Virus record (IMG/VR): IMGVR_UViG_3300010157_000060 | Location: 1-64,000 of that record | Direction: 5' to 3' (one strand) | DNA length: 64,000 bases | From: a virus | Shown: piece after piece, positions 1 through 64,000 of the stretch | Layout: each line of letters begins with the position of its first letter | Numbering within the stretch: position 1 is the stretch's first letter | The notes under the pieces: model-generated | The model's database searches: none | The model's input: only the letters and a program-made list of their open reading frames with translations | What the model was told of the DNA's origin: nothing | Program-made: the position numbers and the translations under genes

Positions 1-441
1 AGAACTTCCAGATGCTCCAGCTCCAGTTGAAGAGAATCCAGTCTTAGACTGGCTCTGCTTTAACTGCTCAGCTGCTCTGGTCTGAGCTAGATTGCTGGTC
101 GTGAGTAAGCGATTAAGAAGCTCGTTGTTGGACTCGTAGTACTTCTGGTTAGATGACAGTATCGCGTCGAGAGTAGTTCTAGCTTTCTTTATCTCATCTC
201 TTATGACAATTTGATCTTTTCTAAGATCACCTATATTCTTAGCTACATCCGACTCCGGAGCTAAGCTGGTAGTAGAAGATGCCATTACTTTAGATGCAGG
301 TGTAGCCAGCGCAGCTCCGATCTGGGCTTTTCTGGTCTTGAGCGCTATCAGCTCTTCTTGAGCTGCCGCGACTGCGCGGAGGTTCTTTCCCTCGCTCTTC
401 TCAATGATCGCTTTTAGAATATCTGAGTTGTCGTTTGCCAT
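1..441 (-). CDS. Probable tail tape measure protein, N-terminal 147 residues (partial)
   Basis: An open frame starts with ATG at 441 and runs off the left end of the window without a stop, so only the first 147 residues are visible. They are hydrophilic and predicted mostly helical (residues 8-40 and 70-130), then Ser/Gly-rich. The ATG shares one base with the TGA that ends the frameshifted tail-chaperone frame just upstream, which suggests translational coupling. In long-tailed phages the gene directly after the G/GT-type chaperone pair is normally the tape measure, which sets tail length; in T4 that is gp29. I recognise no specific motif, so the assignment rests on position and helical character. 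Another hub or tail-assembly protein remains possible. Confidence 0.5.
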   Translation of the reverse strand, partial: MANDNSDILKAIIEKSEGKNLRAVAAAQEELIALKTRKAQIGAALATPASKVMASSTTSLAPESDVAKNIGDLRKDQIVIRDEIKKARTTLDAILSSNQKYYESNNELLNRLLTTSNLAQTRAAEQLKQSQSKTGFSSTGAGASGSS

Positions 442-623
442 CAGCCCTGTCTTTTCTTATTCTGTTCCTCGACATATTGCGATATCATCTCAACGTAGAT
501 GTCCCTCTCATAGGGGTACAGATTATTCAAGTCAGCTATTGAGTATTTATGATGATGCACCAGCGCGAACTCTATTTTATAAAAGAGGGCCACGCTGCTG
601 TACCCAGTTAAAGTGTAAAAAAA
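441..623 (-). CDS. -1 frame extension of the gp26-like chaperone (GT-type fusion, 286 residues)
   Basis: After the T7 run at 617-623 the -1 frame reads 58 further residues, YTLTGYSSVALF to KKRQG, and stops with TGA at 441-443. It contains the segment NNLYPYERDIYVEMI. There is no ATG near the beginning of this frame and no ribosome site for independent translation; the first ATG lies 44 codons in. A -1 slip would give a 286-residue fusion of the gp26-like protein with this tail. The stop codon overlaps the next start codon. This copies the arrangement of frameshifted tail assembly chaperones in lambda-like and Mu-like phages. The frame is visible; the shift itself is inferred. Confidence 0.7.
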   Translation of the reverse strand, partial: FFYTLTGYSSVALFYKIEFALVHHHKYSIADLNNLYPYERDIYVEMISQYVEEQNKKRQG

Positions 624-1300
624 TCTTTGAGCCCACTCAGCTTGACCTCCTTCTTAGTTCCGTCCGGCATGAGAACTTCCGAGTCAAGTTCTACGACGGG
701 CATTGACTTGAAGAACTCAGTCATCTTCGCTGTATTCTCCATTGGAAGTGATAAGATGAATGTCTCTAGCTCATCTTTAGTAAAGTCGCTGTAGACTTTA
801 TTGTCATCCATAACGCTGACTATGCAGTCGATAAACACCGAGAAGACTTTATCTGGATCAGAATCGTCTTCTTCTAGAGATATAACTTGACTCAAGTTTG
901 GGTAGCGCATCTTTATTGAGATGCTATCGTTGATCTTTATTATGCTGCTGTGACCTTCTTTGAACTTGACTTTAACTTGCCCTAGGTCTATCTTGAACGG
1001 CACTCTCTTTCCATCATTCTCTAAGAACATATCCACCTCATTACTGATGGACACTTTTCTCAAGTTGACGAATATGTACTCGATATCAAAGATCGCTAGC
1101 TTATCTACGTCGATGTCATCGAATACGCAGTTGCGTATGATCTGCTTTAAGCAGGAGATGACCTCCTCTAAGTCATCTGACATCCTCACCATCAACAGGA
1201 GCTTCTCTTCCTGAACGGTGTACGGTCTAAAAGATATCGTCTTATTTGTAGAAGGTACTACCAGCTTGTATACTGGGTGCTTAATCTCTGGTAACGGCAT
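608..1300 (-). CDS. gp26: gp26-like baseplate hub / tail assembly chaperone (0-frame product)
   Basis: This 230-residue protein begins MPLPEIKHPVYKL and has the general look of T4 gp26 (208 residues), a baseplate hub subunit. Tail assembly chaperones of other long-tailed phages occupy the same place, between tube-type genes and the tape measure. It is moderately acidic with no membrane segment. The frame ends KDFFTL-stop. Seven T residues lie in the last codons (minus-strand GAT TTT TTT ACA), a good -1 slippery site, and the -1 frame stays open for 58 more codons. The start lies 17 bases after the upstream tube-like gene. I see the frames and the slippery run. That the protein acts as a G-type chaperone paired with a frameshifted GT-type form is inference. 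Confidence 0.7.
   Translation of the reverse strand: MPLPEIKHPVYKLVVPSTNKTISFRPYTVQEEKLLLMVRMSDDLEEVISCLKQIIRNCVFDDIDVDKLAIFDIEYIFVNLRKVSISNEVDMFLENDGKRVPFKIDLGQVKVKFKEGHSSIIKINDSISIKMRYPNLSQVISLEEDDSDPDKVFSVFIDCIVSVMDDNKVYSDFTKDELETFILSLPMENTAKMTEFFKSMPVVELDSEVLMPDGTKKEVKLSGLKDFFTL
617..623 (-). promoter_or_regulatory. Putative -1 programmed ribosomal frameshift site
   Basis: The minus strand reads G ATT TTT TTA C, that is T TTT TTT in the X XXY YYZ register of the gp26-like frame. Tandem slippage by one base back onto TTT TTT keeps perfect pairing. The 0-frame stop follows two codons later. No strong downstream hairpin is obvious by eye. Confidence 0.65.
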
Positions 1301-1317
1301 AGTATATCCTCATCACA

Positions 1318-1986
1318 TTAAAAATTATCTTTATTGTATCCCGGAGCTAATCTCTGGTCTATCTTAGGTAAGTTACTCTGACTCTGCGATGTCTGCGGTA
1401 CAGTCGAGTTAGGTACGCTCTTCGTGTTCCAAGTATTGTAGGCCATCACAATTGGGAGCCTAGCGAGTGAGTCGTTCTGCTCCCATCCAACTCCAACATC
1501 TCCCATCTGAACTGGGAACGCGTGCACTAGAGTGTAGACGGTGATGTCTTTACTATCGGGAGTCATGAAGTGAATGTCCACAGTTCCCTCGTACTCCTCT
1601 GGCCATGACCACTCACCGTAGTCGAGGCCTGAAGAGTTAGCTACGCCGACACCAATTCTACTCCAGTTATTAATCAGAGCCATCCACTTTGTGAAGAACT
1701 CAATGACGCTTCCCTTAGCGTCTATCATGAAAGAAAGCTGGACATCATTGAAGTCCGCGCTCAGCGGTCTCTTCTCCGTCGTGCCGTATCCGGGAGTCTT
1801 GACGTTCTGAGTTCCATAGCTGAGTCCCGGAAGAGAAGCCGCATCGCAGAAAAAGCTAGCTTGCCTAGAGTACTCATTTCCAATTAGAGATGCCGGAGGT
1901 GTTATGGATACGTAGAAGTGAGATGGCTTAGCCAACCCGCCGAGAGCGCTTATAGCGCTTGTTATGTCATTTATTGAGAACGCCAT
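1318..1986 (-). CDS. gp54: Tail-tube-fold protein, likely gp54-like baseplate tube initiator
   Basis: The 222-residue product begins MAFSINDITSAISALGG. This closely parallels the start of the gp19 tube protein encoded at 54296-54835 (MTFSINDIRSELQFGG). Both then follow the tube pattern, with a beta-strand carrying an ITxP-type motif, a charged loop and a W-rich middle (residues 115-145). T4 gp54 and gp48 are tube-like proteins that cap the baseplate and start tube polymerisation, and gp48 is identified separately at 3063. A gp54 role is therefore the natural reading, although T4 gp54 is longer (320 residues). The start overlaps the stop of the upstream gene by one base (ATG/TAA). A second tube protein is an alternative. 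Confidence 0.6.
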   Translation of the reverse strand: MAFSINDITSAISALGGLAKPSHFYVSITPPASLIGNEYSRQASFFCDAASLPGLSYGTQNVKTPGYGTTEKRPLSADFNDVQLSFMIDAKGSVIEFFTKWMALINNWSRIGVGVANSSGLDYGEWSWPEEYEGTVDIHFMTPDSKDITVYTLVHAFPVQMGDVGVGWEQNDSLARLPIVMAYNTWNTKSVPNSTVPQTSQSQSNLPKIDQRLAPGYNKDNF

Positions 1987-2573
1987 TATGCTCTTCTTAT
2001 TTTGTTCTGTGAGTCTGAGTATACCTGCCTCTTGTTGACAGTGAATCTCTCAAGTGGCAGGAACAGCGCTATATCCCACTCGTTCGATGGAACTAAGAGG
2101 AACCTAGTCTGAAGCTGCGAGAAGAGGTACCTCTTTACGCACGGTCTAAAGTATTTATACTTAGCTGAGCCGTTGAGCAGGTCGTACGACATCCTGAGCT
2201 TGGTCTTCTCATCGAACTTCTGGTTAGTTGACAGATCATAGAGAGCGTCCATCAACCTAGCCCTGAGAAGGTGAGGTAGGTAGTGGAGGTTCATTCCCAA
2301 GAACCCATCGGCGTCAACTGAGAATGGAAACACGAGTGGGAACTTATCGTAGTAGGGCAGAGTGTCTTTGTGCTTAGCGTCGTAGGCGAACATGTACATG
2401 TACCCCGGCATCGGCTTCGTTCTCTGGAGCTCAGTGTGACCAGCGACGAGCTTCTTCTCGTTGACTCTAGCTACTTCCCTAGCTTTCTCTCTGAACCAAT
2501 CTCTAGAGTCCAAGAACCCCGGCCTCGCGAAGCTCGTCCTGCCTTGCTCGAGTATGTTAGCAAATAATGGCAT
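1986..2573 (-). CDS. Conserved T4-like virion or assembly protein, function unknown
   Basis: This 195-residue protein contains PMPGYMYMFAYDAKHKDTLP and a later FLGMNLHYLPHLLRARLMD segment, rich in aromatic and basic residues. I associate proteins of this kind with T4-like phages of cyanobacteria and alphaproteobacteria, next to gp4 or baseplate genes, but I cannot attach a function. It overlaps the stop of gp4 at 2573 and the start of the tube-like gene at 1986, so the four leftward genes appear translationally coupled. A TATAAATA box lies inside it on the same strand at 2152-2159 and could add transcription of the genes that follow. T4 gp2 (DNA end protector) lies near gp4 in T4 and is one candidate, but I see no clear similarity. 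Confidence 0.55.
   Translation of the reverse strand: MPLFANILEQGRTSFARPGFLDSRDWFREKAREVARVNEKKLVAGHTELQRTKPMPGYMYMFAYDAKHKDTLPYYDKFPLVFPFSVDADGFLGMNLHYLPHLLRARLMDALYDLSTNQKFDEKTKLRMSYDLLNGSAKYKYFRPCVKRYLFSQLQTRFLLVPSNEWDIALFLPLERFTVNKRQVYSDSQNKIRRA
2152..2159 (-). promoter_or_regulatory. Possible internal T4-type late promoter (minus strand)
   Basis: The minus strand reads TATAAATAC inside the unknown gene at 1986-2573. The sequence also codes for part of KYKYFR, so it may be a chance match. It lies about 165 bases upstream of the tube-like gene at 1318-1986. Confidence 0.3.
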
Positions 2574-3010
2574 TACTTAACACCTATGTCTTTCTCGGTC
2601 ATGATCTTGAACTCCCAGTTCCTGTCTCTACAGAACTCGGTGGCAGCTCTCCACTTAGCTTGATTGACGCCGTAAGTGAGTACCTCATTGATGTACTTTC
2701 TAGACCTCTCGCTTTTTCTGACTGGCTCTAAGGTCTGTGCGTACGGCTTTACTTCTATGATAAGAGTATTTATCTTGTCTTCGTTAGTTCTCATCTGGAC
2801 ATAGAAGTCCGGAAAGTACCTGTGTATCCTGTTGTCGACTGGGGACCTGTAAGGTATCACGACTTCTTCTGAGCCCCACTTTATAACACTCGTGTGGCTG
2901 TCAAAGTACCTCATGAGCCTGAGCTCCCATAAGCTCCTGTAGATTATGTTGCTCACGTCTCCGATGTACTTCTGCGGGAACTTTGGCTTGAACTTTCCTT
3001 TGTAAGACAT
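2573..3010 (-). CDS. gp4: gp4 head completion protein, TnsA-like nuclease fold
   Basis: T4 gp4 (also called gp50) completes the DNA-filled head so that the tail can join. The 145-residue product matches the family in length (T4 150). It carries the layout of a PD-(D/E)xK nuclease of TnsA type: E29 in RSLWELRLM, D68 in YFPDFYV, and E86-V-K88 in IIEVKPY. The family is thought to trim or process DNA ends at the head portal. The gene is the first of the leftward block, and its start lies about 30 bases from the late promoter on the same strand at 3042-3049. Assignment is firm from motif order and length. Confidence 0.85.
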   Translation of the reverse strand: MSYKGKFKPKFPQKYIGDVSNIIYRSLWELRLMRYFDSHTSVIKWGSEEVVIPYRSPVDNRIHRYFPDFYVQMRTNEDKINTLIIEVKPYAQTLEPVRKSERSRKYINEVLTYGVNQAKWRAATEFCRDRNWEFKIMTEKDIGVK

Positions 3011-3020
3011 CTATTCTCGC

Positions 3021-3028
3021 TATAAATA
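3021..3028 (+). promoter_or_regulatory. T4-type late promoter for the rightward baseplate genes
   Basis: An exact TATAAATA lies 35 bases before the gp48 start, in the gap between the divergent gp4 and gp48 genes. In T4 this -10 element is read by sigma factor gp55 with the sliding clamp. The leader would be about 20 bases. Confidence 0.75.
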
Positions 3029-3041
3029 TAACTGTACACTG

Positions 3042-3049
3042 TATTTATA
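3042..3049 (-). promoter_or_regulatory. T4-type late promoter for the leftward gp4 block
   Basis: Minus-strand TATAAATAC, 32 bases before the gp4 start. It faces the plus-strand box at 3021-3028 only 13 bases away, so the two initiation regions overlap. Confidence 0.75.
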
Positions 3050-3062
3050 GGAATACCGGCCG

Positions 3063-3887
3063 ATGTCGACATACGACTACAGGGACGACAAGTCTAAATA
3101 CTACACTCGAATAACTGAGTACAAGTACTCAAGGGAAGTTCCGGGGTCTAGTGCTAAGAGAACTGTCGAGAACTACTACTTTCTTCCACTTCCTGAGAAC
3201 TTACCAAATGATCACTACTCAGCTGATATCCAGTCTTTTGATCTAGGTGAGATAGGTACGTCGATCGACATAATGAAGCGCGGGATTGCTGGATCATCGA
3301 TGGTGGAGATGGTCGGGGCAGCTGCAGCTGGTGGTGTAGCTATCTCAGGAATCATGGCTGCTATGGGAATAAAAGCTGGAGCTCACGTAACTGATGCTCT
3401 AGCAAAAGGCGGTGTTGCTGGAGCAGCTGCGCTCCCGTTCGCTTCGGCTTATGGTGGAGTAACTAGGAACCCTCACACAGCTCTTATCTTCAACAAGATG
3501 AACATGAGATCTTTCTCTCTCGCTTTCAAGATGTCCCCTAGGAACCAAGCGCAGAGCAGGAGAATAAACGACATTATAAACATGCTAAAGCTCAGGATGC
3601 ATCCTACTTACAACGCTACTGGCAAGGGATTCGCTCTCGACTACCCGAACTTATTCACCGTGCAGTTTGCCGGTCTGGACTACGAGGGATATCCTAAGAT
3701 AGACTTCTCATTTCTGCAAGACATGCAGGTGAATAACTCTCCGCAGGGAGTTGCTGTTTACAAGGGGGGTTACCCATCATTCATTGAGCTGCAGCTGCAG
3801 TTCGGTGAGATAGACATGAAGACGAGAGAGTCATTCTCCGGTCTAGGTCCAAGCGGTCAAGCTCCTGCTGGAAGTACGAGGTTCTGA
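3063..3887 (+). CDS. gp48: gp48 baseplate tail-tube cap
   Basis: gp48 closes the centre of the baseplate and, with gp54, starts the tail tube. The 274-residue product has a central Ala/Gly-rich hydrophobic stretch (residues 80-130). It then shows the family pattern NPHTALIFNKMNMRSFSLAF followed by a basic, helical segment and a tube-like C-terminal half with FLQDMQVNNSPQG. T4 gp48 is longer (364 residues). The gene follows the late promoter at 3021 and is the first of a long rightward run. Its stop overlaps the gp53 ATG by one base. The Ala/Gly-rich stretch could be a hydrophobic insert or transmembrane-like helix, which is unusual for a structural protein. Confidence 0.75.
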   Translation: MSTYDYRDDKSKYYTRITEYKYSREVPGSSAKRTVENYYFLPLPENLPNDHYSADIQSFDLGEIGTSIDIMKRGIAGSSMVEMVGAAAAGGVAISGIMAAMGIKAGAHVTDALAKGGVAGAAALPFASAYGGVTRNPHTALIFNKMNMRSFSLAFKMSPRNQAQSRRINDIINMLKLRMHPTYNATGKGFALDYPNLFTVQFAGLDYEGYPKIDFSFLQDMQVNNSPQGVAVYKGGYPSFIELQLQFGEIDMKTRESFSGLGPSGQAPAGSTRF

Positions 3888-4438
3888 TGGCGTACTTCGG
3901 TAGCTTTCCAAAGATAAACTACTTCAACTCGACTACTAGGAACATCATCTTGAGGGCCGCTATAATAACGGACATCTTCAAGAAGACCGATACTTTCTAC
4001 ACTTATATAGTGAAGGAAGGTCAGAGGCCAGATAACGTAGCTGCTGAAGTGTATGAAGATCCGACTAAAGACTGGGTGGTGTTCTTCAGCAACAGCGTCG
4101 TTGACCCATACTATGACTGGCCTCTCAGCGATAATGATCTGAAGAAGTACTTAGAGAACAAGTACTCAAAGACTATATATGAGCTGCAGAGCCAAATAGA
4201 GCACTACGAGTATACTGGAGTTGGTGGAGAGTCAGATCTAGACATCGCTCGTAAGTCGTGGACCCTAAGCACTACTACTTACAATACTCTATCTCCAACT
4301 GACAGGTCCGGATGGACTCCGGTCTACACTTACGACTACGAAGTTGAACAGAACGACTCAAAGAGAGTTATCAACTTGCTATCTCCAATATACCTACCAC
4401 AGCTGACAAGAGAACTCGCGAGCATATTCAATAAATGA
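3887..4438 (+). CDS. gp53: gp53 baseplate wedge subunit
   Basis: gp53 is the wedge protein that lets six wedges join around the hub. The 183-residue product is close to T4 gp53 (196). It shows the family opening MAYFGSFPKINY, then VKEGQRPDNVAAEVYEDPT, a LysM-like stretch, and the WVVFFSNSVVDPYYDWPLS segment typical of gp53. It overlaps the next gene by four bases (ATGA), consistent with coupled translation. Assignment is confident. Confidence 0.85.
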   Translation: MAYFGSFPKINYFNSTTRNIILRAAIITDIFKKTDTFYTYIVKEGQRPDNVAAEVYEDPTKDWVVFFSNSVVDPYYDWPLSDNDLKKYLENKYSKTIYELQSQIEHYEYTGVGGESDLDIARKSWTLSTTTYNTLSPTDRSGWTPVYTYDYEVEQNDSKRVINLLSPIYLPQLTRELASIFNK

Positions 4439-5856
4439 CTGATAGTGCAAATCCCTTCACAGCTAGGGTAGTCGATATACAGATGACCAAGTTCAACGGC
4501 GGGGATCCAATGGGGATCATGCCGCAGGTCATGGAGCTGAACATATACCAGTCGGTGTTCTCTCCTATCATAAAAGCTGAGTTGGTCATAAACGACCTCA
4601 TCAACATACTCGGCAACTACCCGATATCAAATGAAGAGTACGTCACTATAACTCTAGATCAAGATTCTGGAATTGAGCCAAATGAGAGACAGAAGTTTGA
4701 GCTTAAGTTCGTTATAGTTAGCGTTGAGAAGATCGTCGTAGATGATGCCGGCAGGTCCATGGCTTACGTGATGCAGCTCGACAGCGTCGAGGCTTTCGTT
4801 AACGCTAAGACCAAGATCTCAAAAGCATACAAAGACACTATTGAGAAGATGATAGAGTCCATAGTAACTGAGTACTTAAAGTCCGACAAGAAGCTGAACA
4901 TACTGGCTGACACTAAGAAGTCGAGGGACCTCGTAGTTCCCTTGCTCAGGCCATTTGCCGCTCTCAATTGGATGTGCAAGTTCGCTGTCTCAGCTGAGTC
5001 AGAGAAGCACTACACCCACATGTTCTTTGAGAGCATGGCCGCGGGCGATGGCTTTGAGGGTGGTAGCATGAAGCCGGGGTTCGTGTTCAAAGCCCTACAG
5101 AGACCATCTTTCAGGGGAGCTCTGGACGAAGCCGCAATAAACTCAGCTGCAGTTCAGCCCTACTTCTACATATCTAACATTGAAGCTGTGAGGAACAGCC
5201 CAGCCCAGATGAAGAGCTTGATGTCTAGGGGGTTCAGCGAGGCTAGGTCGGTGCTCAGCGTAAAGCTTAACAAGAGATATGCTGGACTAGAGAAGATCAT
5301 AGGTGGTTACTTTGAGAATGAGTACGTTGAGATCAACATGCTCCAGAAAGACCACAAGATAACTAAGACGTCTCTGAGGGATTCATTCAATAGCCTATAT
5401 GTAAATAAGCTGAACACGCAACCTTACATAGACGACGTCATCGACTTCGATGATAGAGATGAGACGGCGCCTAGGACAAAGTACATCATCAACAACTACG
5501 ATGACTTGAACCAGCCGAGCTTGAGGGATAAGTGGGGCAGGGGAACTAGATCGCTCTTTGCTTATGGCCAGATCAACTTGACCATATCGATACCGACTGA
5601 CTTTCTCTTGAGGCCAGGAGACCTGATCTACTTGAACTTGCCGGACGTGCACGGATTCCAGACTATCGATGACGAGAAGTACATATCTGGGCTGTTCACC
5701 ATATGTGAGATAAAGAATACTCTCAGAGTGAATGGCGATACAGTAACAGTTCTCAAGATCAACAAGGACTCTTACTTGAACTCACTATTCGAGAAGACGC
5801 TCTTCGCTCCTGACTCAGCTTCACCAGCATTTGGAAATCCACAGGTGACAGCATGA
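4435..5856 (+). CDS. gp27: gp27-like baseplate hub subunit
   Basis: The 473-residue product has the opening of gp27-type hub proteins, with a beta-rich segment followed by SVFSPIIKAELVINDLINI and an LGNYPISNEE turn. gp27 forms the trimeric ring that links the sixfold tube to the threefold gp5 spike, and it is tube-like in fold. T4 gp27 has 391 residues. Neighbour order supports the call: the next gene overlaps by four bases and encodes the gp5-type OB-fold and lysozyme protein that sits on gp27 in the virion. A late segment (residues 370-440) with LRPGDLIYLNLPDV resembles the beta-barrel turns of hub proteins. Confidence 0.7.
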   Translation: MTDSANPFTARVVDIQMTKFNGGDPMGIMPQVMELNIYQSVFSPIIKAELVINDLINILGNYPISNEEYVTITLDQDSGIEPNERQKFELKFVIVSVEKIVVDDAGRSMAYVMQLDSVEAFVNAKTKISKAYKDTIEKMIESIVTEYLKSDKKLNILADTKKSRDLVVPLLRPFAALNWMCKFAVSAESEKHYTHMFFESMAAGDGFEGGSMKPGFVFKALQRPSFRGALDEAAINSAAVQPYFYISNIEAVRNSPAQMKSLMSRGFSEARSVLSVKLNKRYAGLEKIIGGYFENEYVEINMLQKDHKITKTSLRDSFNSLYVNKLNTQPYIDDVIDFDDRDETAPRTKYIINNYDDLNQPSLRDKWGRGTRSLFAYGQINLTISIPTDFLLRPGDLIYLNLPDVHGFQTIDDEKYISGLFTICEIKNTLRVNGDTVTVLKINKDSYLNSLFEKTLFAPDSASPAFGNPQVTA

Positions 5857-6782
5857 TAAATGAGGACTTCTACGGAGACCAGTTCAAGTGGTTCATCGGC
5901 GTCGTCAAGGACAGCTTCGGTGACAAGAACAGAGTTCGCGTTAGGATATTCGGCGTCCATCGCGCCGATGACATAACCGATGTCTCAGATGGAGATCTAC
6001 AACCAGCTCTGGTATTGTACCCAACGACAGGCGGCCATACATCAGGCGGCAGCATGTCGCACGGTCTAGTTAACGGAACGTGGGTCTTCGGATTCTTCGC
6101 AGACGGCGATGACTGTCAGCAGCCAGTCATTCTCGGAGTTATTGACGGTGGAGCCGGCTCCGCTTCAACGTCAATTCCGAGAAATGGAGCTGAGTCTCCA
6201 GGATCACCCGGAGACTCTGGAACTGGCAGCTCAACTACTGACTCTCCGGGAACAACATCTACGTCAGTTAATCTCCCCGGAAATAGCAACGTCGAGAAAG
6301 CTTACAACATGATACGCGATCTCATAGAGAAGAGCGGTCAGTCAGGTGGTGACGTTCACGCGCAGGCGTGCGGTATACTCGGTAACATCATAGCAGAGAG
6401 CCAGTGCAATCCAAATGCTGGGTTCAGCAAAGCTGCCATCGATACGGATGGTGGTAAGACGTACGGAATATGCTCTTGGAATACAAACAGCGGTAGGCCA
6501 CAGAAGATGTTCAGAGAGTACGGCGATCACCCTACTCTAGACCAGCAGATCTCCTTCATGTGGGGAGAGCTCATGACGTGCGAGAACAAAGCTTTCAAGA
6601 GAATCATGGCCGCTAGGAATGTCATGGAGGCTACTCAGGCGATGTGCTTCTATGAGAGACCAGCATGCTACAAGAGAACTTATATAGATACAAATAACAA
6701 GACATTCCCTCCTAGAATTGAGGCTGCCCAGAAGCTCTACAGCAGCATCAAGTACACTCCAATTGATAAGAGGACGAACTGA
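5853..6782 (+). CDS. gp5: gp5-like hub protein: OB-fold plus tail lysozyme
   Basis: This is the first half of a split gp5. Residues 10-100 form the gp5/VgrG OB-fold (FKWFIGVVKDSFGDKNRVRV and WVFGFFADGDDCQQPVILGV). A Ser/Gly/Thr linker covers 101-145. Residues 147-297 look like a phage tail lysozyme of the Phage_lysozyme2 type, with a likely catalytic Glu at 182 (NIIAES), a YGICSWN turn and a conserved W/GEL segment. The domain would cut peptidoglycan during tail penetration. In T4 gp5 the lysozyme is a T4L-type domain and the beta-helix is in the same chain; here the needle is the separate gene at 7162. The start overlaps the gp27-like gene (ATGA). Confidence 0.8.
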   Translation: MINEDFYGDQFKWFIGVVKDSFGDKNRVRVRIFGVHRADDITDVSDGDLQPALVLYPTTGGHTSGGSMSHGLVNGTWVFGFFADGDDCQQPVILGVIDGGAGSASTSIPRNGAESPGSPGDSGTGSSTTDSPGTTSTSVNLPGNSNVEKAYNMIRDLIEKSGQSGGDVHAQACGILGNIIAESQCNPNAGFSKAAIDTDGGKTYGICSWNTNSGRPQKMFREYGDHPTLDQQISFMWGELMTCENKAFKRIMAARNVMEATQAMCFYERPACYKRTYIDTNNKTFPPRIEAAQKLYSSIKYTPIDKRTN

Positions 6783-6784
6783 TA

Positions 6785-7159
6785 ATGGAAGTCGTTGGTC
6801 CAGCTTTCGTCGCGAGATCATCTAACATAGAGTTCTCCACGACTAAGACTCTGAGGAACGAGGACGTGGATATCCAGTCGCTCAGCGCTAACTTCGTGCT
6901 TGACTTGAACGGCACGATATACAAGCTGAGCGACCCATCACCGGACAGCGCTACGGTCATTCTCGTCGGCGGCCTCGATACTTTCATTCATGAGAAGAAC
7001 AAGAGGGACCCAAAGTTCTACATGACTACTAGACAGAAAGTCGTCATATATAATATACTGAAGATAGTAGCCCAGAATACCGATACAGCTAAGATCACCG
7101 GAACTGACGGAGTTCTGGACCAGATAGTGCACGCAACTTACTTTAACTACTGTGGATAA
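6785..7159 (+). CDS. Small hub-region protein with degenerate amidase-like sequence
   Basis: I do not firmly recognise this 124-residue protein. Its middle (residues 40-105) runs GTIYKLSDPSPDSATVILVG-GLDTF, then MTTRQKVVIYNILKIVAQ, then AKITG. This follows the core of T7-lysozyme/PGRP-type amidases: a beta-strand ending in VGGLD, a helix beginning T-x-x-Q, then a strand ending I-x-G. The zinc-binding histidines are not in the expected places, so if related it is probably inactive and structural. It lies between the two halves of the gp5 spike, with 2-base gaps on both sides, which points to a tail-hub role. Confidence that it is a real gene is high; function is open. Confidence 0.55.
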   Translation: MEVVGPAFVARSSNIEFSTTKTLRNEDVDIQSLSANFVLDLNGTIYKLSDPSPDSATVILVGGLDTFIHEKNKRDPKFYMTTRQKVVIYNILKIVAQNTDTAKITGTDGVLDQIVHATYFNYCG

Positions 7160-7161
7160 AC

Positions 7162-9141
7162 ATGGCAAGAGAAGATGGATTTAACGACAACAAGGGCGCA
7201 ACTAAGAGCGTAACCGGTCGCGAGGGCGACGGCTTAACTGCCAGCACGACGTGGAACACTATGGCGGCATCGCCGTTCAACACGTACGAGGTGTCTGTTA
7301 AGAAGGGCGGCAAGCCAAGTGACGCTACTGAGGTGTACACGGGTCCTGGAACAGGTACCGCTCAAGGCGTTGGCAGCTCAGAGGACGTTAAGGGGTGGGT
7401 GACTGATACAGGCAACAGGGTCACCATAAGCGGTACTCCAGGATCTGAGAGCATTGAGCTCATTCACCACTCTGGCGCGCAGATCATCATTGACGTAGAT
7501 GGGTCTATATTCCTCATGCCTACGGGCAAGAAGGGCTTCGGCTTACACGCAAACAAAGGCGACGGAGTCATCTCTGCGCAGGGAAGGTTGATCTTAAAAG
7601 GCCACAGCGATATCACCATCGAGACCGAGGGAAGTATGAACTTCAACGTTGGGCAGAACATGTTCATGCACGTCGGTGGTGACATGGTCGTCGATGTCGG
7701 CGGCTCTTACTCTGAGTCGATTGATGGCGCCAAGACGATGGAGGTCGTTAAGGACATCTCTCTCACTACTGGAGCTGCCATGAGAGAGACAGTTGCGGGC
7801 GACAAGAGAACGCAAGTCGTTGGAGATATACGATATGACGCTGGAAAGAACATAGAGTCTAGAGCTGATAAGGACATAAACCTCTACAGCCAAAAGAGCG
7901 TTCACATCAACTCAAAACAGAACTCAACTTACGAGGTAAATGCTGGTAAGCTAACGATGCTCTCATCAGACGATTTTGTCGTCGGTACAAATAGCGGAAT
8001 GTACATCTCATCTAAAGACGCTGTAGCTATTGAGGCAGCTGCTGGAATGGCGCTGAGAGCTACTGGAAGCCTGATACTTTCAAGCAAAGCTACAGCTTAC
8101 TTAGACGCGGTCACTAAGCTCGACGTCAGGTCAGCAGCTATAGACCTAAGCGCTACTGGACAATTCAGGACTCTCAGCGGCTCAACTAAGCTCAACTCAA
8201 CGAGTACATTTACTCTCGACTCTACTGGAGCAGTAGACCTCCGGGGCTCTACTATAGACTTAAACAAGGGATCACCATCTGCTGCTACGACCAACTCAGT
8301 TGAGACTGATAATCTCAGGGCTCTTCCGGCGTTCGAGGCACCTGAAGCTCCAGAGTTTCCAGACGCTAACACCATCATCGATAACATGACTTCTGAGAGG
8401 GAGTCTCCCAACTTTCCAAAGAACGCTAATAAGATGTCAGCACACGAGATGTCGATATACCAGAACGAGGGCGATACGCCAGATCCAAAAGCAAAAGCTA
8501 GATCTGACCAGAACGCCTCAGCCGGATCTCTCTACTCAAAGGGCGATGATGCCGGCACTATACCGGACAGCTCCCTAACATACGACGGAAGCGGAAATAC
8601 TCTAAAGGCAGTAGCATCACCTTACTTGAGCGCTATGCCTACGTCCGTGTACAACAGCAGTGAGAAGCTATCGAGAAGCGTGACGGTAGGTGGATTCCCC
8701 GGACTCGGCACGCTTCCGAAGACGCAGATGGGCTACTCGCAGAAAGAGATCTTAGAGAACGTAATGCACTTAGCTTACAACATCATGGACCCACTTCTCG
8801 AGAAGTTCGGATCAACGATTCACTTCTCTCATGGAATCAGGCTTGGCCAAGGTGGATCTCGTCACTATATTGGAAAGGCAGTAGACTGTGGATCGGCATC
8901 AAGAAGTCACGCAGAGACGGCAATGATAGCTAAGTGGATAGTAGAGAACTTACCTTATGATAGGGTGTTCTTAGAGGCCAACCATCAGGGAACTATCCAC
9001 TGTCACGTCGAGGCAGCTCCTGCTGGAACATCTGGCGCTAAGACGGTCTGGACCTGCGCTGAGCCATCGTGCCACTCTAGGCAAGATGGCCTGGTGTTAT
9101 CATACGCTGAGCAGGGCTTGAAGAACATGGGATTTGCATAA
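7162..9141 (+). CDS. gp5-type beta-helical needle with C-terminal M15-like peptidase
   Basis: Residues 85-375 are a run of short repeats with alternating hydrophobic residues (ITIETEGSMNFNVGQNMF, then VGGDMVVDVGGSYSESIDG, and so on), as in the triple beta-helix of T4 gp5 and VgrG needles. Residues 385-505 are a Pro/Ser-rich linker. Residues 510-659 look like an M15-type D-Ala-D-Ala carboxypeptidase or endopeptidase. H568 and D575 lie in SRHYIGKAVD, and HCH at 613-615 supplies the second metal site. The needle would pierce the outer membrane, with the peptidase cutting peptide cross-links after the lysozyme of the preceding hub gene cuts glycan. The N-terminal 80 residues are disordered and probably anchor on the hub. 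The C-terminal enzyme on a needle is unusual. Confidence 0.75.
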   Translation: MAREDGFNDNKGATKSVTGREGDGLTASTTWNTMAASPFNTYEVSVKKGGKPSDATEVYTGPGTGTAQGVGSSEDVKGWVTDTGNRVTISGTPGSESIELIHHSGAQIIIDVDGSIFLMPTGKKGFGLHANKGDGVISAQGRLILKGHSDITIETEGSMNFNVGQNMFMHVGGDMVVDVGGSYSESIDGAKTMEVVKDISLTTGAAMRETVAGDKRTQVVGDIRYDAGKNIESRADKDINLYSQKSVHINSKQNSTYEVNAGKLTMLSSDDFVVGTNSGMYISSKDAVAIEAAAGMALRATGSLILSSKATAYLDAVTKLDVRSAAIDLSATGQFRTLSGSTKLNSTSTFTLDSTGAVDLRGSTIDLNKGSPSAATTNSVETDNLRALPAFEAPEAPEFPDANTIIDNMTSERESPNFPKNANKMSAHEMSIYQNEGDTPDPKAKARSDQNASAGSLYSKGDDAGTIPDSSLTYDGSGNTLKAVASPYLSAMPTSVYNSSEKLSRSVTVGGFPGLGTLPKTQMGYSQKEILENVMHLAYNIMDPLLEKFGSTIHFSHGIRLGQGGSRHYIGKAVDCGSASRSHAETAMIAKWIVENLPYDRVFLEANHQGTIHCHVEAAPAGTSGAKTVWTCAEPSCHSRQDGLVLSYAEQGLKNMGFA

Positions 9142-11099
9142 TGACTGTGAAATTTACTGAGGATATCTCTGGTAGTAAAGAGAGCGCAACGTACATGGCT
9201 ACTACGTGCCAAGCGTACGTCCAAGCTATAGCTGACGCGAAGAACGAGGACGTCGAGGGAACTTTCAAGCAGCCGACCGGCACGTTCACTTACAAAGCTA
9301 GCCCAAAGAACAACCCGACGACGAGCCCAGTTCCACAGCAGCCGGCGACTGGGGCTGGCGGTGATGGCGTTCCTATCAACAGGGACACGACCGCTCTAAA
9401 GCACAAGAACGTCTTTCATGAGTCCGGACCGAGCTCAGATCCGGACAACAAGGCCTCCACTCAGAGCTTCAACAGCGCCGTATCGACTGCCTTTAATGTT
9501 ATCGCTCTAGCTACTTCTCTTAGAACTCTGATACCTCAGACGAGCGCTCTTAGGAACACTAAGACTAACTACTACTTGACTGATACTGAGAAAGCACTCA
9601 TAGCAGCTAAGGCCACTGAGTTCGCCAGCTACGGCATGGTCAGGTTCGACGTTCTCGAGGACTTTCTCTATGTTCTGGTAGCGATCGACAACTACGATGA
9701 TCTACAGCTGGTCGCTAGCGTTACTAACATACCTGAGCTGGACAACTCATATCTCGTCCGGGACCCGATGGGAATACTGTCGGTTAGGGATCTCTATAAG
9801 ATAGGATACATGGCTCATGGCCTATCATCGCTGACAAAGCAGATCGACCACAGCACTTACCCTCAAGCTCAGTCAAGTTCCGATCACACTGGCTCAGCGT
9901 TTGGCGCTCTTCTAAGCGTGGCCGCGTTCTCATCAAGCCCGATGGGAGCTCTGTCGAACGTTCTAGGCCCAGCTGGAGCAGCTTACTCAATGGGACTATC
10001 TGGAACTGCTATGCTATCTCAGGCAGCATCGCTGAGCTCAGCGGGATCAATACCGAGCTTTCCGGGCGTTGACTCAGTGTCGATAACTATCGCTAAGATG
10101 CAAGTCGCGCTGCTATCTCTTGCAAATATAGTTGCTCCATTCGGAACTCCTACTGGATACACTAACTGCCAAGGTCAGATTGATCACTGCGGTGATGTTA
10201 TATCGAGCTTGAATGAGATAAAAAGCTACGTCGATGAAGCCAACAGCACTATCACTACTCACAAGATCTACACGCTGACTCCAGTGCAAGCTCACTTGTC
10301 TAGCTTCTCAAAAGACTTGAGAAATGCAATAGGGTTCGCTACTCAGCTGGCATCAGCTACCTCAACGAACCAGAGCAAGACTCCGGACATGCTGACTCAG
10401 CTAGGTAAGATCAAGATAGTTGTTGGAACTCTAAATACTACCGGCAGTTCTATAGCCGCAGAGATAGCAGCGATACAGTCTCCTGGAAACTTGAGCAGCG
10501 CTGCATCAGCTCTCACTAGAACCGGAGGCATGGCTACTTCATCTGTATTAGCTGAGCTGACGATGGGACAGAGAATCCCCCCGTCGGTCATATGCAATAA
10601 CCCGATGATGCAGCCGCCGTCATTTGCGGGCAGAGCGTTCTTTGGCGAGGGGCTGACACCTAGGATCTCCACTGACCAGATGTTCTCTAGGAGAATAGCG
10701 ACTTACCCGACGTCATCTGCTGGATCCGGCGTTATGTCCTTCCAGATGCAGAACTTCGGATCATTTGGTTCCTCAATGAGCTTGACATCACTCATATCTA
10801 GGGTGATGATCGGCGTAGCTATACCTCCTGTATCTGGAGCTCTAGCTTCGATGATCGGTGGTCAAGCTAGCCAGATAGCCAGCTTACTGGGGTGCGCCGC
10901 CGCTGCGATGATAGATCCTAGGAGAAGCGATCACTCTATTCCATTTATGATAGCTGCTTCAGCGAGTATGGTGCAGGACACCAGATCTCCTTTCTCTACG
11001 AGCGTGTTCTCTTCCGGATGGAAGCAGGCAGCCGGCGTTGGAAATGACCTGCAGAGATATTCTCCGCAATACTTAAGAAACATCAGGACTAACTTATAA
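9141..11099 (+). CDS. Large baseplate-region protein of unknown function
   Basis: The 652-residue product is Ala/Ser/Thr/Gly-rich with several hydrophobic helices (about residues 110-135, 255-310, 480-505 and 560-600), separated by polar linkers. The final 180 residues contain CNNPMMQPPSFAGRAFFGEG and a Ser/Met-rich part. I recognise no family. Its place between the needle gene and gp25, with a one-base overlap at the start, makes a tail-hub or tail-tip role likely. It may assemble inside or below the hub, or be delivered with the spike. Hydrophobic helices in a virion protein can mark membrane-active ejection proteins; this is inference only. Confidence 0.6.
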   Translation: MTVKFTEDISGSKESATYMATTCQAYVQAIADAKNEDVEGTFKQPTGTFTYKASPKNNPTTSPVPQQPATGAGGDGVPINRDTTALKHKNVFHESGPSSDPDNKASTQSFNSAVSTAFNVIALATSLRTLIPQTSALRNTKTNYYLTDTEKALIAAKATEFASYGMVRFDVLEDFLYVLVAIDNYDDLQLVASVTNIPELDNSYLVRDPMGILSVRDLYKIGYMAHGLSSLTKQIDHSTYPQAQSSSDHTGSAFGALLSVAAFSSSPMGALSNVLGPAGAAYSMGLSGTAMLSQAASLSSAGSIPSFPGVDSVSITIAKMQVALLSLANIVAPFGTPTGYTNCQGQIDHCGDVISSLNEIKSYVDEANSTITTHKIYTLTPVQAHLSSFSKDLRNAIGFATQLASATSTNQSKTPDMLTQLGKIKIVVGTLNTTGSSIAAEIAAIQSPGNLSSAASALTRTGGMATSSVLAELTMGQRIPPSVICNNPMMQPPSFAGRAFFGEGLTPRISTDQMFSRRIATYPTSSAGSGVMSFQMQNFGSFGSSMSLTSLISRVMIGVAIPPVSGALASMIGGQASQIASLLGCAAAAMIDPRRSDHSIPFMIAASASMVQDTRSPFSTSVFSSGWKQAAGVGNDLQRYSPQYLRNIRTNL

Positions 11100-11102
11100 A
11101 TA
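11095..11102 (+). promoter_or_regulatory. T4-type late promoter overlapping a stop codon, before gp25
   Basis: Exact TATAAATA that includes the TAA of the preceding gene. It is only 4 bases before the gp25 ATG, so a transcript starting here would have almost no leader. Confidence 0.5.
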
Positions 11103-11106
11103 AAAA

Positions 11107-11520
11107 ATGGCCATACAGACACTAAGAACGCCCCCGAGGTACAAAGACTTCTACAATAACCTCGACTTAAAGCTCAACAACAGAGCTAAAGGTGACTTGT
11201 ACGTTCTAGAAGATTCTGACTCAATAAAGACAGCGCTCAAGAACTTGATATTCACTGATCCAGGAGAGAGGTTCTTCAACCCAAAATTTGGAAGCGGTAT
11301 CAGGAGATCTCTATTTGAGAACATCAATGTTGATACTGAATTTACGATAAAAACAGAAATAGAAGCTACCATAAGGAACTTCGAGCCTAGAGTAAATCTA
11401 AGTGAGGTCTACGTTTCAGCTAACGCAGATGAGCACTACTACTCGGTTACGATATTGTTCTCCATATTAAATACACCAGATGTACAGACTCTGAACTTAA
11501 TTCTCAATAGAGTAAGGTAA
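11107..11520 (+). CDS. gp25: gp25 baseplate wedge subunit
   Basis: gp25 is the sheath-like wedge protein from which the contractile sheath starts. The 137-residue product matches the family length (T4 132) and shows its hallmark segments: a helix with IKTALKNLIFTDPGERFFNP, then KFGSGIRRSLFE, and a C-terminal VTILFSI strand before the last helix. Homologues occur in Mu, P2 and type VI secretion (TssE). The start ATG is preceded by AAAAA and lacks a clear ribosome site. It is followed by gp6 with a one-base overlap. Confidence 0.9.
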   Translation: MAIQTLRTPPRYKDFYNNLDLKLNNRAKGDLYVLEDSDSIKTALKNLIFTDPGERFFNPKFGSGIRRSLFENINVDTEFTIKTEIEATIRNFEPRVNLSEVYVSANADEHYYSVTILFSILNTPDVQTLNLILNRVR

Positions 11521-13337
11521 TGGCAAATACAGGCTTTCTCTCAACATCCGAGCTTGACTTTAACACGCTCAAGCAGAACTTAAAGACCTACTTAAAAGGC
11601 CAGAGCCAGTTCAGCGACTTCGACTTCGACGCGTCGAACATCAGCGTCCTGCTCGACATATTGACTTACAACACCTACATGAACTCTTTCTACTTGAACA
11701 TGATAGGTAGTGAGATGTTCATGGACACAGCTCAGCTCAAAGAGTCGGTCGTGTCTCACGCCAAAGAGCTTAACTACTTACCTAGATCTAGAACTTCATC
11801 TGAGGCGTTCGTCAACATCACAGTCGATACCGGACTGGATACTCCGGACAACGTCGTCATACCAAAGAACTACAGGCTCGCGACTTCGGTGGACAACGAG
11901 AGCTATACTTTCTTAGTCGGCGAGGACACGATACTTATATCAAATAACGGTATATACGCTAGCGCTAATACGCCGGTCTACGAGGGAATACTAGTAACTG
12001 AGTACTTCAACACCGTAGACTCAAATAGCAAGTACATCTTGAGATCTGGCAACGTTGACACGAGATCTATTGACGTGTACGTCGCTACATCAAACACTAG
12101 CTCGACATTCTACCCATATACTTACGCTGAGTCGCTGTACGGCTTAACTTCTACGTCAAATGCTTTCTTCATTACCGGTTATGGAAAAGACCAGTACGAA
12201 GTAAAGTTTGGAAACGGATCTTCCGGAAGAGCTCTGGCAAACGGAAGCTTCGTCAAGGTCCAGTACAGGGACACCAAAGGTGATGCCGGAAATGGAGCTT
12301 ATAAGTTCAGCAAGACGTCGAGTATCGCTGGGTACTCAGGCGTATCGATATCGACTGTAGCTACTGCAGCTAACGGCTCTGAGAGGGAGACTGTAGATGA
12401 GATTAAGTTCAACGCTCCTAGGTTCTTCAACACTCAAGAGAGAGCTGTCACCAAAGAGGACTACATCACTCTCGTTAAAGCAAAGTTTCCCGAATTCCAA
12501 GCAGTCACAGCATATGGCGGAGAGGAGATGGATCCCCCAAGATACGGAAAAGTCGCCATCGCAGTAAAGCCGTACGGTAGCATCGCTCTCATTGCTGACT
12601 CTCTGAAGAAAGATATCGTTGACTACTTAACATTAAAGAACTTAACTACTGAGCCGATCGTCGTTGATCCTGACTTCTTCTACGCCTCTGTCAACAGCTC
12701 AGTTAAGTACAACACCAAAGTTACAGAACTATCTTCTGGACAGCTCAAGGCTGCTGTCCAGCAGGCCATACTGAACTTCGCGAACACCAACGTCACCAAC
12801 TTCGGAAGCGACCTATCGTACTCTAAGCTGGTATCAGCTATCGACGCTTCAGATGTGAGTATACTTGGAAACGACACGGAAGTGATGATCACCAGGAGGT
12901 GGGTTCCTCCAGTCCAGCAGTCGAACACCATATCATTCTCATTTAATAACGCTCTCTATCACGAGAACAGCCTCTACTCCCTCCCGCAGGGACATGAGCT
13001 AGTTATCAAGAGCTCCGTATTCAATTACGTATCATCTGGTAACAACACCTACAACGCCTACGTCGGCGATGATGGTCTCGGCAACTTAAAGATATACTAC
13101 GACAAGACTGACAGCACTACGGGAATAGTCAATAGGATAACGCTAGAAGAAAATGCTGGATCGGTTAACTACTATACCGGATCAACTCTCGTGACAGCCA
13201 ACGTCTACTCTTATACTGGAAATCACATAAACATAACTGCTAAGCTCTCAGCCAAAGACGTTGCGATCAGCAAGAACACGTTCCTGCTCTTCAGCTCAGA
13301 TGACATCAACATAACGATGATCGCTCAGACGGTATAA
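11520..13337 (+). CDS. gp6: gp6 baseplate wedge subunit
   Basis: gp6 forms the dimeric inner ring of the baseplate and rearranges when the tail contracts. The 605-residue product (T4 660) begins with the family helix pattern SELDFNTLKQNLKTYLKGQS and NISVLLDILTYNTYMNSFYL. A Baseplate_J-type beta domain follows, and then ERAVTKEDYITLVKAKFPE, a signature of gp6/J-type wedge proteins. A C-terminal beta domain begins near residue 475. It stands between gp25 and gp7 as in T4-like phages. Assignment is confident. Confidence 0.9.
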   Translation: MANTGFLSTSELDFNTLKQNLKTYLKGQSQFSDFDFDASNISVLLDILTYNTYMNSFYLNMIGSEMFMDTAQLKESVVSHAKELNYLPRSRTSSEAFVNITVDTGLDTPDNVVIPKNYRLATSVDNESYTFLVGEDTILISNNGIYASANTPVYEGILVTEYFNTVDSNSKYILRSGNVDTRSIDVYVATSNTSSTFYPYTYAESLYGLTSTSNAFFITGYGKDQYEVKFGNGSSGRALANGSFVKVQYRDTKGDAGNGAYKFSKTSSIAGYSGVSISTVATAANGSERETVDEIKFNAPRFFNTQERAVTKEDYITLVKAKFPEFQAVTAYGGEEMDPPRYGKVAIAVKPYGSIALIADSLKKDIVDYLTLKNLTTEPIVVDPDFFYASVNSSVKYNTKVTELSSGQLKAAVQQAILNFANTNVTNFGSDLSYSKLVSAIDASDVSILGNDTEVMITRRWVPPVQQSNTISFSFNNALYHENSLYSLPQGHELVIKSSVFNYVSSGNNTYNAYVGDDGLGNLKIYYDKTDSTTGIVNRITLEENAGSVNYYTGSTLVTANVYSYTGNHINITAKLSAKDVAISKNTFLLFSSDDINITMIAQTV

Positions 13338-13338
13338 T

Positions 13339-16257
13339 ATGGTAGACTCAATTAAGTACATCTCTAATCTAGTAGAGAACCAGTTCCCGGCGTTCTATGC
13401 TGAAGAGGGACCAGTATTCATTGAGTTCTTAAAGGCGTACTACGAGTGGATGGAGCAGGAAGGTAATACCCTCAATAAAACCAGATCTCTATTTGACACC
13501 AGGGACATCGACACTACCGCCAATAACTTCTTGACTCACTTCAGGCAGAAGTACTTCGTCAATATACCGAAGAGCATAGAGGGTGACCAGAGATTCTTAC
13601 AAGAGCACATCCTCGACTTGTATAGGTCAAAGGGATCTGAGCAGGGACTCAAGCTCTTATTCAGGATGCTCTACAATGAGGACATCAACGTCTACATCCC
13701 GTCCAAGGACATCTTAAAGCCATCCGACGGTGTGTGGAGAGAGCCTCAGTACTTTGAGATCTCAAATAGCTTCTATAACTACAAGTACGAGAAGACCTAC
13801 GTTACTGGAGCGACGAGTGGAGCTACGGCCTTCATCGACTCTTATAAGAAGATCTACGTTGATAACTACCAATCGCACGTTCTCTACATCACCAACGTGA
13901 GCGGTCAGTTCATAGTTGGAGAGCAGCTGGTCTCTGACGCTGTCTCTATAGATCAGGCCAGCTTTATCTTGGGATCTCCAGTCGGTATCACCGTCAACTT
14001 CGCGTCACCTTACCAGCCAGTAGGCGAGTTCATGAACTCGATCTCTACGTTCGGCACTACGAACTTTAACGGCATAATTAACCATACTTACGACGTCACT
14101 GACGGCTTCATCAACTTCATAATCGTCGATGGTGGAACTAAGTACTCCCAGTTTGCTAACATATCGGTCACGACCGGCGCTAACACGATGGGCTACAACG
14201 CCAACTTCACTGGGTTTGAGCTGAGCAACCAAGTTGACTTCACTTACAACACCGATATAATCAACTACATACCTTTTGATAAGACTCACTACTTCAACCC
14301 GAACGTGCACATATCAACACCGTACGACTTCATCAAGTTCGCGAACAACACGTACTTCGCTAATGGAGATCTGGTCAAGTACCTGTGCGCTCCTGGAAAC
14401 ACAGTCTTATCTGGACTCTCTAATGGCTCATACTACTACATAGCTGGAGCGAACGACTCAAGCGTCAAGCTCTCTTCTTCTCTTACTACAAAGACATTCA
14501 ACGCAAACTCAGCAGTCAACTCTACTAGCGAGTTCATAAGTATAGCGACAAATACTTTTGCTAACGGCGATATCCTGTGGTACAGGGTAGCGACGGGAAA
14601 TACTGCCCTGACTAACTTAGCTAATAACTCCTATTACTACGCCATTCAAGCTAACAGCACTGGATTAAAGCTAGCTAACTCATATATTCCTAAGACTTTC
14701 AATCCAAAGCTGACTATCATAGATGAAGTCGACGACTACTATATAGCTATACCATCGCACGGCTTCGCAAATGATGATATCGTCAGGTACGTTACGTCAT
14801 ATGGTAATACGGCTATCGCTACTCTCGCTAATAACAGCTACTACTACGTAGTTCAAGCTAACACCGGTGGAATAAAGCTGTCATCATCACTCGGTGGTGC
14901 AGCTATACTCTTGTTCAGCCCATCTCTGCCGAGTGAGGACGGTCACAATATATACGGCGCTGGAACTCCTATAAACTTAACTAAGGGACTGACGGAGACC
15001 GGCCACAGCTTGACTGGATACACCTCAATCGACTTGACAGCGAGTGCAAATGAGTTTGGTCACGCCCTGATAGGTAGAGGAGTATCCTTTAACGCCAATA
15101 CCGACGTGTCAAATACGGCCGACACCATAACTATACTGAACAACCAGTTCGCAAATGGAGATCTCGTTACTTACCACTGCATCGGTGGAAACACGGCGGT
15201 TGGTGGCCTCTCAAATAATACTAACTACTACGTCATCGGCGCCAATGACGTGTCGCTTAGGCTATCATCTAACTACTACTTTACGACAGCGACGTTCAAC
15301 TCAAATACCGGAGTTAACTCTACCAGTGAGTTCATAACAACGACCGCCACTAACGTCATCGTGAACAACGACATAGTGTTCTACAACACTAGCACCGGAA
15401 ACACAGCCCTCACTGGGCTGTCTAATGGCTCATACTACTATGCTGTATCAGCTAACTCACTTGGGCTGAGCTTATCAGCTACCTATGGTGGCTCTGCAAT
15501 CAACATAACTAAATCGCTGACGGAATCCGGGCACAACTTAAAGAGACTCGGTCCAGGAACTAACTTGGTCTCAGGATCAACTGAGACGGGACACTACTTG
15601 ACTGGTGTCAGCAAGTTAGACATCCCGCTGAACGCGCCAACTTTTGGGCCGGCTATCAAGAACGCTAACTTAAGCACTGTCATCGACAGCTCTCTAACTT
15701 ACGCGATCACCTCAGTAGGTCATATAACTAGGCTAACTGGATTGAACCCCGGAAGGAACTACGACGGCGACGTCGTCGTCAGGGTGAGGGACAACTACAT
15801 CGCGAGCTATGGTCAGTTCGACGCTAATGGAAATATAGAGGGAAATAACGCCTCGTTCTTAGGTAGGGCGGTCAGGGGTAATGATATCCCGAACTCAGTT
15901 AAGATCAAGGACTCTGGATTTGGCCACAATCTTTCTGGAGAGAACATAACTCTCTATAATGTAGCTAATACTAATGCTTTCATCGACGGAAATGTAGTTC
16001 TTGGCGCGATCGGCGTCTCTCCTGGATTCTATGAGGACAATAGGGGAAAGATCAGCGACGGAATGTACATTCACGATAACCTGTACTACCAAGAGTACTC
16101 ATATGAGGTCCAGTTCTCTAGATCTCTCGATAAATACGTAGATATCTTAAATAAAGTCATACATCCAGTTGGAAATAAAGTGTTTGGAAAGCCGGTGCTC
16201 ACTCACTTCGATAATGTACCGCTGGTAGTAGTTGACAGGGCAGTAACACAGGCATAA
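13339..16257 (+). CDS. gp7: gp7 baseplate wedge subunit with five inserted beta modules
   Basis: The N-terminal 150 residues carry the gp7 opening (IKYISNLVENQFPAFYAEEG, EFLKAYYEWMEQ, and SKGSEQGLKLLFRMLYNED), which is also found in wedge proteins of cyanophage type. Between about residues 323 and 755 lie five imperfect modules with the pattern F-A-N-G-D-x-V-x-Y, GNTALxGLxNxSYYY and a closing helix or strand ending KLSSS. They are bounded by NSAVNSTSEFI-like joints. The C-terminal 200 residues return to unique wedge sequence. gp7 is the large spanning wedge subunit bound to gp6 and gp8. The same module appears singly in gp8 and in the 2051-residue protein downstream, so it has spread within this baseplate. 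Confidence 0.8.
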   Translation: MVDSIKYISNLVENQFPAFYAEEGPVFIEFLKAYYEWMEQEGNTLNKTRSLFDTRDIDTTANNFLTHFRQKYFVNIPKSIEGDQRFLQEHILDLYRSKGSEQGLKLLFRMLYNEDINVYIPSKDILKPSDGVWREPQYFEISNSFYNYKYEKTYVTGATSGATAFIDSYKKIYVDNYQSHVLYITNVSGQFIVGEQLVSDAVSIDQASFILGSPVGITVNFASPYQPVGEFMNSISTFGTTNFNGIINHTYDVTDGFINFIIVDGGTKYSQFANISVTTGANTMGYNANFTGFELSNQVDFTYNTDIINYIPFDKTHYFNPNVHISTPYDFIKFANNTYFANGDLVKYLCAPGNTVLSGLSNGSYYYIAGANDSSVKLSSSLTTKTFNANSAVNSTSEFISIATNTFANGDILWYRVATGNTALTNLANNSYYYAIQANSTGLKLANSYIPKTFNPKLTIIDEVDDYYIAIPSHGFANDDIVRYVTSYGNTAIATLANNSYYYVVQANTGGIKLSSSLGGAAILLFSPSLPSEDGHNIYGAGTPINLTKGLTETGHSLTGYTSIDLTASANEFGHALIGRGVSFNANTDVSNTADTITILNNQFANGDLVTYHCIGGNTAVGGLSNNTNYYVIGANDVSLRLSSNYYFTTATFNSNTGVNSTSEFITTTATNVIVNNDIVFYNTSTGNTALTGLSNGSYYYAVSANSLGLSLSATYGGSAINITKSLTESGHNLKRLGPGTNLVSGSTETGHYLTGVSKLDIPLNAPTFGPAIKNANLSTVIDSSLTYAITSVGHITRLTGLNPGRNYDGDVVVRVRDNYIASYGQFDANGNIEGNNASFLGRAVRGNDIPNSVKIKDSGFGHNLSGENITLYNVANTNAFIDGNVVLGAIGVSPGFYEDNRGKISDGMYIHDNLYYQEYSYEVQFSRSLDKYVDILNKVIHPVGNKVFGKPVLTHFDNVPLVVVDRAVTQA
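14308..15600 (+). repeat. Five tandem beta modules inside gp7
   Basis: Approximate module starts at 14308, 14500, 14720, 15090 and 15290. Shared core: NGDxVxY, GNTAL, SYYY, then ANSxGLKLS. Divergence between copies is moderate at the protein level, so the expansion is not brand new. Confidence 0.7.
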
Positions 16258-16259
16258 CT

Positions 16260-18062
16260 ATGACCGCTATATTACTCAAGAGCTTCTCTAATAAGATCTC
16301 AACTAACATCTTCGATGAGTTCTTCAAGAACATATACACGTTTACTTTTAATGCAAACAGCGCAGTCAATAGCACTTCATACTTCATAACCGCCACGAAT
16401 ACAGGAGATAGTACCGTGAAGAACGGTGATACTGTGATGTACTATACGGAAGGCGGTGGAACAGTTCTCCTCGGAGTTGCAAACGCCGGTCTGTACAACA
16501 TCACTAGCGCTAACTCTACTGGATTTAAGCTAGCTAACGTATCTACGGGAGCGACAGTAGCTCTCACCGCCAGCTCAATATCTGAGAATCACCATCTAGC
16601 AGTCCAGAATCCGAACTACTACTTCGCCGCGTCGAAGCACTCAGCTTGGGCAGATGAGAACAACCCAGACACTCCAGTTGATAACTTAAACTCCGTGTAC
16701 AACTTCCAGAGAGAGATGATCTTCGGCAAGAGAATCGATAGGGAAGATCTTACTTATATGATAAGAAAGATCTCTTGGACATCTGGGACGGTGTATGATC
16801 ACTATGATGATCAAGTCACTAACTTATTTGACTCTGACTTCTACGTCTTGACTAACGAGTCTAGAGTTTACAAGTGCATAGACAACAACAACGGAGCGCA
16901 GTCGACAGTAAAGCCAACTGGAACGCTGACTACTAATTTCCAGACAGCTGACGGTTATGTGTGGAAGTACATGTACACCTTGTCAAGCACCAATAACGCT
17001 AAGTTCTCAACTTCATCTTACATCCCCATTGATCCGAACACGTCGATAACGTCAGCTGCGTCGAACGGAGCAATTGAGTTCGTTCAAGTAGAGACTGCCG
17101 GAACTGGGTACAGGGGATTTGCTACTGGCTTTATACAGCAGGTAGTATCTAATACATTATTCAAAGTAGAGACGGCAACGACGGCTACCTCAAATGACTA
17201 CTATACTGCGAGCGGTTTCTACGTGTCAGCTGGAACTGGATCTGGCCAGCTCACTTACATAACGGCTTACACAGTAAACACTCAGGGTCACTTCATAACA
17301 ACTAACGATCAAGTGAACAACCCAGTCCTCGACACGACGTCACAGTACATCATATCACCGAGAGTAACTTTTACTGGCGATGGAACTGGCCTCAAGGCTT
17401 ACTCTAATGTCAGCACAGCCGGAAATGTGTACTCAATAAACTCGATCAACATCCTCAATCGCGGATCTGGATACTCCTATTGCGTAGCGAACGTCGTGGC
17501 TAATCCAGCTTATGGATCAGGAGCTACTCTGAGAGCGGTCTTATCTCCAGAGGGCGGTCATGGTTACAACCAAGCTGCCGAGTTAGGTTCAGCTTACTTA
17601 GCTCTGTCGGTTGACTTCGCGAACAACGAGTCGTCTGTCGTGTCTACTCACGGCAAGTTCAGAAAAGCCGGTATAGTGTACAATCCCAAGTACTACTCTA
17701 ATTCATCTCTGGGCTACGCGAACAACGCATATAACGCTCTCTACTCTATGACGGCGACTATCACTACTGCGCCGACTAAGATCTACACAGAAGGTGAGCT
17801 GATGATCGGTGGTACCTCGAACACTCACGCGATCGCGGCTTGGTCGAACAGCTCTTATGTTGAGTTCTCCTACCTCCATGGAACGTTCTTGGCATCTGAG
17901 GTAGTTACTGGCCAGACATCAGGAGCTACAGGAACAGTAATCGCGCTGTCAAATCCTGATATAAATAAGTACACAAATGAAGTTCTCTACTACGATTACT
18001 TCACGCCAATTCAAAGATCTAATACGACAACTGAGACCGTAAAGCTGTTGATCGCTATTTAA
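16260..18062 (+). CDS. gp8: gp8 baseplate wedge subunit with one inserted beta module
   Basis: gp8 is the dimeric wedge protein bound to gp7 and gp10. The 600-residue product (T4 334) starts with LLKSFSNKISTNIFDEFFKN. A module like those in gp7 then takes up residues 25-118 (NANSAVNSTSYFI to STGFKLANVS). The family core resumes with NYYFAASKHSAWADENNPDT and SGTVYDHYDDQVTN and the WKYMYTLSS segment, all typical of gp8 and related wedge proteins. Extra Gly/Ser/Thr-rich beta segments with G-x-G-Y turns (residues 275-430) explain the greater length. The gene follows gp7 with a two-base gap. Confidence 0.8.
   Translation: MTAILLKSFSNKISTNIFDEFFKNIYTFTFNANSAVNSTSYFITATNTGDSTVKNGDTVMYYTEGGGTVLLGVANAGLYNITSANSTGFKLANVSTGATVALTASSISENHHLAVQNPNYYFAASKHSAWADENNPDTPVDNLNSVYNFQREMIFGKRIDREDLTYMIRKISWTSGTVYDHYDDQVTNLFDSDFYVLTNESRVYKCIDNNNGAQSTVKPTGTLTTNFQTADGYVWKYMYTLSSTNNAKFSTSSYIPIDPNTSITSAASNGAIEFVQVETAGTGYRGFATGFIQQVVSNTLFKVETATTATSNDYYTASGFYVSAGTGSGQLTYITAYTVNTQGHFITTNDQVNNPVLDTTSQYIISPRVTFTGDGTGLKAYSNVSTAGNVYSINSINILNRGSGYSYCVANVVANPAYGSGATLRAVLSPEGGHGYNQAAELGSAYLALSVDFANNESSVVSTHGKFRKAGIVYNPKYYSNSSLGYANNAYNALYSMTATITTAPTKIYTEGELMIGGTSNTHAIAAWSNSSYVEFSYLHGTFLASEVVTGQTSGATGTVIALSNPDINKYTNEVLYYDYFTPIQRSNTTTETVKLLIAI
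16332..16614 (+). repeat. gp7-type beta module inserted in gp8
   Basis: Residues 25-118 of gp8 share the joint FNANSAVNSTSxFI and the end ANSTGxKLANV with gp7 modules at 14500-14700. The module interrupts the N-terminal part of the gp8 core. Confidence 0.65.
17960..17967 (+). promoter_or_regulatory. Possible late promoter inside the end of gp8
   Basis: Exact TATAAATA about 105 bases before the 2051-residue protein gene. It overlaps codons for D-I-N-K, so chance cannot be excluded. Confidence 0.4.
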
Positions 18063-18071
18063 GGAATAAAG

Positions 18072-21000
18072 ATGTCCGAACTAAGTAATGCTACATTAAC
18101 CACTCTGTCCACTACTTACTATGATGACTTCAATGAAGATAAGAAGTTCTATAGGATCCTGTTCAGGCCAGCTTTCGCGGTTCAAGCTAGAGAGTTAACT
18201 CAGCTACAGACCATCATCCAGAAGCAGCTGTCTAGGTTCGGTGACAACATCTTTAAAGACGGGTCGATCGTAGACGGCGTCGCGATCAACAACTACGCCA
18301 ATACCCAGTTCGTGAGGTTGGTGGACAACTTACTCACTGGAAACGTGGCCATCACGGACCTAGCGACTGGAAAGTACATCATAACTAACGGTACGAACGC
18401 GAACGCAGTTAGAGCTACGGTGCTCACTGCGCAGACGGGCTTCGTGTCGACTTACCCTAACACCAACCAGCTCTACTTGAACTACTACTATACTGGAAAG
18501 ACTGCCGGAAATAACGACGTCACTTCGTTCTCAAATGGTGAAACGCTCTACATCTACAACGCTAACCAGACCGCTCTAGGTACGCTGAATGGGTCTTACT
18601 TAGCGGCAACGATAAATGTGTACACCTCTAACTCATCTACTAATTCTACTGGAAATGGGTACTGCTTTGGAATCTCCGAGGGTGTCGTATACAGCAAGGG
18701 CTTCTTCCAGAAAGTAAGTAGGCAGGTCACGGTCGTTAGTAGGCACGTCAGCAATCCAAATAACATGATCGTTGGCTTTGAGACGCGCGAGTCTATCGTT
18801 AATGAGAACCAAGACTCCTCATTGAACGACAATGCTCAGGGATTTACTAACTACAACGCTCCTGGAGCGCACAGACTCAAGCTAGATCCCGTGTTAGTTC
18901 CGTACGACAAGGGATCCGTGTCGAACACGTTCTTTGGAATCGCTGAGTTTGACAACGGAAACTTAATAGTTAATAGGAACCCAGACTCATCTTATAACAA
19001 GATAGCGAGTGTGATGGCGACCAGGACTTTCGAGGAGTCCGGTAACTATACTCTAAAGCCATTCACGGTTCAGACATCTCCTGTATCTGGAAACTCAGCT
19101 GCGTTCTTTTATGAGATATCTCCAGGTGTGTCTTATGTTAAAGGAACTAGAATAGAGCTGCTGAGCACAGTGAGGAAGCAAGTACCAAGAGCTACTACCA
19201 CTGCCATTACTCAGAACCAGTCAATTACCGCGAACTATGGAAACTACATATTCGTAGATGACGTCGTTGGTGTTCCCGATTTAGATAACTTAGGCGAGGT
19301 TGTAATCTATGATGCTCCACAGAACGCCGTATCTGGTCTAGGTGGTATCTCATCTGGAGCAACTGGAAACGCGATCGGCTACGCTAATATCAAGTCAATG
19401 GTGTACTACTCAGGAACTAAAGGCCAGAGCACTTGCCAGTACTACCTCTATCTCTTCAACATCAGGATGATCACTGGTAAATCATTTAGAAATGACGCTA
19501 AGAGCTTCTATAAGAGCTCAGCTCCTAAGTTTAAAGCCGACATAGTACTCGATATAGGCAGCCAAGCTGTTCTGATGGACAGCACTTTAACTCCTCTAGT
19601 CTTCAGCTCAGGTGTTACATTTACGAAGAGCTTGACTCCTACTGGAGGAAGTGTTGATACCAGCTTCATCTACAGGAACACTTCGACTACTACTCTAAAC
19701 TCAAATGGTACTTTCACGTTCACGCTGAGCGGCGGCTTAGGAGCCGGCGGTACTGAGAGGCTCTACGATGGTACTGCTAGGGACTACCAGATAAGCTTTA
19801 CTCAGAACTCGTACTCGAGCAACGTTACCGGTACTGCGAGCGCGAACACCACTAGCCCGATAGTAGTTGGATCTACGACTACATTCCAAACTGACTTCAA
19901 ATCTGGAGATGCGATAAGGTTCTCGAACTCAACGGCTTCTTGGATTGCTACGATCAGCTCAGTGACATCAAATACCTCAATGACGCTGACAGCAAACGGA
20001 TCTGCAACTTACTCAGCTTATAAGATGCAGCACTACTACGCTGACGGTTCTATTCTCAACATCACAGACTCGATGCTGTCAGTTAACCAAGCCGCGAACA
20101 CCTTCACGATTACCAGTGGAATAACTTTTGACTATGGTTCTGGAAACACCATGTACGCTCAGTATCCAGTCCAGCGTACTCTAGCCGTTCCTACTAAGAA
20201 AGTTATAAACAAGTACAGGTACGTGAAGATCGACTGCTCTAATAATGCTGGCGGTACTGCAGGTCCGTGGTCACTTGGGTTCCCAGATGTGCATAGCATC
20301 GATAAGATTCACGTGAGCACTGCATACTCTAATACCACACCTGACGTTAAGTCTTGGTTCAACATCAACAATGGTGAAAAAGATGACGCGTACGATGTAG
20401 CGTCGATCTCAATAAAGCCAAGCAAAGCTAGCCAGATCACAGCTTCATCTAAGATCTTAGTCAGGCTCAATCACTTCACGGCTAACACCTCAGCGGGTAT
20501 TGGCTTCTTCTCGGTTGACTCGTATCCAGTTAGCACCGATGGTATAACTTCGAACACGACTACTATCACTCTAGCTGATATTCCATCCTATACTCTAAAG
20601 AACGGTGGCACTCTTGACTTGAGAGATGCTATCGACTTCAGGCCATATAAAGCAAATACCGCTAATTCAGTTGGCAACTCGAATGGCACTGCCAACACAG
20701 ATCCAGCAAATACTTGGATCACGATTAATCCAGGATACGCTAACACTAACACCTACAGCGTTAGCGCTTATGGGCAGTACTTACCAGAGCCTGACTCAGT
20801 GTTCCAAGCTGACTACGAGTACTATCTTCCAAGAAGAGATCTAGTTATTACCAGCCCAGGTGGTACTATCAAAGTAATTCAAGGTAATCCAGAGCTCAAT
20901 GCTAGACTTCCTCTTAATATAAGTGACGGTAGCGTTATAGCTGAGACTGCAGTTCCAGCTTTCCCATCTCTTACTACTAGTGAGGGAGAAGCTTCTAACA

Positions 21001-24000
21001 GATCTGATCTGGTGACTAAGATCATCTTGAGATCTAATAGAAGATACACGATGGAGGAGATCGGAGTACTTGAGGACAGGATCAGCCGCCTTGAGTACTA
21101 CACCGTTCTATCTCAGCTCGAGCAGGCTGCTAAGTCTACTAGCATTCCTAGCGATACTACTGGAGCAGATAGGTTCAAGAACGGAATCTTCGCTGAGCCT
21201 TTCAACTCACACGACAACGGCCAAGTAGGAGATCCAGCTTACTCTATCGCTAAAGACACCGGTGAGTCGGTGATGAGGCCTAAGTTCAAAGAGCACCCTC
21301 TAGATCTCCAGTACGTTCCATCTTTATCGACTAATATCCAGAAGAGCGGAATGTTCTTGACTCTTCCCTACACTGACGAGGTATTCGCTCAGCAGCTTAA
21401 TGCTTCTAAGTACAGGGTATGCACGGAGTCTATCTGGCAGTGGAACGGGCACGTCGATCTTCTACCACAATCAGACTATCACAATGATACCACCAACGCT
21501 CCGGCAGTGAACTTAAAAGTTGACTTGAGCCAGCCTTGGAAAGACTTCGCTAACTCGGTGTTCGGAACTAACTACGACGTTCTAGACACCACGTCAAAAA
21601 CATCTTCATCTGTAGTGAGCAAGACGAGCTGGGATGCCGATGGTGGAACTTACACTAAGACCAACACGTCCATCACGACGACGACTTCGGTTACTGCTAA
21701 CGTAACTAACACAAAAGTAACCACTACTGAAGTAGAGCAGAAAGTTGGTAACTTCGTTCAAGATGTGTCCATCATCCCCTACATCAGAGAGCAGATCATC
21801 AGCTTCAACGCTATGAACTTGAAGCCGAACTCTAAAGTTCACGCGTTCTTTGATAGGGTCAACGTCGACGCTAGCGTCGCTCCTGGAACTCCCCTATCAA
21901 CTACGAGAGGAGATTCGGCCTTCACGACTAGGTCACATTACTTCTGCACTCCGTCGGCGCCTCTTGGCACAGCTCTCGTGGCTAACTCAACTGGCGGTGT
22001 CTCTGGAATCTTCAGGATACCAGCAGCTACATTCAGGACCGGCGATAGGGAGTTCTTACTCACTAACGTCGACAACCTAGATACTGGAGCGAACGCACAG
22101 CTGACAAAGGCTGTAGCAGTATTTACAGCGTCTGCTCTTGCAGTCACGAAAGAGTCAGTAACTCTCACGACTATCAACCCATCTATCAAGGTCACCAGCG
22201 GAAAAGTTACTACTACTTCTTCTTCTACAACTTACCAGTCATCTACTAGCTTTGTTAGACCACCAGATCCGCCAGATCCGCCAAATGATGGCGGCGGCGG
22301 TGGCGGCGACGATAGCAACAACGGAAATGACTCCGGCGATGATGATCCGATCGCTCAGTCATTTAAAGTCCCAGCTACTGGCGTTAGCGAGGGGTCATAT
22401 ATAACCAAGATTGGTCTATACTTTAAAGCAAAAGACCCAACTCTCGGCATCTTCGTGCAGCTATGTGAGACGACCACTGGGTTCCCAGATAAGAACACAA
22501 TTCTTGGGCAAGCATTCCTGCCGGCGTCATCGATTCAGGTCAGCGATGACGCGAGCTTAGAGACAGTATTTGAATTTGAGACTCCTATTTACATCTTGAA
22601 CAACAAAGAGTACGCCTACATCGTCGTCCCACAGGGCAACTCACCGGAGCCTCTTCTCTGGGTAGCTGAGACCGGCGGCGTTGATATCGCTTCTGGAAAG
22701 AACATCTTTACTGACTCGTACTCAGGCATGATGTTCGTGTCAGCTAATAAGTCAAGCTGGACACCAATACAGAAAGAAGACATTAAGTTTAAGCTGTACA
22801 GAGCTAGGTTCACTGAGGCTTCTGGATCTGCTGTGTTCAGGAACGAAGACGATGAGTTCTTAACTCTTGACAGCATCGTGAGGATCAACTCCTCTACTGG
22901 TATTCAAGTTGGTGACGTGGTATACACGCAGAACTCAACTTCAAATACTGCGATCACTTTAACTGGATCTCCATTTGGTGTCATACAATCGTACGATGAG
23001 ACCAACGGAACTATTGTCTTAGATAGTGCGATCGCTGGGTTCTCAAATACTACTAATCCTAAAGTAGAGATTCACAGGATCTTGCCGGTTACGAACACAT
23101 CTCTATCTAACAGCACTCTCATAGCTCTAGCAAACGTGGTCACAGTAGACAACTATACATACCACACCATCGTACCTAGGTTCGGCGCTATAGCTCCTGC
23201 TGGAACTTCATTAACATATGATTTCAAGGGAACTGATACTTCTTACTCAACTGACTCAACTTGGTCTTCAGTACAATCAGATAAGCCAAATGAGAACATA
23301 GATAAGAGCAGGATAATTGTCAGCAGGACAAATGAAAAGAACAGCGCAGCTAATAATAAGACGACTTTCTTGAGAGCTAATTTATCAGCGACTGGATTCT
23401 ACTCAGCTCCGGTCATTGACTTGAGAAGGAAGTCCGCGCTGATGATCGAGAATCTCATCAACAACGATAAGACCAATGAGTACACCAATCACGGTAATGC
23501 TGTTTGCAGGTACATCTCAAAGACCATAGTCTTAGCTGATGGACAAGACGCAGAGGACATCAAGATATACTTGAGAGCGCATCGTCCCCAGAACACCGAC
23601 ATCACGGTGTATGGAAAGTTCCAAGCAGCCACAGATCCAGATATATTTGAGAATAAGAACTGGACGCAGATGAGCTACTTAAATGGAACTAGCGACATAT
23701 ACAGCTCAACTTCATCTACACTCGATATTAAAGAGTACGAGTTCGGGTTCGCTAATACAGCAGCGACTACCGCTACATTCTCGGCAAATGCTGCTGTTAA
23801 TAGCACCAGCGATTTCATACTGATCACCAATAACCCGTTCGTGAATAACAACGTCGTGCAGTACTATAGGCCGGGACCGGAAGTAGATGATCCGGTTCTT
23901 CCGGGACTAGCTAACCAGACATTCTACTATGTCGTCTCAGCTAACTCAACGGCTCTATGTCTATCCGCATCGCAAGATGGCACGGCACTCGCGATCAACG

Positions 24001-24227
24001 CGACATCGAACGCAACGGCACTTCATACTCTAAAAGCTTACCTTCCATCAATAAAGAATACCGCTTACAGCAACCCAGACAACAGCGGTATCGTGGAGTA
24101 CTACAGCACTTCTGGAAGTAGGTACACTGGATACAAGTACTTCGCGATCAAGATAGTCTTGACAGCGGCGGACGGATCTAGAGTACCAAAGCTCAATGAT
24201 ATGAGAGCCATAGCTCTGCAGATCTGA
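18072..24227 (+). CDS. Giant baseplate/fibre-attachment protein with DUF4815-type N-terminus
   Basis: At 2051 residues this is the largest protein in the window. The N-terminus (YYDDFNEDKKFYRILFRPAF, then VQARELTQLQTIIQKQL and FGDNIFKDGS) is the conserved opening of DUF4815 proteins found in T4-like phages lacking a normal gp10. Long beta-rich, Thr/Ser/Asn-rich regions follow. Near residues 1395-1425 there is a Pro/Gly/Asp linker (PPDPPDPPNDGGGGGGDD), then a globular domain with IAQSFKVPATGVSEGSYITK. One gp7-type module sits near residues 1900-1990. The position after gp8 and before the fibres, as for gp10 in T4, suggests a peripheral wedge that holds fibres. A ribosome site AAGGAA precedes the start. 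The Gly/Asp hinge may separate baseplate-bound and outer parts. Confidence 0.65.
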   Translation: MSELSNATLTTLSTTYYDDFNEDKKFYRILFRPAFAVQARELTQLQTIIQKQLSRFGDNIFKDGSIVDGVAINNYANTQFVRLVDNLLTGNVAITDLATGKYIITNGTNANAVRATVLTAQTGFVSTYPNTNQLYLNYYYTGKTAGNNDVTSFSNGETLYIYNANQTALGTLNGSYLAATINVYTSNSSTNSTGNGYCFGISEGVVYSKGFFQKVSRQVTVVSRHVSNPNNMIVGFETRESIVNENQDSSLNDNAQGFTNYNAPGAHRLKLDPVLVPYDKGSVSNTFFGIAEFDNGNLIVNRNPDSSYNKIASVMATRTFEESGNYTLKPFTVQTSPVSGNSAAFFYEISPGVSYVKGTRIELLSTVRKQVPRATTTAITQNQSITANYGNYIFVDDVVGVPDLDNLGEVVIYDAPQNAVSGLGGISSGATGNAIGYANIKSMVYYSGTKGQSTCQYYLYLFNIRMITGKSFRNDAKSFYKSSAPKFKADIVLDIGSQAVLMDSTLTPLVFSSGVTFTKSLTPTGGSVDTSFIYRNTSTTTLNSNGTFTFTLSGGLGAGGTERLYDGTARDYQISFTQNSYSSNVTGTASANTTSPIVVGSTTTFQTDFKSGDAIRFSNSTASWIATISSVTSNTSMTLTANGSATYSAYKMQHYYADGSILNITDSMLSVNQAANTFTITSGITFDYGSGNTMYAQYPVQRTLAVPTKKVINKYRYVKIDCSNNAGGTAGPWSLGFPDVHSIDKIHVSTAYSNTTPDVKSWFNINNGEKDDAYDVASISIKPSKASQITASSKILVRLNHFTANTSAGIGFFSVDSYPVSTDGITSNTTTITLADIPSYTLKNGGTLDLRDAIDFRPYKANTANSVGNSNGTANTDPANTWITINPGYANTNTYSVSAYGQYLPEPDSVFQADYEYYLPRRDLVITSPGGTIKVIQGNPELNARLPLNISDGSVIAETAVPAFPSLTTSEGEASNRSDLVTKIILRSNRRYTMEEIGVLEDRISRLEYYTVLSQLEQAAKSTSIPSDTTGADRFKNGIFAEPFNSHDNGQVGDPAYSIAKDTGESVMRPKFKEHPLDLQYVPSLSTNIQKSGMFLTLPYTDEVFAQQLNASKYRVCTESIWQWNGHVDLLPQSDYHNDTTNAPAVNLKVDLSQPWKDFANSVFGTNYDVLDTTSKTSSSVVSKTSWDADGGTYTKTNTSITTTTSVTANVTNTKVTTTEVEQKVGNFVQDVSIIPYIREQIISFNAMNLKPNSKVHAFFDRVNVDASVAPGTPLSTTRGDSAFTTRSHYFCTPSAPLGTALVANSTGGVSGIFRIPAATFRTGDREFLLTNVDNLDTGANAQLTKAVAVFTASALAVTKESVTLTTINPSIKVTSGKVTTTSSSTTYQSSTSFVRPPDPPDPPNDGGGGGGDDSNNGNDSGDDDPIAQSFKVPATGVSEGSYITKIGLYFKAKDPTLGIFVQLCETTTGFPDKNTILGQAFLPASSIQVSDDASLETVFEFETPIYILNNKEYAYIVVPQGNSPEPLLWVAETGGVDIASGKNIFTDSYSGMMFVSANKSSWTPIQKEDIKFKLYRARFTEASGSAVFRNEDDEFLTLDSIVRINSSTGIQVGDVVYTQNSTSNTAITLTGSPFGVIQSYDETNGTIVLDSAIAGFSNTTNPKVEIHRILPVTNTSLSNSTLIALANVVTVDNYTYHTIVPRFGAIAPAGTSLTYDFKGTDTSYSTDSTWSSVQSDKPNENIDKSRIIVSRTNEKNSAANNKTTFLRANLSATGFYSAPVIDLRRKSALMIENLINNDKTNEYTNHGNAVCRYISKTIVLADGQDAEDIKIYLRAHRPQNTDITVYGKFQAATDPDIFENKNWTQMSYLNGTSDIYSSTSSTLDIKEYEFGFANTAATTATFSANAAVNSTSDFILITNNPFVNNNVVQYYRPGPEVDDPVLPGLANQTFYYVVSANSTALCLSASQDGTALAINATSNATALHTLKAYLPSIKNTAYSNPDNSGIVEYYSTSGSRYTGYKYFAIKIVLTAADGSRVPKLNDMRAIALQI
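23770..24042 (+). repeat. gp7-type beta module near the C-terminus of the giant protein
   Basis: Contains SANAAVNSTSDFI, NNNVVQYYRPGPE, a FYYVVSANSTAL core and CLSAS, matching the gp7 and gp8 module order. Confidence 0.65.
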
Positions 24228-24228
24228 T

Positions 24229-24432
24229 ATGGCCAAGATCTTACCAACCGATGGCTTCGTGAGGAGTCCTGAGATCCCAGGAGCTATCGTCAACGTAGAT
24301 AATAGTGCTCTAGAAGCGTACAAACTTCGTCGCCAAAAAGAGAAGACTAAGTTAGATGAAATAAATAGTCTTAAGCAAGAAGTGGCCGACATCAAGAGCC
24401 TATTAACACAGCTAATAGAGAAACTTAAATGA
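24229..24432 (+). CDS. Small coiled-coil protein, probable fibre or baseplate accessory
   Basis: This 67-residue protein has an N-terminal polar half and a C-terminal heptad helix from about residue 30 (EAYKLRRQKEKTKLDEINSL to IEKLK), likely to form a coiled-coil trimer or dimer. Small proteins of this kind commonly follow the large DUF4815 protein in T4-like phages. It starts one base after that stop and overlaps the fibre gene start by four bases (ATGA), so the three genes are probably translated together. A role as fibre chaperone or connector is inference. Confidence 0.65.
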   Translation: MAKILPTDGFVRSPEIPGAIVNVDNSALEAYKLRRQKEKTKLDEINSLKQEVADIKSLLTQLIEKLK

Positions 24433-27400
24433 CTATAATAGTAGCGAACGTAGATACCACATCGGATACATATGGTGGTCTGATCACGAAAGTAAATCAG
24501 CTCGCAAATGCTCTCGCTAACTACACGGTCACTACGAACTCCAATACTGCTGCTGGAAACGCCGCTGTCGGGAACGCCCTGACTGCTAACGTTCTCTACG
24601 CGAACACGATAAACGGTGGTAATACATCTACGAGTAACAATCTCGGAGTTACCAGCAACCTCTACGTTGTGCCGTATCCTGGAGCTAACACTCTAGTCAT
24701 AACTGGAAACTCAACTATAGGCCAGTTCACCACGACCATAACCGGAAACGTGGTGACCATCAATCCGGCTAATACCAGAATAAGCGGAACGGTCTTGACC
24801 GTGAACACCGCATCGGTGAACGTCACCTCGAATACGGCAGTGACTGGAAATACCTACCTCTACGGAAACTCAACTTCGCAGAGCTTTAAGTTAACTGGAA
24901 ACTCGACTACAACGAACGTCGACATCAACGTCACCTCAGCTAACTTAAACGCGATCTTCGACATTAACGGAAACACGATCGTAGGGGCGAACTCCACTCT
25001 TACTAATATCTCAGTGAGTGGAAACAGCACTACCTCGAACGTCAACATAAGCGCTAACGACGTATATCTAACTCCTACCTCCAACGTCAACATCACCTCC
25101 AAGCTCTACGTATCTAACGTCGTTGTGTCAGGTAACACCGACATCACTGGGTACATCAACGTCTCGTCTACAGCCAACGTCGGTGGAGCTACGACTCTCA
25201 GGGGAACCGCGACGGTCAACGGGGCTCTAACAGTATCCAATACGGCTGCTCTTGGAAATACGACGATCACTGGCTTCGCGAACGTAACTACGACTCTCTT
25301 AGTCGGAACGTCAGCTAACGTAACTACGACTCTTGGAGCTGGTAACACGACCATCACCGGATTCGCGAACATAAGTAGCACACTCGCTTCAGGTAATACT
25401 ACAGTAACCGGATTTGCTAACGTCACGACTACTCTTCAAGTTGGAACTTCAGCGCAAGTAGGAACCACACTCTCTTCTGGAAATACCACTATCTCTGGAT
25501 TCGTTAACTCAACTTCTTCGAACTCAGGATCGTACTCAGTAGGAGCTACGTTCACGGCTAACGCAACTCTGGTGAACGCCGCGGCGATAAACATCACCGG
25601 CCAAGTTAATACGGCAACTCTATTCTCAGCTACCTCAGCTAACGTTGGAGCCAACGTTCAGGCAAACACCTCAGCTTACTTGGTCTCAAGTAACTCAACT
25701 GTGAACACGATCATCACGGCGACGAGCATCACGCAGGCTAACACCACAGCTACTCCATTTGTTGCTAACTCTTCTGGACTATATCATACTGGTACAGTAA
25801 ACGCTGGATCTTTTAGTGTTGGGTCGAGCGATGTTATCAACTCAACTGCTTTCTTCTTCTCCACTATAAACTCTACCTCAAATGGTCTAGTAGCCAACGC
25901 GACCAGCATCTCGATTGGTAATACCTCAGTTAACGTCAGTATCGGAGTTGCCAACTTAGCAGTCGGCACCGCATTCACCGCGAATGCATCTCTCGTAAAT
26001 GCTATAGCGCTCAACGTAGTCAACCAGACGAACACCGCTACGCTCTTTGCGACCACGTCCGCGAACGTTGGAGCCAACGTTCAAGCTAACACCTCAGCGC
26101 TCTTTATTGGAAACAGCACGGTCAACTCGACCCTCTCTGCTGGCAACTTGAACGTTAACGGAGCGTTCATAGCCAACAATACCGGAGCATATCATTCCGG
26201 CACGATGAACGCAGCCTCGTTCACTACTACCAACTTCACGGCAAATAACTCCGGCGTGTATCCACTCTCGAACTCTGCCGGTACGGCAGTCGGGTCCTCT
26301 ACTAAGAGAGTGGTGATAAGCGCGAACACCATCGACGCTACCGGAGCTACGACTCTCAATAATACTCTGGCTGCTGGAAATACGACAGTCACCGGGTTCG
26401 CCAACATCAGCTCCTCACTTCAAGTGACTGGAAATACTTCTCTTAGTGGCAACTTAGTACTTGGATCTACATCTCTACCAGTGGGCTTACAGGCAAACGG
26501 TAGCTACGGCGCCACCGGTCAAGTTCTCTTGAGCAATGGCTCAGCGACGTACTGGGAGTACCAGTACAACATGTCGCAAGTTGTTAATCCAAATACCTCT
26601 TACATCTTCTCTAATACGACGACATTTGATACCTCTGCTAATAATAACCAGAATAACCCGATACTCATCAAGTCGCAGAACACCGCTTCGGTAACGATAC
26701 AGGGCGACAGCGCAGGTACAGCCAACTCGCTCACATCCGGCGCTTACTTGAGAATGGGAACTAAGGGATCAGCTAACCTAGGAATCTTAGCTTTCGTTAT
26801 AGGTGCTGGTAACAACGGCATCGGTGGAGCTTACACTGGAACTCTGGCGAACTCGTTCCTCCTTGGAACTACCGCTAACTCAACACTGATCCCACCGCTT
26901 CATCTCGGTGTAGCCAACGCAGTCGTCATGACGATCACCGGAAGCGCGACTGTACCTAATACCGGCTTCGGAAACACAGCTCCGGTCGACACGGTCAGAG
27001 CCGAGGGAACTTTCTCAGCTCTTAGCTCAATTGGAATTAGCAACTCATCAGCTAACGCTCTGATGGCTAATACCACGGGCATCTACCACACCGGAACTGT
27101 GAACGCTGCCTCTTACACGACTACGAACTTCCAAGCGAACAACACGGGCGTTTACCCGCTGTCCAACAGCGCTGGAGTAGCTCTCGGATCTACTACTAAG
27201 AGGTTCAACCTCTACGCCAACAACATCGACTTCTCTGGAAGTCTCCAGACAACAGGAGCTTCTGGACTAGGTAACACTACGATCACGGGCTTCGCGAACG
27301 TCAGCACTACTCTCCAAGTAGGAACGTCGGCGCAGATCGGAACAACTCTAGCAGCCGGCAACACGACGATCACGGGCTTCGCTAACGCTACTACTTCTCT

Positions 27401-27989
27401 TCAAGTTGGAACGTCAGCGACAATAGGCACTACGCTCTCTGCTGGAAACACGACCATCACTGGATTCGCTAACGTATCTCAGGGTGTTAACGCGAACTCA
27501 TTCTCGGTTGGAACTGCATTCACGGCTAACTCAACTCTCGCGAACGTCTACGCTATAAACGTACAGACCCAAGCGAACGCCGATATCTTCTACGCAGCGT
27601 CTTACGCCAACGTAGGTACCCTACTCAGGGCAAACACCTCAGCTTACTTAGTCTCAAGCAACTCGACTGTCAACGCGATACTGAACTCTACGTCGCTGAC
27701 TTTCACCAACACGACCGCAACGCCGTTCGTCGCTAACGTCACCGGTCTCTACCATACTGGAACCGTCAATGCTGCATCGTACACGGTAGGTACTTCTCTT
27801 ACTGCAAACGCTTCCGGTATATACATTGGAGCTAATAGCTTAGTTAATACCTCAGTGCACTTCATCGGAAACTCTTCGGTAAATACAAATATATCAGCAA
27901 ACCAGATTACACTGAATGGCGCTAACGTGATGACTACCGCAACGACGCTGAAAGTATACGACGCATCCGGTACTCAAGTATTCCCATAA
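24429..27989 (+). CDS. Tail fibre protein 1 (1186 residues, repeat-rich)
   Basis: The chain is almost entirely Asn, Thr, Ser, Ala, Gly and Val in beta-repeat patterns typical of trimeric fibres. The repeat AGNTTITGFANVxTTLQVGTS recurs about nine times (nt 25250-25510, 26370-26420, 27270-27490). A second repeat, TLVNAxAINxxxQxNTATLF followed by TSANVGANVQANTSA, recurs at least twice. The N-terminus (TIIVANVDTTSDTYGGLITK) probably attaches to the baseplate. The C-terminus ANQITLNGANVMTTATTLKV-YDASGTQVFP is nearly repeated at the end of the fibre encoded at 42813. N-x-S/T triplets are very dense. It probably binds the host surface or forms the fibre shaft; no enzyme domain is seen. Confidence 0.75.
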   Translation: MTIIVANVDTTSDTYGGLITKVNQLANALANYTVTTNSNTAAGNAAVGNALTANVLYANTINGGNTSTSNNLGVTSNLYVVPYPGANTLVITGNSTIGQFTTTITGNVVTINPANTRISGTVLTVNTASVNVTSNTAVTGNTYLYGNSTSQSFKLTGNSTTTNVDINVTSANLNAIFDINGNTIVGANSTLTNISVSGNSTTSNVNISANDVYLTPTSNVNITSKLYVSNVVVSGNTDITGYINVSSTANVGGATTLRGTATVNGALTVSNTAALGNTTITGFANVTTTLLVGTSANVTTTLGAGNTTITGFANISSTLASGNTTVTGFANVTTTLQVGTSAQVGTTLSSGNTTISGFVNSTSSNSGSYSVGATFTANATLVNAAAINITGQVNTATLFSATSANVGANVQANTSAYLVSSNSTVNTIITATSITQANTTATPFVANSSGLYHTGTVNAGSFSVGSSDVINSTAFFFSTINSTSNGLVANATSISIGNTSVNVSIGVANLAVGTAFTANASLVNAIALNVVNQTNTATLFATTSANVGANVQANTSALFIGNSTVNSTLSAGNLNVNGAFIANNTGAYHSGTMNAASFTTTNFTANNSGVYPLSNSAGTAVGSSTKRVVISANTIDATGATTLNNTLAAGNTTVTGFANISSSLQVTGNTSLSGNLVLGSTSLPVGLQANGSYGATGQVLLSNGSATYWEYQYNMSQVVNPNTSYIFSNTTTFDTSANNNQNNPILIKSQNTASVTIQGDSAGTANSLTSGAYLRMGTKGSANLGILAFVIGAGNNGIGGAYTGTLANSFLLGTTANSTLIPPLHLGVANAVVMTITGSATVPNTGFGNTAPVDTVRAEGTFSALSSIGISNSSANALMANTTGIYHTGTVNAASYTTTNFQANNTGVYPLSNSAGVALGSTTKRFNLYANNIDFSGSLQTTGASGLGNTTITGFANVSTTLQVGTSAQIGTTLAAGNTTITGFANATTSLQVGTSATIGTTLSAGNTTITGFANVSQGVNANSFSVGTAFTANSTLANVYAINVQTQANADIFYAASYANVGTLLRANTSAYLVSSNSTVNAILNSTSLTFTNTTATPFVANVTGLYHTGTVNAASYTVGTSLTANASGIYIGANSLVNTSVHFIGNSSVNTNISANQITLNGANVMTTATTLKVYDASGTQVFP
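25250..27490 (+). repeat. Fibre 1 shaft repeats
   Basis: Nucleotide-level near repeats such as accaccatcaccggattcg variants recur within this span with high identity. They code for GNTTITGFAN units about 17-20 residues apart. Confidence 0.6.
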
Positions 27990-28000
27990 GAGATTAGTAG

Positions 28001-29110
28001 ATGGCAACTGCCCTTAAAATAAACACGGCTACATCTCCAGTCTCTCTTAAAGAAATGTCGGGAACTGAGTTTGAGTATGCTATAAACCAGATGCTCACTA
28101 CGTTCGCTGGAACGCAGACCGGTGTTGGAACTCTCTCCGTTAACCCAGCTAGCACTACTGGACTAACATCAATAGGTACATTTACTGATACGTACATCAA
28201 CGCTCTTCCTGGAGCGCATCCGGTCGGTACTACTCCCCTATCAGTAACTTACACTTTCTATCAAGATCAGGGCTCTGCGGCTGAGTCGCTGACTAGGCCA
28301 GTTGAGTACTCTGCGGGTCTAAAAGAGCAAGTTGACGCTAACTTAAATGCAGACCTCGTATCAAAAGCTCTTGCTAACTTAGTAGCTACTGGTGTTGGCT
28401 TCTACTCTCTGCAGCCAACTACTCCAACTGGCGGTACTTGGGTATCGATCTCTACGATCACGAATACTCTCGACTCAGCTACGACTAATACCACGCAGCT
28501 ATGGAGAAAGACGGCTCCAGCTTCTTCTCCATCTACGGTTAGGACCATAAAGCTAGACGCGACTACTACTCCGAAGTCGATCAAGGAGATGTCGGACGCT
28601 GAGATACAGACACTCACTGCTCGCCTTAGGAACCAGATAGTCTCGACAGGCATCGGCAAGTACTCAGTTCAAGCTACCGCTCCAGCATCAGGTGGAACTT
28701 GGGTATCGTCAGGTACGGCCTTCTTAGACACTCGCAGGACAGCGACCGATACAGCGTACGTTCTCAACTACACCAAAGATTATACGGGCGCTTATACTAG
28801 AAACTACACCGGCGCTTATACTAGAACTTATACCGGCGTATATAGCAAGACGTTTACTGGCTCTTATAGCGGATCTTATCAAGCATCGTATAACGGATAC
28901 TTTGGTGGCGTCACGCGATCGGGCTCTTACTTGGGTAACTATCTTCTGAGCTATACTGGAGCTTATAACGCTCTTGCTTACACCGGTGTGTACTCAGGAC
29001 TAGTTAGCTTAACTTACAGTAAAGCTTATAGCACGAGCTTCTCTGGACAGACGTTAAATAGTGACAGCCCAACAATTTCAACAGTCTACTTATGGGTAAG
29101 GACCGCTTAA
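28001..29110 (+). CDS. Fibre-associated protein with Tyr-Thr-Gly repeats
   Basis: The 369-residue product has two parts. Residues 10-245 hold three diverged units, each with a helix like KEMSDAEIQTLTARL, then a strand such as ATGVGFYSLQPT and TPTGGTWVSI. Residues 257-345 are a tyrosine-rich array with a four- to eight-residue period (YTGAYTRNYTGAYTRTYTGV and variants), possibly a beta-helix or stacked-aromatic adhesive stem. It ends with a short unique tail. It follows fibre 1 by 11 bases and precedes another small structural gene, so a receptor-binding or fibre-tip role is plausible. I know no characterised homologue. Confidence 0.55.
   Translation: MATALKINTATSPVSLKEMSGTEFEYAINQMLTTFAGTQTGVGTLSVNPASTTGLTSIGTFTDTYINALPGAHPVGTTPLSVTYTFYQDQGSAAESLTRPVEYSAGLKEQVDANLNADLVSKALANLVATGVGFYSLQPTTPTGGTWVSISTITNTLDSATTNTTQLWRKTAPASSPSTVRTIKLDATTTPKSIKEMSDAEIQTLTARLRNQIVSTGIGKYSVQATAPASGGTWVSSGTAFLDTRRTATDTAYVLNYTKDYTGAYTRNYTGAYTRTYTGVYSKTFTGSYSGSYQASYNGYFGGVTRSGSYLGNYLLSYTGAYNALAYTGVYSGLVSLTYSKAYSTSFSGQTLNSDSPTISTVYLWVRTA
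28763..29040 (+). repeat. Tyrosine-rich YTG repeat array
   Basis: Near-identical units in the DNA read acyggcgcttatactagaaa. They code for YTGAYTRN and drift toward the 3' end into YSGSYQAS and YTGAYNAL. Confidence 0.65.
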
Positions 29111-29111
29111 T

Positions 29112-29564
29112 ATGGCAAGACAGATCATCAATCCTAGATGGGCGAATGATAAGAAGACGCACATCTTAGCAACATTCAGGTACGATGACGGTAGGGAGAT
29201 GGCCGCGTCGATAACTAACGTCGGCGATATCCAGAATCCTGATTGGAAAGAGATCATCGAGACGTTTGGAACTGAGTACTTAGATAAAGCAGCAGATGAC
29301 GCCCTAGCAGATCACATGCGCAGGAAGCAAGAGAGAGCTGAGCAGCAGAAGATAAACATAGAGAGGGCTGCTAAAGAAGCCCTATTCAACGTTAAAGCTG
29401 AGGCTTTTGATATGGACATCGTGAAGAACTCAAAGAACCGCGACATAAAGAACAAGATCCGCAGGGCGAGCACGATGACCGAAGTGTACACCTACACTGC
29501 GCTTCTCCACATGCTAGAAGATCCTCTCGCTAATACGGACAACACAGCTTCAGCAAATACGTGA
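29112..29564 (+). CDS. Conserved small protein after fibre genes, unknown function
   Basis: The 150-residue protein has an N-terminal beta part (INPRWANDKKTHILATFRYD and MAASITNVGDIQNPDW) and a long charged helix (residues 55-130, KAADDALADHMRRKQERAEQ onward). Similar small proteins accompany tail fibre genes in T4-like cyanophages, where they may be baseplate or fibre accessory proteins. It starts one base after the stop of the YTG-repeat gene and is the last structural gene before the accessory island. Function is not known to me. Confidence 0.55.
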   Translation: MARQIINPRWANDKKTHILATFRYDDGREMAASITNVGDIQNPDWKEIIETFGTEYLDKAADDALADHMRRKQERAEQQKINIERAAKEALFNVKAEAFDMDIVKNSKNRDIKNKIRRASTMTEVYTYTALLHMLEDPLANTDNTASANT

Positions 29565-29567
29565 TAT

Positions 29568-30332
29568 ATGAATTGTGGTTATGTGTACGTTGCTTCGTGC
29601 AACAGTGAGTTCTATAGGGCGGCGATAAACTCTGCGGTATCTCTTCGGGACTACTACCCAGAAGCTAAGATCGCACTCTTCACTCATGAGAAGTTCTTAA
29701 AAAAATCAGACGAGAAGTACTTCGATCACGTGCAGACTGGCATTCCGGTCAACGAGAGAGCGAAGATGTACGGAATGGCGAGAACGCCGTTTGACCGCAC
29801 GTTCTACATGGACTCTGATACTGAAATTAGATCTGAGAATATCAAAAAAGTGTTTGACATTCTTGGAGACTGTGATATAATGTTCACTAAGATAATACCA
29901 CAAGTTTCCAAGGACGTATATATCGATGATGAAAATAACCTCCACTATCATGGTGGTGTGGTCCTCTACAATAGCGATCCACTAACGATACAGCTGATGA
30001 GGGACTGGTACGAGTTCTACCAGTACCAGCAAAAATGCGAATGGAAAGAAAGCATATTCGCAGAGTACAGCGAGAAGATGAAACCATGGGACCAGTTCAC
30101 CATGTGGTACCTTCTCTATAAGTACCCGAAGTACAGGGATATAAAGCACGACTTCTTTCCAAACGGTGGTACTTCCTACAACTTCATATACCTGCTTGAA
30201 GAGAGAAGAGAGAAGTACAAAGACTACTACGACTTAGAGCAGATCGTCTACCACTATACTATTCCCGGAATAAGGAAAGAAAATGCAGTCATTCTCAAGC
30301 CTCAATCCAGATCTTCTGAAGATTTTAACTGA
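29568..30332 (+). CDS. GT-A-fold glycosyltransferase
   Basis: The 254-residue product opens with YVYVASCNSEFYRAAINSAV and continues with a Rossmann-like alternation. The metal-binding DxD motif is DSD at residues 82-84 (FYMDSDTEIR), and a late HGGVVLYN segment forms the acceptor side. This matches GT-A nucleotide-sugar transferases (GT8-like or DUF273-like). It probably moves a sugar from a UDP-sugar to a protein or glycan; acceptor and sugar are unknown. It is the first gene of the island, four bases after the fibre cluster, and its last 50 bases overlap the next gene. It is co-directional with the fibres and may be read with them. Confidence 0.75.
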   Translation: MNCGYVYVASCNSEFYRAAINSAVSLRDYYPEAKIALFTHEKFLKKSDEKYFDHVQTGIPVNERAKMYGMARTPFDRTFYMDSDTEIRSENIKKVFDILGDCDIMFTKIIPQVSKDVYIDDENNLHYHGGVVLYNSDPLTIQLMRDWYEFYQYQQKCEWKESIFAEYSEKMKPWDQFTMWYLLYKYPKYRDIKHDFFPNGGTSYNFIYLLEERREKYKDYYDLEQIVYHYTIPGIRKENAVILKPQSRSSEDFN

Positions 30333-30939
30333 GTTCAGCGACTTCTTCTACGGCCGAGACTTCTCTCACCTAGAGCCGCTGATCGGTAGCAACCCGAAGA
30401 TGAAAGACGTCACGACTAAAGAGATGGGACCCACTGCGCTGAGTGATGAGTACTTGTTTGCAGGACTAGATACACCGCTGAAGTACGGCTTTCCTAGGCA
30501 CTCTTTTGGTCTTGAGCTCCACTACGACAGGAAGTACATTCAGGACACGGAGCTTCTTGACCAGTGCCATAAGACCAACGATGAGCTCATGACGTTCTTT
30601 GGAGCTAGGAACAGCGCATTGCAGATGTTCTACCCGTCAGGCGGCTACATAGGATGGCACAACAACTGCAACGCTGCTGGGTACAACATCATACTGTCAT
30701 GTAACCCCGGCGGAGATGGGTACTTCAAGCACTACGATCACGTCAATAAGGTGTTCAACAACTTCCCTGACCAGAGAGGTTGGAACTGCAAAGTCGGGTA
30801 CTTTGGTTCTGACAAAGAGCCGGAGAAGATCTTCTGGCACTGCGCAGGAACTAACACACCTCGATTAACTTTCAGCTACATCATCTACGATGAGAACATC
30901 TGGAAAGACATGATCGACGACATCAACTACGATGGTTAA
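30283..30939 (+). CDS. 2OG-Fe(II) oxygenase-like protein with HxN variant
   Basis: This 218-residue protein shows the double-stranded beta-helix pattern of phage hydroxylases: LQMFYPSGGYIGWHNNCN, then ILSCNPGGDGYFKHYD, KVGYFG, FWHCAGT, and TPRLTFSYIIY. The iron site would be H126 and H186, with R194 binding 2-oxoglutarate. The usual HxD aspartate is replaced by N128, so activity is uncertain, or the protein may use a facial-triad variant. The start has an AAGGAA ribosome site within the preceding glycosyltransferase gene, which supports the 50-base overlap. It may hydroxylate a residue or sugar for later modification by its neighbours. Confidence 0.65.
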   Translation: MQSFSSLNPDLLKILTEFSDFFYGRDFSHLEPLIGSNPKMKDVTTKEMGPTALSDEYLFAGLDTPLKYGFPRHSFGLELHYDRKYIQDTELLDQCHKTNDELMTFFGARNSALQMFYPSGGYIGWHNNCNAAGYNIILSCNPGGDGYFKHYDHVNKVFNNFPDQRGWNCKVGYFGSDKEPEKIFWHCAGTNTPRLTFSYIIYDENIWKDMIDDINYDG

Positions 30940-31645
30940 CTTCATATGCTTAAAGTGGGGAGATAAGTATGGACCCGAGTACGTCAATAGGCTATACAGG
31001 TCTATTCGGAGATATTATGACGGATGTTGTAGCTTTTATTGCTATACCGATTCTGGCTTGGACCTTGATAACGAAATAGAGATCAGGGACATCTCTGTTC
31101 TAAGAAGAGAAAACTATAAGTGCTTTACTGTCGAGAAGATCTTCTTATTTGACTCAGGGGTCATCAGCGGTAAGTGCGTTCTCTTAGATCTGGACGTCTT
31201 GATCTTAGATAGCTTAACTGAGTACTTAGATGAGTACGACTTCTCTGAGCCTAGGTTCACGCTTAGCCACAAGCCTAACCAGAACTACCCACTATTTGCG
31301 GACTTGTTCTTCCAGTCCGGTCCTAACTACGTTAACAGCTCATTTGTTACTTGGAGAGATGGACAGCTCGACTGGCTCAGGGAGTTCTTCATGGAGAACA
31401 GGGAGATCATCGAGTACAAGTACTTAGACCTAGATACGGCCATATTTCAGACATGCAGGAAGAAGCTTCGCTTTCATCCGCAGAGTATCATATACTCATA
31501 TAATGCTTACAGGGAGAAGCTCAACTCCAAGATCACGTACTTCAATACCTCACATGGTCGAGGTCAAGAGCTGCACGAAGGCCCGCAGTGGGCTACAGAC
31601 CTATGGAGGGGTCATGATAGTGAATCAGCACTCGGAGGTCGCTGA
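30932..31645 (+). CDS. Glycosyltransferase, paralogue A
   Basis: The 237-residue protein begins FICLKWGDKYGPEYVNRLYR, has DLD at 86-88 (VLLDLDVLI) and the later block NYVNSSFVTWRDGQLDWL, then FNTSHGRGQELHEGPQWATD. This is a GT-A-like enzyme of the type frequent in marine phage genomes. It is clearly a duplicate of the protein encoded at 32200, with the same order of blocks and a 32-base stretch of DNA identical in both. Its ATG sits inside the last codons of the oxygenase gene. Its 3' end overlaps the convergent gene at 31593 by 53 bases. Sugar and acceptor are unknown. Confidence 0.7.
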   Translation: MVNFICLKWGDKYGPEYVNRLYRSIRRYYDGCCSFYCYTDSGLDLDNEIEIRDISVLRRENYKCFTVEKIFLFDSGVISGKCVLLDLDVLILDSLTEYLDEYDFSEPRFTLSHKPNQNYPLFADLFFQSGPNYVNSSFVTWRDGQLDWLREFFMENREIIEYKYLDLDTAIFQTCRKKLRFHPQSIIYSYNAYREKLNSKITYFNTSHGRGQELHEGPQWATDLWRGHDSESALGGR

Positions 31646-32222
31646 CCCTTCGCTGCTTCATGCTGGCGCTGTCTATCATATGAGAGAAGTACCTTATCTT
31701 GCCGTACTTGTTGATGAACGTGTCATCGCCGTAGTGCTCAGACGTGTGCTTGAAGACGTCGCTGAGTAGCATCTCAGCTAAGAAAGCGTGCGACTTTCCT
31801 ATCCACCCCATCACCGAGCTGTTTCCGTAGCAGAAGAACCTAGGATCGCGATCACTCATGTCCTTAGGCTTCCATAGAGTATCAACTAGAGTTACACTTT
31901 CTGTGTCGATATCATCTAAAAGAAACTCCAGTTTACCAAGTATGTTGACATCTAGGTCAAAGTACAAGTTAGTGCAATCATGATTGCACTTCTCAAATAT
32001 GAGAATTTTATTCCACCAAGTGTCGAGCTCATACTCGTCTACTCTAGCGAACTGTATCGGTAAGTCAGAAGACTCATCGCGATCAGTCAAGCATATCAAC
32101 TCAAAGTCCCTGGATAAATACTTATCAATGAGTAAGTACAACCTCTCGACGTGCTCTTTGGTGTACTTTGGCTTCACGAGAACACAGTAGATCTTTATAA
32201 TGGAAAAGACAGTCAAGTTCAT
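31593..32222 (-). CDS. Glycosyltransferase-like protein on the opposite strand
   Basis: The 209-residue product reads IKIYCVLVKPKYTKEHVERL with DLD at 89-91 (NLYFDLDVNI) and GNSSVMGWIG further on. It is the same broad fold as the neighbours but more diverged. It is inverted between the two paralogues at 30932 and 32200, overlapping one at its 3' end and the other by 23 bases at its 5' end. If translation begins a few codons later than the ATG at 32222 the second overlap disappears; I see no strong ribosome site to decide. Inversion or replacement by recombination between the paralogues is plausible. Confidence 0.6.
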   Translation of the reverse strand: MNLTVFSIIKIYCVLVKPKYTKEHVERLYLLIDKYLSRDFELICLTDRDESSDLPIQFARVDEYELDTWWNKILIFEKCNHDCTNLYFDLDVNILGKLEFLLDDIDTESVTLVDTLWKPKDMSDRDPRFFCYGNSSVMGWIGKSHAFLAEMLLSDVFKHTSEHYGDDTFINKYGKIRYFSHMIDSASMKQRRVSDLRVLIHYHDPSIGL

Positions 32223-32919
32223 AACTCTAAAGTGGGGTACTAAGTACGGGCCTGAGTACGTGAACAGGCTCTACGATAGCATAAAGAAGACATACACGGG
32301 ACCATTTGAGTTCTACTGCTTTACTGATAACAGCAGGGGTCTCAAGTGCAGGACGTACCCCATCGAGATGCTTCCTCATTTCAAGTCCAACGTATTCACT
32401 GTCTGCAAGCTAGACCTATTTAATAAGATGCCGATGGTCGGCCCGTACGTCCTGCTCGATCTCGATCTATTGATTCTCAAGGACCTCAAGCCTTACTTTA
32501 ACGAGTACAATTTTGAAGAGCCTAGGATGATCTACAACTACTGGACAGATCCAGAGAGAATCTACAGGTCTTACTTTACTGGTGACTGCTACGTTAACAG
32601 CTCATTTGTTACTTGGAGAGGAGACCAGCTGAGGTGGATGTACGATAAGTTCGTTGAGAACAAAGAGATAGTCGGCTTCAGGTTCAAGACTTTCGATAAG
32701 TTCATCTTCTACAGCAGCAGAAAGAAGATCGGCTACCACCCGAGAAAAGTTGTCTACGCTTACAGCTTCGGCGCCGAGTACCCAGAGGACAGGGACATAT
32801 ACAAGTACAGACCTGAGTACTACATATCTATATTCAATACATCTCACAAGCAGGGAACTGAGCTGCACGAAGCCGGCGGCTGGGCTAAAGAGAAGTGGAC
32901 GCAGTATGATCGGAATTAG
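32200..32919 (+). CDS. Glycosyltransferase, paralogue B
   Basis: The 239-residue protein follows paralogue A block for block: KFITLKWGTKYGPEYVNRLY, FYCFTD, VLLDLDLLIL with DLD at 87-89, YVNSSFVTWRGDQLRWMYDK, then FNTSHKQGTELHEAGGWAKE. The last block, with its serine and histidine, may form the acceptor site. It lies divergent from the gene at 31593, and its stop lies 11 bases inside the next gene. Same family as paralogue A; specificity unknown. Confidence 0.7.
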   Translation: MEKTVKFITLKWGTKYGPEYVNRLYDSIKKTYTGPFEFYCFTDNSRGLKCRTYPIEMLPHFKSNVFTVCKLDLFNKMPMVGPYVLLDLDLLILKDLKPYFNEYNFEEPRMIYNYWTDPERIYRSYFTGDCYVNSSFVTWRGDQLRWMYDKFVENKEIVGFRFKTFDKFIFYSSRKKIGYHPRKVVYAYSFGAEYPEDRDIYKYRPEYYISIFNTSHKQGTELHEAGGWAKEKWTQYDRN

Positions 32920-33520
32920 AGAAGAGATAAGAAGAATACATGAGATCTTATTTGAGGACTTTCTCAAGAAGCAGCACAAGTACGTGTACAGGCTATTTGA
33001 GATACACAATGACGCTCACATCAATAACAGGAACTACTACGTCTTCGAGATCATAAAGAAGAACTTCTCAGATCTCAAGAAAGTAGTGATCATCAACAGC
33101 AGTAACCCAATACCTCTATGTCACTTCTTCAAGTCAGAGTACGACAGCGATATTACTCTGATATCAGATCACCCATCTTTTGAGTTCACACAGAAGTTCT
33201 TCTCTGATTTCTTTAAGACAAATAACATCATAAAGAGCGCTTTCTTTGATGATCTAAGTGATGATATCAAGGGAGCAGACCTAGTGATCTTTCCAGAGTT
33301 CGAGTACATGGTGCCACTTGACATGCTCAAGTACTACAACGAGGGCACGATGACCATGGCAGTGCACCACATAGCGCACGTCAACGATCACAACAGCCGG
33401 ATGATGATCATGACTGAGCACGACTTACTTGAAGAGTGCAACTTCGACGAGGTGATAGACTCAGGGAGGACCAAGAACTCCGATGGCAGAAATATATTCT
33501 ACTCTTTGGGAATTCGGTAA
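32906..33520 (+). CDS. Methyltransferase-like Rossmann protein
   Basis: I place the start at ATG 32906 (MIGIREEIRRIHEILFEDFL, 204 residues). A longer open frame exists upstream, but it lies over the glycosyltransferase gene and its residues look random. The protein alternates strands and helices: KKVVIINSSNPIPLCHFF, then ITLISDHPSFEFTQKFF, and DLVIFPEFEYMVPLDML. This resembles SAM-dependent methyltransferase-like proteins related to nicotianamine-synthase folds, but the usual GxGxG loop is absent. It overlaps the upstream gene by 14 bases and the convergent sulfotransferase-like gene by 22 bases. The call is tentative. Confidence 0.5.
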   Translation: MIGIREEIRRIHEILFEDFLKKQHKYVYRLFEIHNDAHINNRNYYVFEIIKKNFSDLKKVVIINSSNPIPLCHFFKSEYDSDITLISDHPSFEFTQKFFSDFFKTNNIIKSAFFDDLSDDIKGADLVIFPEFEYMVPLDMLKYYNEGTMTMAVHHIAHVNDHNSRMMIMTEHDLLEECNFDEVIDSGRTKNSDGRNIFYSLGIR

Positions 33521-34173
33521 CTAGGATCTGCCGCGGTCATCTGCTTCATGAGATCATCTAGCCAGTGGTGATCTACTCTCTTAACGTACTTAGCGTTCTC
33601 ATTCTCAGCTATGATATCTGACAAGGTATCATCGTTTATCCGTATAGGAAAATCAAAGGCCTTCTCAAGCTGAGATAAGTACCTACCCCTGTAGAGATAC
33701 AAGAGCTCAGTCGATACGTAGATCGGATCGTACTTGTAGAGTACTCTGTCTATCTCTTTGAGTAGAGCTGGGTAAGTTATCTTCTTCCTAACTCTCATCT
33801 GCTGGTACTTGAGTATGTTCACTTCTCTCCCAATAACTCCAACTTTCACTTCAAAGCCGGCTTCAATAGCCCTGCGGATGAACATCTCGTAGTCAGGTAC
33901 TTCCATTGGGAGTCCCGTCATATCTGGGCTATTTCCCTTAGTCATGTACGGGCACGAGATGCTCGTGTAGTAGTTACCATTTAAGAACTCTCCTCTCTTG
34001 AATAGGTCTGGATTTTTCCAGTAGAGGTTGAAGGTCTCTTGACCGTGCAGCACCCAGTACTCCTGCGTTAGCTCTTTCCAGCCGATAACATCTGGATGAT
34101 TGCTGATGATCTTACTCCACAGGTGATTTCCAGATCCCTGCGGGCCAGTAAATATGAGAAGCTTCTTAGACAT
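33499..34173 (-). CDS. Sulfotransferase-like P-loop protein 1
   Basis: The 224-residue protein starts KKLLIFTGPQGSGNHLWSKI at residue 3, which looks like the 5'-phosphosulfate-binding loop of sulfotransferases, followed by ISNHPDVIGW. Residues 100-130 (AGFEVKVGVIGREVNILKYQ) could form the 3'-phosphate site. Sulfotransferases move sulfate from PAPS to a hydroxyl or amine of a sugar, lipid or protein. The gene is translated with the methyltransferase upstream (8-base overlap). It shares the island with an APS-kinase-like gene and a second sulfotransferase-like gene at 37963. A generic nucleoside kinase is an alternative because the loop GPQGSGN is short. Confidence 0.6.
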   Translation of the reverse strand: MSKKLLIFTGPQGSGNHLWSKIISNHPDVIGWKELTQEYWVLHGQETFNLYWKNPDLFKRGEFLNGNYYTSISCPYMTKGNSPDMTGLPMEVPDYEMFIRRAIEAGFEVKVGVIGREVNILKYQQMRVRKKITYPALLKEIDRVLYKYDPIYVSTELLYLYRGRYLSQLEKAFDFPIRINDDTLSDIIAENENAKYVKRVDHHWLDDLMKQMTAADPSYRIPKE

Positions 34174-34924
34174 TCTTCACCCACTCAAAATAAAGCCGAT
34201 CGTGGCTGTCCTTCTTTAATGTAGTCATAGTGCAGCCGAGATCAGCTGACATCTTGTAAGCGTACTCAAAGCTCCAAGGAAATAAGTCTATCCAGTATCC
34301 CTCTTTCCTGTTCTTTCCGGGGTTAACCCTAACGTAGATGGTACCTCCTGGAGAAGTGAGCTCAACGACCCTCTTCATCCTGACAGCTACGTCCTCATAA
34401 GATCCGAAGTTTATGCTGCCGAACACGAGAACGTGATCGTAGGTGTTGTCAGGAACTCTGAAGTCCAGCACGTCGACCATGAAGTCTGCGCACCTGTTGT
34501 ATATGTCGATTCCAACGAGGTTGTTGATCTTCCCCTTGAACTGGTTGTATCCACAGCCGACGTCTAAGACGGCTTTTGGGTCTTGAGAGTTGATCCTGTT
34601 CACGATCTCCCATCCAGTATACTGGTAGTCATCAGTTCTTGGAGTCCAAGTTCCGTTGTACTCAAAGAAGCGCTTCCTGTACTTCTCATCTATCTCATCT
34701 ACTAGATCGCCCAGAGTACGGCTGAAGTCCAGCTCAAACTCATATACGTTCTCAACTGCTTCTTTGAACTTCTCTAGTCTCTTAGGAGTCCACGGCAGTG
34801 AAGAGATGATGGTCTCTCTTTGAGCATCTAAGTTCAAGTGCGCGTACTTCTGTAGTTTGAAGTAAGACTCAAGAGATTCTTTCACAAAAGCAAAAATTTT
34901 CTTATTTGTCACTTTTTTTCCCAA
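34166..34924 (-). CDS. Class I SAM methyltransferase 1
   Basis: Residues 119-126 VLDVGCGY and the following NNLVGIDIY form motifs I and II of class I methyltransferases. Then come YDHVLVFGSINFGSYEDV (motif IV area) and SPGGTIYVRVNPGKNRKEGY. The product is 252 residues. It is a paralogue of the protein encoded at 38610, which shows the same order GCGxNxFKGKIxNLxGID and the GSVNFG block. Acceptor unknown. The gene starts the short leftward pair of the island and faces the oxygenase at 34993 across an AT-rich gap. A sugar or lipid O-methyltransferase is a reasonable guess. Confidence 0.75.
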   Translation of the reverse strand: MGKKVTNKKIFAFVKESLESYFKLQKYAHLNLDAQRETIISSLPWTPKRLEKFKEAVENVYEFELDFSRTLGDLVDEIDEKYRKRFFEYNGTWTPRTDDYQYTGWEIVNRINSQDPKAVLDVGCGYNQFKGKINNLVGIDIYNRCADFMVDVLDFRVPDNTYDHVLVFGSINFGSYEDVAVRMKRVVELTSPGGTIYVRVNPGKNRKEGYWIDLFPWSFEYAYKMSADLGCTMTTLKKDSHDRLYFEWVKNV

Positions 34925-34992
34925 TCAATAAGAAATTCATATATATACTATATATATCATGAAGATGCTTAAATTTCTCCGGAGGAATAAAA
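34925..34992. promoter_or_regulatory. AT-rich divergent gap with candidate promoters
   Basis: The 68-base gap holds catatatatactatatatat, a near-perfect dyad whose TATATAT elements could serve as -10 boxes for both strands. No TATAAATA is present. The plus gene has the ribosome site CGGAGGA 9 bases before its ATG. Confidence 0.4.
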
Positions 34993-35688
34993 ATGTCAGT
35001 AGAAGACTGGAACAAAGCCACGAGCGCGTGGGAGTACACTAAGACTAGAAGCAAGTACCACTTCGACACCCACATTCGAGACATGAGATGGGACACGGTG
35101 ATCGGTCTCGGTAAGCTTACCGGAGACTGGCAAGAAGAGCTCGCGCAGCAAGTTGAAGCTTCAACGCCGGTGACCATCGCCACTCGCAGGAACCAGTGGA
35201 GGCGCGAGCACGACAAGGTAAAGCTCAATACAGCCGAGACTAACGACTTCGTAGAGGTCGGCGCAGACCCAGAGATGACCATCTTCAGGGTACAGCATGA
35301 CTTATCACCTACTTTCCAGAAGATGGTAGATATGATCGGGCTAGACCATCATGAATCTAGGCTTCACGTTCAGTATCCGGGAGAAGCTTTTCTCGGTCAC
35401 GTCGATCGCTTTGACTTGAACTGGCCCGGAGTTGACCCAGAGAACTTGATCCGCATCGGTGTCATGCTCAAGGACTATGAGCAGGGGCACTTCTTCCAGT
35501 TCGGCAACCACCTCTACCAGTTCTGGCGCGCCGGGGACATACACACGTTTGACTACTGGAGCGTACCACACTATACCGCGAACAGCGGTCTATCTCCAAG
35601 AGTGACGCTGTTCACTACTGGAATTATTACTGACAAGACGCGTGAGTTCTTAAAGAGCGCGCGCCGCACGACTGAAATACTAATCTAA
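34993..35688 (+). CDS. 2OG-Fe(II) oxygenase (beta-hydroxylase type)
   Basis: This 231-residue protein carries a complete iron site: H136 and D138 in FLGHVDRFDL, H193 in WSVPHYTANSG, and R203 for 2-oxoglutarate in LSPRVTLFTTG. The W-x-x-GDIHTFDYW strand is typical of aspartyl/asparaginyl- or prolyl-hydroxylase-like phage proteins. It would oxidise a peptide or small molecule with 2-oxoglutarate and oxygen. A strong CGGAGGA ribosome site precedes it, and it is followed 16 bases later by the symporter gene, so the two are likely one transcript. Substrate unknown. Of the three oxygenase-like proteins in the window it has the most canonical active site. Confidence 0.8.
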   Translation: MSVEDWNKATSAWEYTKTRSKYHFDTHIRDMRWDTVIGLGKLTGDWQEELAQQVEASTPVTIATRRNQWRREHDKVKLNTAETNDFVEVGADPEMTIFRVQHDLSPTFQKMVDMIGLDHHESRLHVQYPGEAFLGHVDRFDLNWPGVDPENLIRIGVMLKDYEQGHFFQFGNHLYQFWRAGDIHTFDYWSVPHYTANSGLSPRVTLFTTGIITDKTREFLKSARRTTEILI

Positions 35689-35704
35689 AATCATAGGAAG
35701 TGAA

Positions 35705-37144
35705 ATGAACATTTTTCCATTATTTGACCAAACTGCGGGGTTTGCGCTCATCGCGTTCTACGCGGTGGCCGTGTTCTTCTTAACGAGCTTCTTCTCTAAG
35801 GGGTTCGACAGCAGCAAAGAGAGCTTCTTGGTAGCCAACCGAGAGATCGGTTTCTTTCAGGGAACTTTCTCTGCTGGAGCTAGCTGGATTCACGCACCGG
35901 GTCTATTTGTCGCGGCCCAGCAGGGATATAACAATGGTTGGCCGGGAGTCTTCTGGTTCAGCTTCGGTAACTTCTTCAGCTACATCGTCTTCGCGTACTT
36001 CATCAATAAGTTCCGGAACGACAACGGTAAGATCTTTACGCTGAGTGAGTACTTCAAGGGAAAATGGGGAGGCTTCATCAGCTTCTTAGTTCTACTCCAG
36101 CTCTTGCTCTTGACTCTTCAGTCGCTGACAATTGACTTGTTTGCCGGTACTCAGAGCGTCGCTCTCTTGACCGGAATTAACCCGATGCTGATCTCAGCTC
36201 TACTAGTAGGTATCGCGCTGACTTACTCACTTCGCGGTGGAATCAAGGCGTCGATCGTCACTGACGTGATCAAGATCCTCATGATCTTCGTGGGCGTAGC
36301 AGTCGTCGGCTATACGGTGTACAGCACGACTGGAGTACAGCCTATCATCGATGGTATGGCCGGTAAGTCTGGAAAGGGAACATCTCTTTGGAGTGACAGC
36401 TTCGCTCTTGGCCTTCTCTTCGGCTTTGGTATACCTACGGTCATCGGTCACTTTGCCTCAGCTTGGACGACCAATGAAGGGTACCAGAACGCCTTCGCTA
36501 TGAAGCCGAACGTTGCACTCTGGGCGTACATCGCAGCTCCGTTCTGCTGGTTAGTTCTCCAGCTCATCGGTGGACCTCTCGGTATGATCGCTGCCGGCTT
36601 GCACATCGATGCTGGAACTAAGTCCGGCTTCGTCAACTTGATGGTTATGGCTCAAGTCGTTGGTCCATGGCTAGTGCTGGTGTTCTTGATGACGGTCTTC
36701 GCCGGCCTCATCAGCATCATCGACACGATGCTCATCAACAGCGCCAACATGGTGGGAAGTGACTTCCACGACTACTTCAAGGGAAAGAACCCAGTTCTCT
36801 GGAGTCGAGTAGCCATGATCGTCTTCGCTGCGATCGGTATCTTACTCGCTAACATTCCGGGGCTAGATCTAAACACGATCTTCCTCTTCGGAAAGACGTT
36901 CCAGTTATGCTTCTTCATTCCAGTAGTGATAGGAGTAGTCGCTCCTCACTTCCTCACTAAGTGGGGATTCATCTCAGGAGCGGCAGTTGGTTCTCTCGTT
37001 GGCTCTCCTCTCTATGTTTACGGGCTTCTCTTCGGCGGTGGTCCTAACATCCAAGTTACTGGAACTCTGATCCAAGTATTTGGTGCTGGTATCGTATGCT
37101 ACGTAGTTAGTAAGTACACAGCAAAGAGAGAAGCGATTGCATGA
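35705..37144 (+). CDS. Sodium:solute symporter (SSS family)
   Basis: The 479-residue protein has about 13 hydrophobic segments and the normal length of SSS (SLC5-type) transporters, which import a solute with sodium. Recognisable parts are an N-terminal TM1 (residues 10-30), the loop ESFLVANREIGFFQGTFSAG (family FLAGR-like), and the signature region YSLRGGIKASIVTDVIKILM (about residues 178-197, family GG-x-A-x-x-x-TD). Later comes ISIIDTMLINSANMVG, matching the conserved S-x-x-D-S-x-L-x-x-x-S segment. The gene is intact and well placed, with ribosome site AGGAAG, and overlaps the kinase gene ATG by four bases. Substrate cannot be read; proline, urea, acetate and sugar carriers share the fold. 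A full symporter in a phage genome is very unusual. Confidence 0.85.
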   Translation: MNIFPLFDQTAGFALIAFYAVAVFFLTSFFSKGFDSSKESFLVANREIGFFQGTFSAGASWIHAPGLFVAAQQGYNNGWPGVFWFSFGNFFSYIVFAYFINKFRNDNGKIFTLSEYFKGKWGGFISFLVLLQLLLLTLQSLTIDLFAGTQSVALLTGINPMLISALLVGIALTYSLRGGIKASIVTDVIKILMIFVGVAVVGYTVYSTTGVQPIIDGMAGKSGKGTSLWSDSFALGLLFGFGIPTVIGHFASAWTTNEGYQNAFAMKPNVALWAYIAAPFCWLVLQLIGGPLGMIAAGLHIDAGTKSGFVNLMVMAQVVGPWLVLVFLMTVFAGLISIIDTMLINSANMVGSDFHDYFKGKNPVLWSRVAMIVFAAIGILLANIPGLDLNTIFLFGKTFQLCFFIPVVIGVVAPHFLTKWGFISGAAVGSLVGSPLYVYGLLFGGGPNIQVTGTLIQVFGAGIVCYVVSKYTAKREAIA

Positions 37145-37602
37145 AGAAGATACTAATCTTCGGGCTGCCAGGGTCGGGTAAGACGACTCTGGCGAGAGCT
37201 CTAGTTCCTAGACTGAGAGCCGTTCACTGGAACGCAGATTCAGTCAGGGCTAACATAAACACCCATCTCGGTTTCTCTGAGAGTGACAGAGAAGAGCAAG
37301 CTAGGAGAATGGGCTGGCTATGCGATCAGGTAGTTAAATCAGGGAACTACGCGATCGCGGACTTCGTCTGCCCAACTAAAGCAACTCGTGATATATTTGG
37401 ACCGTGCTATAAGATATGGATGAACACCATAGATGAGAGCCGCTTTGAGGACACGAACAAGATGTTCGAGGTACCTAAGCACGATGGCTTCGACCTGTGC
37501 ATTAATAAGTGGAACGCTGAGTTCTGGGCTAAGTACATAGCAGAAGAGCTAGACTACATAGAGAAACCTACATTCGTGAAAACACTATTGAGGAACTTAT
37601 AA
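37141..37602 (+). CDS. APS-kinase-like P-loop kinase
   Basis: APS kinase converts adenylyl sulfate to PAPS, the sulfate donor. The 153-residue product has Walker A GLPGSGKTTLARAL (residues 8-21), then WNADSVRANIN at the place of the family DGDNVRxGLN. Next are LGFSESDREEQARRMGWL, matching the family LGFSxxDRxENIRR, and ADFVCPTKATRDIFG, matching SFISPxRxxR. The C-terminal part is shorter than in CysC (about 200). It overlaps the symporter stop (ATGA) and precedes the nucleotidyltransferase by one base. A different small-molecule kinase of the same clan is possible, but the order of motifs favours APS kinase. Confidence 0.7.
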   Translation: MKKILIFGLPGSGKTTLARALVPRLRAVHWNADSVRANINTHLGFSESDREEQARRMGWLCDQVVKSGNYAIADFVCPTKATRDIFGPCYKIWMNTIDESRFEDTNKMFEVPKHDGFDLCINKWNAEFWAKYIAEELDYIEKPTFVKTLLRNL

Positions 37603-37603
37603 G

Positions 37604-37966
37604 ATGTTTGATTGGAAGAAACCAACTGTGCAGCTTCTGGGAAGGTACCAGCCGTGGCATCCGGGACACACTGAGCTCTTTAAGAGAGCGCACGCGAAAA
37701 CAGGTCAGGTCTGCATCATGGTGCGTGACACGCAGGGCACTGACGAGAAGAACCCGTTTGATCTCTTCGCTGTAGCGAATTACATTAAAGAAGCACTCGG
37801 TAAAGAGGGCTTTGAGAGCGGAGTCGACTACGTTATCGTGGATGTTCCAAACATCGTGAACATCACCTACGGCCGTGATGTTGGATACACCATCGAGAAA
37901 GAGGACTTTGACAAAGAGATCCTCAAGATCTCAGCCACTCAGATCCGCAAAGAGATGGGCTTGTGA
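37604..37966 (+). CDS. Small HxGH nucleotidyltransferase
   Basis: This 120-residue protein has the two signatures of the nucleotidylyltransferase superfamily: HPGH in GRYQPWHPGHTELFKRA, and ISATQIRKEM near the C-terminus (family ISSTxIR). The superfamily includes CTP:glycerol-phosphate and NMN transferases and also ATP sulfurylase. It is too short for a normal ATP sulfurylase. Yet it is flanked by an APS-kinase-like gene and a sulfotransferase-like gene, so a role in making an adenylylated or cytidylylated precursor for them is plausible. The GTG start of the next gene overlaps its stop. Confidence 0.75.
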   Translation: MFDWKKPTVQLLGRYQPWHPGHTELFKRAHAKTGQVCIMVRDTQGTDEKNPFDLFAVANYIKEALGKEGFESGVDYVIVDVPNIVNITYGRDVGYTIEKEDFDKEILKISATQIRKEMGL

Positions 37967-38613
37967 GCTACATATTCTTTGCTGGAGCTCCAGGATCAGC
38001 TTGGAGTAAAGTAGCTAAGAGCATATACTACTCACACGGCGTTGACCAAAGTGACTACTCAGATGATAGGACGTATCACTTCTCCGATGGAGATGGAAAA
38101 GATCTGGACCACATCGGTAGCTACTTTGGTCCCGGAATGGAGTTTGGAAACTTATTTGATACTAACTTATCTAGGTACGACAAGAGAACTCTTGAGAGTG
38201 AGTTCAACGCCCCGTTCTCTGGAACGGGCTGGAGAATCATAAAGAGCCACTGCTTTTCTGATAACATAGAGTTCTTGAGATCTACTTGGCCAAAATCTCC
38301 GGTAGTCATATCTCTTAGGTCAGATGAGGACTGCCTCTACTGGTGGAAGTACGTTGGGCACTTTAATATCCCGTACCCGAGCTACGATTACTTTAGAGTT
38401 GAGAATGACGATCATCTATATACTAAGAGCTTGAATAACATATACGACTATATCAAGAAGAATAATAGAAATATAGAGAAGTCACTTCTCAAGATTGGGT
38501 CAGCAAAGAAGATCATAGATAATAAGCAGCTGTGCGATTATCTAGGGTTAGAGTACCCAGAGGACTACATGAACTACGATCTAGAGTCAACTAACGTTTA
38601 CGTGGTGAGATGA
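37963..38613 (+). CDS. Sulfotransferase-like protein 2
   Basis: The product of 216 residues is read from a GTG that overlaps the TGA of the preceding gene (GTGA); no nearby ATG fits. FFAGAPGSAWSKVAKSIYYS forms the 5'-phosphosulfate loop. RIIKSHCFSDNIEFL and the block VVISLRSDEDCLYWW resemble the IKSH and 3'-phosphate-binding (R and S) segments of sulfotransferases. Together with the kinase and nucleotidyltransferase it makes a gene set resembling sulfate activation and transfer. Similarity to sulfotransferase 1 on the minus strand is only general, so the two may have different acceptors. Confidence 0.65.
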   Translation: MSYIFFAGAPGSAWSKVAKSIYYSHGVDQSDYSDDRTYHFSDGDGKDLDHIGSYFGPGMEFGNLFDTNLSRYDKRTLESEFNAPFSGTGWRIIKSHCFSDNIEFLRSTWPKSPVVISLRSDEDCLYWWKYVGHFNIPYPSYDYFRVENDDHLYTKSLNNIYDYIKKNNRNIEKSLLKIGSAKKIIDNKQLCDYLGLEYPEDYMNYDLESTNVYVVR

Positions 38614-39230
38614 TGAAGATATTTGAATTAATGAAAACGGAGCCAGATGAAGTTCTCTGGGAGTTCGCCAATGATGTTCATACGGCTATAGTTGACCTGT
38701 ATTTCAGCAAGTACTGGATAAGCAGGTCTTACACATTTGAGCAGACCGGAGATGCTCTTATTAAAAAAGTAAATGATCTCAATCCGGAGTCAGTACTTGA
38801 CGCCGGATGCGGTACCAACTACTTCAAGGGAAAGATCCAGAACTTAATTGGAATAGATCCCTTCAGCGATGCAGCTGACGTAAAGCAGGACTTCAGTGAG
38901 TACTATCTATCCAACCCCGGAAAGCAGTTCGATGTAGTTCTAGCACTCGGGTCTGTGAACTTTGGTCTCAGGGACAAGATACTATTTGAAGTGGACTTAT
39001 TAGATAAGATGACGAAGTCGGGCGGTCATCAGTTCTGGAGAGTAAATGCCGGTAGGGCTGATCACGATTGCGATCACTTTCCGCTAGCGAACTTAATTGA
39101 CTTCTACCCATGGAATAAGGACTTCGTAGAAGAGATAGCTAAGATCTACAACTACGAGATCCTCGAGTTCGGCTTTGAGCGCAACATTACTGATCATGAG
39201 AGGGTGTACTTCACTTTTTATAAATACTAA
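38610..39230 (+). CDS. Class I SAM methyltransferase 2
   Basis: The 206-residue protein has motif I at 62-69 (SVLDAGCGTNYFKGKI) and GIDPFSD, then FDVVLALGSVNFGLRDKI and GGHQFWRVNAGR. Its blocks match the methyltransferase at 34166 in order and partly in sequence, indicating a duplication that left copies at both ends of the sulfate/symporter genes. It overlaps the sulfotransferase-like gene by four bases (ATGA), ending the operon just before the late promoter at 39219. Acceptor unknown. Confidence 0.75.
   Translation: MMKIFELMKTEPDEVLWEFANDVHTAIVDLYFSKYWISRSYTFEQTGDALIKKVNDLNPESVLDAGCGTNYFKGKIQNLIGIDPFSDAADVKQDFSEYYLSNPGKQFDVVLALGSVNFGLRDKILFEVDLLDKMTKSGGHQFWRVNAGRADHDCDHFPLANLIDFYPWNKDFVEEIAKIYNYEILEFGFERNITDHERVYFTFYKY
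39219..39226 (+). promoter_or_regulatory. T4-type late promoter for the second fibre cluster
   Basis: Exact TATAAATAC, 22 bases before the next start. It overlaps the final codons of the methyltransferase gene. A ribosome site AAGGTG lies 8 bases before the ATG. Confidence 0.75.
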
Positions 39231-39248
39231 AAAATAAGGTGTTTATAA

Positions 39249-39575
39249 ATGGCCCAGAAGATCAATCTAGTCATCGATCAAGGTACTACGTTCTATACTA
39301 CTTTCATCATCAATGACGACGCCGGCGTTCCGATAAACTTCACTAGTTATAACGGAACTGCGATGATGCGCAAGCACTACACCTCAACGAACGCCACCTC
39401 ATTCACCGTGACAGCCAACAGCACTGGTGGAGTAAGCTTATCGATGAACTCAAACACTACCTCCAGCTTAGTGGCTGGAAGGTACGTATACGACGTTGAG
39501 CTCGTAGCTCCAGCGAACACGACATCTCGAGTAGTTGAGGGTATAGTCACCGTAACACCTCAGGTGACTAGATAA
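39249..39575 (+). CDS. Small beta-sandwich virion protein
   Basis: The 108-residue product starts INLVIDQGTTFYTTFIINDD and includes GTAMMRKHYTSTNATSF and VAGRYVYDVELV. Proteins with this opening are frequent beside tail fibre genes of T4-like cyanophages and probably form Ig-like or jelly-roll adaptors. It is the first gene after the late promoter at 39219, and its stop overlaps the next start. An adaptor between fibre and baseplate, or a fibre tip, is a reasonable guess. Confidence 0.6.
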   Translation: MAQKINLVIDQGTTFYTTFIINDDAGVPINFTSYNGTAMMRKHYTSTNATSFTVTANSTGGVSLSMNSNTTSSLVAGRYVYDVELVAPANTTSRVVEGIVTVTPQVTR

Positions 39576-39829
39576 TGACTGCTGTCACAGTTCACACCAG
39601 ATCAGCCAACATCAAAGTAAAGTCTATATCCGGAGTCTTCACTCCGGTGCCCGGAAGCGCAGTGACCTTAAACAACCAAGGATCGGTTGCCGGCGCAGCA
39701 CAGAGACTAGATGGCATGGCCGACGTAGTAGAGGGAAGCACTCCCGCTAATAACTACACACTTGTATACCACTCACTAGACGATAAATACTACGTCGAAC
39801 CATTAAATTTAGACGGGGGAAGTTTCTAA
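39575..39829 (+). CDS. Small fibre-cluster protein ending in LDGGSF
   Basis: This 84-residue protein has a beta-like N-terminus (TVHTRSANIKVKSISGVFTP) and ends NLDGGSF. The adjacent 837-residue fibre ends with the same LDGGSF. The shared end suggests a common docking or chain-end function. It overlaps its upstream neighbour by one base and lies directly before the fibre ATG. No family recognised. Confidence 0.5.
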   Translation: MTAVTVHTRSANIKVKSISGVFTPVPGSAVTLNNQGSVAGAAQRLDGMADVVEGSTPANNYTLVYHSLDDKYYVEPLNLDGGSF

Positions 39830-42343
39830 ATGTCAAATCTTATTCAGATAAAGAGATCTCTGAATACTGCCGCCCCTACATCATTAGCTAACGGTGAACT
39901 TGCCTATACTGCGAACGGTGATACCCTCGCTATAGGATCTAACGGTAGTATAGTATACATCGGAGGTAAGAGAAACCCCGGTGTCCTAACAGCGAATCAG
40001 GCGCTAGTCGCCAACTCAAGTAGCGCGATCGACAAGATCAACGTCGCTAACTTAGTTCCAACTTACATCTACGCCAACGGTGCTTTTGGTACTGCTAACC
40101 AGTTCCTGACTGCCAACTCAACGGGCGGAGTCTACTGGTTAACTCCAGCTCCTTCTGTTACCGGCTCTAATACGCAGATCCAGTTCAACGACTCTGGAAC
40201 TCTTAACGCTTCGGCTGGATTCATATTCAATAAGTCTACTAACACGGTCACTGTGTCGAACAACATGGTCGTTCTCCAGAAGCTCAACGTCGGCAACGCT
40301 GCCGGTTTCGACTTTGGAGCGACTGCCGCAATCGAGATCGACGGTAGCACCAACAGCTACATGCAGTCCATTATCCAGAACGCGAACACCGGAAATAACG
40401 CGTCGTCTGACTTGGTCATAACCGCCGACACCGGCAACGACTCAGTTAACTTTGTCGACTTCGGTATCAACAGCTCAACTTACGCCAACGCTCTGTTCAA
40501 TATAACTGGAGCTCTCGATGCCTACCTCTACACATCTGACAGCCACCTAGCTATCGGTACGGCATCTGCTACAAAAGAGCTCATATTCCACGCCGGTGGA
40601 ACGACCTCAACTGACAGGAAGCTCACTGTTAACGCCTCATCGGTCAAGGTCAATACCTCTATTCAGTTCTTGGTGGGCGGCGAGTTCATAGCTAACTCAA
40701 CTGGAGCTTATCACACTGGCGTAGTGAACGCGGCAACTCACAGCTCTGGCAATGGATTTACTGCCAACTCAACTCTGGTGAACGCGGCCGCGATCAACGT
40801 GGTCAACCAAGTCAATACGGCTACTCTCTACGCCACCACCACGGTAAACGTTGGATCTCTAGTTCAAGCCAACACCACTGCGCTTCTGGTTGGTTCTAAC
40901 TCCACCGTCAATACGGTCATAACGCCTACATCGATCACTCAGGCGAACACGACGACCACTACTATGGTGGCCAACATAACCGGCATCTACCACAGCGGTA
41001 CAATAAACGCGGCATCGCATACTGTTGGTACCTCTACTATCGCTAACTCGTCCGGCGTGTACACCACTGGCACGATCAACTCGGCTTCGTTCACAACGAC
41101 CGGCGTGACCGTCAACACCACTCAGGTATCGGTTGGCGCTAACTCATACATGAACGCGACAACGTACTTCGTTGGTAACTCCACTGTCAACACGAACATC
41201 TCGGCTGGCAGCATTGTCGTCAACGGCGCGATCACGGCTAACAACACCGGCGTATCACCGGCATCTAATACTACCGGCACTGCGCTTGGTTCTGCTACAG
41301 CTAGGTTCGTTATCAACGCGAACACGATCAACGCTTCTGGCCTAATAACTGGAACAGCAGGCGCGGATATAACAGGTACGGCCAACGCGTCGACGTCGAT
41401 GTACGTTGGAGCTAACGTCTACTCAAATACGACAGCTAAGGCCGTTGGTAACTCTACCGTCAACGCGTACTTCACGTCATCTCTGTTCAGCGTAACGAAC
41501 TCGACTTCTTCTGCTAACTTGCAGGCGGGCGTATTGACAATAGGAACGTCGGTGGTCAACACCACGGCGATCGCAGTCGGTGATCTAGTAGTCAATGGTA
41601 ACACGATAATCGGGTCTAATACGCAGGATATCGTAACTCTGAACGCTCTGGTCAACACCGCGATCATGCCTAACGCGAACGCGACGTACAACCTCGGTAA
41701 CACCTCAATGAGGTGGAACGAAGTTCATGCTGCCAACGTTCACTCAGTCAAAGGATACTTTGATGGCGACGTTCAGATCTCCGGTAACTTAGTCGTTCTC
41801 GGTACTTCGGTGACGATCAACGTCTCCTCGGTCTCAGTTACCGACTCACTCCTAGAGCTGGCATCGAACAACAACACGAACGACTTGATAGATATTGGTC
41901 TATTTGGTCACTACGAGTCCGGTCTAGCTCCAAATGAGCACGCAGGATTCTTCAGGGACGCATCTGACAACGGTATATTCAAGTTCTTCCAAGGACTAAC
42001 TGAACAGCCAACGACTACGGTAAACACCGCAGCCGCATCTTACTCTCAGGCTACAGTTCAAGCTTACTTGCTAGCGAGCGCCCTGATAGCCAACTCGACT
42101 GTCACCAACATAACAGCTAACAGCACGGTCTCAGTCGGCATCGTCGCGAATACGCTGACGCTATCTACGGCGCTCTCTGGTATATACGGTGGTACTGGCT
42201 TAACGACGTACACGCAAGAAGATATACTCGTAGCGAACAGCACTAACGGATTCAGGAAGCTATCACTTGGATCCGACGGCTACGTTCTCCAGTCAAATGG
42301 AACTGCGCTCGTATACAACACACTTGATGGTGGATCTTTCTAA
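39830..42343 (+). CDS. Tail fibre protein 2 (837 residues)
   Basis: The N-terminus LIQIKRSLNTAAPTSLANGE followed by LAYTANGDTLAIGSNGS is the common attachment head of phage fibres. A repeat-rich shaft with N/T/S/A patterns related to fibres 1 and 3 follows (TVNTNISAGSIVVNGAITAN and YHSGTINAASHTVGT). Near residues 600-740 there is a denser domain (YNLGNTSMRWNEVHAANVHS, then SVTDSLLELASNNN and GLFGHYESGLAPNEHAGFFR) that looks like a fibre-tip beta domain found in T4-like phages. It ends LDGGSF. It probably forms trimers that bind the host surface. Confidence 0.75.
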   Translation: MSNLIQIKRSLNTAAPTSLANGELAYTANGDTLAIGSNGSIVYIGGKRNPGVLTANQALVANSSSAIDKINVANLVPTYIYANGAFGTANQFLTANSTGGVYWLTPAPSVTGSNTQIQFNDSGTLNASAGFIFNKSTNTVTVSNNMVVLQKLNVGNAAGFDFGATAAIEIDGSTNSYMQSIIQNANTGNNASSDLVITADTGNDSVNFVDFGINSSTYANALFNITGALDAYLYTSDSHLAIGTASATKELIFHAGGTTSTDRKLTVNASSVKVNTSIQFLVGGEFIANSTGAYHTGVVNAATHSSGNGFTANSTLVNAAAINVVNQVNTATLYATTTVNVGSLVQANTTALLVGSNSTVNTVITPTSITQANTTTTTMVANITGIYHSGTINAASHTVGTSTIANSSGVYTTGTINSASFTTTGVTVNTTQVSVGANSYMNATTYFVGNSTVNTNISAGSIVVNGAITANNTGVSPASNTTGTALGSATARFVINANTINASGLITGTAGADITGTANASTSMYVGANVYSNTTAKAVGNSTVNAYFTSSLFSVTNSTSSANLQAGVLTIGTSVVNTTAIAVGDLVVNGNTIIGSNTQDIVTLNALVNTAIMPNANATYNLGNTSMRWNEVHAANVHSVKGYFDGDVQISGNLVVLGTSVTINVSSVSVTDSLLELASNNNTNDLIDIGLFGHYESGLAPNEHAGFFRDASDNGIFKFFQGLTEQPTTTVNTAAASYSQATVQAYLLASALIANSTVTNITANSTVSVGIVANTLTLSTALSGIYGGTGLTTYTQEDILVANSTNGFRKLSLGSDGYVLQSNGTALVYNTLDGGSF

Positions 42344-42360
42344 TAAGAGGAAATTATATT

Positions 42361-42795
42361 ATGAGTGATAATGACGTCTCTTACTTGACTGCATATGTTC
42401 AGAAACTAGAAGCGAGCTACCTAGATGTACTCCGGAGATCTATAGACTTAGATCTAAAAGTCTCCGGAATGCTCGGTGCTTTTAACCAGTCTGAGCAGAA
42501 GTACAACGAGTCCCAGAACCAAGTCTCACTTCAGAACGAGATGATGGAGCAGGCAGCCTCTAGCATCAAGTCTCTTACTGAGACTAGGGAGATCCAAGAC
42601 AGGGAGCTAGAGAGAAAGCAAGCTTTCATCATAGAGAAAGACAAGGAGATAGGCCAGCTAAACTCTCAAGTAAGCCGGCTAATCGAAGAGAACGCCGGTC
42701 TGAACAAGAAGATCGCGGATCTTCAGAATGAAATAAATAGACAGAACGGCGAGATGGCCGCTCTAATAGATAAAGCACCAAAGAAGACTAAATAG
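42361..42795 (+). CDS. Coiled-coil protein between fibre genes
   Basis: The 144-residue product is almost one long helix. Residues 20-135 show heptads with L/I at a and d positions (ERKQAFIIEKDKEIGQLNSQ, then VSRLIEENAGLNKKIADLQN). It likely forms a rod or acts as an assembly chaperone for the fibres on both sides. A strong ribosome site, AGAGGAA, precedes the ATG by 8 bases. No family recognised. Confidence 0.65.
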   Translation: MSDNDVSYLTAYVQKLEASYLDVLRRSIDLDLKVSGMLGAFNQSEQKYNESQNQVSLQNEMMEQAASSIKSLTETREIQDRELERKQAFIIEKDKEIGQLNSQVSRLIEENAGLNKKIADLQNEINRQNGEMAALIDKAPKKTK

Positions 42796-42812
42796 TCTCT
42801 TATGAGGGCCAT

Positions 42813-45569
42813 ATGGCGAATACATTAATACAGCTCAAGAGATCAGCTGTTGCTGGTAAAGTACCTAATACTACGACGCTCTCTACTGGTGAGCTGGCCC
42901 TCAACTTAACAGACAAGAAGCTCTTCTCTTCGGACGGCACCAACATCTTTGAGATGAACGCGAACAACGCGAACAACTCATCGTATCTTGGCGGCACGGC
43001 GGCAGCGAGCTTCGTCCAGAATACAGACAGCAGGACACTCTCCGGTAACTTGTACTTTACCGGAGCTAACGTGTACTTAGCGACATCGCTGTTCGTGGGC
43101 GATAACTCCAGCGTTAACACGAGCGCGCACTTCGTTGGTAACTCAACCGTCAACACCAACATCACGGCCGGCGCCGTCAATGTCAACGGAGCTATCTTAG
43201 CGAATAACTCGGGTCTGTACCCAGCTTCAAACACGGTAGGCCAGGCGCTTGGTAACACACTCTCTAGGTGGGCAATAACTGCAAGCACTATTGCCACGTC
43301 AGGACTCATAACTGCCTCAGCCGGTATAACAGTAGCAGCAGGCGCGTTTACTAGCTCTTTCACCGGCGCCAACTTTAACGTATCTTCACAGACTACCGGC
43401 GGTATATACCTCGGCGGTCCTACGCAAACCGGCCCGATCGTCATCGGAGTATCCACTAATAACCAGACAATGAACATAGCTACCGGAGCTACTATATCTG
43501 GTAACGTAAAGACCATCAACTTCGGTACATCCGGTGTAGCTGGATCAACGACAAACATCATTATCGGCACGGCTCTATCCAACTCGTTCATAACGATCAA
43601 CGCGAACACAGCTAACATATATGGTGACTCCACTACGCTGACCGTCGGTAACTCATCTGTTTACTCGACCATCAACTCAAGCGCTTTCTCAGGCGCGGCT
43701 AACACTGCTAACACTGCAAACAACTCATCATACTTAGGTGGAACTGCGGCGGCGAGCTACGTGCAGAACACCGACTCGAGGACTCTGTCCGGAAACTTAG
43801 TGATCAGCGGTAACAGCCTCACTATCAACAATAACAAGTACCTGCGCTTTCAAACTCTAAACTCCACGGCCTACGCGTACTTCGTACAACAGAACGACGA
43901 TAACTTCGTGTTCTACACTGCGGATTCAACTTACGGCGCAAAGGCGGTGTTCTCGGTCTACGCCAACACCGCAACTACGAACTTGAAGTTCAACGTACCT
44001 ACTACTTTTTCTGGCAATTTGGACTTAAGCATCGTAGCTATAACGGCCAACGGTAGCACCGGATCTGCTGGTCAAGTACTCACGACGAACGGCAGCTCCA
44101 CTTACTGGGCTACAGTGACTGCGACCGCGACGGTCAACCAAGCGGCCCAGTACACGTGGACCAACACCCAGACGTTCTCAGCTAACATATCATTTACTGG
44201 AAACGGAATTGGACTGTCAACTAATACCGGCGCGATATACCTCAACGGCTTAGCAGATGCTAACTGGAAGATCGGCAGGAATACCGGAGCGACGACTAAG
44301 CTCTACTACAGCAACAACACACTCGATATCATAGCTGCGAACTCGAACCTCGAGGGTATAGCTTTCGGCTGGACTGGAAACTCCTATCTAGAGACCGGAT
44401 ACGCTGGAACTTTCACTAGGAACTCAATCTTCGTTGGTAACTCCACTATCAACACGGCTATAAGCCCAACTTCATTCTCCGTGTTCTCCAACTCAACGGT
44501 GAACACAGTCATAAATGCTACCAGCATAACTACGTCAAACACTACGGCAGTGCCGTTCGTAGCAAATTCTTCGGGTATATACACTACCGGCGTCGCGAAC
44601 GCGGCAACTCACAGCTCTGGCGCTGGATTTACGGCTAACTCTACGCTGGTAAACGCAGCGGCCATCAACATAACCGGCGCCGTGAACTCAGCCACTCTCT
44701 ACGCTACTACCTCAGCTAACATCGCCTCAGTCACTCTAGCCAACGCGACCGGCGTCTACACAACGGGCACGGTCAACGCGGCAACGCATACGTCCGGCTC
44801 TGGATTCATAGCTAACGCTACGGCGATAGTTGGTACCGGCTACGCTAATATCACGACCAGCGTTAACTCAGCTCTATTTACCGTCGGCACTACGTTTACA
44901 GCCAATGCTACACTAGTCAATGCTGCAGCTATAAACATAACTGGTCAAACCAACACGGCTACTTTCTTTGCCGCTACTTCAGCTAACGTTGGAGCAAACG
45001 TACAGGCAAATACTACTGCGCTACTGGTATCATCGAACTCGACCGTCAACACGATCATAACAGCTACGAGCATCACGCAGGCTAATACTACCGCCACACC
45101 GTTCGTTGCTAACGTCACCGGCTTATATCATACAGGCTTAGTAAACGCGGCAGCCTTTACGACAACCGGTAACGCGAACGCTGCTATCCACTACGCTGGT
45201 GCTAACGTTTATATAAATGCTACTGCTGCTTTTGTGTCTACTAACTCTACAGTTAACACAATCATAACAGCTACGAGCATCACGCAGGCTAATACTACGG
45301 CTACTCCTTTTGTAGCTAACGTAACTGGTCTCTATCATACCGGTCTAATAAATGCGGCTGCTTTCACGACTACTGGTAATGCAAATGCGGCTATCCTCTA
45401 TGCAGGCGCTAACGTCTACATGAACGCCACTACGGTCTTCGTGTCCACTAACGCTACAATGAATACCGTGGTATCTGCGAACCAGATAACACTCAACGGC
45501 TCCAACGTAGTCACAGTTGCGACTGCGCTGAAGGTATATTATGCAAACGGTACACAGGCATTCCCATAA
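42813..45569 (+). CDS. Tail fibre protein 3 (918 residues)
   Basis: It begins LIQLKRSAVAGKVPNTTTLS and GELALNLTDKKLFSSDGTNI, the same attachment head as fibre 2. It has twice-repeated SSYLGGTAAASxVQNTDSRT blocks (nt about 42976 and 43723) and a dense central domain around residues 330-540. Late shaft repeats are shared with fibre 1 (TLVNAAAINITGQTNTATFF and STVNTIITATSITQANTTAT). Two copies of a 30-base stretch, agctacgagcatcacgcagg with flanks, occur at about 45062 and 45271. The C-terminus ANQITLNGSNVVTVATALKV matches fibre 1. The mixture suggests recombination among the fibre genes. Receptor unknown. Confidence 0.75.
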   Translation: MANTLIQLKRSAVAGKVPNTTTLSTGELALNLTDKKLFSSDGTNIFEMNANNANNSSYLGGTAAASFVQNTDSRTLSGNLYFTGANVYLATSLFVGDNSSVNTSAHFVGNSTVNTNITAGAVNVNGAILANNSGLYPASNTVGQALGNTLSRWAITASTIATSGLITASAGITVAAGAFTSSFTGANFNVSSQTTGGIYLGGPTQTGPIVIGVSTNNQTMNIATGATISGNVKTINFGTSGVAGSTTNIIIGTALSNSFITINANTANIYGDSTTLTVGNSSVYSTINSSAFSGAANTANTANNSSYLGGTAAASYVQNTDSRTLSGNLVISGNSLTINNNKYLRFQTLNSTAYAYFVQQNDDNFVFYTADSTYGAKAVFSVYANTATTNLKFNVPTTFSGNLDLSIVAITANGSTGSAGQVLTTNGSSTYWATVTATATVNQAAQYTWTNTQTFSANISFTGNGIGLSTNTGAIYLNGLADANWKIGRNTGATTKLYYSNNTLDIIAANSNLEGIAFGWTGNSYLETGYAGTFTRNSIFVGNSTINTAISPTSFSVFSNSTVNTVINATSITTSNTTAVPFVANSSGIYTTGVANAATHSSGAGFTANSTLVNAAAINITGAVNSATLYATTSANIASVTLANATGVYTTGTVNAATHTSGSGFIANATAIVGTGYANITTSVNSALFTVGTTFTANATLVNAAAINITGQTNTATFFAATSANVGANVQANTTALLVSSNSTVNTIITATSITQANTTATPFVANVTGLYHTGLVNAAAFTTTGNANAAIHYAGANVYINATAAFVSTNSTVNTIITATSITQANTTATPFVANVTGLYHTGLINAAAFTTTGNANAAILYAGANVYMNATTVFVSTNATMNTVVSANQITLNGSNVVTVATALKVYYANGTQAFP

Positions 45570-45585
45570 TAGGAGCAATATAATC

Positions 45586-46200
45586 ATGATTACAGAAGAA
45601 CAGATCAAGCATGCTCAACTTAGCAGCAAGCCGGACATCGTCCATGCGCTGGTATCGAGCCTTGATACGTTATCGAGCAAGTACGAGATCAACTCAGCAC
45701 TTAGGCTGGCTCACTTCCTCGCTCAGACTGCGCATGAGTCCGGCGGTTTCCGAATCGTCGAAGAGAACCTCAACTACTCAGCGGATGGTCTCATGAAGAT
45801 CTTCCCTAAGTACTTCAGAGACAAGGACCCAAACGAATATGCAAGACATCCTGAAAAGATTGCGAACGTTGTTTACGCCTCGAGAATGGGCAATAGCGAT
45901 ACTGCTTCTGGCGACGGCTATAAGTTTCGCGGCCGCGGACTTATCCAACTTACCGGAAAAAGCAACTATTCTGGCTTCGCTGCTGATTCCGGAATAAGTG
46001 TTGACGAGGCAGTCGCTTACCTCTCAACTCCATCTGGTGCAGTAGAGTCTGCAGCTTGGTTCTGGCACAAGAACGGTCTCAACAAGCTAGCGGACGCTGA
46101 TGACGTCCCTGCAGTGACTAAGAAGATCAACGGTGGAACCATTGGTCTCGAAGATCGCCAGAAGCACACCGCTGAGTTCAAGCACATCCTAGGAGCTTGA
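45586..46200 (+). CDS. GH19-type endolysin (chitinase-like)
   Basis: The 204-residue product uses the ATG at 45586 with ribosome site AGGAGC; an in-frame upstream ATG lies inside fibre 3 and is unlikely. AHFLAQTAHESGGFRIVEEN contains the GH19 acid (HES, about residue 51), and GYKFRGRGLIQLTGKSNYSG is the hallmark second block of GH19 lysozymes. It cuts peptidoglycan glycan strands. No signal peptide or holin is adjacent, so it may lyse the cell late or aid entry. It lies between the fibres and the PAAR protein, two bases from the latter. Confidence 0.85.
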   Translation: MITEEQIKHAQLSSKPDIVHALVSSLDTLSSKYEINSALRLAHFLAQTAHESGGFRIVEENLNYSADGLMKIFPKYFRDKDPNEYARHPEKIANVVYASRMGNSDTASGDGYKFRGRGLIQLTGKSNYSGFAADSGISVDEAVAYLSTPSGAVESAAWFWHKNGLNKLADADDVPAVTKKINGGTIGLEDRQKHTAEFKHILGA

Positions 46201-46201
46201 T

Positions 46202-46477
46202 GTGCCGGCAGCTCACAGGCAAGATGATCTTAGAAAATGCGGGGGCAAGACCATAGTAAGTGGTCAGGGCAGCGTGTACGTGAACGGTAAGCTGTGGGCT
46301 GTAGATGGAGATCAGAATGACCACGTAGGAGGAGCTCTAGCTCCTGCCGGAACTACGGTCAAGATCAACAACAAGAAAGTAGTGGTAGTAGGAGATCTCG
46401 CAGCTGGGGATCTCCTTCACCCACCACCACCAACTGATGCTGATACGGGAAGCGGTGATGTAACTTGCTATGGGTAA
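46202..46477 (+). CDS. PAAR-repeat spike tip protein
   Basis: PAAR proteins sharpen the needle of phage tails and type VI secretion. The 91-residue product is read from GTG. It starts PAAHRQDDLRKCGGKTIVSG and continues with GSVYVNGKLWAVDGDQNDHV, GGALAPAGTTVKINNK, and a histidine/proline-rich end. H5 and other His and Cys residues could bind the tip metal ion. T4's counterpart is gp5.4. It lies far from the needle gene at 7162, after the endolysin. Confidence 0.8.
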   Translation: MPAAHRQDDLRKCGGKTIVSGQGSVYVNGKLWAVDGDQNDHVGGALAPAGTTVKINNKKVVVVGDLAAGDLLHPPPPTDADTGSGDVTCYG

Positions 46478-46485
46478 TAAATAAT
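46478..46485 (+). promoter_or_regulatory. Weak late-promoter-like box before gp13
   Basis: AATAAATA differs from the consensus at its first base. It lies directly after the PAAR stop codon and 17 bases before the gp13 ATG. A good ribosome site AAGGAA follows. Confidence 0.35.
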
Positions 46486-46502
46486 AAAAAAGGAAATGCA
46501 CC

Positions 46503-47486
46503 ATGGCTACACCAGTTACAAGATCAGAGTTCAAAGAGTACTGCCTGCGTAAGCTAGGCAAGCCGGTCATTGAGATCAACGTTGACGACGATCAAGTAGA
46601 GGACCGCATCGACGAGGCGCTCAAGTACTACTACGACTACCACTTTGATGGTACGGAGAAGATGTACTACAAGTACGTCTTCGGAGCAGGTGACTTTCCA
46701 GACGCAGTAAAAGAGATCGTCGTCAACAGCGGCGGCACTGGGTACTCAAATGGCGATACGGTCACCATCACGAGAGCTACTGGAACCACTGAGGGATCCG
46801 GAGCTACTGCTACTCTCACGACTTACGCTAACGGTACCATATCATCGATCAACATGACTAATAACGGATCTATGTACAGGAAAGATCCGATAGTCACTAT
46901 CAACACCGCTACTGGATCTGGAGCTGATGTGTCCGGATACGTTGGCGGCTACATCACCATGCCACAGAACATCATAGGCGCGGTCAATATATTCCCGATC
47001 GGCGACTACATAGCCACTAACAACATCTTCAACATACGCTACCAGATAGCTCTCAATGACCTGTACACTCTAACTTACCAGTCGATGGTTCCGTACTACA
47101 TGGCTTTCCAGCAGCTGCAGCTGCTGGAGGACCTCCTCGTCGGTAAGCAACCTATCAGGTACAACAGGAACACCAATAGGTTCTACATAGACATGAACTG
47201 GCAGAAAGTAAGCGCTGGCCAGTACCTAGTTATCGAGGCTTACCAGATCGTAGATCCAGCTAAGTTCCCTGATGTCTGGGGAGATCGCTGGCTTCAGAGG
47301 TACGCGGCGCAGCTCATCAAGAAGCAGTGGGGAACTAACTTGACTAAGTTCTCCGGGATGGTTCTTCCAGGAGGTGTCACTTTCAACGGAGAGAAGATAT
47401 ACAACGATGCTGAAGCTGAGCTGGAGAAGCTTGAAACTGAGATGTCAACGTCGTACTCGCTGCCAGCTTATGACATGATCGGCTAA
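46503..47486 (+). CDS. gp13: gp13 neck protein with inserted beta module
   Basis: gp13 and gp14 form the neck ring that joins head and tail. The 327-residue product (T4 309) has the family opening SEFKEYCLRKLGKPVIEINV, then DDQVEDRIDEALKYYYDYHF. The family core resumes with IGAVNIFPIGDY and YQSMVPYYMAFQQLQLLEDL. Residues 69-146 (NSGGTGYSNGDTVTI to NTATGSGADV) are an inserted Gly/Thr beta unit also seen, in diverged form, in the sheath protein. The gene has an AAGGAA ribosome site and is followed by gp14 after three bases. Confidence 0.85.
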   Translation: MATPVTRSEFKEYCLRKLGKPVIEINVDDDQVEDRIDEALKYYYDYHFDGTEKMYYKYVFGAGDFPDAVKEIVVNSGGTGYSNGDTVTITRATGTTEGSGATATLTTYANGTISSINMTNNGSMYRKDPIVTINTATGSGADVSGYVGGYITMPQNIIGAVNIFPIGDYIATNNIFNIRYQIALNDLYTLTYQSMVPYYMAFQQLQLLEDLLVGKQPIRYNRNTNRFYIDMNWQKVSAGQYLVIEAYQIVDPAKFPDVWGDRWLQRYAAQLIKKQWGTNLTKFSGMVLPGGVTFNGEKIYNDAEAELEKLETEMSTSYSLPAYDMIG

Positions 47487-47489
47487 TAG

Positions 47490-48215
47490 ATGGCTACCAA
47501 CTTCTTCTTCAATAACTTCGGTTCCTCGCAAGAGCAGTCTCTAGTTGAGAACTTGATCATTGAGTCCATCAAGATCTACGGCATAGACGTGTACTACATT
47601 CCTAGGACGGTGCAGAACAGGGACGGGATATTCAGGGAAGCTGAGTACTCAAGTTTCGACAGCGCTATACTAGTTGAGATGTACATAAAGAACACCGACG
47701 CGTTCGAGGGCGACGGCGAGTTCTTGTCTAAGTTCGGTATACAGGTCAGGGACCAGATCACCTTCACCATGGCCCAGAGAGTATTTGCTGAGGAGATCGG
47801 TGACGGCATAAGCAAGAGCAGGCCACAAGAAGGTGACCTAATATACTTCCCGCTGACCAACACCGTCTACCAGATCAAGCTAGTTGACGTCAAGGCCGTG
47901 TTCTACCAGTTCGGCGCTTTGCAGACCTACGACATCACATGCGAGCTCTATGAGTCGAACAGCGACGTGTTCAACACTGGAATACCGCAAGTCGATCTCA
48001 AGTACAACGCTCTCACTCTCACGTCGGATGGATATGAGATGCTAAGTGAATCTGGAAACATTCTCATAACTGAGAGCAATGAGACCATACTCATTGAGAC
48101 ATATGAAGTTGAGAACATCGACGCTCAGGCCCAGAACGAGGAGTTTGAGAAAGAAGCTCAGGATATCATTGACTTCACTGAGAGGGATCCGTTCAGCGAG
48201 GGAGTTAGGTCGTAA
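47490..48215 (+). CDS. gp14: gp14 neck protein
   Basis: The 241-residue product is close to T4 gp14 (256) and shows the family pattern: SLVENLIIESIKIYGIDVYY, then FLSKFGIQVRDQITFTMAQR, RPQEGDLIYFPLTNTVYQIK and GALQTYDITCELYE. gp14 binds gp13 to make the head-neck connector. The C-terminal 50 residues are acidic and probably flexible. Its stop overlaps the gp15 ATG by one base. Confidence 0.9.
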   Translation: MATNFFFNNFGSSQEQSLVENLIIESIKIYGIDVYYIPRTVQNRDGIFREAEYSSFDSAILVEMYIKNTDAFEGDGEFLSKFGIQVRDQITFTMAQRVFAEEIGDGISKSRPQEGDLIYFPLTNTVYQIKLVDVKAVFYQFGALQTYDITCELYESNSDVFNTGIPQVDLKYNALTLTSDGYEMLSESGNILITESNETILIETYEVENIDAQAQNEEFEKEAQDIIDFTERDPFSEGVRS

Positions 48216-49030
48216 TGCTGTCAGTACCGTTCTACCACTCACTCTTAAAGAAGTACGTGATCGTCTTTGGAACTCTGTTCAACAACATAAGAATAGAGAG
48301 GTTCAACTCAGATGGCACAGTGCACGACACTCTAAAAGTTCCGATAGCTTATGGACCAAGAGAGAAGTTCTTAGCGAGAGTTGAGGCCAACCCTACGGGT
48401 ATAGCTGATACGGCGATCTTACTTCCTAGGATCGGATTTGAGATGACTGGGATCAGCTATGCCTCTGACAGGAAGCTCCAGACCACGACTCCGATCTACA
48501 CCAAGAACAACGTCAACGGCAACAGCGTCCTGAAGAAAGTTTACCAGCCAGTTCCGTACGATATCCAGTTCACGATGTCCATAATATCAAAGAGCACCGA
48601 AGACGGTGCTAGGATCATCGAGCAGATACTCCCGTACTTTACACCAGAGTGGACCATAAGCGTTAAGCTGTTGAGTGACTTCGATAACTACACTGACATA
48701 CCGATCGTCATAAATAACTTGGACATCCAAGATGAGTATACAGGTGACTTCAAGGAGAGAAGAGCTCTCACTTATACGATGGTATTCAATATGAAAGCTT
48801 ACCTGTTTGGACCAGTAACTCAGTCCAAGGTAATTAAGATATCGAACGTGAACATGCTAGCGCCACTTGAGTCGAACACGGTACTAACGAAGATAGTCGC
48901 GCGACCCGGGCTTGACGCGAACGGCAATCCGACTACGTTGTTGGCCAACACGATACCTTACCAGCAGATCGACGAGACTGACAACTTCGGCTACATCGTA
49001 ACATCATCGAGCTTCCCAAATGTCCAGTAA
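48215..49030 (+). CDS. gp15: gp15 tail terminator / sheath stabiliser
   Basis: gp15 caps the finished tail tube and sheath. The 271-residue product matches T4 gp15 (272) in length. It opens PFYHSLLKKYVIVFGTLFNN, then has LKVPIAYGPREKFLARVEAN and LPRIGFEMTGISYASDRKLQ, all typical. QPVPYDIQFTMSIISKSTED forms the central strand. The last 11 bases overlap the gp16 gene. Confidence 0.9.
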   Translation: MLSVPFYHSLLKKYVIVFGTLFNNIRIERFNSDGTVHDTLKVPIAYGPREKFLARVEANPTGIADTAILLPRIGFEMTGISYASDRKLQTTTPIYTKNNVNGNSVLKKVYQPVPYDIQFTMSIISKSTEDGARIIEQILPYFTPEWTISVKLLSDFDNYTDIPIVINNLDIQDEYTGDFKERRALTYTMVFNMKAYLFGPVTQSKVIKISNVNMLAPLESNTVLTKIVARPGLDANGNPTTLLANTIPYQQIDETDNFGYIVTSSSFPNVQ

Positions 49031-49400
49031 AGACGTGATAGGCCAGTCTCTGGGATTACCTCCCATGGTGGAGAGATCAAAGATCACTGAGATCGTTCCA
49101 AAAGTACAGAACAACGACTATGAGTTCGCGCGCACTAACTTGTACGATGTCATTGAGAAAGGAGCTGACGCTCTTGACCACATCATGGACATCGCTAAGC
49201 AGTCGGAGTCCCCTAGGGCATTTGAGGTAGTGACTAACTTGATCAAGACGATGGTCGATGCCAATAAGGACCTGCTTGAGTTACAGAAGAAGAACAAAGA
49301 GCTCACGAGGGAGGACTCTCCTGAGCAGAAGAACGTGACCAACAATAACCTGATACTTACAACTGACCAGCTATTGAAGATGATAAAAAATAACCAGTGA
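49020..49400 (+). CDS. gp16: gp16 small terminase subunit
   Basis: The 126-residue product (T4 164) carries helices YEFARTNLYDVIEKGADALD and PRAFEVVTNLIKTMVDANKD, the central coiled hairpin by which small terminase oligomerises. The C-terminal part has NLILTTDQLLKMI, a conserved tail. The small subunit recognises DNA and regulates gp17. Unusually, the large subunit gene is not next: an oxygenase-like gene lies between. The gene overlaps gp15 by 11 bases. Confidence 0.85.
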   Translation: MSSKDVIGQSLGLPPMVERSKITEIVPKVQNNDYEFARTNLYDVIEKGADALDHIMDIAKQSESPRAFEVVTNLIKTMVDANKDLLELQKKNKELTREDSPEQKNVTNNNLILTTDQLLKMIKNNQ

Positions 49401-49407
49401 GGATAAT

Positions 49408-50094
49408 ATGGCCCAGTACAGCATGATGAATATATTTCCGGTCAACTTTGGAGTAATCAACTTAGGCGAAGAGTCTAGGGAGATGAACAAGAGGATCGTT
49501 CAGGAGATCTACAACTTAAAAGAAGAAGAGAAGAGGATGCTTCGAACCGGTGTTGGTGTGTACCAGACAACTCTCGGAGTAGAGAAGAGGTCCTCTCTCT
49601 TGAGCCAAGTTAACCAGCACATTCACGAACTACTCCAGCAGTACTTCAAAGACTCCGGAGTTAAAGATCTAGATGCTCTTAGAACTGAGAACTGCTGGTT
49701 CAACTACAACAACGACGCGAATGCCTACCACGTTCCCCACTTGCACGGGCACGGGTCAACTGTGTTCTCATATGTGTACTACCCATCTTCTGGAATCTTA
49801 GATGGAAAGCACCTGTCAGATGACCAGAACTTAGATGAGGAGTTCGTCATGGACTTCACTCACGAGCCGAAGCCGGGGTCAATATCGTTCATGGATCCAG
49901 CTTACAACGTTAAGAGGCAGATCATACCTAGGAAGATGAGACAGCTTCCATACTACGCACTTCACGCCTCAATAGTTCCAAGAGAGGGCATACTCGTAGT
50001 ATTTCCAGCCTACTTAGTTCACTGGGTGACACCAACTCACCAAGAGAACTTTGAGAGGTTCAGCTTAGTGGGCGCAGTAAACAAGTATGACTGA
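49408..50094 (+). CDS. 2OG-Fe(II) oxygenase-like protein between terminase genes
   Basis: This 228-residue protein fits the putative 2OG-Fe(II) oxygenase family with an HxH pattern. CWFNYNNDANAYHVPHLHGH leads into the strand STVFSYVYYPSSG, with H111 and H113 as metal ligands. H205 in VVFPAYLVHWVTP is the distal ligand and R217 the 2-oxoglutarate-binding arginine (ERFSLVGAV). It probably hydroxylates a peptide or small molecule; target unknown. It starts seven bases after gp16 and overlaps gp17 by eight bases, so it is embedded in the packaging operon. Similar genes are frequent in T4-like cyanophages, often near structural genes. Confidence 0.75.
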   Translation: MAQYSMMNIFPVNFGVINLGEESREMNKRIVQEIYNLKEEEKRMLRTGVGVYQTTLGVEKRSSLLSQVNQHIHELLQQYFKDSGVKDLDALRTENCWFNYNNDANAYHVPHLHGHGSTVFSYVYYPSSGILDGKHLSDDQNLDEEFVMDFTHEPKPGSISFMDPAYNVKRQIIPRKMRQLPYYALHASIVPREGILVVFPAYLVHWVTPTHQENFERFSLVGAVNKYD

Positions 50095-51694
50095 CTTCTA
50101 CTTAGGTAACAAGAACTTAAAGAGAAAAGACGTCAAGCTTGAGTTCACACTTGAGCAGGTGCAGGAGTACATAAAGTGCTCAAAGGACATAGACTACTTC
50201 TGCCGGACTTACGTTAAGATCGTCAACGTTGACAAGGGACTGATACAGTTCACTCCATACCCCTATCAGGGGAAGATGTTCGACAAGTTTGAGTCGCACA
50301 GATACACGATCTGCAAGATGCCACGTCAGGTCGGTAAGACGACGGGCGTCGTGGGATACTTACTTCATAAGATCCTATTCAACGAGAACTACAACGTGGC
50401 CGTCTTAGCTAACAAGGAGAGGCAAGCTCGCGAGATCTTGGCTCGCGTTCAATTAGCATATGAGTGGCTTCCAAAGTGGCTCCAGCAGGGCATCGTTGAG
50501 TGGAACAAGTCTTTCGTTGAGCTTGAGAATGGGTCGAAGGTCTTTGCCTCATCGACCTCATCTAGCGCTATCCGCGGTCAGTCGTACAACCTCATCTACC
50601 TCGACGAGTTCGCGTTCGTTCCTCGCAACATACAGGACCAGTTCTTCGCCTCGGTCTTCCCGACCATCTCATCTGGTCAGACGACTAAGCTCATCATCAC
50701 CTCAACACCAAACGGCATGGACCTCTTCTACAAGCTGTGGGTGGACTCTGAGCAGGGAAGGAACTCGTACGGCAGAGTCGACGTTCACTGGTCAGACGTC
50801 CCGGGCCGCGATGAGGCTTGGAAAGACGAGATGATCCGCAACACCTCGATAGACCAGTTCAGGCAAGAATTTGAGTGCGAGTTCTTGGGATCATCTAACA
50901 CCCTCATCCACCCAGCTGTTCTGTCTAAGCTCGTGTTCTTCAATCCAATAAGAGAGCTGTACGGCGTTAAGGTGTACGAGGAACCGATAAGAGGTCACGT
51001 ATACGTCATGACCGTCGACGTCGCTGAGGGCTTGGGACTAGACAGCTCAGCTTTCACTATAGTCGATGTATCTCAAGTTCCGTATCAGGTAGTAGCTACT
51101 TACAAGAACAATAACATGTCAGAGCTACTCTACCCAACTCTCTTGTCGAATGTAGGTAAGTACTACAACGACGCTTCGATTCTAGTTGAGACGAACCTCG
51201 GATCGCAGGTGGTCAATATCCTCCATCAAGACCTAGAGTATGATAACGTGGTAATGACGAAGGTCAGCGGCAGAAGGGGAGTTACTCTTGGAGCCGGCGG
51301 CATGCAGTCCCGCTTGGGCTTGAAGACGACTAAGTCTACGAAGAGAATAGGCTGCGCAAACATAAAGTCTCTGATTGAGACTAACAAGATAATACTGAAT
51401 GACTACGATATCATAAACCAGCTATCTACTTACGTCGTCGACGGCTCTTCTTATAATGCTGAAGAGGGCCACCACGACGACCTCGTTATGTGCTTGGTTC
51501 TCTTCGCTTGGATGGTAAGTCAAGAGTACTTCAAGGAGGTCTCAGACACCGACGTCAGGAAGAGAATTCTAGAGGATAACGAGAGGCAAATGGAGGAGGA
51601 GATGACCCCATTTGGCATATTTGACGATGGCATGCCTGAAGAATCAGTGCAGACGGTAACGGACGAAGAGTTCAATTCCATTCTTCTAAACTGA
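50087..51694 (+). CDS. gp17: gp17 large terminase subunit
   Basis: gp17 is the packaging motor ATPase and the nuclease that cuts concatemeric DNA. The 535-residue product (T4 610) has Walker A RQVGKTT at 80-86, Walker B LIYLDE at 169-174 and coupling motif TSTPNG at 205-210. The nuclease domain has D311 in VMTVDVAEGLGLDSS, an acidic ETNLGSQ, and HHDDLVMCL near residue 465. All active residues are present. The start overlaps the oxygenase gene by eight bases. No intron or intein is seen. Confidence 0.95.
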   Translation: MTDFYLGNKNLKRKDVKLEFTLEQVQEYIKCSKDIDYFCRTYVKIVNVDKGLIQFTPYPYQGKMFDKFESHRYTICKMPRQVGKTTGVVGYLLHKILFNENYNVAVLANKERQAREILARVQLAYEWLPKWLQQGIVEWNKSFVELENGSKVFASSTSSSAIRGQSYNLIYLDEFAFVPRNIQDQFFASVFPTISSGQTTKLIITSTPNGMDLFYKLWVDSEQGRNSYGRVDVHWSDVPGRDEAWKDEMIRNTSIDQFRQEFECEFLGSSNTLIHPAVLSKLVFFNPIRELYGVKVYEEPIRGHVYVMTVDVAEGLGLDSSAFTIVDVSQVPYQVVATYKNNNMSELLYPTLLSNVGKYYNDASILVETNLGSQVVNILHQDLEYDNVVMTKVSGRRGVTLGAGGMQSRLGLKTTKSTKRIGCANIKSLIETNKIILNDYDIINQLSTYVVDGSSYNAEEGHHDDLVMCLVLFAWMVSQEYFKEVSDTDVRKRILEDNERQMEEEMTPFGIFDDGMPEESVQTVTDEEFNSILLN

Positions 51695-51699
51695 TAATT

Positions 51700-51707
51700 T
51701 ATAAATA
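51700..51707 (+). promoter_or_regulatory. T4-type late promoter for the sheath and tube genes
   Basis: Exact TATAAATAA, 53 bases before the gp18 ATG and just after the gp17 stop. The gene has a strong AAAGGAG ribosome site. Confidence 0.8.
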
Positions 51708-51759
51708 AGACATAAGATACACGATCTTTAGATTGTTTATGATATAAAAGGAGAAAACA

Positions 51760-54282
51760 ATGCCTTTCCAAGTAAGTCCTGGCGTTAATGTCACTGAAAT
51801 TGACTTAACAACAATCGTTCCCGCAGTATCTACTACTGAAGGCGCGATCGCCGGCGTCTTTAGATGGGGCCCAGTTGAAGAAGTTAAGCTAATTTCTTCT
51901 GAAGACCAGCTGGTCCAGTACTACGGACGCCCAACTGCAAATAACTTCGAGACTTGGTTCACTGCGGCCAACTTCCTCGCTTACGGTAATAAGCTCTACG
52001 TTTCTAGAGCAGGAGCTGCTAACAGCTACAATGCTGGCGCAGCTGTTACCGACGACTACACACTCGACACGGTCGCTATCAACGTTGGCGGTACATCCGG
52101 AAGCTACGTTCCCGGTGACGTCCTAACTGTAGACGGTGGATCATACGACGCAGTGGCTACTATCAACGTAGTAACAACTGAAGTAAGAACTCTCACAGTT
52201 ACTTCGGGTCAAGCTGGTACTGGATACACCAACGGCGACATCATCACTGTTTCTGGTGGTACTGGAACTTCATCTAACGCTTCTGTTACGACGAACGGTG
52301 CAGGCGTACCAACTTCGGTGACCATCATCAACCGCGGTTCTTACACTGTCAACCCAACTCTATCAGCAGCCTCGATCACCGGCGGCACTGGATCTAACCT
52401 CAAAGTTGATATCACTACTAGGGCACTCTCCGCAGCTGTCATCAGCGTTGGATCATACACCGACCTCCCATCAGTGACTACTGGTCACATACCAACCGGC
52501 GGATCAGGTTCAGGTCTAAGACTCAACTTAACTTTTACTCAGGGTAGCGCGATCACCAGCACTACCATCAAGAACAAAGACGACTACGAGTCAAGAGTAG
52601 GTACTTTTGATACCGACGCTCTCTACTTCGCTAAGTACCCAGGATATCGCGGTAACTCACTTAAAGTTGCTGTCTGCGACTCCGCTGTAGCTTACTCAAA
52701 TACGCTGACTGGAAACTCTGACTCCATTCCAGCTTTTGCTGCTGTAGTCAACAGCAACAACATAGTCGTAACCGTGACGAGCGCTACTTCCAACACCAAC
52801 GCCAACACTATGGCGGCGAGCATCGCTTCGGCTATCAAGGTCGGTGACTGGCTAGCAGTAGGAAACTCATCTATCGGAACTCAGTACCTCAAGGTATCCA
52901 CTAAGGGAACTGTGGCATCAAACACAACTTACGCTAACAGCACGGTAAATGGCGCTGGATTTACTCTAACGTTCACTTCACCGTTCTCTCTGGCAGCTAA
53001 CATCTCCTCGAACTCAGTGTCTAGGAACTGGGAGTACTTCAACTACGTTGATACAGCTCCTGGAACTTCTACTTTCGCTACACAGCGCGGTGGAACTAGC
53101 GATGAGCTGCACATCCTAGTCGTTGACGAGGACGGCATCATCAGCGGAACTGCTGGAACGGTCCTTGAGACTTGGAGGAACCTATCTAGGGCTTCCGATG
53201 CTAAGAACGAGCAGGGAACTCTGATATACTACAAGGACTTCCTGAATGCTAGCTCTCAGTACGTCTGGTGGGCAAATCACAGGTCTGGCTACAACGTCAC
53301 GACCGCTGACAGCATCACTGGAATCACGACTGCTCCACTTAACCTATCACTATCCGGTGGTACGGACGGTGTTACTGAGTCCACTCAGACTCTTGCTAAC
53401 ATGGCTACAGCTTACGACAAGTTCAAGAGCACTGAGTCGATCGACATCTCTCTTGTCCTAACTGGTAAGTCACAGTACGGAACGAACAACGAAGGTCTGG
53501 CTAACTACCTGATCGACAACATCGCTGAGTACCGCAAGGACTGCGTGGTGTTCGTGTCAGCCCCACGCTCAGCAGTTGTTCTAAATCCGGGCAGTGAGTC
53601 ATCGAGCATCGTTTCTTTCAGGAACTCGCTCCGCTCTACTTCATACGCGGTTCTGGACTCCGGCTATAAGTACCAGTACGACAAGTACAACGATACTTAC
53701 CGCTGGGTACCCCTGAACGGCGACGTCGCTGGTACGGTTGTCCGCACCGACGATACTCGCGATCCTTGGTTCTCACCAGCCGGCTTCAACCGCGGTCAGA
53801 TCAAGAACGTCGTGAAGCTAGCTTTCAACCCAGACAAAGCTAACAGGGACGTTCTCTATAAGAACGGTATCAACCCAGTGGTTAACTTCCCTGGAGACGG
53901 TCCGATCCTGTATGGAGATAAGACCCTATTAGCCAAGCCATCAGCTTTCGATCGCATCAACGTTCGCAGGCTATTCATTGTTCTTGAGAAATCAATCTCA
54001 ACGGCATCTAAGTTCTCCCTATTTGAGTTCAACGATGAGTTCACTAGGGCGACATTTAGGAACCTCGTTGAGCCTTACCTAAGGGACGTTCAGGGACGCC
54101 GTGGTATCTACGACTTCAGGGTAGTGTGCAATGAAACGAACAATACTCCTGAGAGAATAGATAGAAATGAGTTCTGGGGAGACATCTACGTCAAGCCAGC
54201 TAGATCAATCAACTTCATCCAGCTTAACTTCGTCGCTGTTCGCACCGGCGTAGAGTTCGATGAAGTCGTCGGCAGATTCTAA
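51760..54282 (+). CDS. gp18: gp18 tail sheath protein with inserted beta unit
   Basis: gp18 forms the contractile sheath. The 840-residue product (T4 659) opens VSPGVNVTEIDLTTIVPAVS and ends with the family tail YVKPARSINFIQLNFVAVRT. The segment FEFNDEFTRATFRNLVEPYL near residue 765 is the core that binds the tube. Residues 100-265 form a Gly/Thr/Ser insertion (GTGYTNGDIITV, then SVTIINRGSY and TGGTGSNLKVD) related to the insertion in gp13. Extra residues near 310-450 add another outer domain. The inserts should lie on the outside of the sheath. Confidence 0.9.
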   Translation: MPFQVSPGVNVTEIDLTTIVPAVSTTEGAIAGVFRWGPVEEVKLISSEDQLVQYYGRPTANNFETWFTAANFLAYGNKLYVSRAGAANSYNAGAAVTDDYTLDTVAINVGGTSGSYVPGDVLTVDGGSYDAVATINVVTTEVRTLTVTSGQAGTGYTNGDIITVSGGTGTSSNASVTTNGAGVPTSVTIINRGSYTVNPTLSAASITGGTGSNLKVDITTRALSAAVISVGSYTDLPSVTTGHIPTGGSGSGLRLNLTFTQGSAITSTTIKNKDDYESRVGTFDTDALYFAKYPGYRGNSLKVAVCDSAVAYSNTLTGNSDSIPAFAAVVNSNNIVVTVTSATSNTNANTMAASIASAIKVGDWLAVGNSSIGTQYLKVSTKGTVASNTTYANSTVNGAGFTLTFTSPFSLAANISSNSVSRNWEYFNYVDTAPGTSTFATQRGGTSDELHILVVDEDGIISGTAGTVLETWRNLSRASDAKNEQGTLIYYKDFLNASSQYVWWANHRSGYNVTTADSITGITTAPLNLSLSGGTDGVTESTQTLANMATAYDKFKSTESIDISLVLTGKSQYGTNNEGLANYLIDNIAEYRKDCVVFVSAPRSAVVLNPGSESSSIVSFRNSLRSTSYAVLDSGYKYQYDKYNDTYRWVPLNGDVAGTVVRTDDTRDPWFSPAGFNRGQIKNVVKLAFNPDKANRDVLYKNGINPVVNFPGDGPILYGDKTLLAKPSAFDRINVRRLFIVLEKSISTASKFSLFEFNDEFTRATFRNLVEPYLRDVQGRRGIYDFRVVCNETNNTPERIDRNEFWGDIYVKPARSINFIQLNFVAVRTGVEFDEVVGRF
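52060..52555 (+). repeat. Beta insertion in gp18 related to that in gp13
   Basis: The order GTGYxNGDxxT, an SVTI/SINM strand, NRGS/NNGS, then TGSGA/TGSNL is the same as in gp13 nt 46707-46940, although sequence identity is low. Confidence 0.55.
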
Positions 54283-54295
54283 GAGGGGATGAACA

Positions 54296-54835
54296 ATGAC
54301 TTTCTCAATTAATGATATCAGATCAGAGCTACAGTTTGGTGGCGCTCGTCCCTCGCTATTCAGGGTACAGATCACCAATCCAATAACTCAGGTCGCAGAG
54401 CTCAAGATCCCTTTCCTAACGGTTAGGGCAGAGCTTCCTGCAACAACACTAGGCTCGATCGCAGTTCCGTACTTCGGTCGTAAGGTATACATCGCAGGTG
54501 ACCGCAACTACCAACCATGGACAGTCACGATCATCAACGACGAGGACTTCCTGATTCGCCACTCAATGGAGAGATGGAGCTACGCCATCAACTCGTTCGA
54601 GGGCAACAGGACACAGCTGGTCTCGCCGCTTCAGTACAAGTCTCAAGCTAGCGTAACTCAGTTCGGTAAAGACGGAACTATCCTAAGAGAGTACGTTCTC
54701 AAGGGTATCTTCCCAACTGAAGTCTCAAATATCGGCCTCGACTGGAATACTCAAGATCAGATCGAAGAGTTCAACATCACGTTCCTCTACGATAGCTTCG
54801 AGGTATTCGGTTCGACTGGCGTTATCGTGAACTAA
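54296..54835 (+). CDS. gp19: gp19 tail tube protein
   Basis: The 179-residue product (T4 163) begins MTFSINDIRSELQFGGARPS and shows FRVQITNP, then PATTLGSIAVPYFGRKVYIA and the family YQPWTVTIINDEDFLIRHSM. It stacks as hexamer rings inside the sheath. The ATG has a GAGGGG ribosome site 9 bases upstream. The gp54-like protein at 1318-1986 shares its N-terminal pattern. The gene ends just before a hairpin terminator. Confidence 0.95.
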   Translation: MTFSINDIRSELQFGGARPSLFRVQITNPITQVAELKIPFLTVRAELPATTLGSIAVPYFGRKVYIAGDRNYQPWTVTIINDEDFLIRHSMERWSYAINSFEGNRTQLVSPLQYKSQASVTQFGKDGTILREYVLKGIFPTEVSNIGLDWNTQDQIEEFNITFLYDSFEVFGSTGVIVN

Positions 54836-54847
54836 GATTAAGATATA

Positions 54848-54882
54848 GGGCTGCTATAAATACAAATATAGCAGCCCTTCTC
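54848..54882 (+). terminator. Hairpin terminator with an embedded late promoter
   Basis: A perfect 11-bp stem (gggctgctata / tatagcagccc, 54848-54858 and 54867-54877) has an 8-base AATACAAA loop and is followed by TTCTCTT. TATAAATA (54855-54862) occupies the top of the 5' arm and the loop, in front of the portal gene. The U run is short, so termination may be partial. Confidence 0.7.
54855..54862 (+). promoter_or_regulatory. T4-type late promoter for the portal gene
   Basis: Exact TATAAATAC, 37 bases before the gp20 start, lying inside the terminator hairpin described at 54848-54882. Confidence 0.75.
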
Positions 54883-54898
54883 TTAAGGAAAATATAAT

Positions 54899-56491
54899 AT
54901 GGCAGTACAGCTCTTCGGCTTTGAGATCAAAAGAAAAGATGAAGAACCACTAGAGTCCTTTGCTCCAGAGATCAAAGACGACGGTGCAGTAATAGTAGCT
55001 GCAGGTGGAGCTTACGGAACATACATCGACTTAGACGGTACGGCCAGAACTGAAGCTGAGCTGGTAGCTAAGTACAGAGAGATCTCCCTACAACCAGAAC
55101 TAGAGATGGCGATCGACGACATCGTCAACGAGGCGATCGACACCGACGCCGACAAAGTAGTGCAGATCAACCTCGACAACATCGAGTACTCCGACCAGAT
55201 AAAGAACAAGATCACAGAGGAGTTCACCACGATCCTGCAGATGCTCAACTTCCAGAACGAAGCATACGAGACCTTCAAGAGGTGGTACGTAGATGGTAGG
55301 ATGTACTACCACATCATCATCGACGAGAATAACCCAAGAGCTGGCATTCAAGAGCTTCGCTACTTAGATCCTAGGAAGATCAGGAAAGTTCGCGAAGTAA
55401 AGAAGACCCCGAAAGGTCCAATAGTTGTCCAGCAGACGAAGAGGGAGTACTACGTCTACTCTGACAGGAGCTTCGTTACTACACCCGGAAATGCTGGCAT
55501 CGCGCAGGATAACAGCGCAACTGGCGGTCTGAGGATCTCAGTTGACTCCATCCTACACATTACGTCTGGCCTGATGGACAAGAACAACCAGATGGTCTAC
55601 TCCTACATACAGAAAGCCATCAAGCCTCTCAACCAGCTCAGGACACTAGAGGACGCGACGGTCATCTACCGCATCTCACGTGCACCAGAGCGCCGCATAT
55701 TCTACATCGACGTTGGTAACCTACCAAAAGTAAAAGCTGAGCAGTACCTCAGGGACATGATGGTCAAGCACAAGAACCGCTTGGTCTACGACGCCGTCAC
55801 GGGCGAAGTGCGGGATGATCGCAAGTACATGACGATGCTAGAGGACTACTGGCTTCCGAGAAGGGACGGCAACAAGGGTACTGAGATCACGACGTTGCCT
55901 GCTGGTCAGAACCTCGGTGAGATGGCGGACGTGGAGTACTTCCAGAAGAAGCTCTTCCAGTCTCTCAATGTTCCCGTGTCTAGGTTGAACCAAGAGACGG
56001 TTGGAATCTTGGGTAGGTCATCTGAGATCTCAAGGGACGAGGTGAAGTTCACTAAGTTCGTTGGTAGGCTACGTCGTAGGTTCTCGCACCTGTTCATGAA
56101 AGCTCTCGAGAAGCAGCTGGTGCTGAAGGGAGTTGTATCTGAGGAGGACTGGAAAGTCCTACAGAACCAGATAACATTCGACTTCACGACTGACAACCAC
56201 TTCGAGGAGTTCAAGAACACCGAGATCATCACCAACAGGATACAGACGCTGAACCAAGTCATGCCGTACATCGGTAGGTACTACTCGGATCTATGGGTCA
56301 GGAAGAACATTCTAAAGCAGACTGACCAAGAGATCGCTGAGATGATGGATGAGATGTCAACAGAGAAGATCCCGCTAGCTCCACCAGTTGAGCAGGGAAT
56401 AGCGCCTCCACCACCTCCGGTAGCTAATAGACCTGATGTACCAGAGAAGCCAACTGGCCCTGCTGTGCCGGGGCAAGGTGACGCTTACTAA
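54899..56491 (+). CDS. gp20: gp20 portal protein
   Basis: gp20 forms the dodecameric ring through which DNA enters and leaves. The 530-residue product (T4 524) shows VAKYREISLQPELEMAIDDI, the family core FKRWYVDGRMYYHIIIDENN and RYLDPRKIRKVREV. Later come HKNRLVYDAVTGEVRDD and SVPVSRLNQETVGILGRSSE, then the DQEIAEMMDEM tail. The last 60 residues are Pro-rich. The ribosome site is AAGGAA. It stands alone between the hairpin promoter and the gp67 promoter, as expected for a major late gene. Confidence 0.95.
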   Translation: MAVQLFGFEIKRKDEEPLESFAPEIKDDGAVIVAAGGAYGTYIDLDGTARTEAELVAKYREISLQPELEMAIDDIVNEAIDTDADKVVQINLDNIEYSDQIKNKITEEFTTILQMLNFQNEAYETFKRWYVDGRMYYHIIIDENNPRAGIQELRYLDPRKIRKVREVKKTPKGPIVVQQTKREYYVYSDRSFVTTPGNAGIAQDNSATGGLRISVDSILHITSGLMDKNNQMVYSYIQKAIKPLNQLRTLEDATVIYRISRAPERRIFYIDVGNLPKVKAEQYLRDMMVKHKNRLVYDAVTGEVRDDRKYMTMLEDYWLPRRDGNKGTEITTLPAGQNLGEMADVEYFQKKLFQSLNVPVSRLNQETVGILGRSSEISRDEVKFTKFVGRLRRRFSHLFMKALEKQLVLKGVVSEEDWKVLQNQITFDFTTDNHFEEFKNTEIITNRIQTLNQVMPYIGRYYSDLWVRKNILKQTDQEIAEMMDEMSTEKIPLAPPVEQGIAPPPPPVANRPDVPEKPTGPAVPGQGDAY

Positions 56492-56493
56492 TT

Positions 56494-56501
56494 TATAAAT
56501 A
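56494..56501 (+). promoter_or_regulatory. T4-type late promoter for gp67 and the head cluster
   Basis: Exact TATAAATAT, starting two bases after the gp20 stop. The ATG follows 25 bases later with ribosome site GGAGGA. Confidence 0.8.
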
Positions 56502-56526
56502 TAATTATTAGATTTTTGGAGGAATT

Positions 56527-56763
56527 ATGACTACAGTTACTGATATCTTTAATAGCGCTATCAACAAGGACGCAGTGTCTCTTAAAGCTGCGATCGACGA
56601 CATCATGACAGCTAAGGCGGCAGAGGCCGTCGACCAGATGTTCCCAGATGTGGCAGCTAGCTTGTTCGGTGCGACTAACGGTGAAGTAGAAGATTCCGAA
56701 GATTCAGAAGATCAAGATATCTCAGACACCGAAGAACAGGAACAGCAAGATGAGCATGTATGA
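56527..56763 (+). CDS. gp67: gp67-like prohead core protein
   Basis: The 78-residue product matches T4 gp67 (80) in length and position after the portal. It has a helical N-terminal half (TDIFNSAINKDAVSLKAAID) and an acidic Glu/Asp tail (EDSEDSEDQDISDTEEQEQQ). gp67 is part of the prohead scaffold and is degraded during maturation. It overlaps the next gene by 14 bases. Confidence 0.75.
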   Translation: MTTVTDIFNSAINKDAVSLKAAIDDIMTAKAAEAVDQMFPDVAASLFGATNGEVEDSEDSEDQDISDTEEQEQQDEHV

Positions 56764-59326
56764 TAAGCTAAAGAGGACTCTAGCTGAAGTATCGCAACCT
56801 CTCTCAAAAGGAGAGAAGAACTTCAAGGCTCTTCACAAGATCGACTACAAGAACGTAGTTCCCGGTGTGACTGATCAAGATCACATCTTCAACGGTAACA
56901 AGCGCAGGGAAGACCCTAAGTCAGCTTCATATGAGAACTTCAGGGACGACGATGAGTCAGTAGAGGCCTACGATCAGGACTTAAAGGTCAATGAGACTCC
57001 GGACACCGACGTTGACGTTAGCGAGGCAACTCTATCAGCTAAAGCTGCTCGTGCCGGAAAAGATATAGGAAAGCCGGGGAAAGAGTTCCACAAGATCGCA
57101 GCAAAAGCTGGAAAGAAGTACGGATCAAAGGCAGCGGGTGAGAGGGTAGCCGGAGCTATACTCGCTAAGATGCGCGCTAAGAAGATGCGCAGAGAAGAAG
57201 CTGAACTAGAAGAAGCTCTCGGCACTATCGACAACATGAAGAAGGCAACTAAGTTCGGTGCCTCTAACATCTCTAAGATGGATAGAGAAGAGAAGCAGAG
57301 AAAAGCCGCGCGGCCGACTAACTCAGGTAGTCTCCAGCACAGGAGCGCAAAAACATCTCCAGTAAAGACCGGAATGACCAGAGAAGAAGCTGAGCTCGAT
57401 GAAGCGGCCGGCCGCACTGATACTTACATCGGAACTATTCATAAAGATGATCCGGACTATGACAAGAAGCTCTCAGCTATGAAGAGCAAAGCCGTCGGTG
57501 GTCATAGGGTCCGCGGGCGCGCTCCTCTTGATAAGTACAAGCACCTCTACCAAAAAAGTGGAGAGCTGCACCGTCACTCATCTCAAGACATCAAGCCAGA
57601 GCACAGCGCGAGAGTAGACGTCTACTCCCGTAAGCCAATGAAAGAAGCTAGTATGAGTCACTCTCTTGGTGATCATGATTCTCTTAGGAAGTACGCTCAT
57701 GAGCACGGCGGTATTGACAGAGAAGACATGCTTCAAGCTGCACATCACATTGAGCACGGCCAGCATGAGGGGCTAAAGAGTAAGCTTCGCAAGATGGACA
57801 CTGATCCACGCGACTTCGTTCTCGGCCACGTTCACAAGAAGCACTGGTCTGGTCTCGGCTACACTCCAATGAGAGAAGAAGCTGAGCAGGTCGATGAGGT
57901 ATTGACGAAGAAGACTCCAGCAGGCGAGTGGATCCACGATTTCCAGAAATCAAAGAACCCAAAGTTCGCTGGTAAGTCTCCAGAGAAGCGCAAGCAGATG
58001 GCTCTAGCTGCTTACTACGCTAAGAAGCGCAATGAGGGCTATGCTCCAGATCCAAAGCCAAAGCTAACTCCAGATGATGCTAAGAAGCTATCCAAAGTCC
58101 ATGATATGATGCAGAGAGAAAGGGACTTAGCAGCTAAGAAGAAGCTAAAGAAAGAATCGTATATTCCTGAAAGCGACGACTGGGAAGGTCGCATGTCAAA
58201 GACTGAGCTGTCGGCTATCAGGGACAAAGCATCTAAGCTGATCAGCATGATCAACGACTCAGATGACCTCGAGGCATGGGTGCAGTCAAAGATCTCCTAT
58301 GCTAAAGTCCAGCTCGACGGCGTCTATGACTACATGACGTACAGCGGTGAGCACAAGTCACCTTCGGACAGCTCAAGCGACTACGATCAGTCAGGACAGA
58401 TGGCATCTAACTACGGGAACTTCATGAACCGCATGGGTGAGGAAGTAGAGCTAGACGAAGCAAAGCGCGGAAGGCCACGCAAGAACGCATCTTCATCAGA
58501 CTCAGAAGTTGAAGGTGGAGCTGACATGCACCCAATGATGCAGGCTCGCAAGGCCATATCACTTCGCGGTCAGCACACGTTCACACATAAGTCAGGAGAG
58601 AGCTACAAGATGGAGCCATCTATGGCCCACAAGATCCTAGCTCATCATGATAACCTAAAGACCACGGCCCAGAAGCAGGAGTTCTCTGATAGGGTAGCTC
58701 ACAGCAAAGCCGAGATGAACAACGCTCTTGCTGGAAAGCCGGCTGCAAAGAAGCCGAGAGTATCACTTGGCTCAATGAAAATGAAAGAGTCTCTTCAATC
58801 CGACAAGGGACCTTTCAAGATGATGCTCTCTACTGGAGCAGATGGTAAGCCGAAGTTCATCAAGAGATCAAAGGACAGAAAAGAGATAGCTGTCGAGGAG
58901 CTCATCGGTGGTCAGAAGAAGCTCGACAAGAACCACAACGGTAAGCTCGATAAGATGGACTTCAAGCTTCTTAGAAAAAAGAAGAAGATGATGGAAGCTG
59001 AGGAGATGACTGCTGCCAACGTAGCTAAGGCTGCCGCTACTCAGACTAAGTTCGGCGTCGTTGGTGATCGCAACATGCAGCAGGACAGCGTTGATAAGAT
59101 CTCCAAGGATGTACAAGCATCTGACATCAAGGTAAAGCTGCCTCCTACTCAGGGCAACAAGCCGATCGGTGGAGACACCCAGACTCACCCAGAGATGGCC
59201 GAGTCGGTATTAAATAAGCTATACGATACACTATCTTTAGAGAACAGAGCTAAGTTTGACGTGATGATGGGGTCGCAAGACGGCATCGACACTCTTCTAG
59301 CATTTGCAGAGGAGCATGGAATCTAA
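56750..59326 (+). CDS. Large internal head/core protein with AT-hook and EF-hand-like loop
   Basis: In T4 a small core protein (gp68) occupies this place; here an 858-residue basic protein does. Its N-terminus is core-like. Residues 120-145 form a basic helix (GKKYGSKAAGERVAGAILAK). Candidate gp21 cleavage sites of the L-x-E type occur at 153-155, 216-218 and 568-570, each in a similar E-x-x-L-D/E-E-A box. KRGRPRKN at 572-579 is an AT-hook. D726-K-N-H-N-G-K-L-D to D737 matches an EF-hand or dockerin calcium loop. Several His-rich and Lys-rich segments follow. It is likely packaged in the prohead and processed; DNA binding and ion binding are inference. Confidence 0.65.
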   Translation: MSMYDKLKRTLAEVSQPLSKGEKNFKALHKIDYKNVVPGVTDQDHIFNGNKRREDPKSASYENFRDDDESVEAYDQDLKVNETPDTDVDVSEATLSAKAARAGKDIGKPGKEFHKIAAKAGKKYGSKAAGERVAGAILAKMRAKKMRREEAELEEALGTIDNMKKATKFGASNISKMDREEKQRKAARPTNSGSLQHRSAKTSPVKTGMTREEAELDEAAGRTDTYIGTIHKDDPDYDKKLSAMKSKAVGGHRVRGRAPLDKYKHLYQKSGELHRHSSQDIKPEHSARVDVYSRKPMKEASMSHSLGDHDSLRKYAHEHGGIDREDMLQAAHHIEHGQHEGLKSKLRKMDTDPRDFVLGHVHKKHWSGLGYTPMREEAEQVDEVLTKKTPAGEWIHDFQKSKNPKFAGKSPEKRKQMALAAYYAKKRNEGYAPDPKPKLTPDDAKKLSKVHDMMQRERDLAAKKKLKKESYIPESDDWEGRMSKTELSAIRDKASKLISMINDSDDLEAWVQSKISYAKVQLDGVYDYMTYSGEHKSPSDSSSDYDQSGQMASNYGNFMNRMGEEVELDEAKRGRPRKNASSSDSEVEGGADMHPMMQARKAISLRGQHTFTHKSGESYKMEPSMAHKILAHHDNLKTTAQKQEFSDRVAHSKAEMNNALAGKPAAKKPRVSLGSMKMKESLQSDKGPFKMMLSTGADGKPKFIKRSKDRKEIAVEELIGGQKKLDKNHNGKLDKMDFKLLRKKKKMMEAEEMTAANVAKAAATQTKFGVVGDRNMQQDSVDKISKDVQASDIKVKLPPTQGNKPIGGDTQTHPEMAESVLNKLYDTLSLENRAKFDVMMGSQDGIDTLLAFAEEHGI

Positions 59327-59598
59327 TGGCATCGATATTAAAAGTTCTAGGAACTGAACGTGCCTGTAATACACAGGCTAACTCATACTCTTCCGGAAAC
59401 CTAGTAAGAATTACACATGCAGGAGCAATTACCACGTATCATACGGTGACTTGCAAGGACTCTGGTGGAAACGCTCTATGGACCTGTTCGATAGTTGGAG
59501 GCCAAGAGATCTTTGTTGTTAAGAACCCAGCAGACACACTCGAGACAGAAGATACAGGTACTTCTGTAAGGGCTGTCCCAGTAGCGTATAGGAACTAA
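59326..59598 (+). CDS. Small conserved head-region protein
   Basis: This 90-residue protein looks all-beta: NTQANSYSSGNLVRITHAGA, then TYHTVTCKDSGGNALWTCSI and GGQEIFVVKNPADTLE. It starts on the last base of the 858-residue gene and ends one base before gp21. The pattern resembles small head or decoration proteins of T4-like cyanophages, but I know no named family. It has three cysteines, two close together in the middle. Confidence 0.5.
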   Translation: MASILKVLGTERACNTQANSYSSGNLVRITHAGAITTYHTVTCKDSGGNALWTCSIVGGQEIFVVKNPADTLETEDTGTSVRAVPVAYRN

Positions 59599-59599
59599 G

Positions 59600-60259
59600 A
59601 TGAAACTCATTACGGAACTCAACGAGCAGATCAAGTTCGTAACAGAAGAGGGCGTAGAGGGAAAGAAGAACCTCTACATCCACGGCCCGTTCATACAGAC
59701 TGAGGTAAAGAACAGGAACGGTCGCATGTATCGCAATGAGTCCGTGGCAAAAGAAGTAAAGAGGTACAACGAGGACTATGTCCAGAAAGGGCGCGCTCTC
59801 GGAGAGCTCGGTCATCCAGAAGGCCCGTCAATCAACCTCGACAGGGTATCACATAAGATCGTCAGCTTAGTTCCAGAGGGAAATGACTTCATAGGTAAAG
59901 CACAGATCTTGGATACACCTATGGGCCAGATCGCTAGGAACCTCATCGAGTCCGGCGTTCAGCTGGGCGTCTCCACTCGCGGTATGGGATCACTCAAAGA
60001 AGTCAACGGTGTACACGTAGTTCAAGATGACTTCTACTTAGCAACTGCAGGCGACATCGTTGCTGACCCATCTGCCCCAAACGCTTTCGTGAATGGTATC
60101 ATGGAGGGCGTTGAGTGGGTATGGGACAACGGTATGCTTAAGGCCCAAGAGCTTGAGAAAGCCAAGAAGCACATCGAGGAAGCTGCGAGAAAAGTCAGCA
60201 AAAAAGAGCTACAAGAAGCGCAACTCAGAGTCTTCCAGCATTTCATTTCAAATCTTTAA
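59600..60259 (+). CDS. gp21: gp21 prohead protease
   Basis: gp21 is the serine protease that cuts scaffold and head proteins after the consensus L/I-x-E. The 219-residue product (T4 212) has H72 in ALGELGHPEGP and S125 in LGVSTRGMG, the catalytic pair of the family. The third member probably lies in the ATAGDIVADPSAPNAF region. The N-terminus NLYIHGPFIQTEVKNRNGRM is typical. It has a compact place between the head-region protein and gp22. Confidence 0.95.
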   Translation: MKLITELNEQIKFVTEEGVEGKKNLYIHGPFIQTEVKNRNGRMYRNESVAKEVKRYNEDYVQKGRALGELGHPEGPSINLDRVSHKIVSLVPEGNDFIGKAQILDTPMGQIARNLIESGVQLGVSTRGMGSLKEVNGVHVVQDDFYLATAGDIVADPSAPNAFVNGIMEGVEWVWDNGMLKAQELEKAKKHIEEAARKVSKKELQEAQLRVFQHFISNL

Positions 60260-60263
60260 GATT

Positions 60264-60271
60264 TATAAATA
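60264..60271 (+). promoter_or_regulatory. T4-type late promoter for the scaffold gene
   Basis: Exact TATAAATAC, 27 bases before the gp22 ATG. It begins four bases after the gp21 stop. A CAGGAG ribosome site follows. Confidence 0.8.
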
Positions 60272-60298
60272 CTTTAGAAAACCACAGGAGTTTATTCA

Positions 60299-61342
60299 AT
60301 GTCTAACGAAGAATTAAACACAGAAGATCTTGAGAACGTAGCCGTTCAAGAAGACGCTTCTAATGCATCGTCAATTGAGACGAAGCCAACTATCTCTCGC
60401 TCAGACCTAATGAGGTCAATGGTAGCTTACGCTATTAAGATGGGCCCAGAAGAACTAGCCGACTTCGTGTCTCGCATCGGTTCCGCCGAAGAGATGACAA
60501 AGAGCAACGATGAGATCTACAACTCAACACAACAGACAACTGGTGACGCTTCCGGAAAGAACAAGGGCAGCATCAACTCAGCTAGCGCTCCTTCAGAGCC
60601 AATGAAGAGTCTAGCTAAAGAGGACCTAGCTCTAGTGTTCGGTGACTCGCAGGACTTAACTGAAGAGTTCAAAGAAAAAGTAAGCACTATCTTCGAGGCA
60701 GCCGTTGAGACTAGGGTTGAACTCGAGAGAGTCAAGATCGAAGAAGAGATTGCAGAAGAAGCTGCTGAAGCTCTAACACAGATCCAAGAAGAGATGGAAG
60801 AGAACATTGACAACTACTTAAACTATGCAGTAGCGGAGTGGGTCTCTGAGAACAGGCTTTCTATAGAGGCCAACATCAAGACTGAGATGACTGAGTCGTT
60901 CTTAGCTGGTATGAAGTCGCTATTTGAAGACCACTACATCGATATCCCAGATGAAGATGTAAGCGTAGTAGAGTCTCTAGCTGCTCGTATCGAAGAGCTA
61001 GAAGGCATGATCAATGAGACAACTGAGAAGAACATTGAACTTTCCAAGATAGTATCTGAAAAGCAAGTTAAAGAAACTGCAGATAGCCTCTCTGAGGGTC
61101 TAACTGACACTCAAAAAGAGAAGTTCGCTAAGTTGATCGAGGCAGTGGATTACAACTCAGTTGGGGAGTTCACTAAGAAAGCCAACATCATCAAGGAAAC
61201 ATATTTCACTAGCAAGAGTGACATCAAGGTATCACGAGATCAACTTCTAAGTGAGTCTGTCGATGAACCTGCTGCCCCTGAATATGTAGCTCCTGAGATG
61301 GCAGTTTATGTCAATTCACTATCTAGAACAGTCAAAAAGTAA
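60299..61342 (+). CDS. gp22: gp22 prohead scaffold protein
   Basis: The 347-residue product (T4 269) is acidic and largely helical: EFKEKVSTIFEAAVETRVEL, then KIEEEIAEEAAEALTQIQEE and NYLNYAVAEWVSENRLSIEA, a family hallmark. The C-terminal part runs FTKKANIIKETYFTSKSDIK. It fills the prohead interior and is cut to peptides by gp21. It is placed immediately before the capsid gene, as in T4. Confidence 0.9.
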   Translation: MSNEELNTEDLENVAVQEDASNASSIETKPTISRSDLMRSMVAYAIKMGPEELADFVSRIGSAEEMTKSNDEIYNSTQQTTGDASGKNKGSINSASAPSEPMKSLAKEDLALVFGDSQDLTEEFKEKVSTIFEAAVETRVELERVKIEEEIAEEAAEALTQIQEEMEENIDNYLNYAVAEWVSENRLSIEANIKTEMTESFLAGMKSLFEDHYIDIPDEDVSVVESLAARIEELEGMINETTEKNIELSKIVSEKQVKETADSLSEGLTDTQKEKFAKLIEAVDYNSVGEFTKKANIIKETYFTSKSDIKVSRDQLLSESVDEPAAPEYVAPEMAVYVNSLSRTVKK

Positions 61343-61346
61343 TTTT

Positions 61347-61354
61347 TATAAATA
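61347..61354 (+). promoter_or_regulatory. T4-type late promoter for the major capsid gene
   Basis: Exact TATAAATAA, 31 bases before the gp23 ATG. A strong AAAGGAG ribosome site follows. Confidence 0.85.
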
Positions 61355-61385
61355 ATATACAAGCTCACTTAAAGGAGAGAGACAA

Positions 61386-62750
61386 ATGATTGGATTAAAC
61401 GAACAACTGGTAGCTAAGTGGAAGCCAGTTCTTGAACATGGCGATCTACCAAAGATCACTGATCTTCACAGGCGCAATGTAACGGCTCAGATTCTTGAGA
61501 ACACTGAGATCGCTCTTAGCCAAGAAGCTCACGCAATGAGCTACGGTTCACTGCAAGAGACTTCACCAACTAACTCGGCAGGTACTGGCGGTTTTGCTGG
61601 TGCAGGTGGTACTAGCGTTGCTGGTTACGACCCAATCCTCATCTCGCTAGTTCGTCGTGCAATGCCTAACCTCATCGCATACGACATCTGCGGCGTTCAG
61701 CCAATGACTGGTCCAACTGGACTCATCTTCGCAATGCGCTCCAACTACACTCAGCAGGGTGGAACTGAAGCGTTCTACAACGAAGCAAACACTGCGTTCT
61801 CATCACCTGGTATCTCCTCTGCGAATACTATCGGTAACAAGAACGTTGGTACAGTTCCTGGCTCGTCAGCTCAGACTACTGTCCTAGCTAACAGCAACAT
61901 CTATAACTTCGGTGGTGGTGCTAATACTCAGCAGGCTGAAGCTCTCGGTTCGACCTCGAACGTGTCATTCGCTGAAATGGCGTTCTCGATTGACAAGCAG
62001 ACTGTTACTGCTAAGTCACGCGCCCTCAAGGCTGAATACTCAATGGAACTCGCACAGGATCTTAAGGCAATTCACGGCCTCGACGCTGAGACTGAATTGG
62101 CTAACATCCTTCAGTCAGAGATCCTCGCGGAAATCAACCGCGAAATTGTTCGCACCATCAACATCACTGCACTACGCGGTGCTAACACTGGTACGACAAC
62201 TCAGGGTATCTTCGACCTCGACACTGACTCAAACGGCCGCTGGTCAGTTGAGAAGTTCAAGGGTCTAATGTTCCAGATCGAGCGTGAAGCTAACCAGATC
62301 GCTAAGGACACTAGGCGTGGTAAGGGTAACGTCATCATCTGCTCTTCTGACGTAGCTTCTGCACTTCAGATGGCCGGTGTTCTAGACTACGCCCCTGCAC
62401 TAAACAGCAACAACCTTCAGGTTGACGATACTGGCAACACATTTGCTGGTGTACTCAACGGTCGCTTCAGGGTCTACATCGATCCATATACGACTGGTAA
62501 CTACATGACTGTAGGCTACAAGGGTGCTAACGCATTCGACGCTGGTCTCTTCTACTGCCCATACGTTCCACTTCAGATGGTACGCGCGGTTGGTCAAGAT
62601 ACATTCCAGCCAAAGATTGGATTTAAGACTCGCTACGGCATCGCTCCAAATCCATTCGCAAAGGGTACAACTTCAGCATCAGCTACAGCAGCAGTCGAAG
62701 AAGACACGAACGTCTACTACCGTCGTGTTCTCGTCAACAACCTTCTCTGA
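61386..62750 (+). CDS. gp23: gp23 major capsid protein
   Basis: The 454-residue product (T4 521) opens LNEQLVAKWKPVLEHGDLPK and contains LVRRAMPNLIAYDICGVQPM, GLIFAMRSNY, and the late VIICSSDVASALQMAG. These are all typical of the T4-type HK97-fold capsid. The N-terminal 58 residues are a scaffolding delta-domain; L-Q-E at 56-58 (YGSLQETSP) is the likely gp21 cut site. No gp24-type vertex protein gene is in the window. The codon use is more optimised than in neighbours, as expected for the most abundant protein. Confidence 0.95.
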   Translation: MIGLNEQLVAKWKPVLEHGDLPKITDLHRRNVTAQILENTEIALSQEAHAMSYGSLQETSPTNSAGTGGFAGAGGTSVAGYDPILISLVRRAMPNLIAYDICGVQPMTGPTGLIFAMRSNYTQQGGTEAFYNEANTAFSSPGISSANTIGNKNVGTVPGSSAQTTVLANSNIYNFGGGANTQQAEALGSTSNVSFAEMAFSIDKQTVTAKSRALKAEYSMELAQDLKAIHGLDAETELANILQSEILAEINREIVRTINITALRGANTGTTTQGIFDLDTDSNGRWSVEKFKGLMFQIEREANQIAKDTRRGKGNVIICSSDVASALQMAGVLDYAPALNSNNLQVDDTGNTFAGVLNGRFRVYIDPYTTGNYMTVGYKGANAFDAGLFYCPYVPLQMVRAVGQDTFQPKIGFKTRYGIAPNPFAKGTTSASATAAVEEDTNVYYRRVLVNNLL

Positions 62751-62781
62751 TAAGAAGCCGGATCAAACCGGACATAAGATT

Positions 62782-62807
62782 GGGGAGCCTTCGGGCTCCC
62801 CTTTTTT
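62782..62807 (+). terminator. Strong intrinsic terminator after gp23
   Basis: ggggagcc-TTCG-ggctcccc stem with a UUCG loop followed by six T residues. It closes the late head operon. Confidence 0.95.
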
Positions 62808-62811
62808 ATTC

Positions 62812-63018
62812 TTAGTCTTTTAGTTCTTCTTCCTCGATGTCGTCCTCCCAGTAGCGACAGTAGAAATTCTTACCCAGATGATCGATCTCAGCTTGAGGGT
62901 AGCCCTGCTCGACCATCCACTCCATAGAACGATGCCTGTGCTCTTTGGGCAGGATCTTAGGGAACCCGTACCTCCATCCAGAAGGTGGGTCGATCATCAG
63001 GACTCTAACTTTAGCCAT
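62812..63018 (-). CDS. Small acidic protein, unknown
   Basis: The 68-residue product reads MAKVRVLMIDPPSGWRYGFP and ends in the acidic EDDIEEEELKD. It is the only leftward gene in this part and converges on the gp23 terminator. A TATAAT with a GTGTAC box 17 bases upstream lies 36 bases before its ATG, so it is probably expressed early rather than late. No family recognised. Confidence 0.65.
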   Translation of the reverse strand: MAKVRVLMIDPPSGWRYGFPKILPKEHRHRSMEWMVEQGYPQAEIDHLGKNFYCRYWEDDIEEEELKD

Positions 63019-63053
63019 CCAGTACTCCTTTCCACGTTCAATATCATATATGG

Positions 63054-63082
63054 ATTATACACAATCTGGCATTAATGTACAC
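63054..63082 (-). promoter_or_regulatory. Sigma70-like promoter for the small leftward gene
   Basis: On the minus strand GTGTAC (63082-63077), a 17-base spacer, then TATAAT (63059-63054). The -10 is perfect. The -35 matches the consensus weakly but is shared with the divergent promoter at 63142. Confidence 0.55.
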
Positions 63083-63085
63083 AAG

Positions 63086-63122
63086 AAAATAAGCCTAATC
63101 TTCTCAATGGCTTATTTTTTTT
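63086..63122 (+). terminator. Hairpin with T run between divergent small genes
   Basis: aaaataagcc and ggcttatttt form a 10-bp stem around a 13-base loop, followed by T residues. It would stop rightward read-through past the gp23 terminator and so insulate the small-gene region. Confidence 0.6.
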
Positions 63123-63141
63123 CATTTTTTTGAAAAAAACT

Positions 63142-63170
63142 GTGTACTTTTATTCCGATCTGGCTTATAT
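63142..63170 (+). promoter_or_regulatory. Sigma70-like promoter for rightward small genes
   Basis: GTGTAC (63142-63147), a 17-base spacer and TTATAT (63165-63170). Same -35-like hexamer and same spacer as the divergent leftward promoter. Confidence 0.5.
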
Positions 63171-63201
63171 TAATAATATAAGGAATGGAAAGGAACCCCA
63201 C

Positions 63202-63438
63202 ATGAACGTCCAAGATGCAATGGCCATGGCCTCCCGCTTAGAGTCGATTATCCGCCGGACCCGTACTTTTGCAAAGTCTCGTGACGAGGTCCTCGAGGAG
63301 ATCCTGTTCGTAGTGGAGGATCTCCAGAACTACGCCGACCGGCTGGACGAGGCCCTCTACGCCGACTACTGCTCCGAAATGGAGTTAATCGAGAACTCCA
63401 TGGAAGAAAAGCTGGTCAGCCGCGCAATTAGCTGTTGA
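63202..63438 (+). CDS. Small acidic helical protein, unknown
   Basis: I choose the ATG at 63202, which has an AAGGAA ribosome site and follows the promoter; an in-frame ATG at 63130 lies upstream of the -10. The 78-residue product (MNVQDAMAMASRLESIIRRT onward) is a mostly helical acidic protein with a long amphipathic helix rich in E, L and D. GC content is visibly higher than in the structural genes. No family recognised; regulatory or host-directed function is possible. Confidence 0.65.
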   Translation: MNVQDAMAMASRLESIIRRTRTFAKSRDEVLEEILFVVEDLQNYADRLDEALYADYCSEMELIENSMEEKLVSRAISC

Positions 63439-63463
63439 CATTTTATCAAAACTTTGATAAGAT
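63435..63463 (+). promoter_or_regulatory. Sigma70-like promoter with a palindromic operator-like spacer
   Basis: TTGACA (63435-63440), 17-base spacer, TAAGAT (63458-63463). Within it an 8-bp perfect inverted repeat, ttatcaaa-ac-tttgataa (63443-63460), covers the spacer and the start of the -10. Confidence 0.65.
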
Positions 63464-63490
63464 CTAGATAGTGGATAAGAGGATACACAA

Positions 63491-63601
63491 ATGGCACACG
63501 ATCTCTACGTAGTTATCTCAGCTTACGCTGTTCCGCTCACCATCATGGTCACTGGCTTGACCGTCTGCGCTATCTATGAATTCTTCTTCATGAAAGGCTG
63601 A
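63491..63601 (+). CDS. 36-residue single-span membrane protein
   Basis: A short frame starting ATG at 63491 codes for 36 residues with one hydrophobic helix (YVVISAYAVPLTIMVTGLTV). The C-terminal end is short and basic. It has the promoter at 63435 in front and the next gene four bases behind. Ribosome site AAGAGGA lies close. Possible roles are inhibition of a membrane protein or superinfection exclusion. The pattern faintly resembles CcmD, but the match is too short to claim. Confidence 0.6.
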   Translation: MAHDLYVVISAYAVPLTIMVTGLTVCAIYEFFFMKG

Positions 63602-63605
63602 TCTA

Positions 63606-63836
63606 ATGAACATCATCATCTCTGATATGGATATCCAAGATATCCTAGTTCGCTATCCAGAAGCTAAAGCTCTTCATGAGCAGATGATCCGCGAGTGCGA
63701 CGACTACTACGAAGCGGAACTCGAGGAAGCTATATTTGAGACACTCGAGCGGTTCTTAGCTCCACGTCTCAGCGACATCGTAAAGAGCACCGCTGAGATG
63801 GTCAGGGAGAGCATGTCAGAGATGGTGGAGGGTTAA
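63606..63836 (+). CDS. Small acidic protein, unknown
   Basis: The 76-residue product (MNIIISDMDIQDILVRYPEA onward) is acidic and helical, with a heptad-like second half (FETLERFLAPRLSDIVKSTA). It is in the same transcript as the 36-residue membrane protein and precedes the next gene by one base. No family recognised. Confidence 0.55.
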   Translation: MNIIISDMDIQDILVRYPEAKALHEQMIRECDDYYEAELEEAIFETLERFLAPRLSDIVKSTAEMVRESMSEMVEG

Positions 63837-63837
63837 G

Positions 63838-64000
63838 ATGACGTCAGCTCGAGTCACTTTACCGGACGGTCACTATCTCATAGGCGATCTCTGCTATCTC
63901 GATCAAGAAGATGCTGATGAGCTGTTCGCTGATTATCAGCCGGGCAGGGTTAGGACCCTTCACGATGGTCGCAAGTACGTCTATCTCAACACCGCGTACG
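63838..64000 (+). CDS. Conserved phage protein, N-terminus (partial)
   Basis: An open frame from ATG 63838 leaves the window after 54 codons. It begins MTSARVTLPDGHYLIGDLCY. The Y-x-I-G-D-L-C-Y pattern is common in small phage proteins of unknown function. Nothing further can be said from this fragment. Confidence 0.55.
   Translation, partial: MTSARVTLPDGHYLIGDLCYLDQEDADELFADYQPGRVRTLHDGRKYVYLNTAY

Follow-up and report, generated by a model that had tools for sequence, protein, structure and literature searches.

A candidate cassette for sulfate activation and sulfotransfer in a T4-like viral contig

PAPS is the cell's active form of sulfate. In metazoan PAPS synthetase (PAPSS1/2), a kinase is followed by an HxGH adenylyltransferase in one chain of about 620 residues, and the transferase domain belongs to PF01747. 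Viral APS kinases (cysC) have already been reported as auxiliary genes (PMC9529941). The gene order in Allochromatium is sat-aprMBA (PMC3779200), and Ca. P. ubique has been reported without sat and cysDNCHIJ (PMC5069961).

The window, i.e., the whole stretch of 64,000 nucleotides analyzed here (positions 1 to 64,000 of IMG/VR record IMGVR_UViG_3300010157_000060), is a contig from a T4-like virus of bacteria; genes for the major head protein, portal, sheath, terminase, and baseplate wedge were all found on this contig. One tight operon on the plus strand consisted of genes encoding an SSF sodium:solute symporter (35705..37144), a compact APS-kinase-like P-loop kinase of 153 aa (K; 37141..37602), an HxGH nucleotidyltransferase of 120 aa (N; 37604..37966), a sulfotransferase-like protein of 216 aa with a GTG start (ST1; 37963..38613), and a SAM-dependent methyltransferase-like protein (38610..39230). 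Upstream of the operon lay genes for a P-loop protein of 224 aa (ST2; 33499..34173, minus strand), a second, divergently transcribed SAM-dependent methyltransferase-like protein (34166..34924, minus strand), and an oxygenase-like protein (34993..35688, plus strand). The reading frames of K, N, ST1, and ST2 were all open at the positions given in a preliminary description of this DNA, including that of the second sulfotransferase-like gene. The same description had the genes overlapping in one operon, which was borne out in part: overlaps of 4 nt were present between the symporter and K, N and ST1, and ST1 and the methyltransferase, whereas K and N were 1 nt apart and did not overlap. The SSF-K-N block, together with ST1 and/or ST2, methyltransferase, and oxygenase-like genes, was also found in 13 other viral contigs (L007-L018, L022), so the order of the cassette is not due to chance.

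K and N probably make PAPS that is used by ST1, with a glycan of the host surface or the virion fibre perhaps serving as the acceptor. N would convert sulfate and ATP to APS and pyrophosphate, and K would phosphorylate the 3'-hydroxyl of APS to yield PAPS. N and K would thereby amount to a miniature PAPS synthetase in two parts, encoded in the T4-like phage by separate genes of one operon, with ST1 directly after them, which would pass the sulfuryl group from PAPS to an acceptor. The PAPS-making and sulfotransfer operon put forward in the preliminary description was upheld for K by fold and sequence, for N through strong genomic context and not by sequence, and for ST1 moderately.

K reached the cutoff of the Pfam APS_kinase profile (4.5e-14; 53.2 bits, cutoff 21.1) and not that of TIGR00455 (53.8 against 138.7). 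At least 559 relatives of K were found in the viral scan. K and N were fused in many phages and bacteria in the order kinase to transferase, and the invariant residues of the K/KN family were GLPG[SA]GK, D33, R36, F45, R50, F75, P78, D104-T105-N106, and P112. The model of a fused K homologue (pLDDT 89) aligned with APS kinases at Z 19.3 (rmsd 1.7 Å, 138 residues), and gluconate kinases were the next family (Z 16.3); the lead was thus held by APS kinases, as expected from the preliminary description, and not by unrelated nucleoside kinases. Comparison with the substrate-side motifs of APS kinases (DGDNxR, LGFSxxDRxEN, FISP, and the full lid) revealed that K retained D, R, F, and R and had a shortened lid. 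The classical Asn and Ser were replaced by Gln/His and Cys/Ala, respectively, the classical FISP being FVCP in K; a probable archaeal APS kinase likewise has His at the altered Asn position. K shares the fold and N-terminal motifs of CysC and viral cysC, but differs in its lid and Asn/Ser positions and in being partnered or fused with N, a partner not described for viral cysC in the consulted part of the report (PMC9529941). The fold of the fused homologue and the sequence of K support well its predicted function as an APS kinase within a PAPS-making route.

N contained the motifs GRYQPWHPGH, VRD, NPF, YGRDVGY, and ISATQIR. The preliminary description had anticipated matches of this protein to ATP sulfurylase or cytidylyltransferases; the cutoff of CTP_transf_like was reached (Pfam, 7.9e-05), while N was rejected as a member of the ATP-sulfurylase family PF01747 (E 0.17; 11.7 bits vs. 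cutoff 24.3). In hhalign comparisons with seven Sat sequences, the shared ISxTxxR segment was the only one recovered. The HxGH motif stood within GRYQPWHPGH, with the QxRN part of QxRNPxHxxH missing, and the YGRxVGY motif is a possible counterpart of the GRD loop of ATP sulfurylases. The best profile and PDB matches of N, and its nearest relatives by sequence, were NMN adenylyltransferases, although N remained below the cutoffs of NadM-type equivalogs (PRK01153, 30.5 vs. 127; TIGR01527, 23.7 vs. 181). It kept the NMNAT-like nucleotide-binding half, but the acceptor segment between the aligned blocks comprised about 20 residues vs. 44 in MJ0541, so that N was about 25 residues shorter where NadM enzymes hold their acceptor. 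A region shortened in this way would suit sulfate or another small acceptor.

The kinship with NMN adenylyltransferases raises the possibility, to which we give very little credence, that K and N form a NAD-salvage pair, in which K would phosphorylate nicotinamide riboside and N would adenylate NMN, restoring NAD+ while the phage replicates or in response to defences that deplete NAD. NMNAT enzymes are known from phages, and in Casjensviridae phages the KN fusion adjoins a NADAR-domain protein. However, K matched APS kinases and not riboside kinases, the acceptor region of N is shorter than in NadM enzymes, and homologues were located in sulfur operons and next to sulfotransferases.

Since the sequence of N places it outside the ATP-sulfurylase family, its proposed sulfate adenylyltransferase activity (ATP sulfurylase-like) rests on the genomic context of its homologues, from which we infer that N adenylates sulfate. 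In SAR11, the gene order was N-aprM-aprB-aprA, N standing where sat would be expected. N was found in 60/65 sampled aprA genomes and was directly upstream on the same strand in 25 of these 60, whereas PF01747 was present in only 6/65 and CysD in 0/65, although such co-occurrence statistics overstate independence because the SAR11 genomes are related and incomplete. Like Sat of sat-aprMBA operons (PMC3779200), SAR11 N holds the position before aprMBA and shares HxGH-type chemistry and ISxTxxR; unlike Sat, it is one third the size, lacks QxRNP, and is closest in sequence to NMNAT enzymes. In addition, an operon of one alphaproteobacterial genome (G151) had the order CysG/CobA-CysI-CysH-DUF2061-K-N, matched by a locus of a second alphaproteobacterial genome (L123); G151, however, also carried a canonical ATP sulfurylase on a separate contig. 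DUF2061 alone is no evidence for sulfate, because a K-N link was found in only 1/17 alphaproteobacterial DUF2061 loci; within 3 kb around each, most of these loci had no CysC-, CysN-, or CysD-like neighbours. Many SAR11 K-N pairs adjoined amine-catabolism-like genes, with no obvious link to sulfur.

We lean towards the view that N represents a new class of ATP sulfurylase derived from an NMN-adenylyltransferase-type enzyme with a shrunken acceptor site, which takes the place of sat in the sulfite oxidation of SAR11 and has a role in sulfate assimilation in certain alphaproteobacteria. Paired with the short-lidded APS kinase, it would be the smallest PAPS synthetase, borne by phages with sulfotransferases for glycans or fibres. 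The fused homologues resemble PAPSS1/2 in domain order and in the two proposed reactions, but comprise about 250 residues and an NMNAT-like transferase domain instead of PF01747, while K and N of the T4-like phage are two genes rather than one chain. In the best 50 matches listed, the long chain whose alignment covered both KN domains was human PAPSS1, albeit with a large rmsd. PHROG 10255 spans exactly the fused K and N, but is annotated as 'kinase' only, and its transferase half has no assigned function.

ST1 matched no family in Pfam or NCBIfam and none of use in PHROG, and its sequence profile retrieved nothing meaningful from the PDB. With the AF2 model of ST1 (pLDDT 85, pTM 0.86), the best 17 Foldseek matches were all sulfotransferases (E 0.0087-0.08). 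The best 9 matches in VIA-align were also sulfotransferases, including a tyrosylprotein sulfotransferase (Z 10.9, 167 residues, 3.5 Å), and adenylate kinases reached Z 9.3; other P-loop families, the alternative named in the preliminary description, thus did not come first, although the lead over adenylate kinases was small. That description had also looked to PAPS-binding residues, which were partly in place. H96 and R119 were invariant in the ST1 family and K94 of the conserved K94-x-H96 nearly so, but the usual 3'-phosphate-binding Ser was replaced by Trp, and the basic P-loop residue (5'-PSB) was absent in the window copy. Against a profile of the Pfam sulfotransferases, only the KxH-to-Arg segment aligned (E 0.043), which is too weak alone. 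Tyrosylprotein and carbohydrate sulfotransferases are the best structural neighbours of the model and share KxH and Arg with ST1, but at about 10-14% identity. Two relatives of ST1 were found in phage records. The predicted structure gives moderate support for ST1 as a sulfotransferase, which would use PAPS.

ST2, a P-loop protein (GPQGSGNHLWSK) with invariant IGR and QQxR, was without a Pfam, NCBIfam, useful PHROG, or PDB match in sequence-profile searches. Its P-loop matched a sulfotransferase profile weakly and locally (E 0.0018, probability 15%), and ST2 may, judging from this sequence match, be a second sulfotransferase. It was conserved next to a methyltransferase in 14 related contigs, and no relatives were found in phage records. 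Kinship between ST1 and ST2 was not detectable (hhalign E 0.077).

The small lead of ST1 over adenylate kinases, about 1.6 Z units, would also suit a reading in which the infected cell uses the APS/PAPS made by K and N to assimilate sulfur or to balance its nucleotides, ST1 and ST2 being P-loop enzymes of unrelated function. Viral cysC and cysH have been reported as assimilation genes (PMC9529941), and the majority of fused KN phage loci contained DUF2061 and no recognized sulfotransferase within five genes. We consider this reading unlikely: neither CysH nor sulfite reductase was recognized among the genes inspected on the contig, ST1 overlaps N at a conserved position, and Pfam sulfotransferases were enriched within five genes of KN (15/746 vs. 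3/838, p 0.003). Sulfotransferases of Pfam families 1, 2, and 3 adjoined KN in other phages and in SAR11, where fused KN was found in surface-polysaccharide loci next to them.

The glycosyltransferase-like, methyltransferase, and oxygenase-like genes nearby, which lie between tail-fibre and baseplate genes, suggest that the acceptor is a glycan of the host surface or the virion fibre. These glycosyltransferase-like and methyltransferase genes, the SAR11 surface-polysaccharide loci, and the altered substrate-side residues of K would also be in line with K and N making a different nucleotide-activated group with a 3'-phosphate, by analogy with the phosphoramidate capsule pathway of Campylobacter. 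There, a cytidine diphospho intermediate is the substrate of an APS-kinase-like enzyme, but the known cytidylyltransferase has a different fold from N. Further, the cassette had no recognizable gene for a glutamine kinase or amidase, and the AprBA and CysH contexts indicate APS and PAPS, which makes this route highly improbable.

The preliminary description regarded a phage sulfation route as new. Viral cysC had already been reported (PMC9529941), while N as an ATP sulfurylase and the phage sulfation cassette look new; the open-licence literature yielded no earlier description of phage sulfation, the function of DUF2061, or a replacement SAR11 ATP sulfurylase. If PAPS synthesis and sulfotransfer are the function of the cassette, the phage would bring a complete sulfation route into hosts possibly without PAPS, likely modifying virions or host surfaces in a new way. 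A PAPS synthetase only some 250 residues long would also become available. SAR11 is among the ocean's most abundant bacterial groups, and if N makes or uses APS, a gap in its sulfur metabolism would be closed, where APS reductase is conserved and no ATP sulfurylase has been recognized. A widespread family whose current annotation is just that of a generic nucleotidyltransferase would then also gain a testable function.

The symporter (Pfam SSF, 8.7e-14; TIGR00813, 6.6e-23), whose closest solved structures were DUR3 urea symporters with a weak match, was always immediately 5' of K where relatives had one, and we speculate that it might import sulfate or a precursor of the acceptor. The two methyltransferase-like genes fell in one sequence cluster, and their matches to Methyltransf_23 were under the cutoff (E 0.003 for 38610..39230 and E 0.0027 for 34166..34924, a conserved cassette member). 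The oxygenase-like protein, without a Pfam match, may be 2OG-Fe(II)-like from its motif; its cluster (cluster 9), also a conserved part of the cassette, was present in 22 loci adjoining SSF-K-N or ST1.

All four genes named in the preliminary description were present in the window: an APS-kinase-like P-loop kinase (K; 37141-37602), an HxGH nucleotidyltransferase (N; 37604-37966) and two sulfotransferase-like candidates (ST1, 37963-38613; ST2, 33499-34173, minus strand). The operon proposed for K, N and ST1 was real but larger than described, beginning with an SSF symporter (35705-37144) and ending with a methyltransferase-like gene (38610-39230). Its genes overlapped by 4 nt at each junction, including N-ST1, except that K and N, also thought to overlap, were separated by a 1-nt gap. 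Just upstream lay ST2, a second methyltransferase-like gene (34166-34924, minus strand) and an oxygenase-like gene (34993-35688). The symporter, whose nearest solved relatives were urea and glucose symporters (weak matches), was always located immediately upstream of K wherever it was present in relatives. The source IMG/VR record (71,671 bases) is from a T4-like phage with clear major head protein, portal, terminase, sheath and baseplate wedge genes; the head protein was closest to that of Stenotrophomonas phage DLP6 (70%), followed by Methylophilales phage Melnitz (64%) and Pelagibacter phage Mosig (63%). In six related loci (L008, L011-L013, L016, L017), the cassette contained an arginine deiminase/amidinotransferase (ADI)-like gene (358 aa; E 0.00043, below cutoff). 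Genes resembling TctC-type periplasmic solute-binding proteins (by eye), which are unusual in phages, were also present in phage contigs that carry ST1 together with the oxygenase (L088-L094).

K matched Pfam APS_kinase (4.5e-14), with matches to NCBIfam APS-kinase models far under the equivalog cutoffs. The expected resemblance to CysC-type kinases was borne out by a K-N protein profile, which matched APS kinases in the PDB at 1.9e-15 (residues 6-86), and by a structure model. Because K and N are separate genes in the window, the structure was predicted for a homologue in contig L036 in which the two are fused (pLDDT 89, pTM 0.69); APS kinases were its best structural match (Z 19.3; rmsd 1.7 A over 138 residues), ahead of gluconate kinases (Z 16.3). 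Motif positions with roles in APS kinases were mostly retained in K, namely the D and R in DGDNxR, the F in LGF and the R after it, with departures in Asn (Gln or His), FISP (FVCP) and a short lid.

K and N belong together. A single chain covers both halves in PHROG 10255, and fusions were found in Stenotrophomonas, Xanthomonas and Clavibacter phages, in many viral contigs, and in genomes of Pelagibacteraceae, SAR116, Rhodospirillales and Rhizobiales. A DUF2061 membrane protein (70-90 aa), often next after the fusion in the viral contigs, was its most constant neighbour in phages and lay between CysH and K in an assimilatory operon (L042-L086 and L183). In Casjensviridae phages (L002, L004, L005, L006), the genes preceding the fusion encoded a NADAR-domain protein (annotated as such in L005) and products annotated as cysteine dioxygenase and MazG-like pyrophosphatase. 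In SAR11 genomes with separate K and N (L124-L174), these adjoined glycine-betaine transport-, dimethylglycine dehydrogenase-, Rieske oxygenase- and enoyl-CoA hydratase-like genes (by eye), and in some, large surface-protein-like genes were inserted between them.

N matched Pfam CTP_transf_like weakly (7.9e-05) and NMN-adenylyltransferase models below cutoff; in the PDB, NMN adenylyltransferases matched its first 60 residues. K-N as an NAD-salvage pair, to which these matches could point, or as a phosphoramidate-type activation pathway, was considered less likely than PAPS synthesis. The family invariants (GRxQPxHxGH, an Arg after the second strand, NP, PN, YGRxVGY and ISATxxR) were all present in the window copy. 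The aligned blocks are spaced by about 44 residues in MJ0541 versus about 20 in N. In NadM enzymes the acceptor binds within the segment between them, so a smaller acceptor is plausible for N. By sequence, N did not belong to the ATP-sulfurylase family.

The contexts of N homologues pointed to APS. In five SAR11 loci (L175, L176, L177, L181, L182), a lone N was followed by aprM-aprB-aprA, a 116-aa protein and an exporter resembling TauE; AprA and AprB were assigned by equivalog models, and AprM and TauE by position and eye. N stands in the slot that sat occupies ahead of aprM-aprB-aprA in Allochromatium (PMC3779200), and L175-L182 form a coherent candidate sulfite-oxidation locus with an unrecognised adenylyltransferase. 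Upstream of N were a TENA/PQQC-family gene, an MFS transporter and a PLP-enzyme-like gene. AprA, scored above its curated cutoff, was detected in 65 of 118 sampled genomes, and N in 60 of those 65 (Fisher p 2e-13, overstated by genome relatedness), compared with 6/65 for PF01747 and 0/65 for CysD. In 25 of the 60, N lay no more than 6 kb upstream of aprA and in the same orientation; 20 of these had a constant spacing of about 1.4 kb. Some genomes had N beside apr without K, as expected if APS turnover alone were needed. Ca. P. ubique is reported to possess AprBA and to lack cysDNCHIJ and sat (PMC5069961).

K and N also occurred in sulfate-assimilation operons. An alphaproteobacterial genome (G151) carried a minus-strand run of CbiX-like chelatase, uroporphyrinogen methyltransferase, CysI (8.7e-213), CysH (6.3e-75), DUF2061, K and N, and L123 matched this order by gene lengths alone (565, 234, 86, 168 and 117 aa). 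The DUF2061 protein, here between CysH and K, may be tied to sulfate handling. CysD was not found in G151, and a canonical Sat on another contig (C19) counts against N as its sulfate-activating enzyme. Plain sulfur assimilation was also weighed as the role of K-N and judged less likely.

Sulfotransferases above Pfam cutoffs were encoded next to or near KN in L032, L049 and L055 (Sulfotransfer_3 and _1) and in L046, L058 and L077 (Sulfotransfer_2), as well as in bacterial loci L107, L115, L111 and L099, the first three in surface-polysaccharide-like surroundings. Sulfotransferases or their cluster-mates accounted for 15 of 746 proteins encoded at most five genes away from K or N, spread over 14 of 85 loci, versus 3 of 838 farther out on the same contigs (p 0.003, loci not independent). 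ST1 or ST2 was present in 18 further loci. For the ST1 model (pLDDT 84.9, pTM 0.86), the best 17 Foldseek rows were all sulfotransferases (best E just 0.0087), and tyrosylprotein sulfotransferases ranked first in VIA-align (Z 10.9, 3.5 A, 167 residues). The model makes a sulfotransferase fold likely but not certain, because adenylate kinases reached Z 9.3. IIKSHCF...VVISLR in ST1 resembled the KTHLP...R region of cytosolic sulfotransferases; Lys94 was nearly invariant in the family and His96 and Arg119 were invariant, whereas Trp stood in place of the usual Ser and the window copy had no basic residue in its P-loop. ST2 was a conserved P-loop protein, its sole family evidence being a weak P-loop match.

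PAPS synthesis is probably the function of K-N. N would convert ATP and sulfate to APS and PPi, K would form PAPS and ADP from APS and ATP, and ST1, perhaps with ST2, would transfer sulfate from PAPS to an acceptor, releasing PAP. The sulfation route first suggested gains partial support from the sequence of K, the modelled fold of its fused homologue and the contexts of N homologues; by sequence, N lies outside the ATP-sulfurylase family. Viral cysC genes are already known (PMC9529941); an earlier description of an N-type enzyme or a phage sulfation cassette was not found in the open-access literature searched. A fibre or surface glycan would be the most natural acceptor, as the cassette was flanked by baseplate/tail-fibre genes and further fibre-like genes, amid glycosyltransferase-like ORFs at 29568-32919 (no Pfam match; named by eye). 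One glycosyltransferase-like ORF (31593-32222, minus strand) overlapped one end of each of two plus-strand ORFs (30932-31645 and 32200-32919), which share a cluster with each other.
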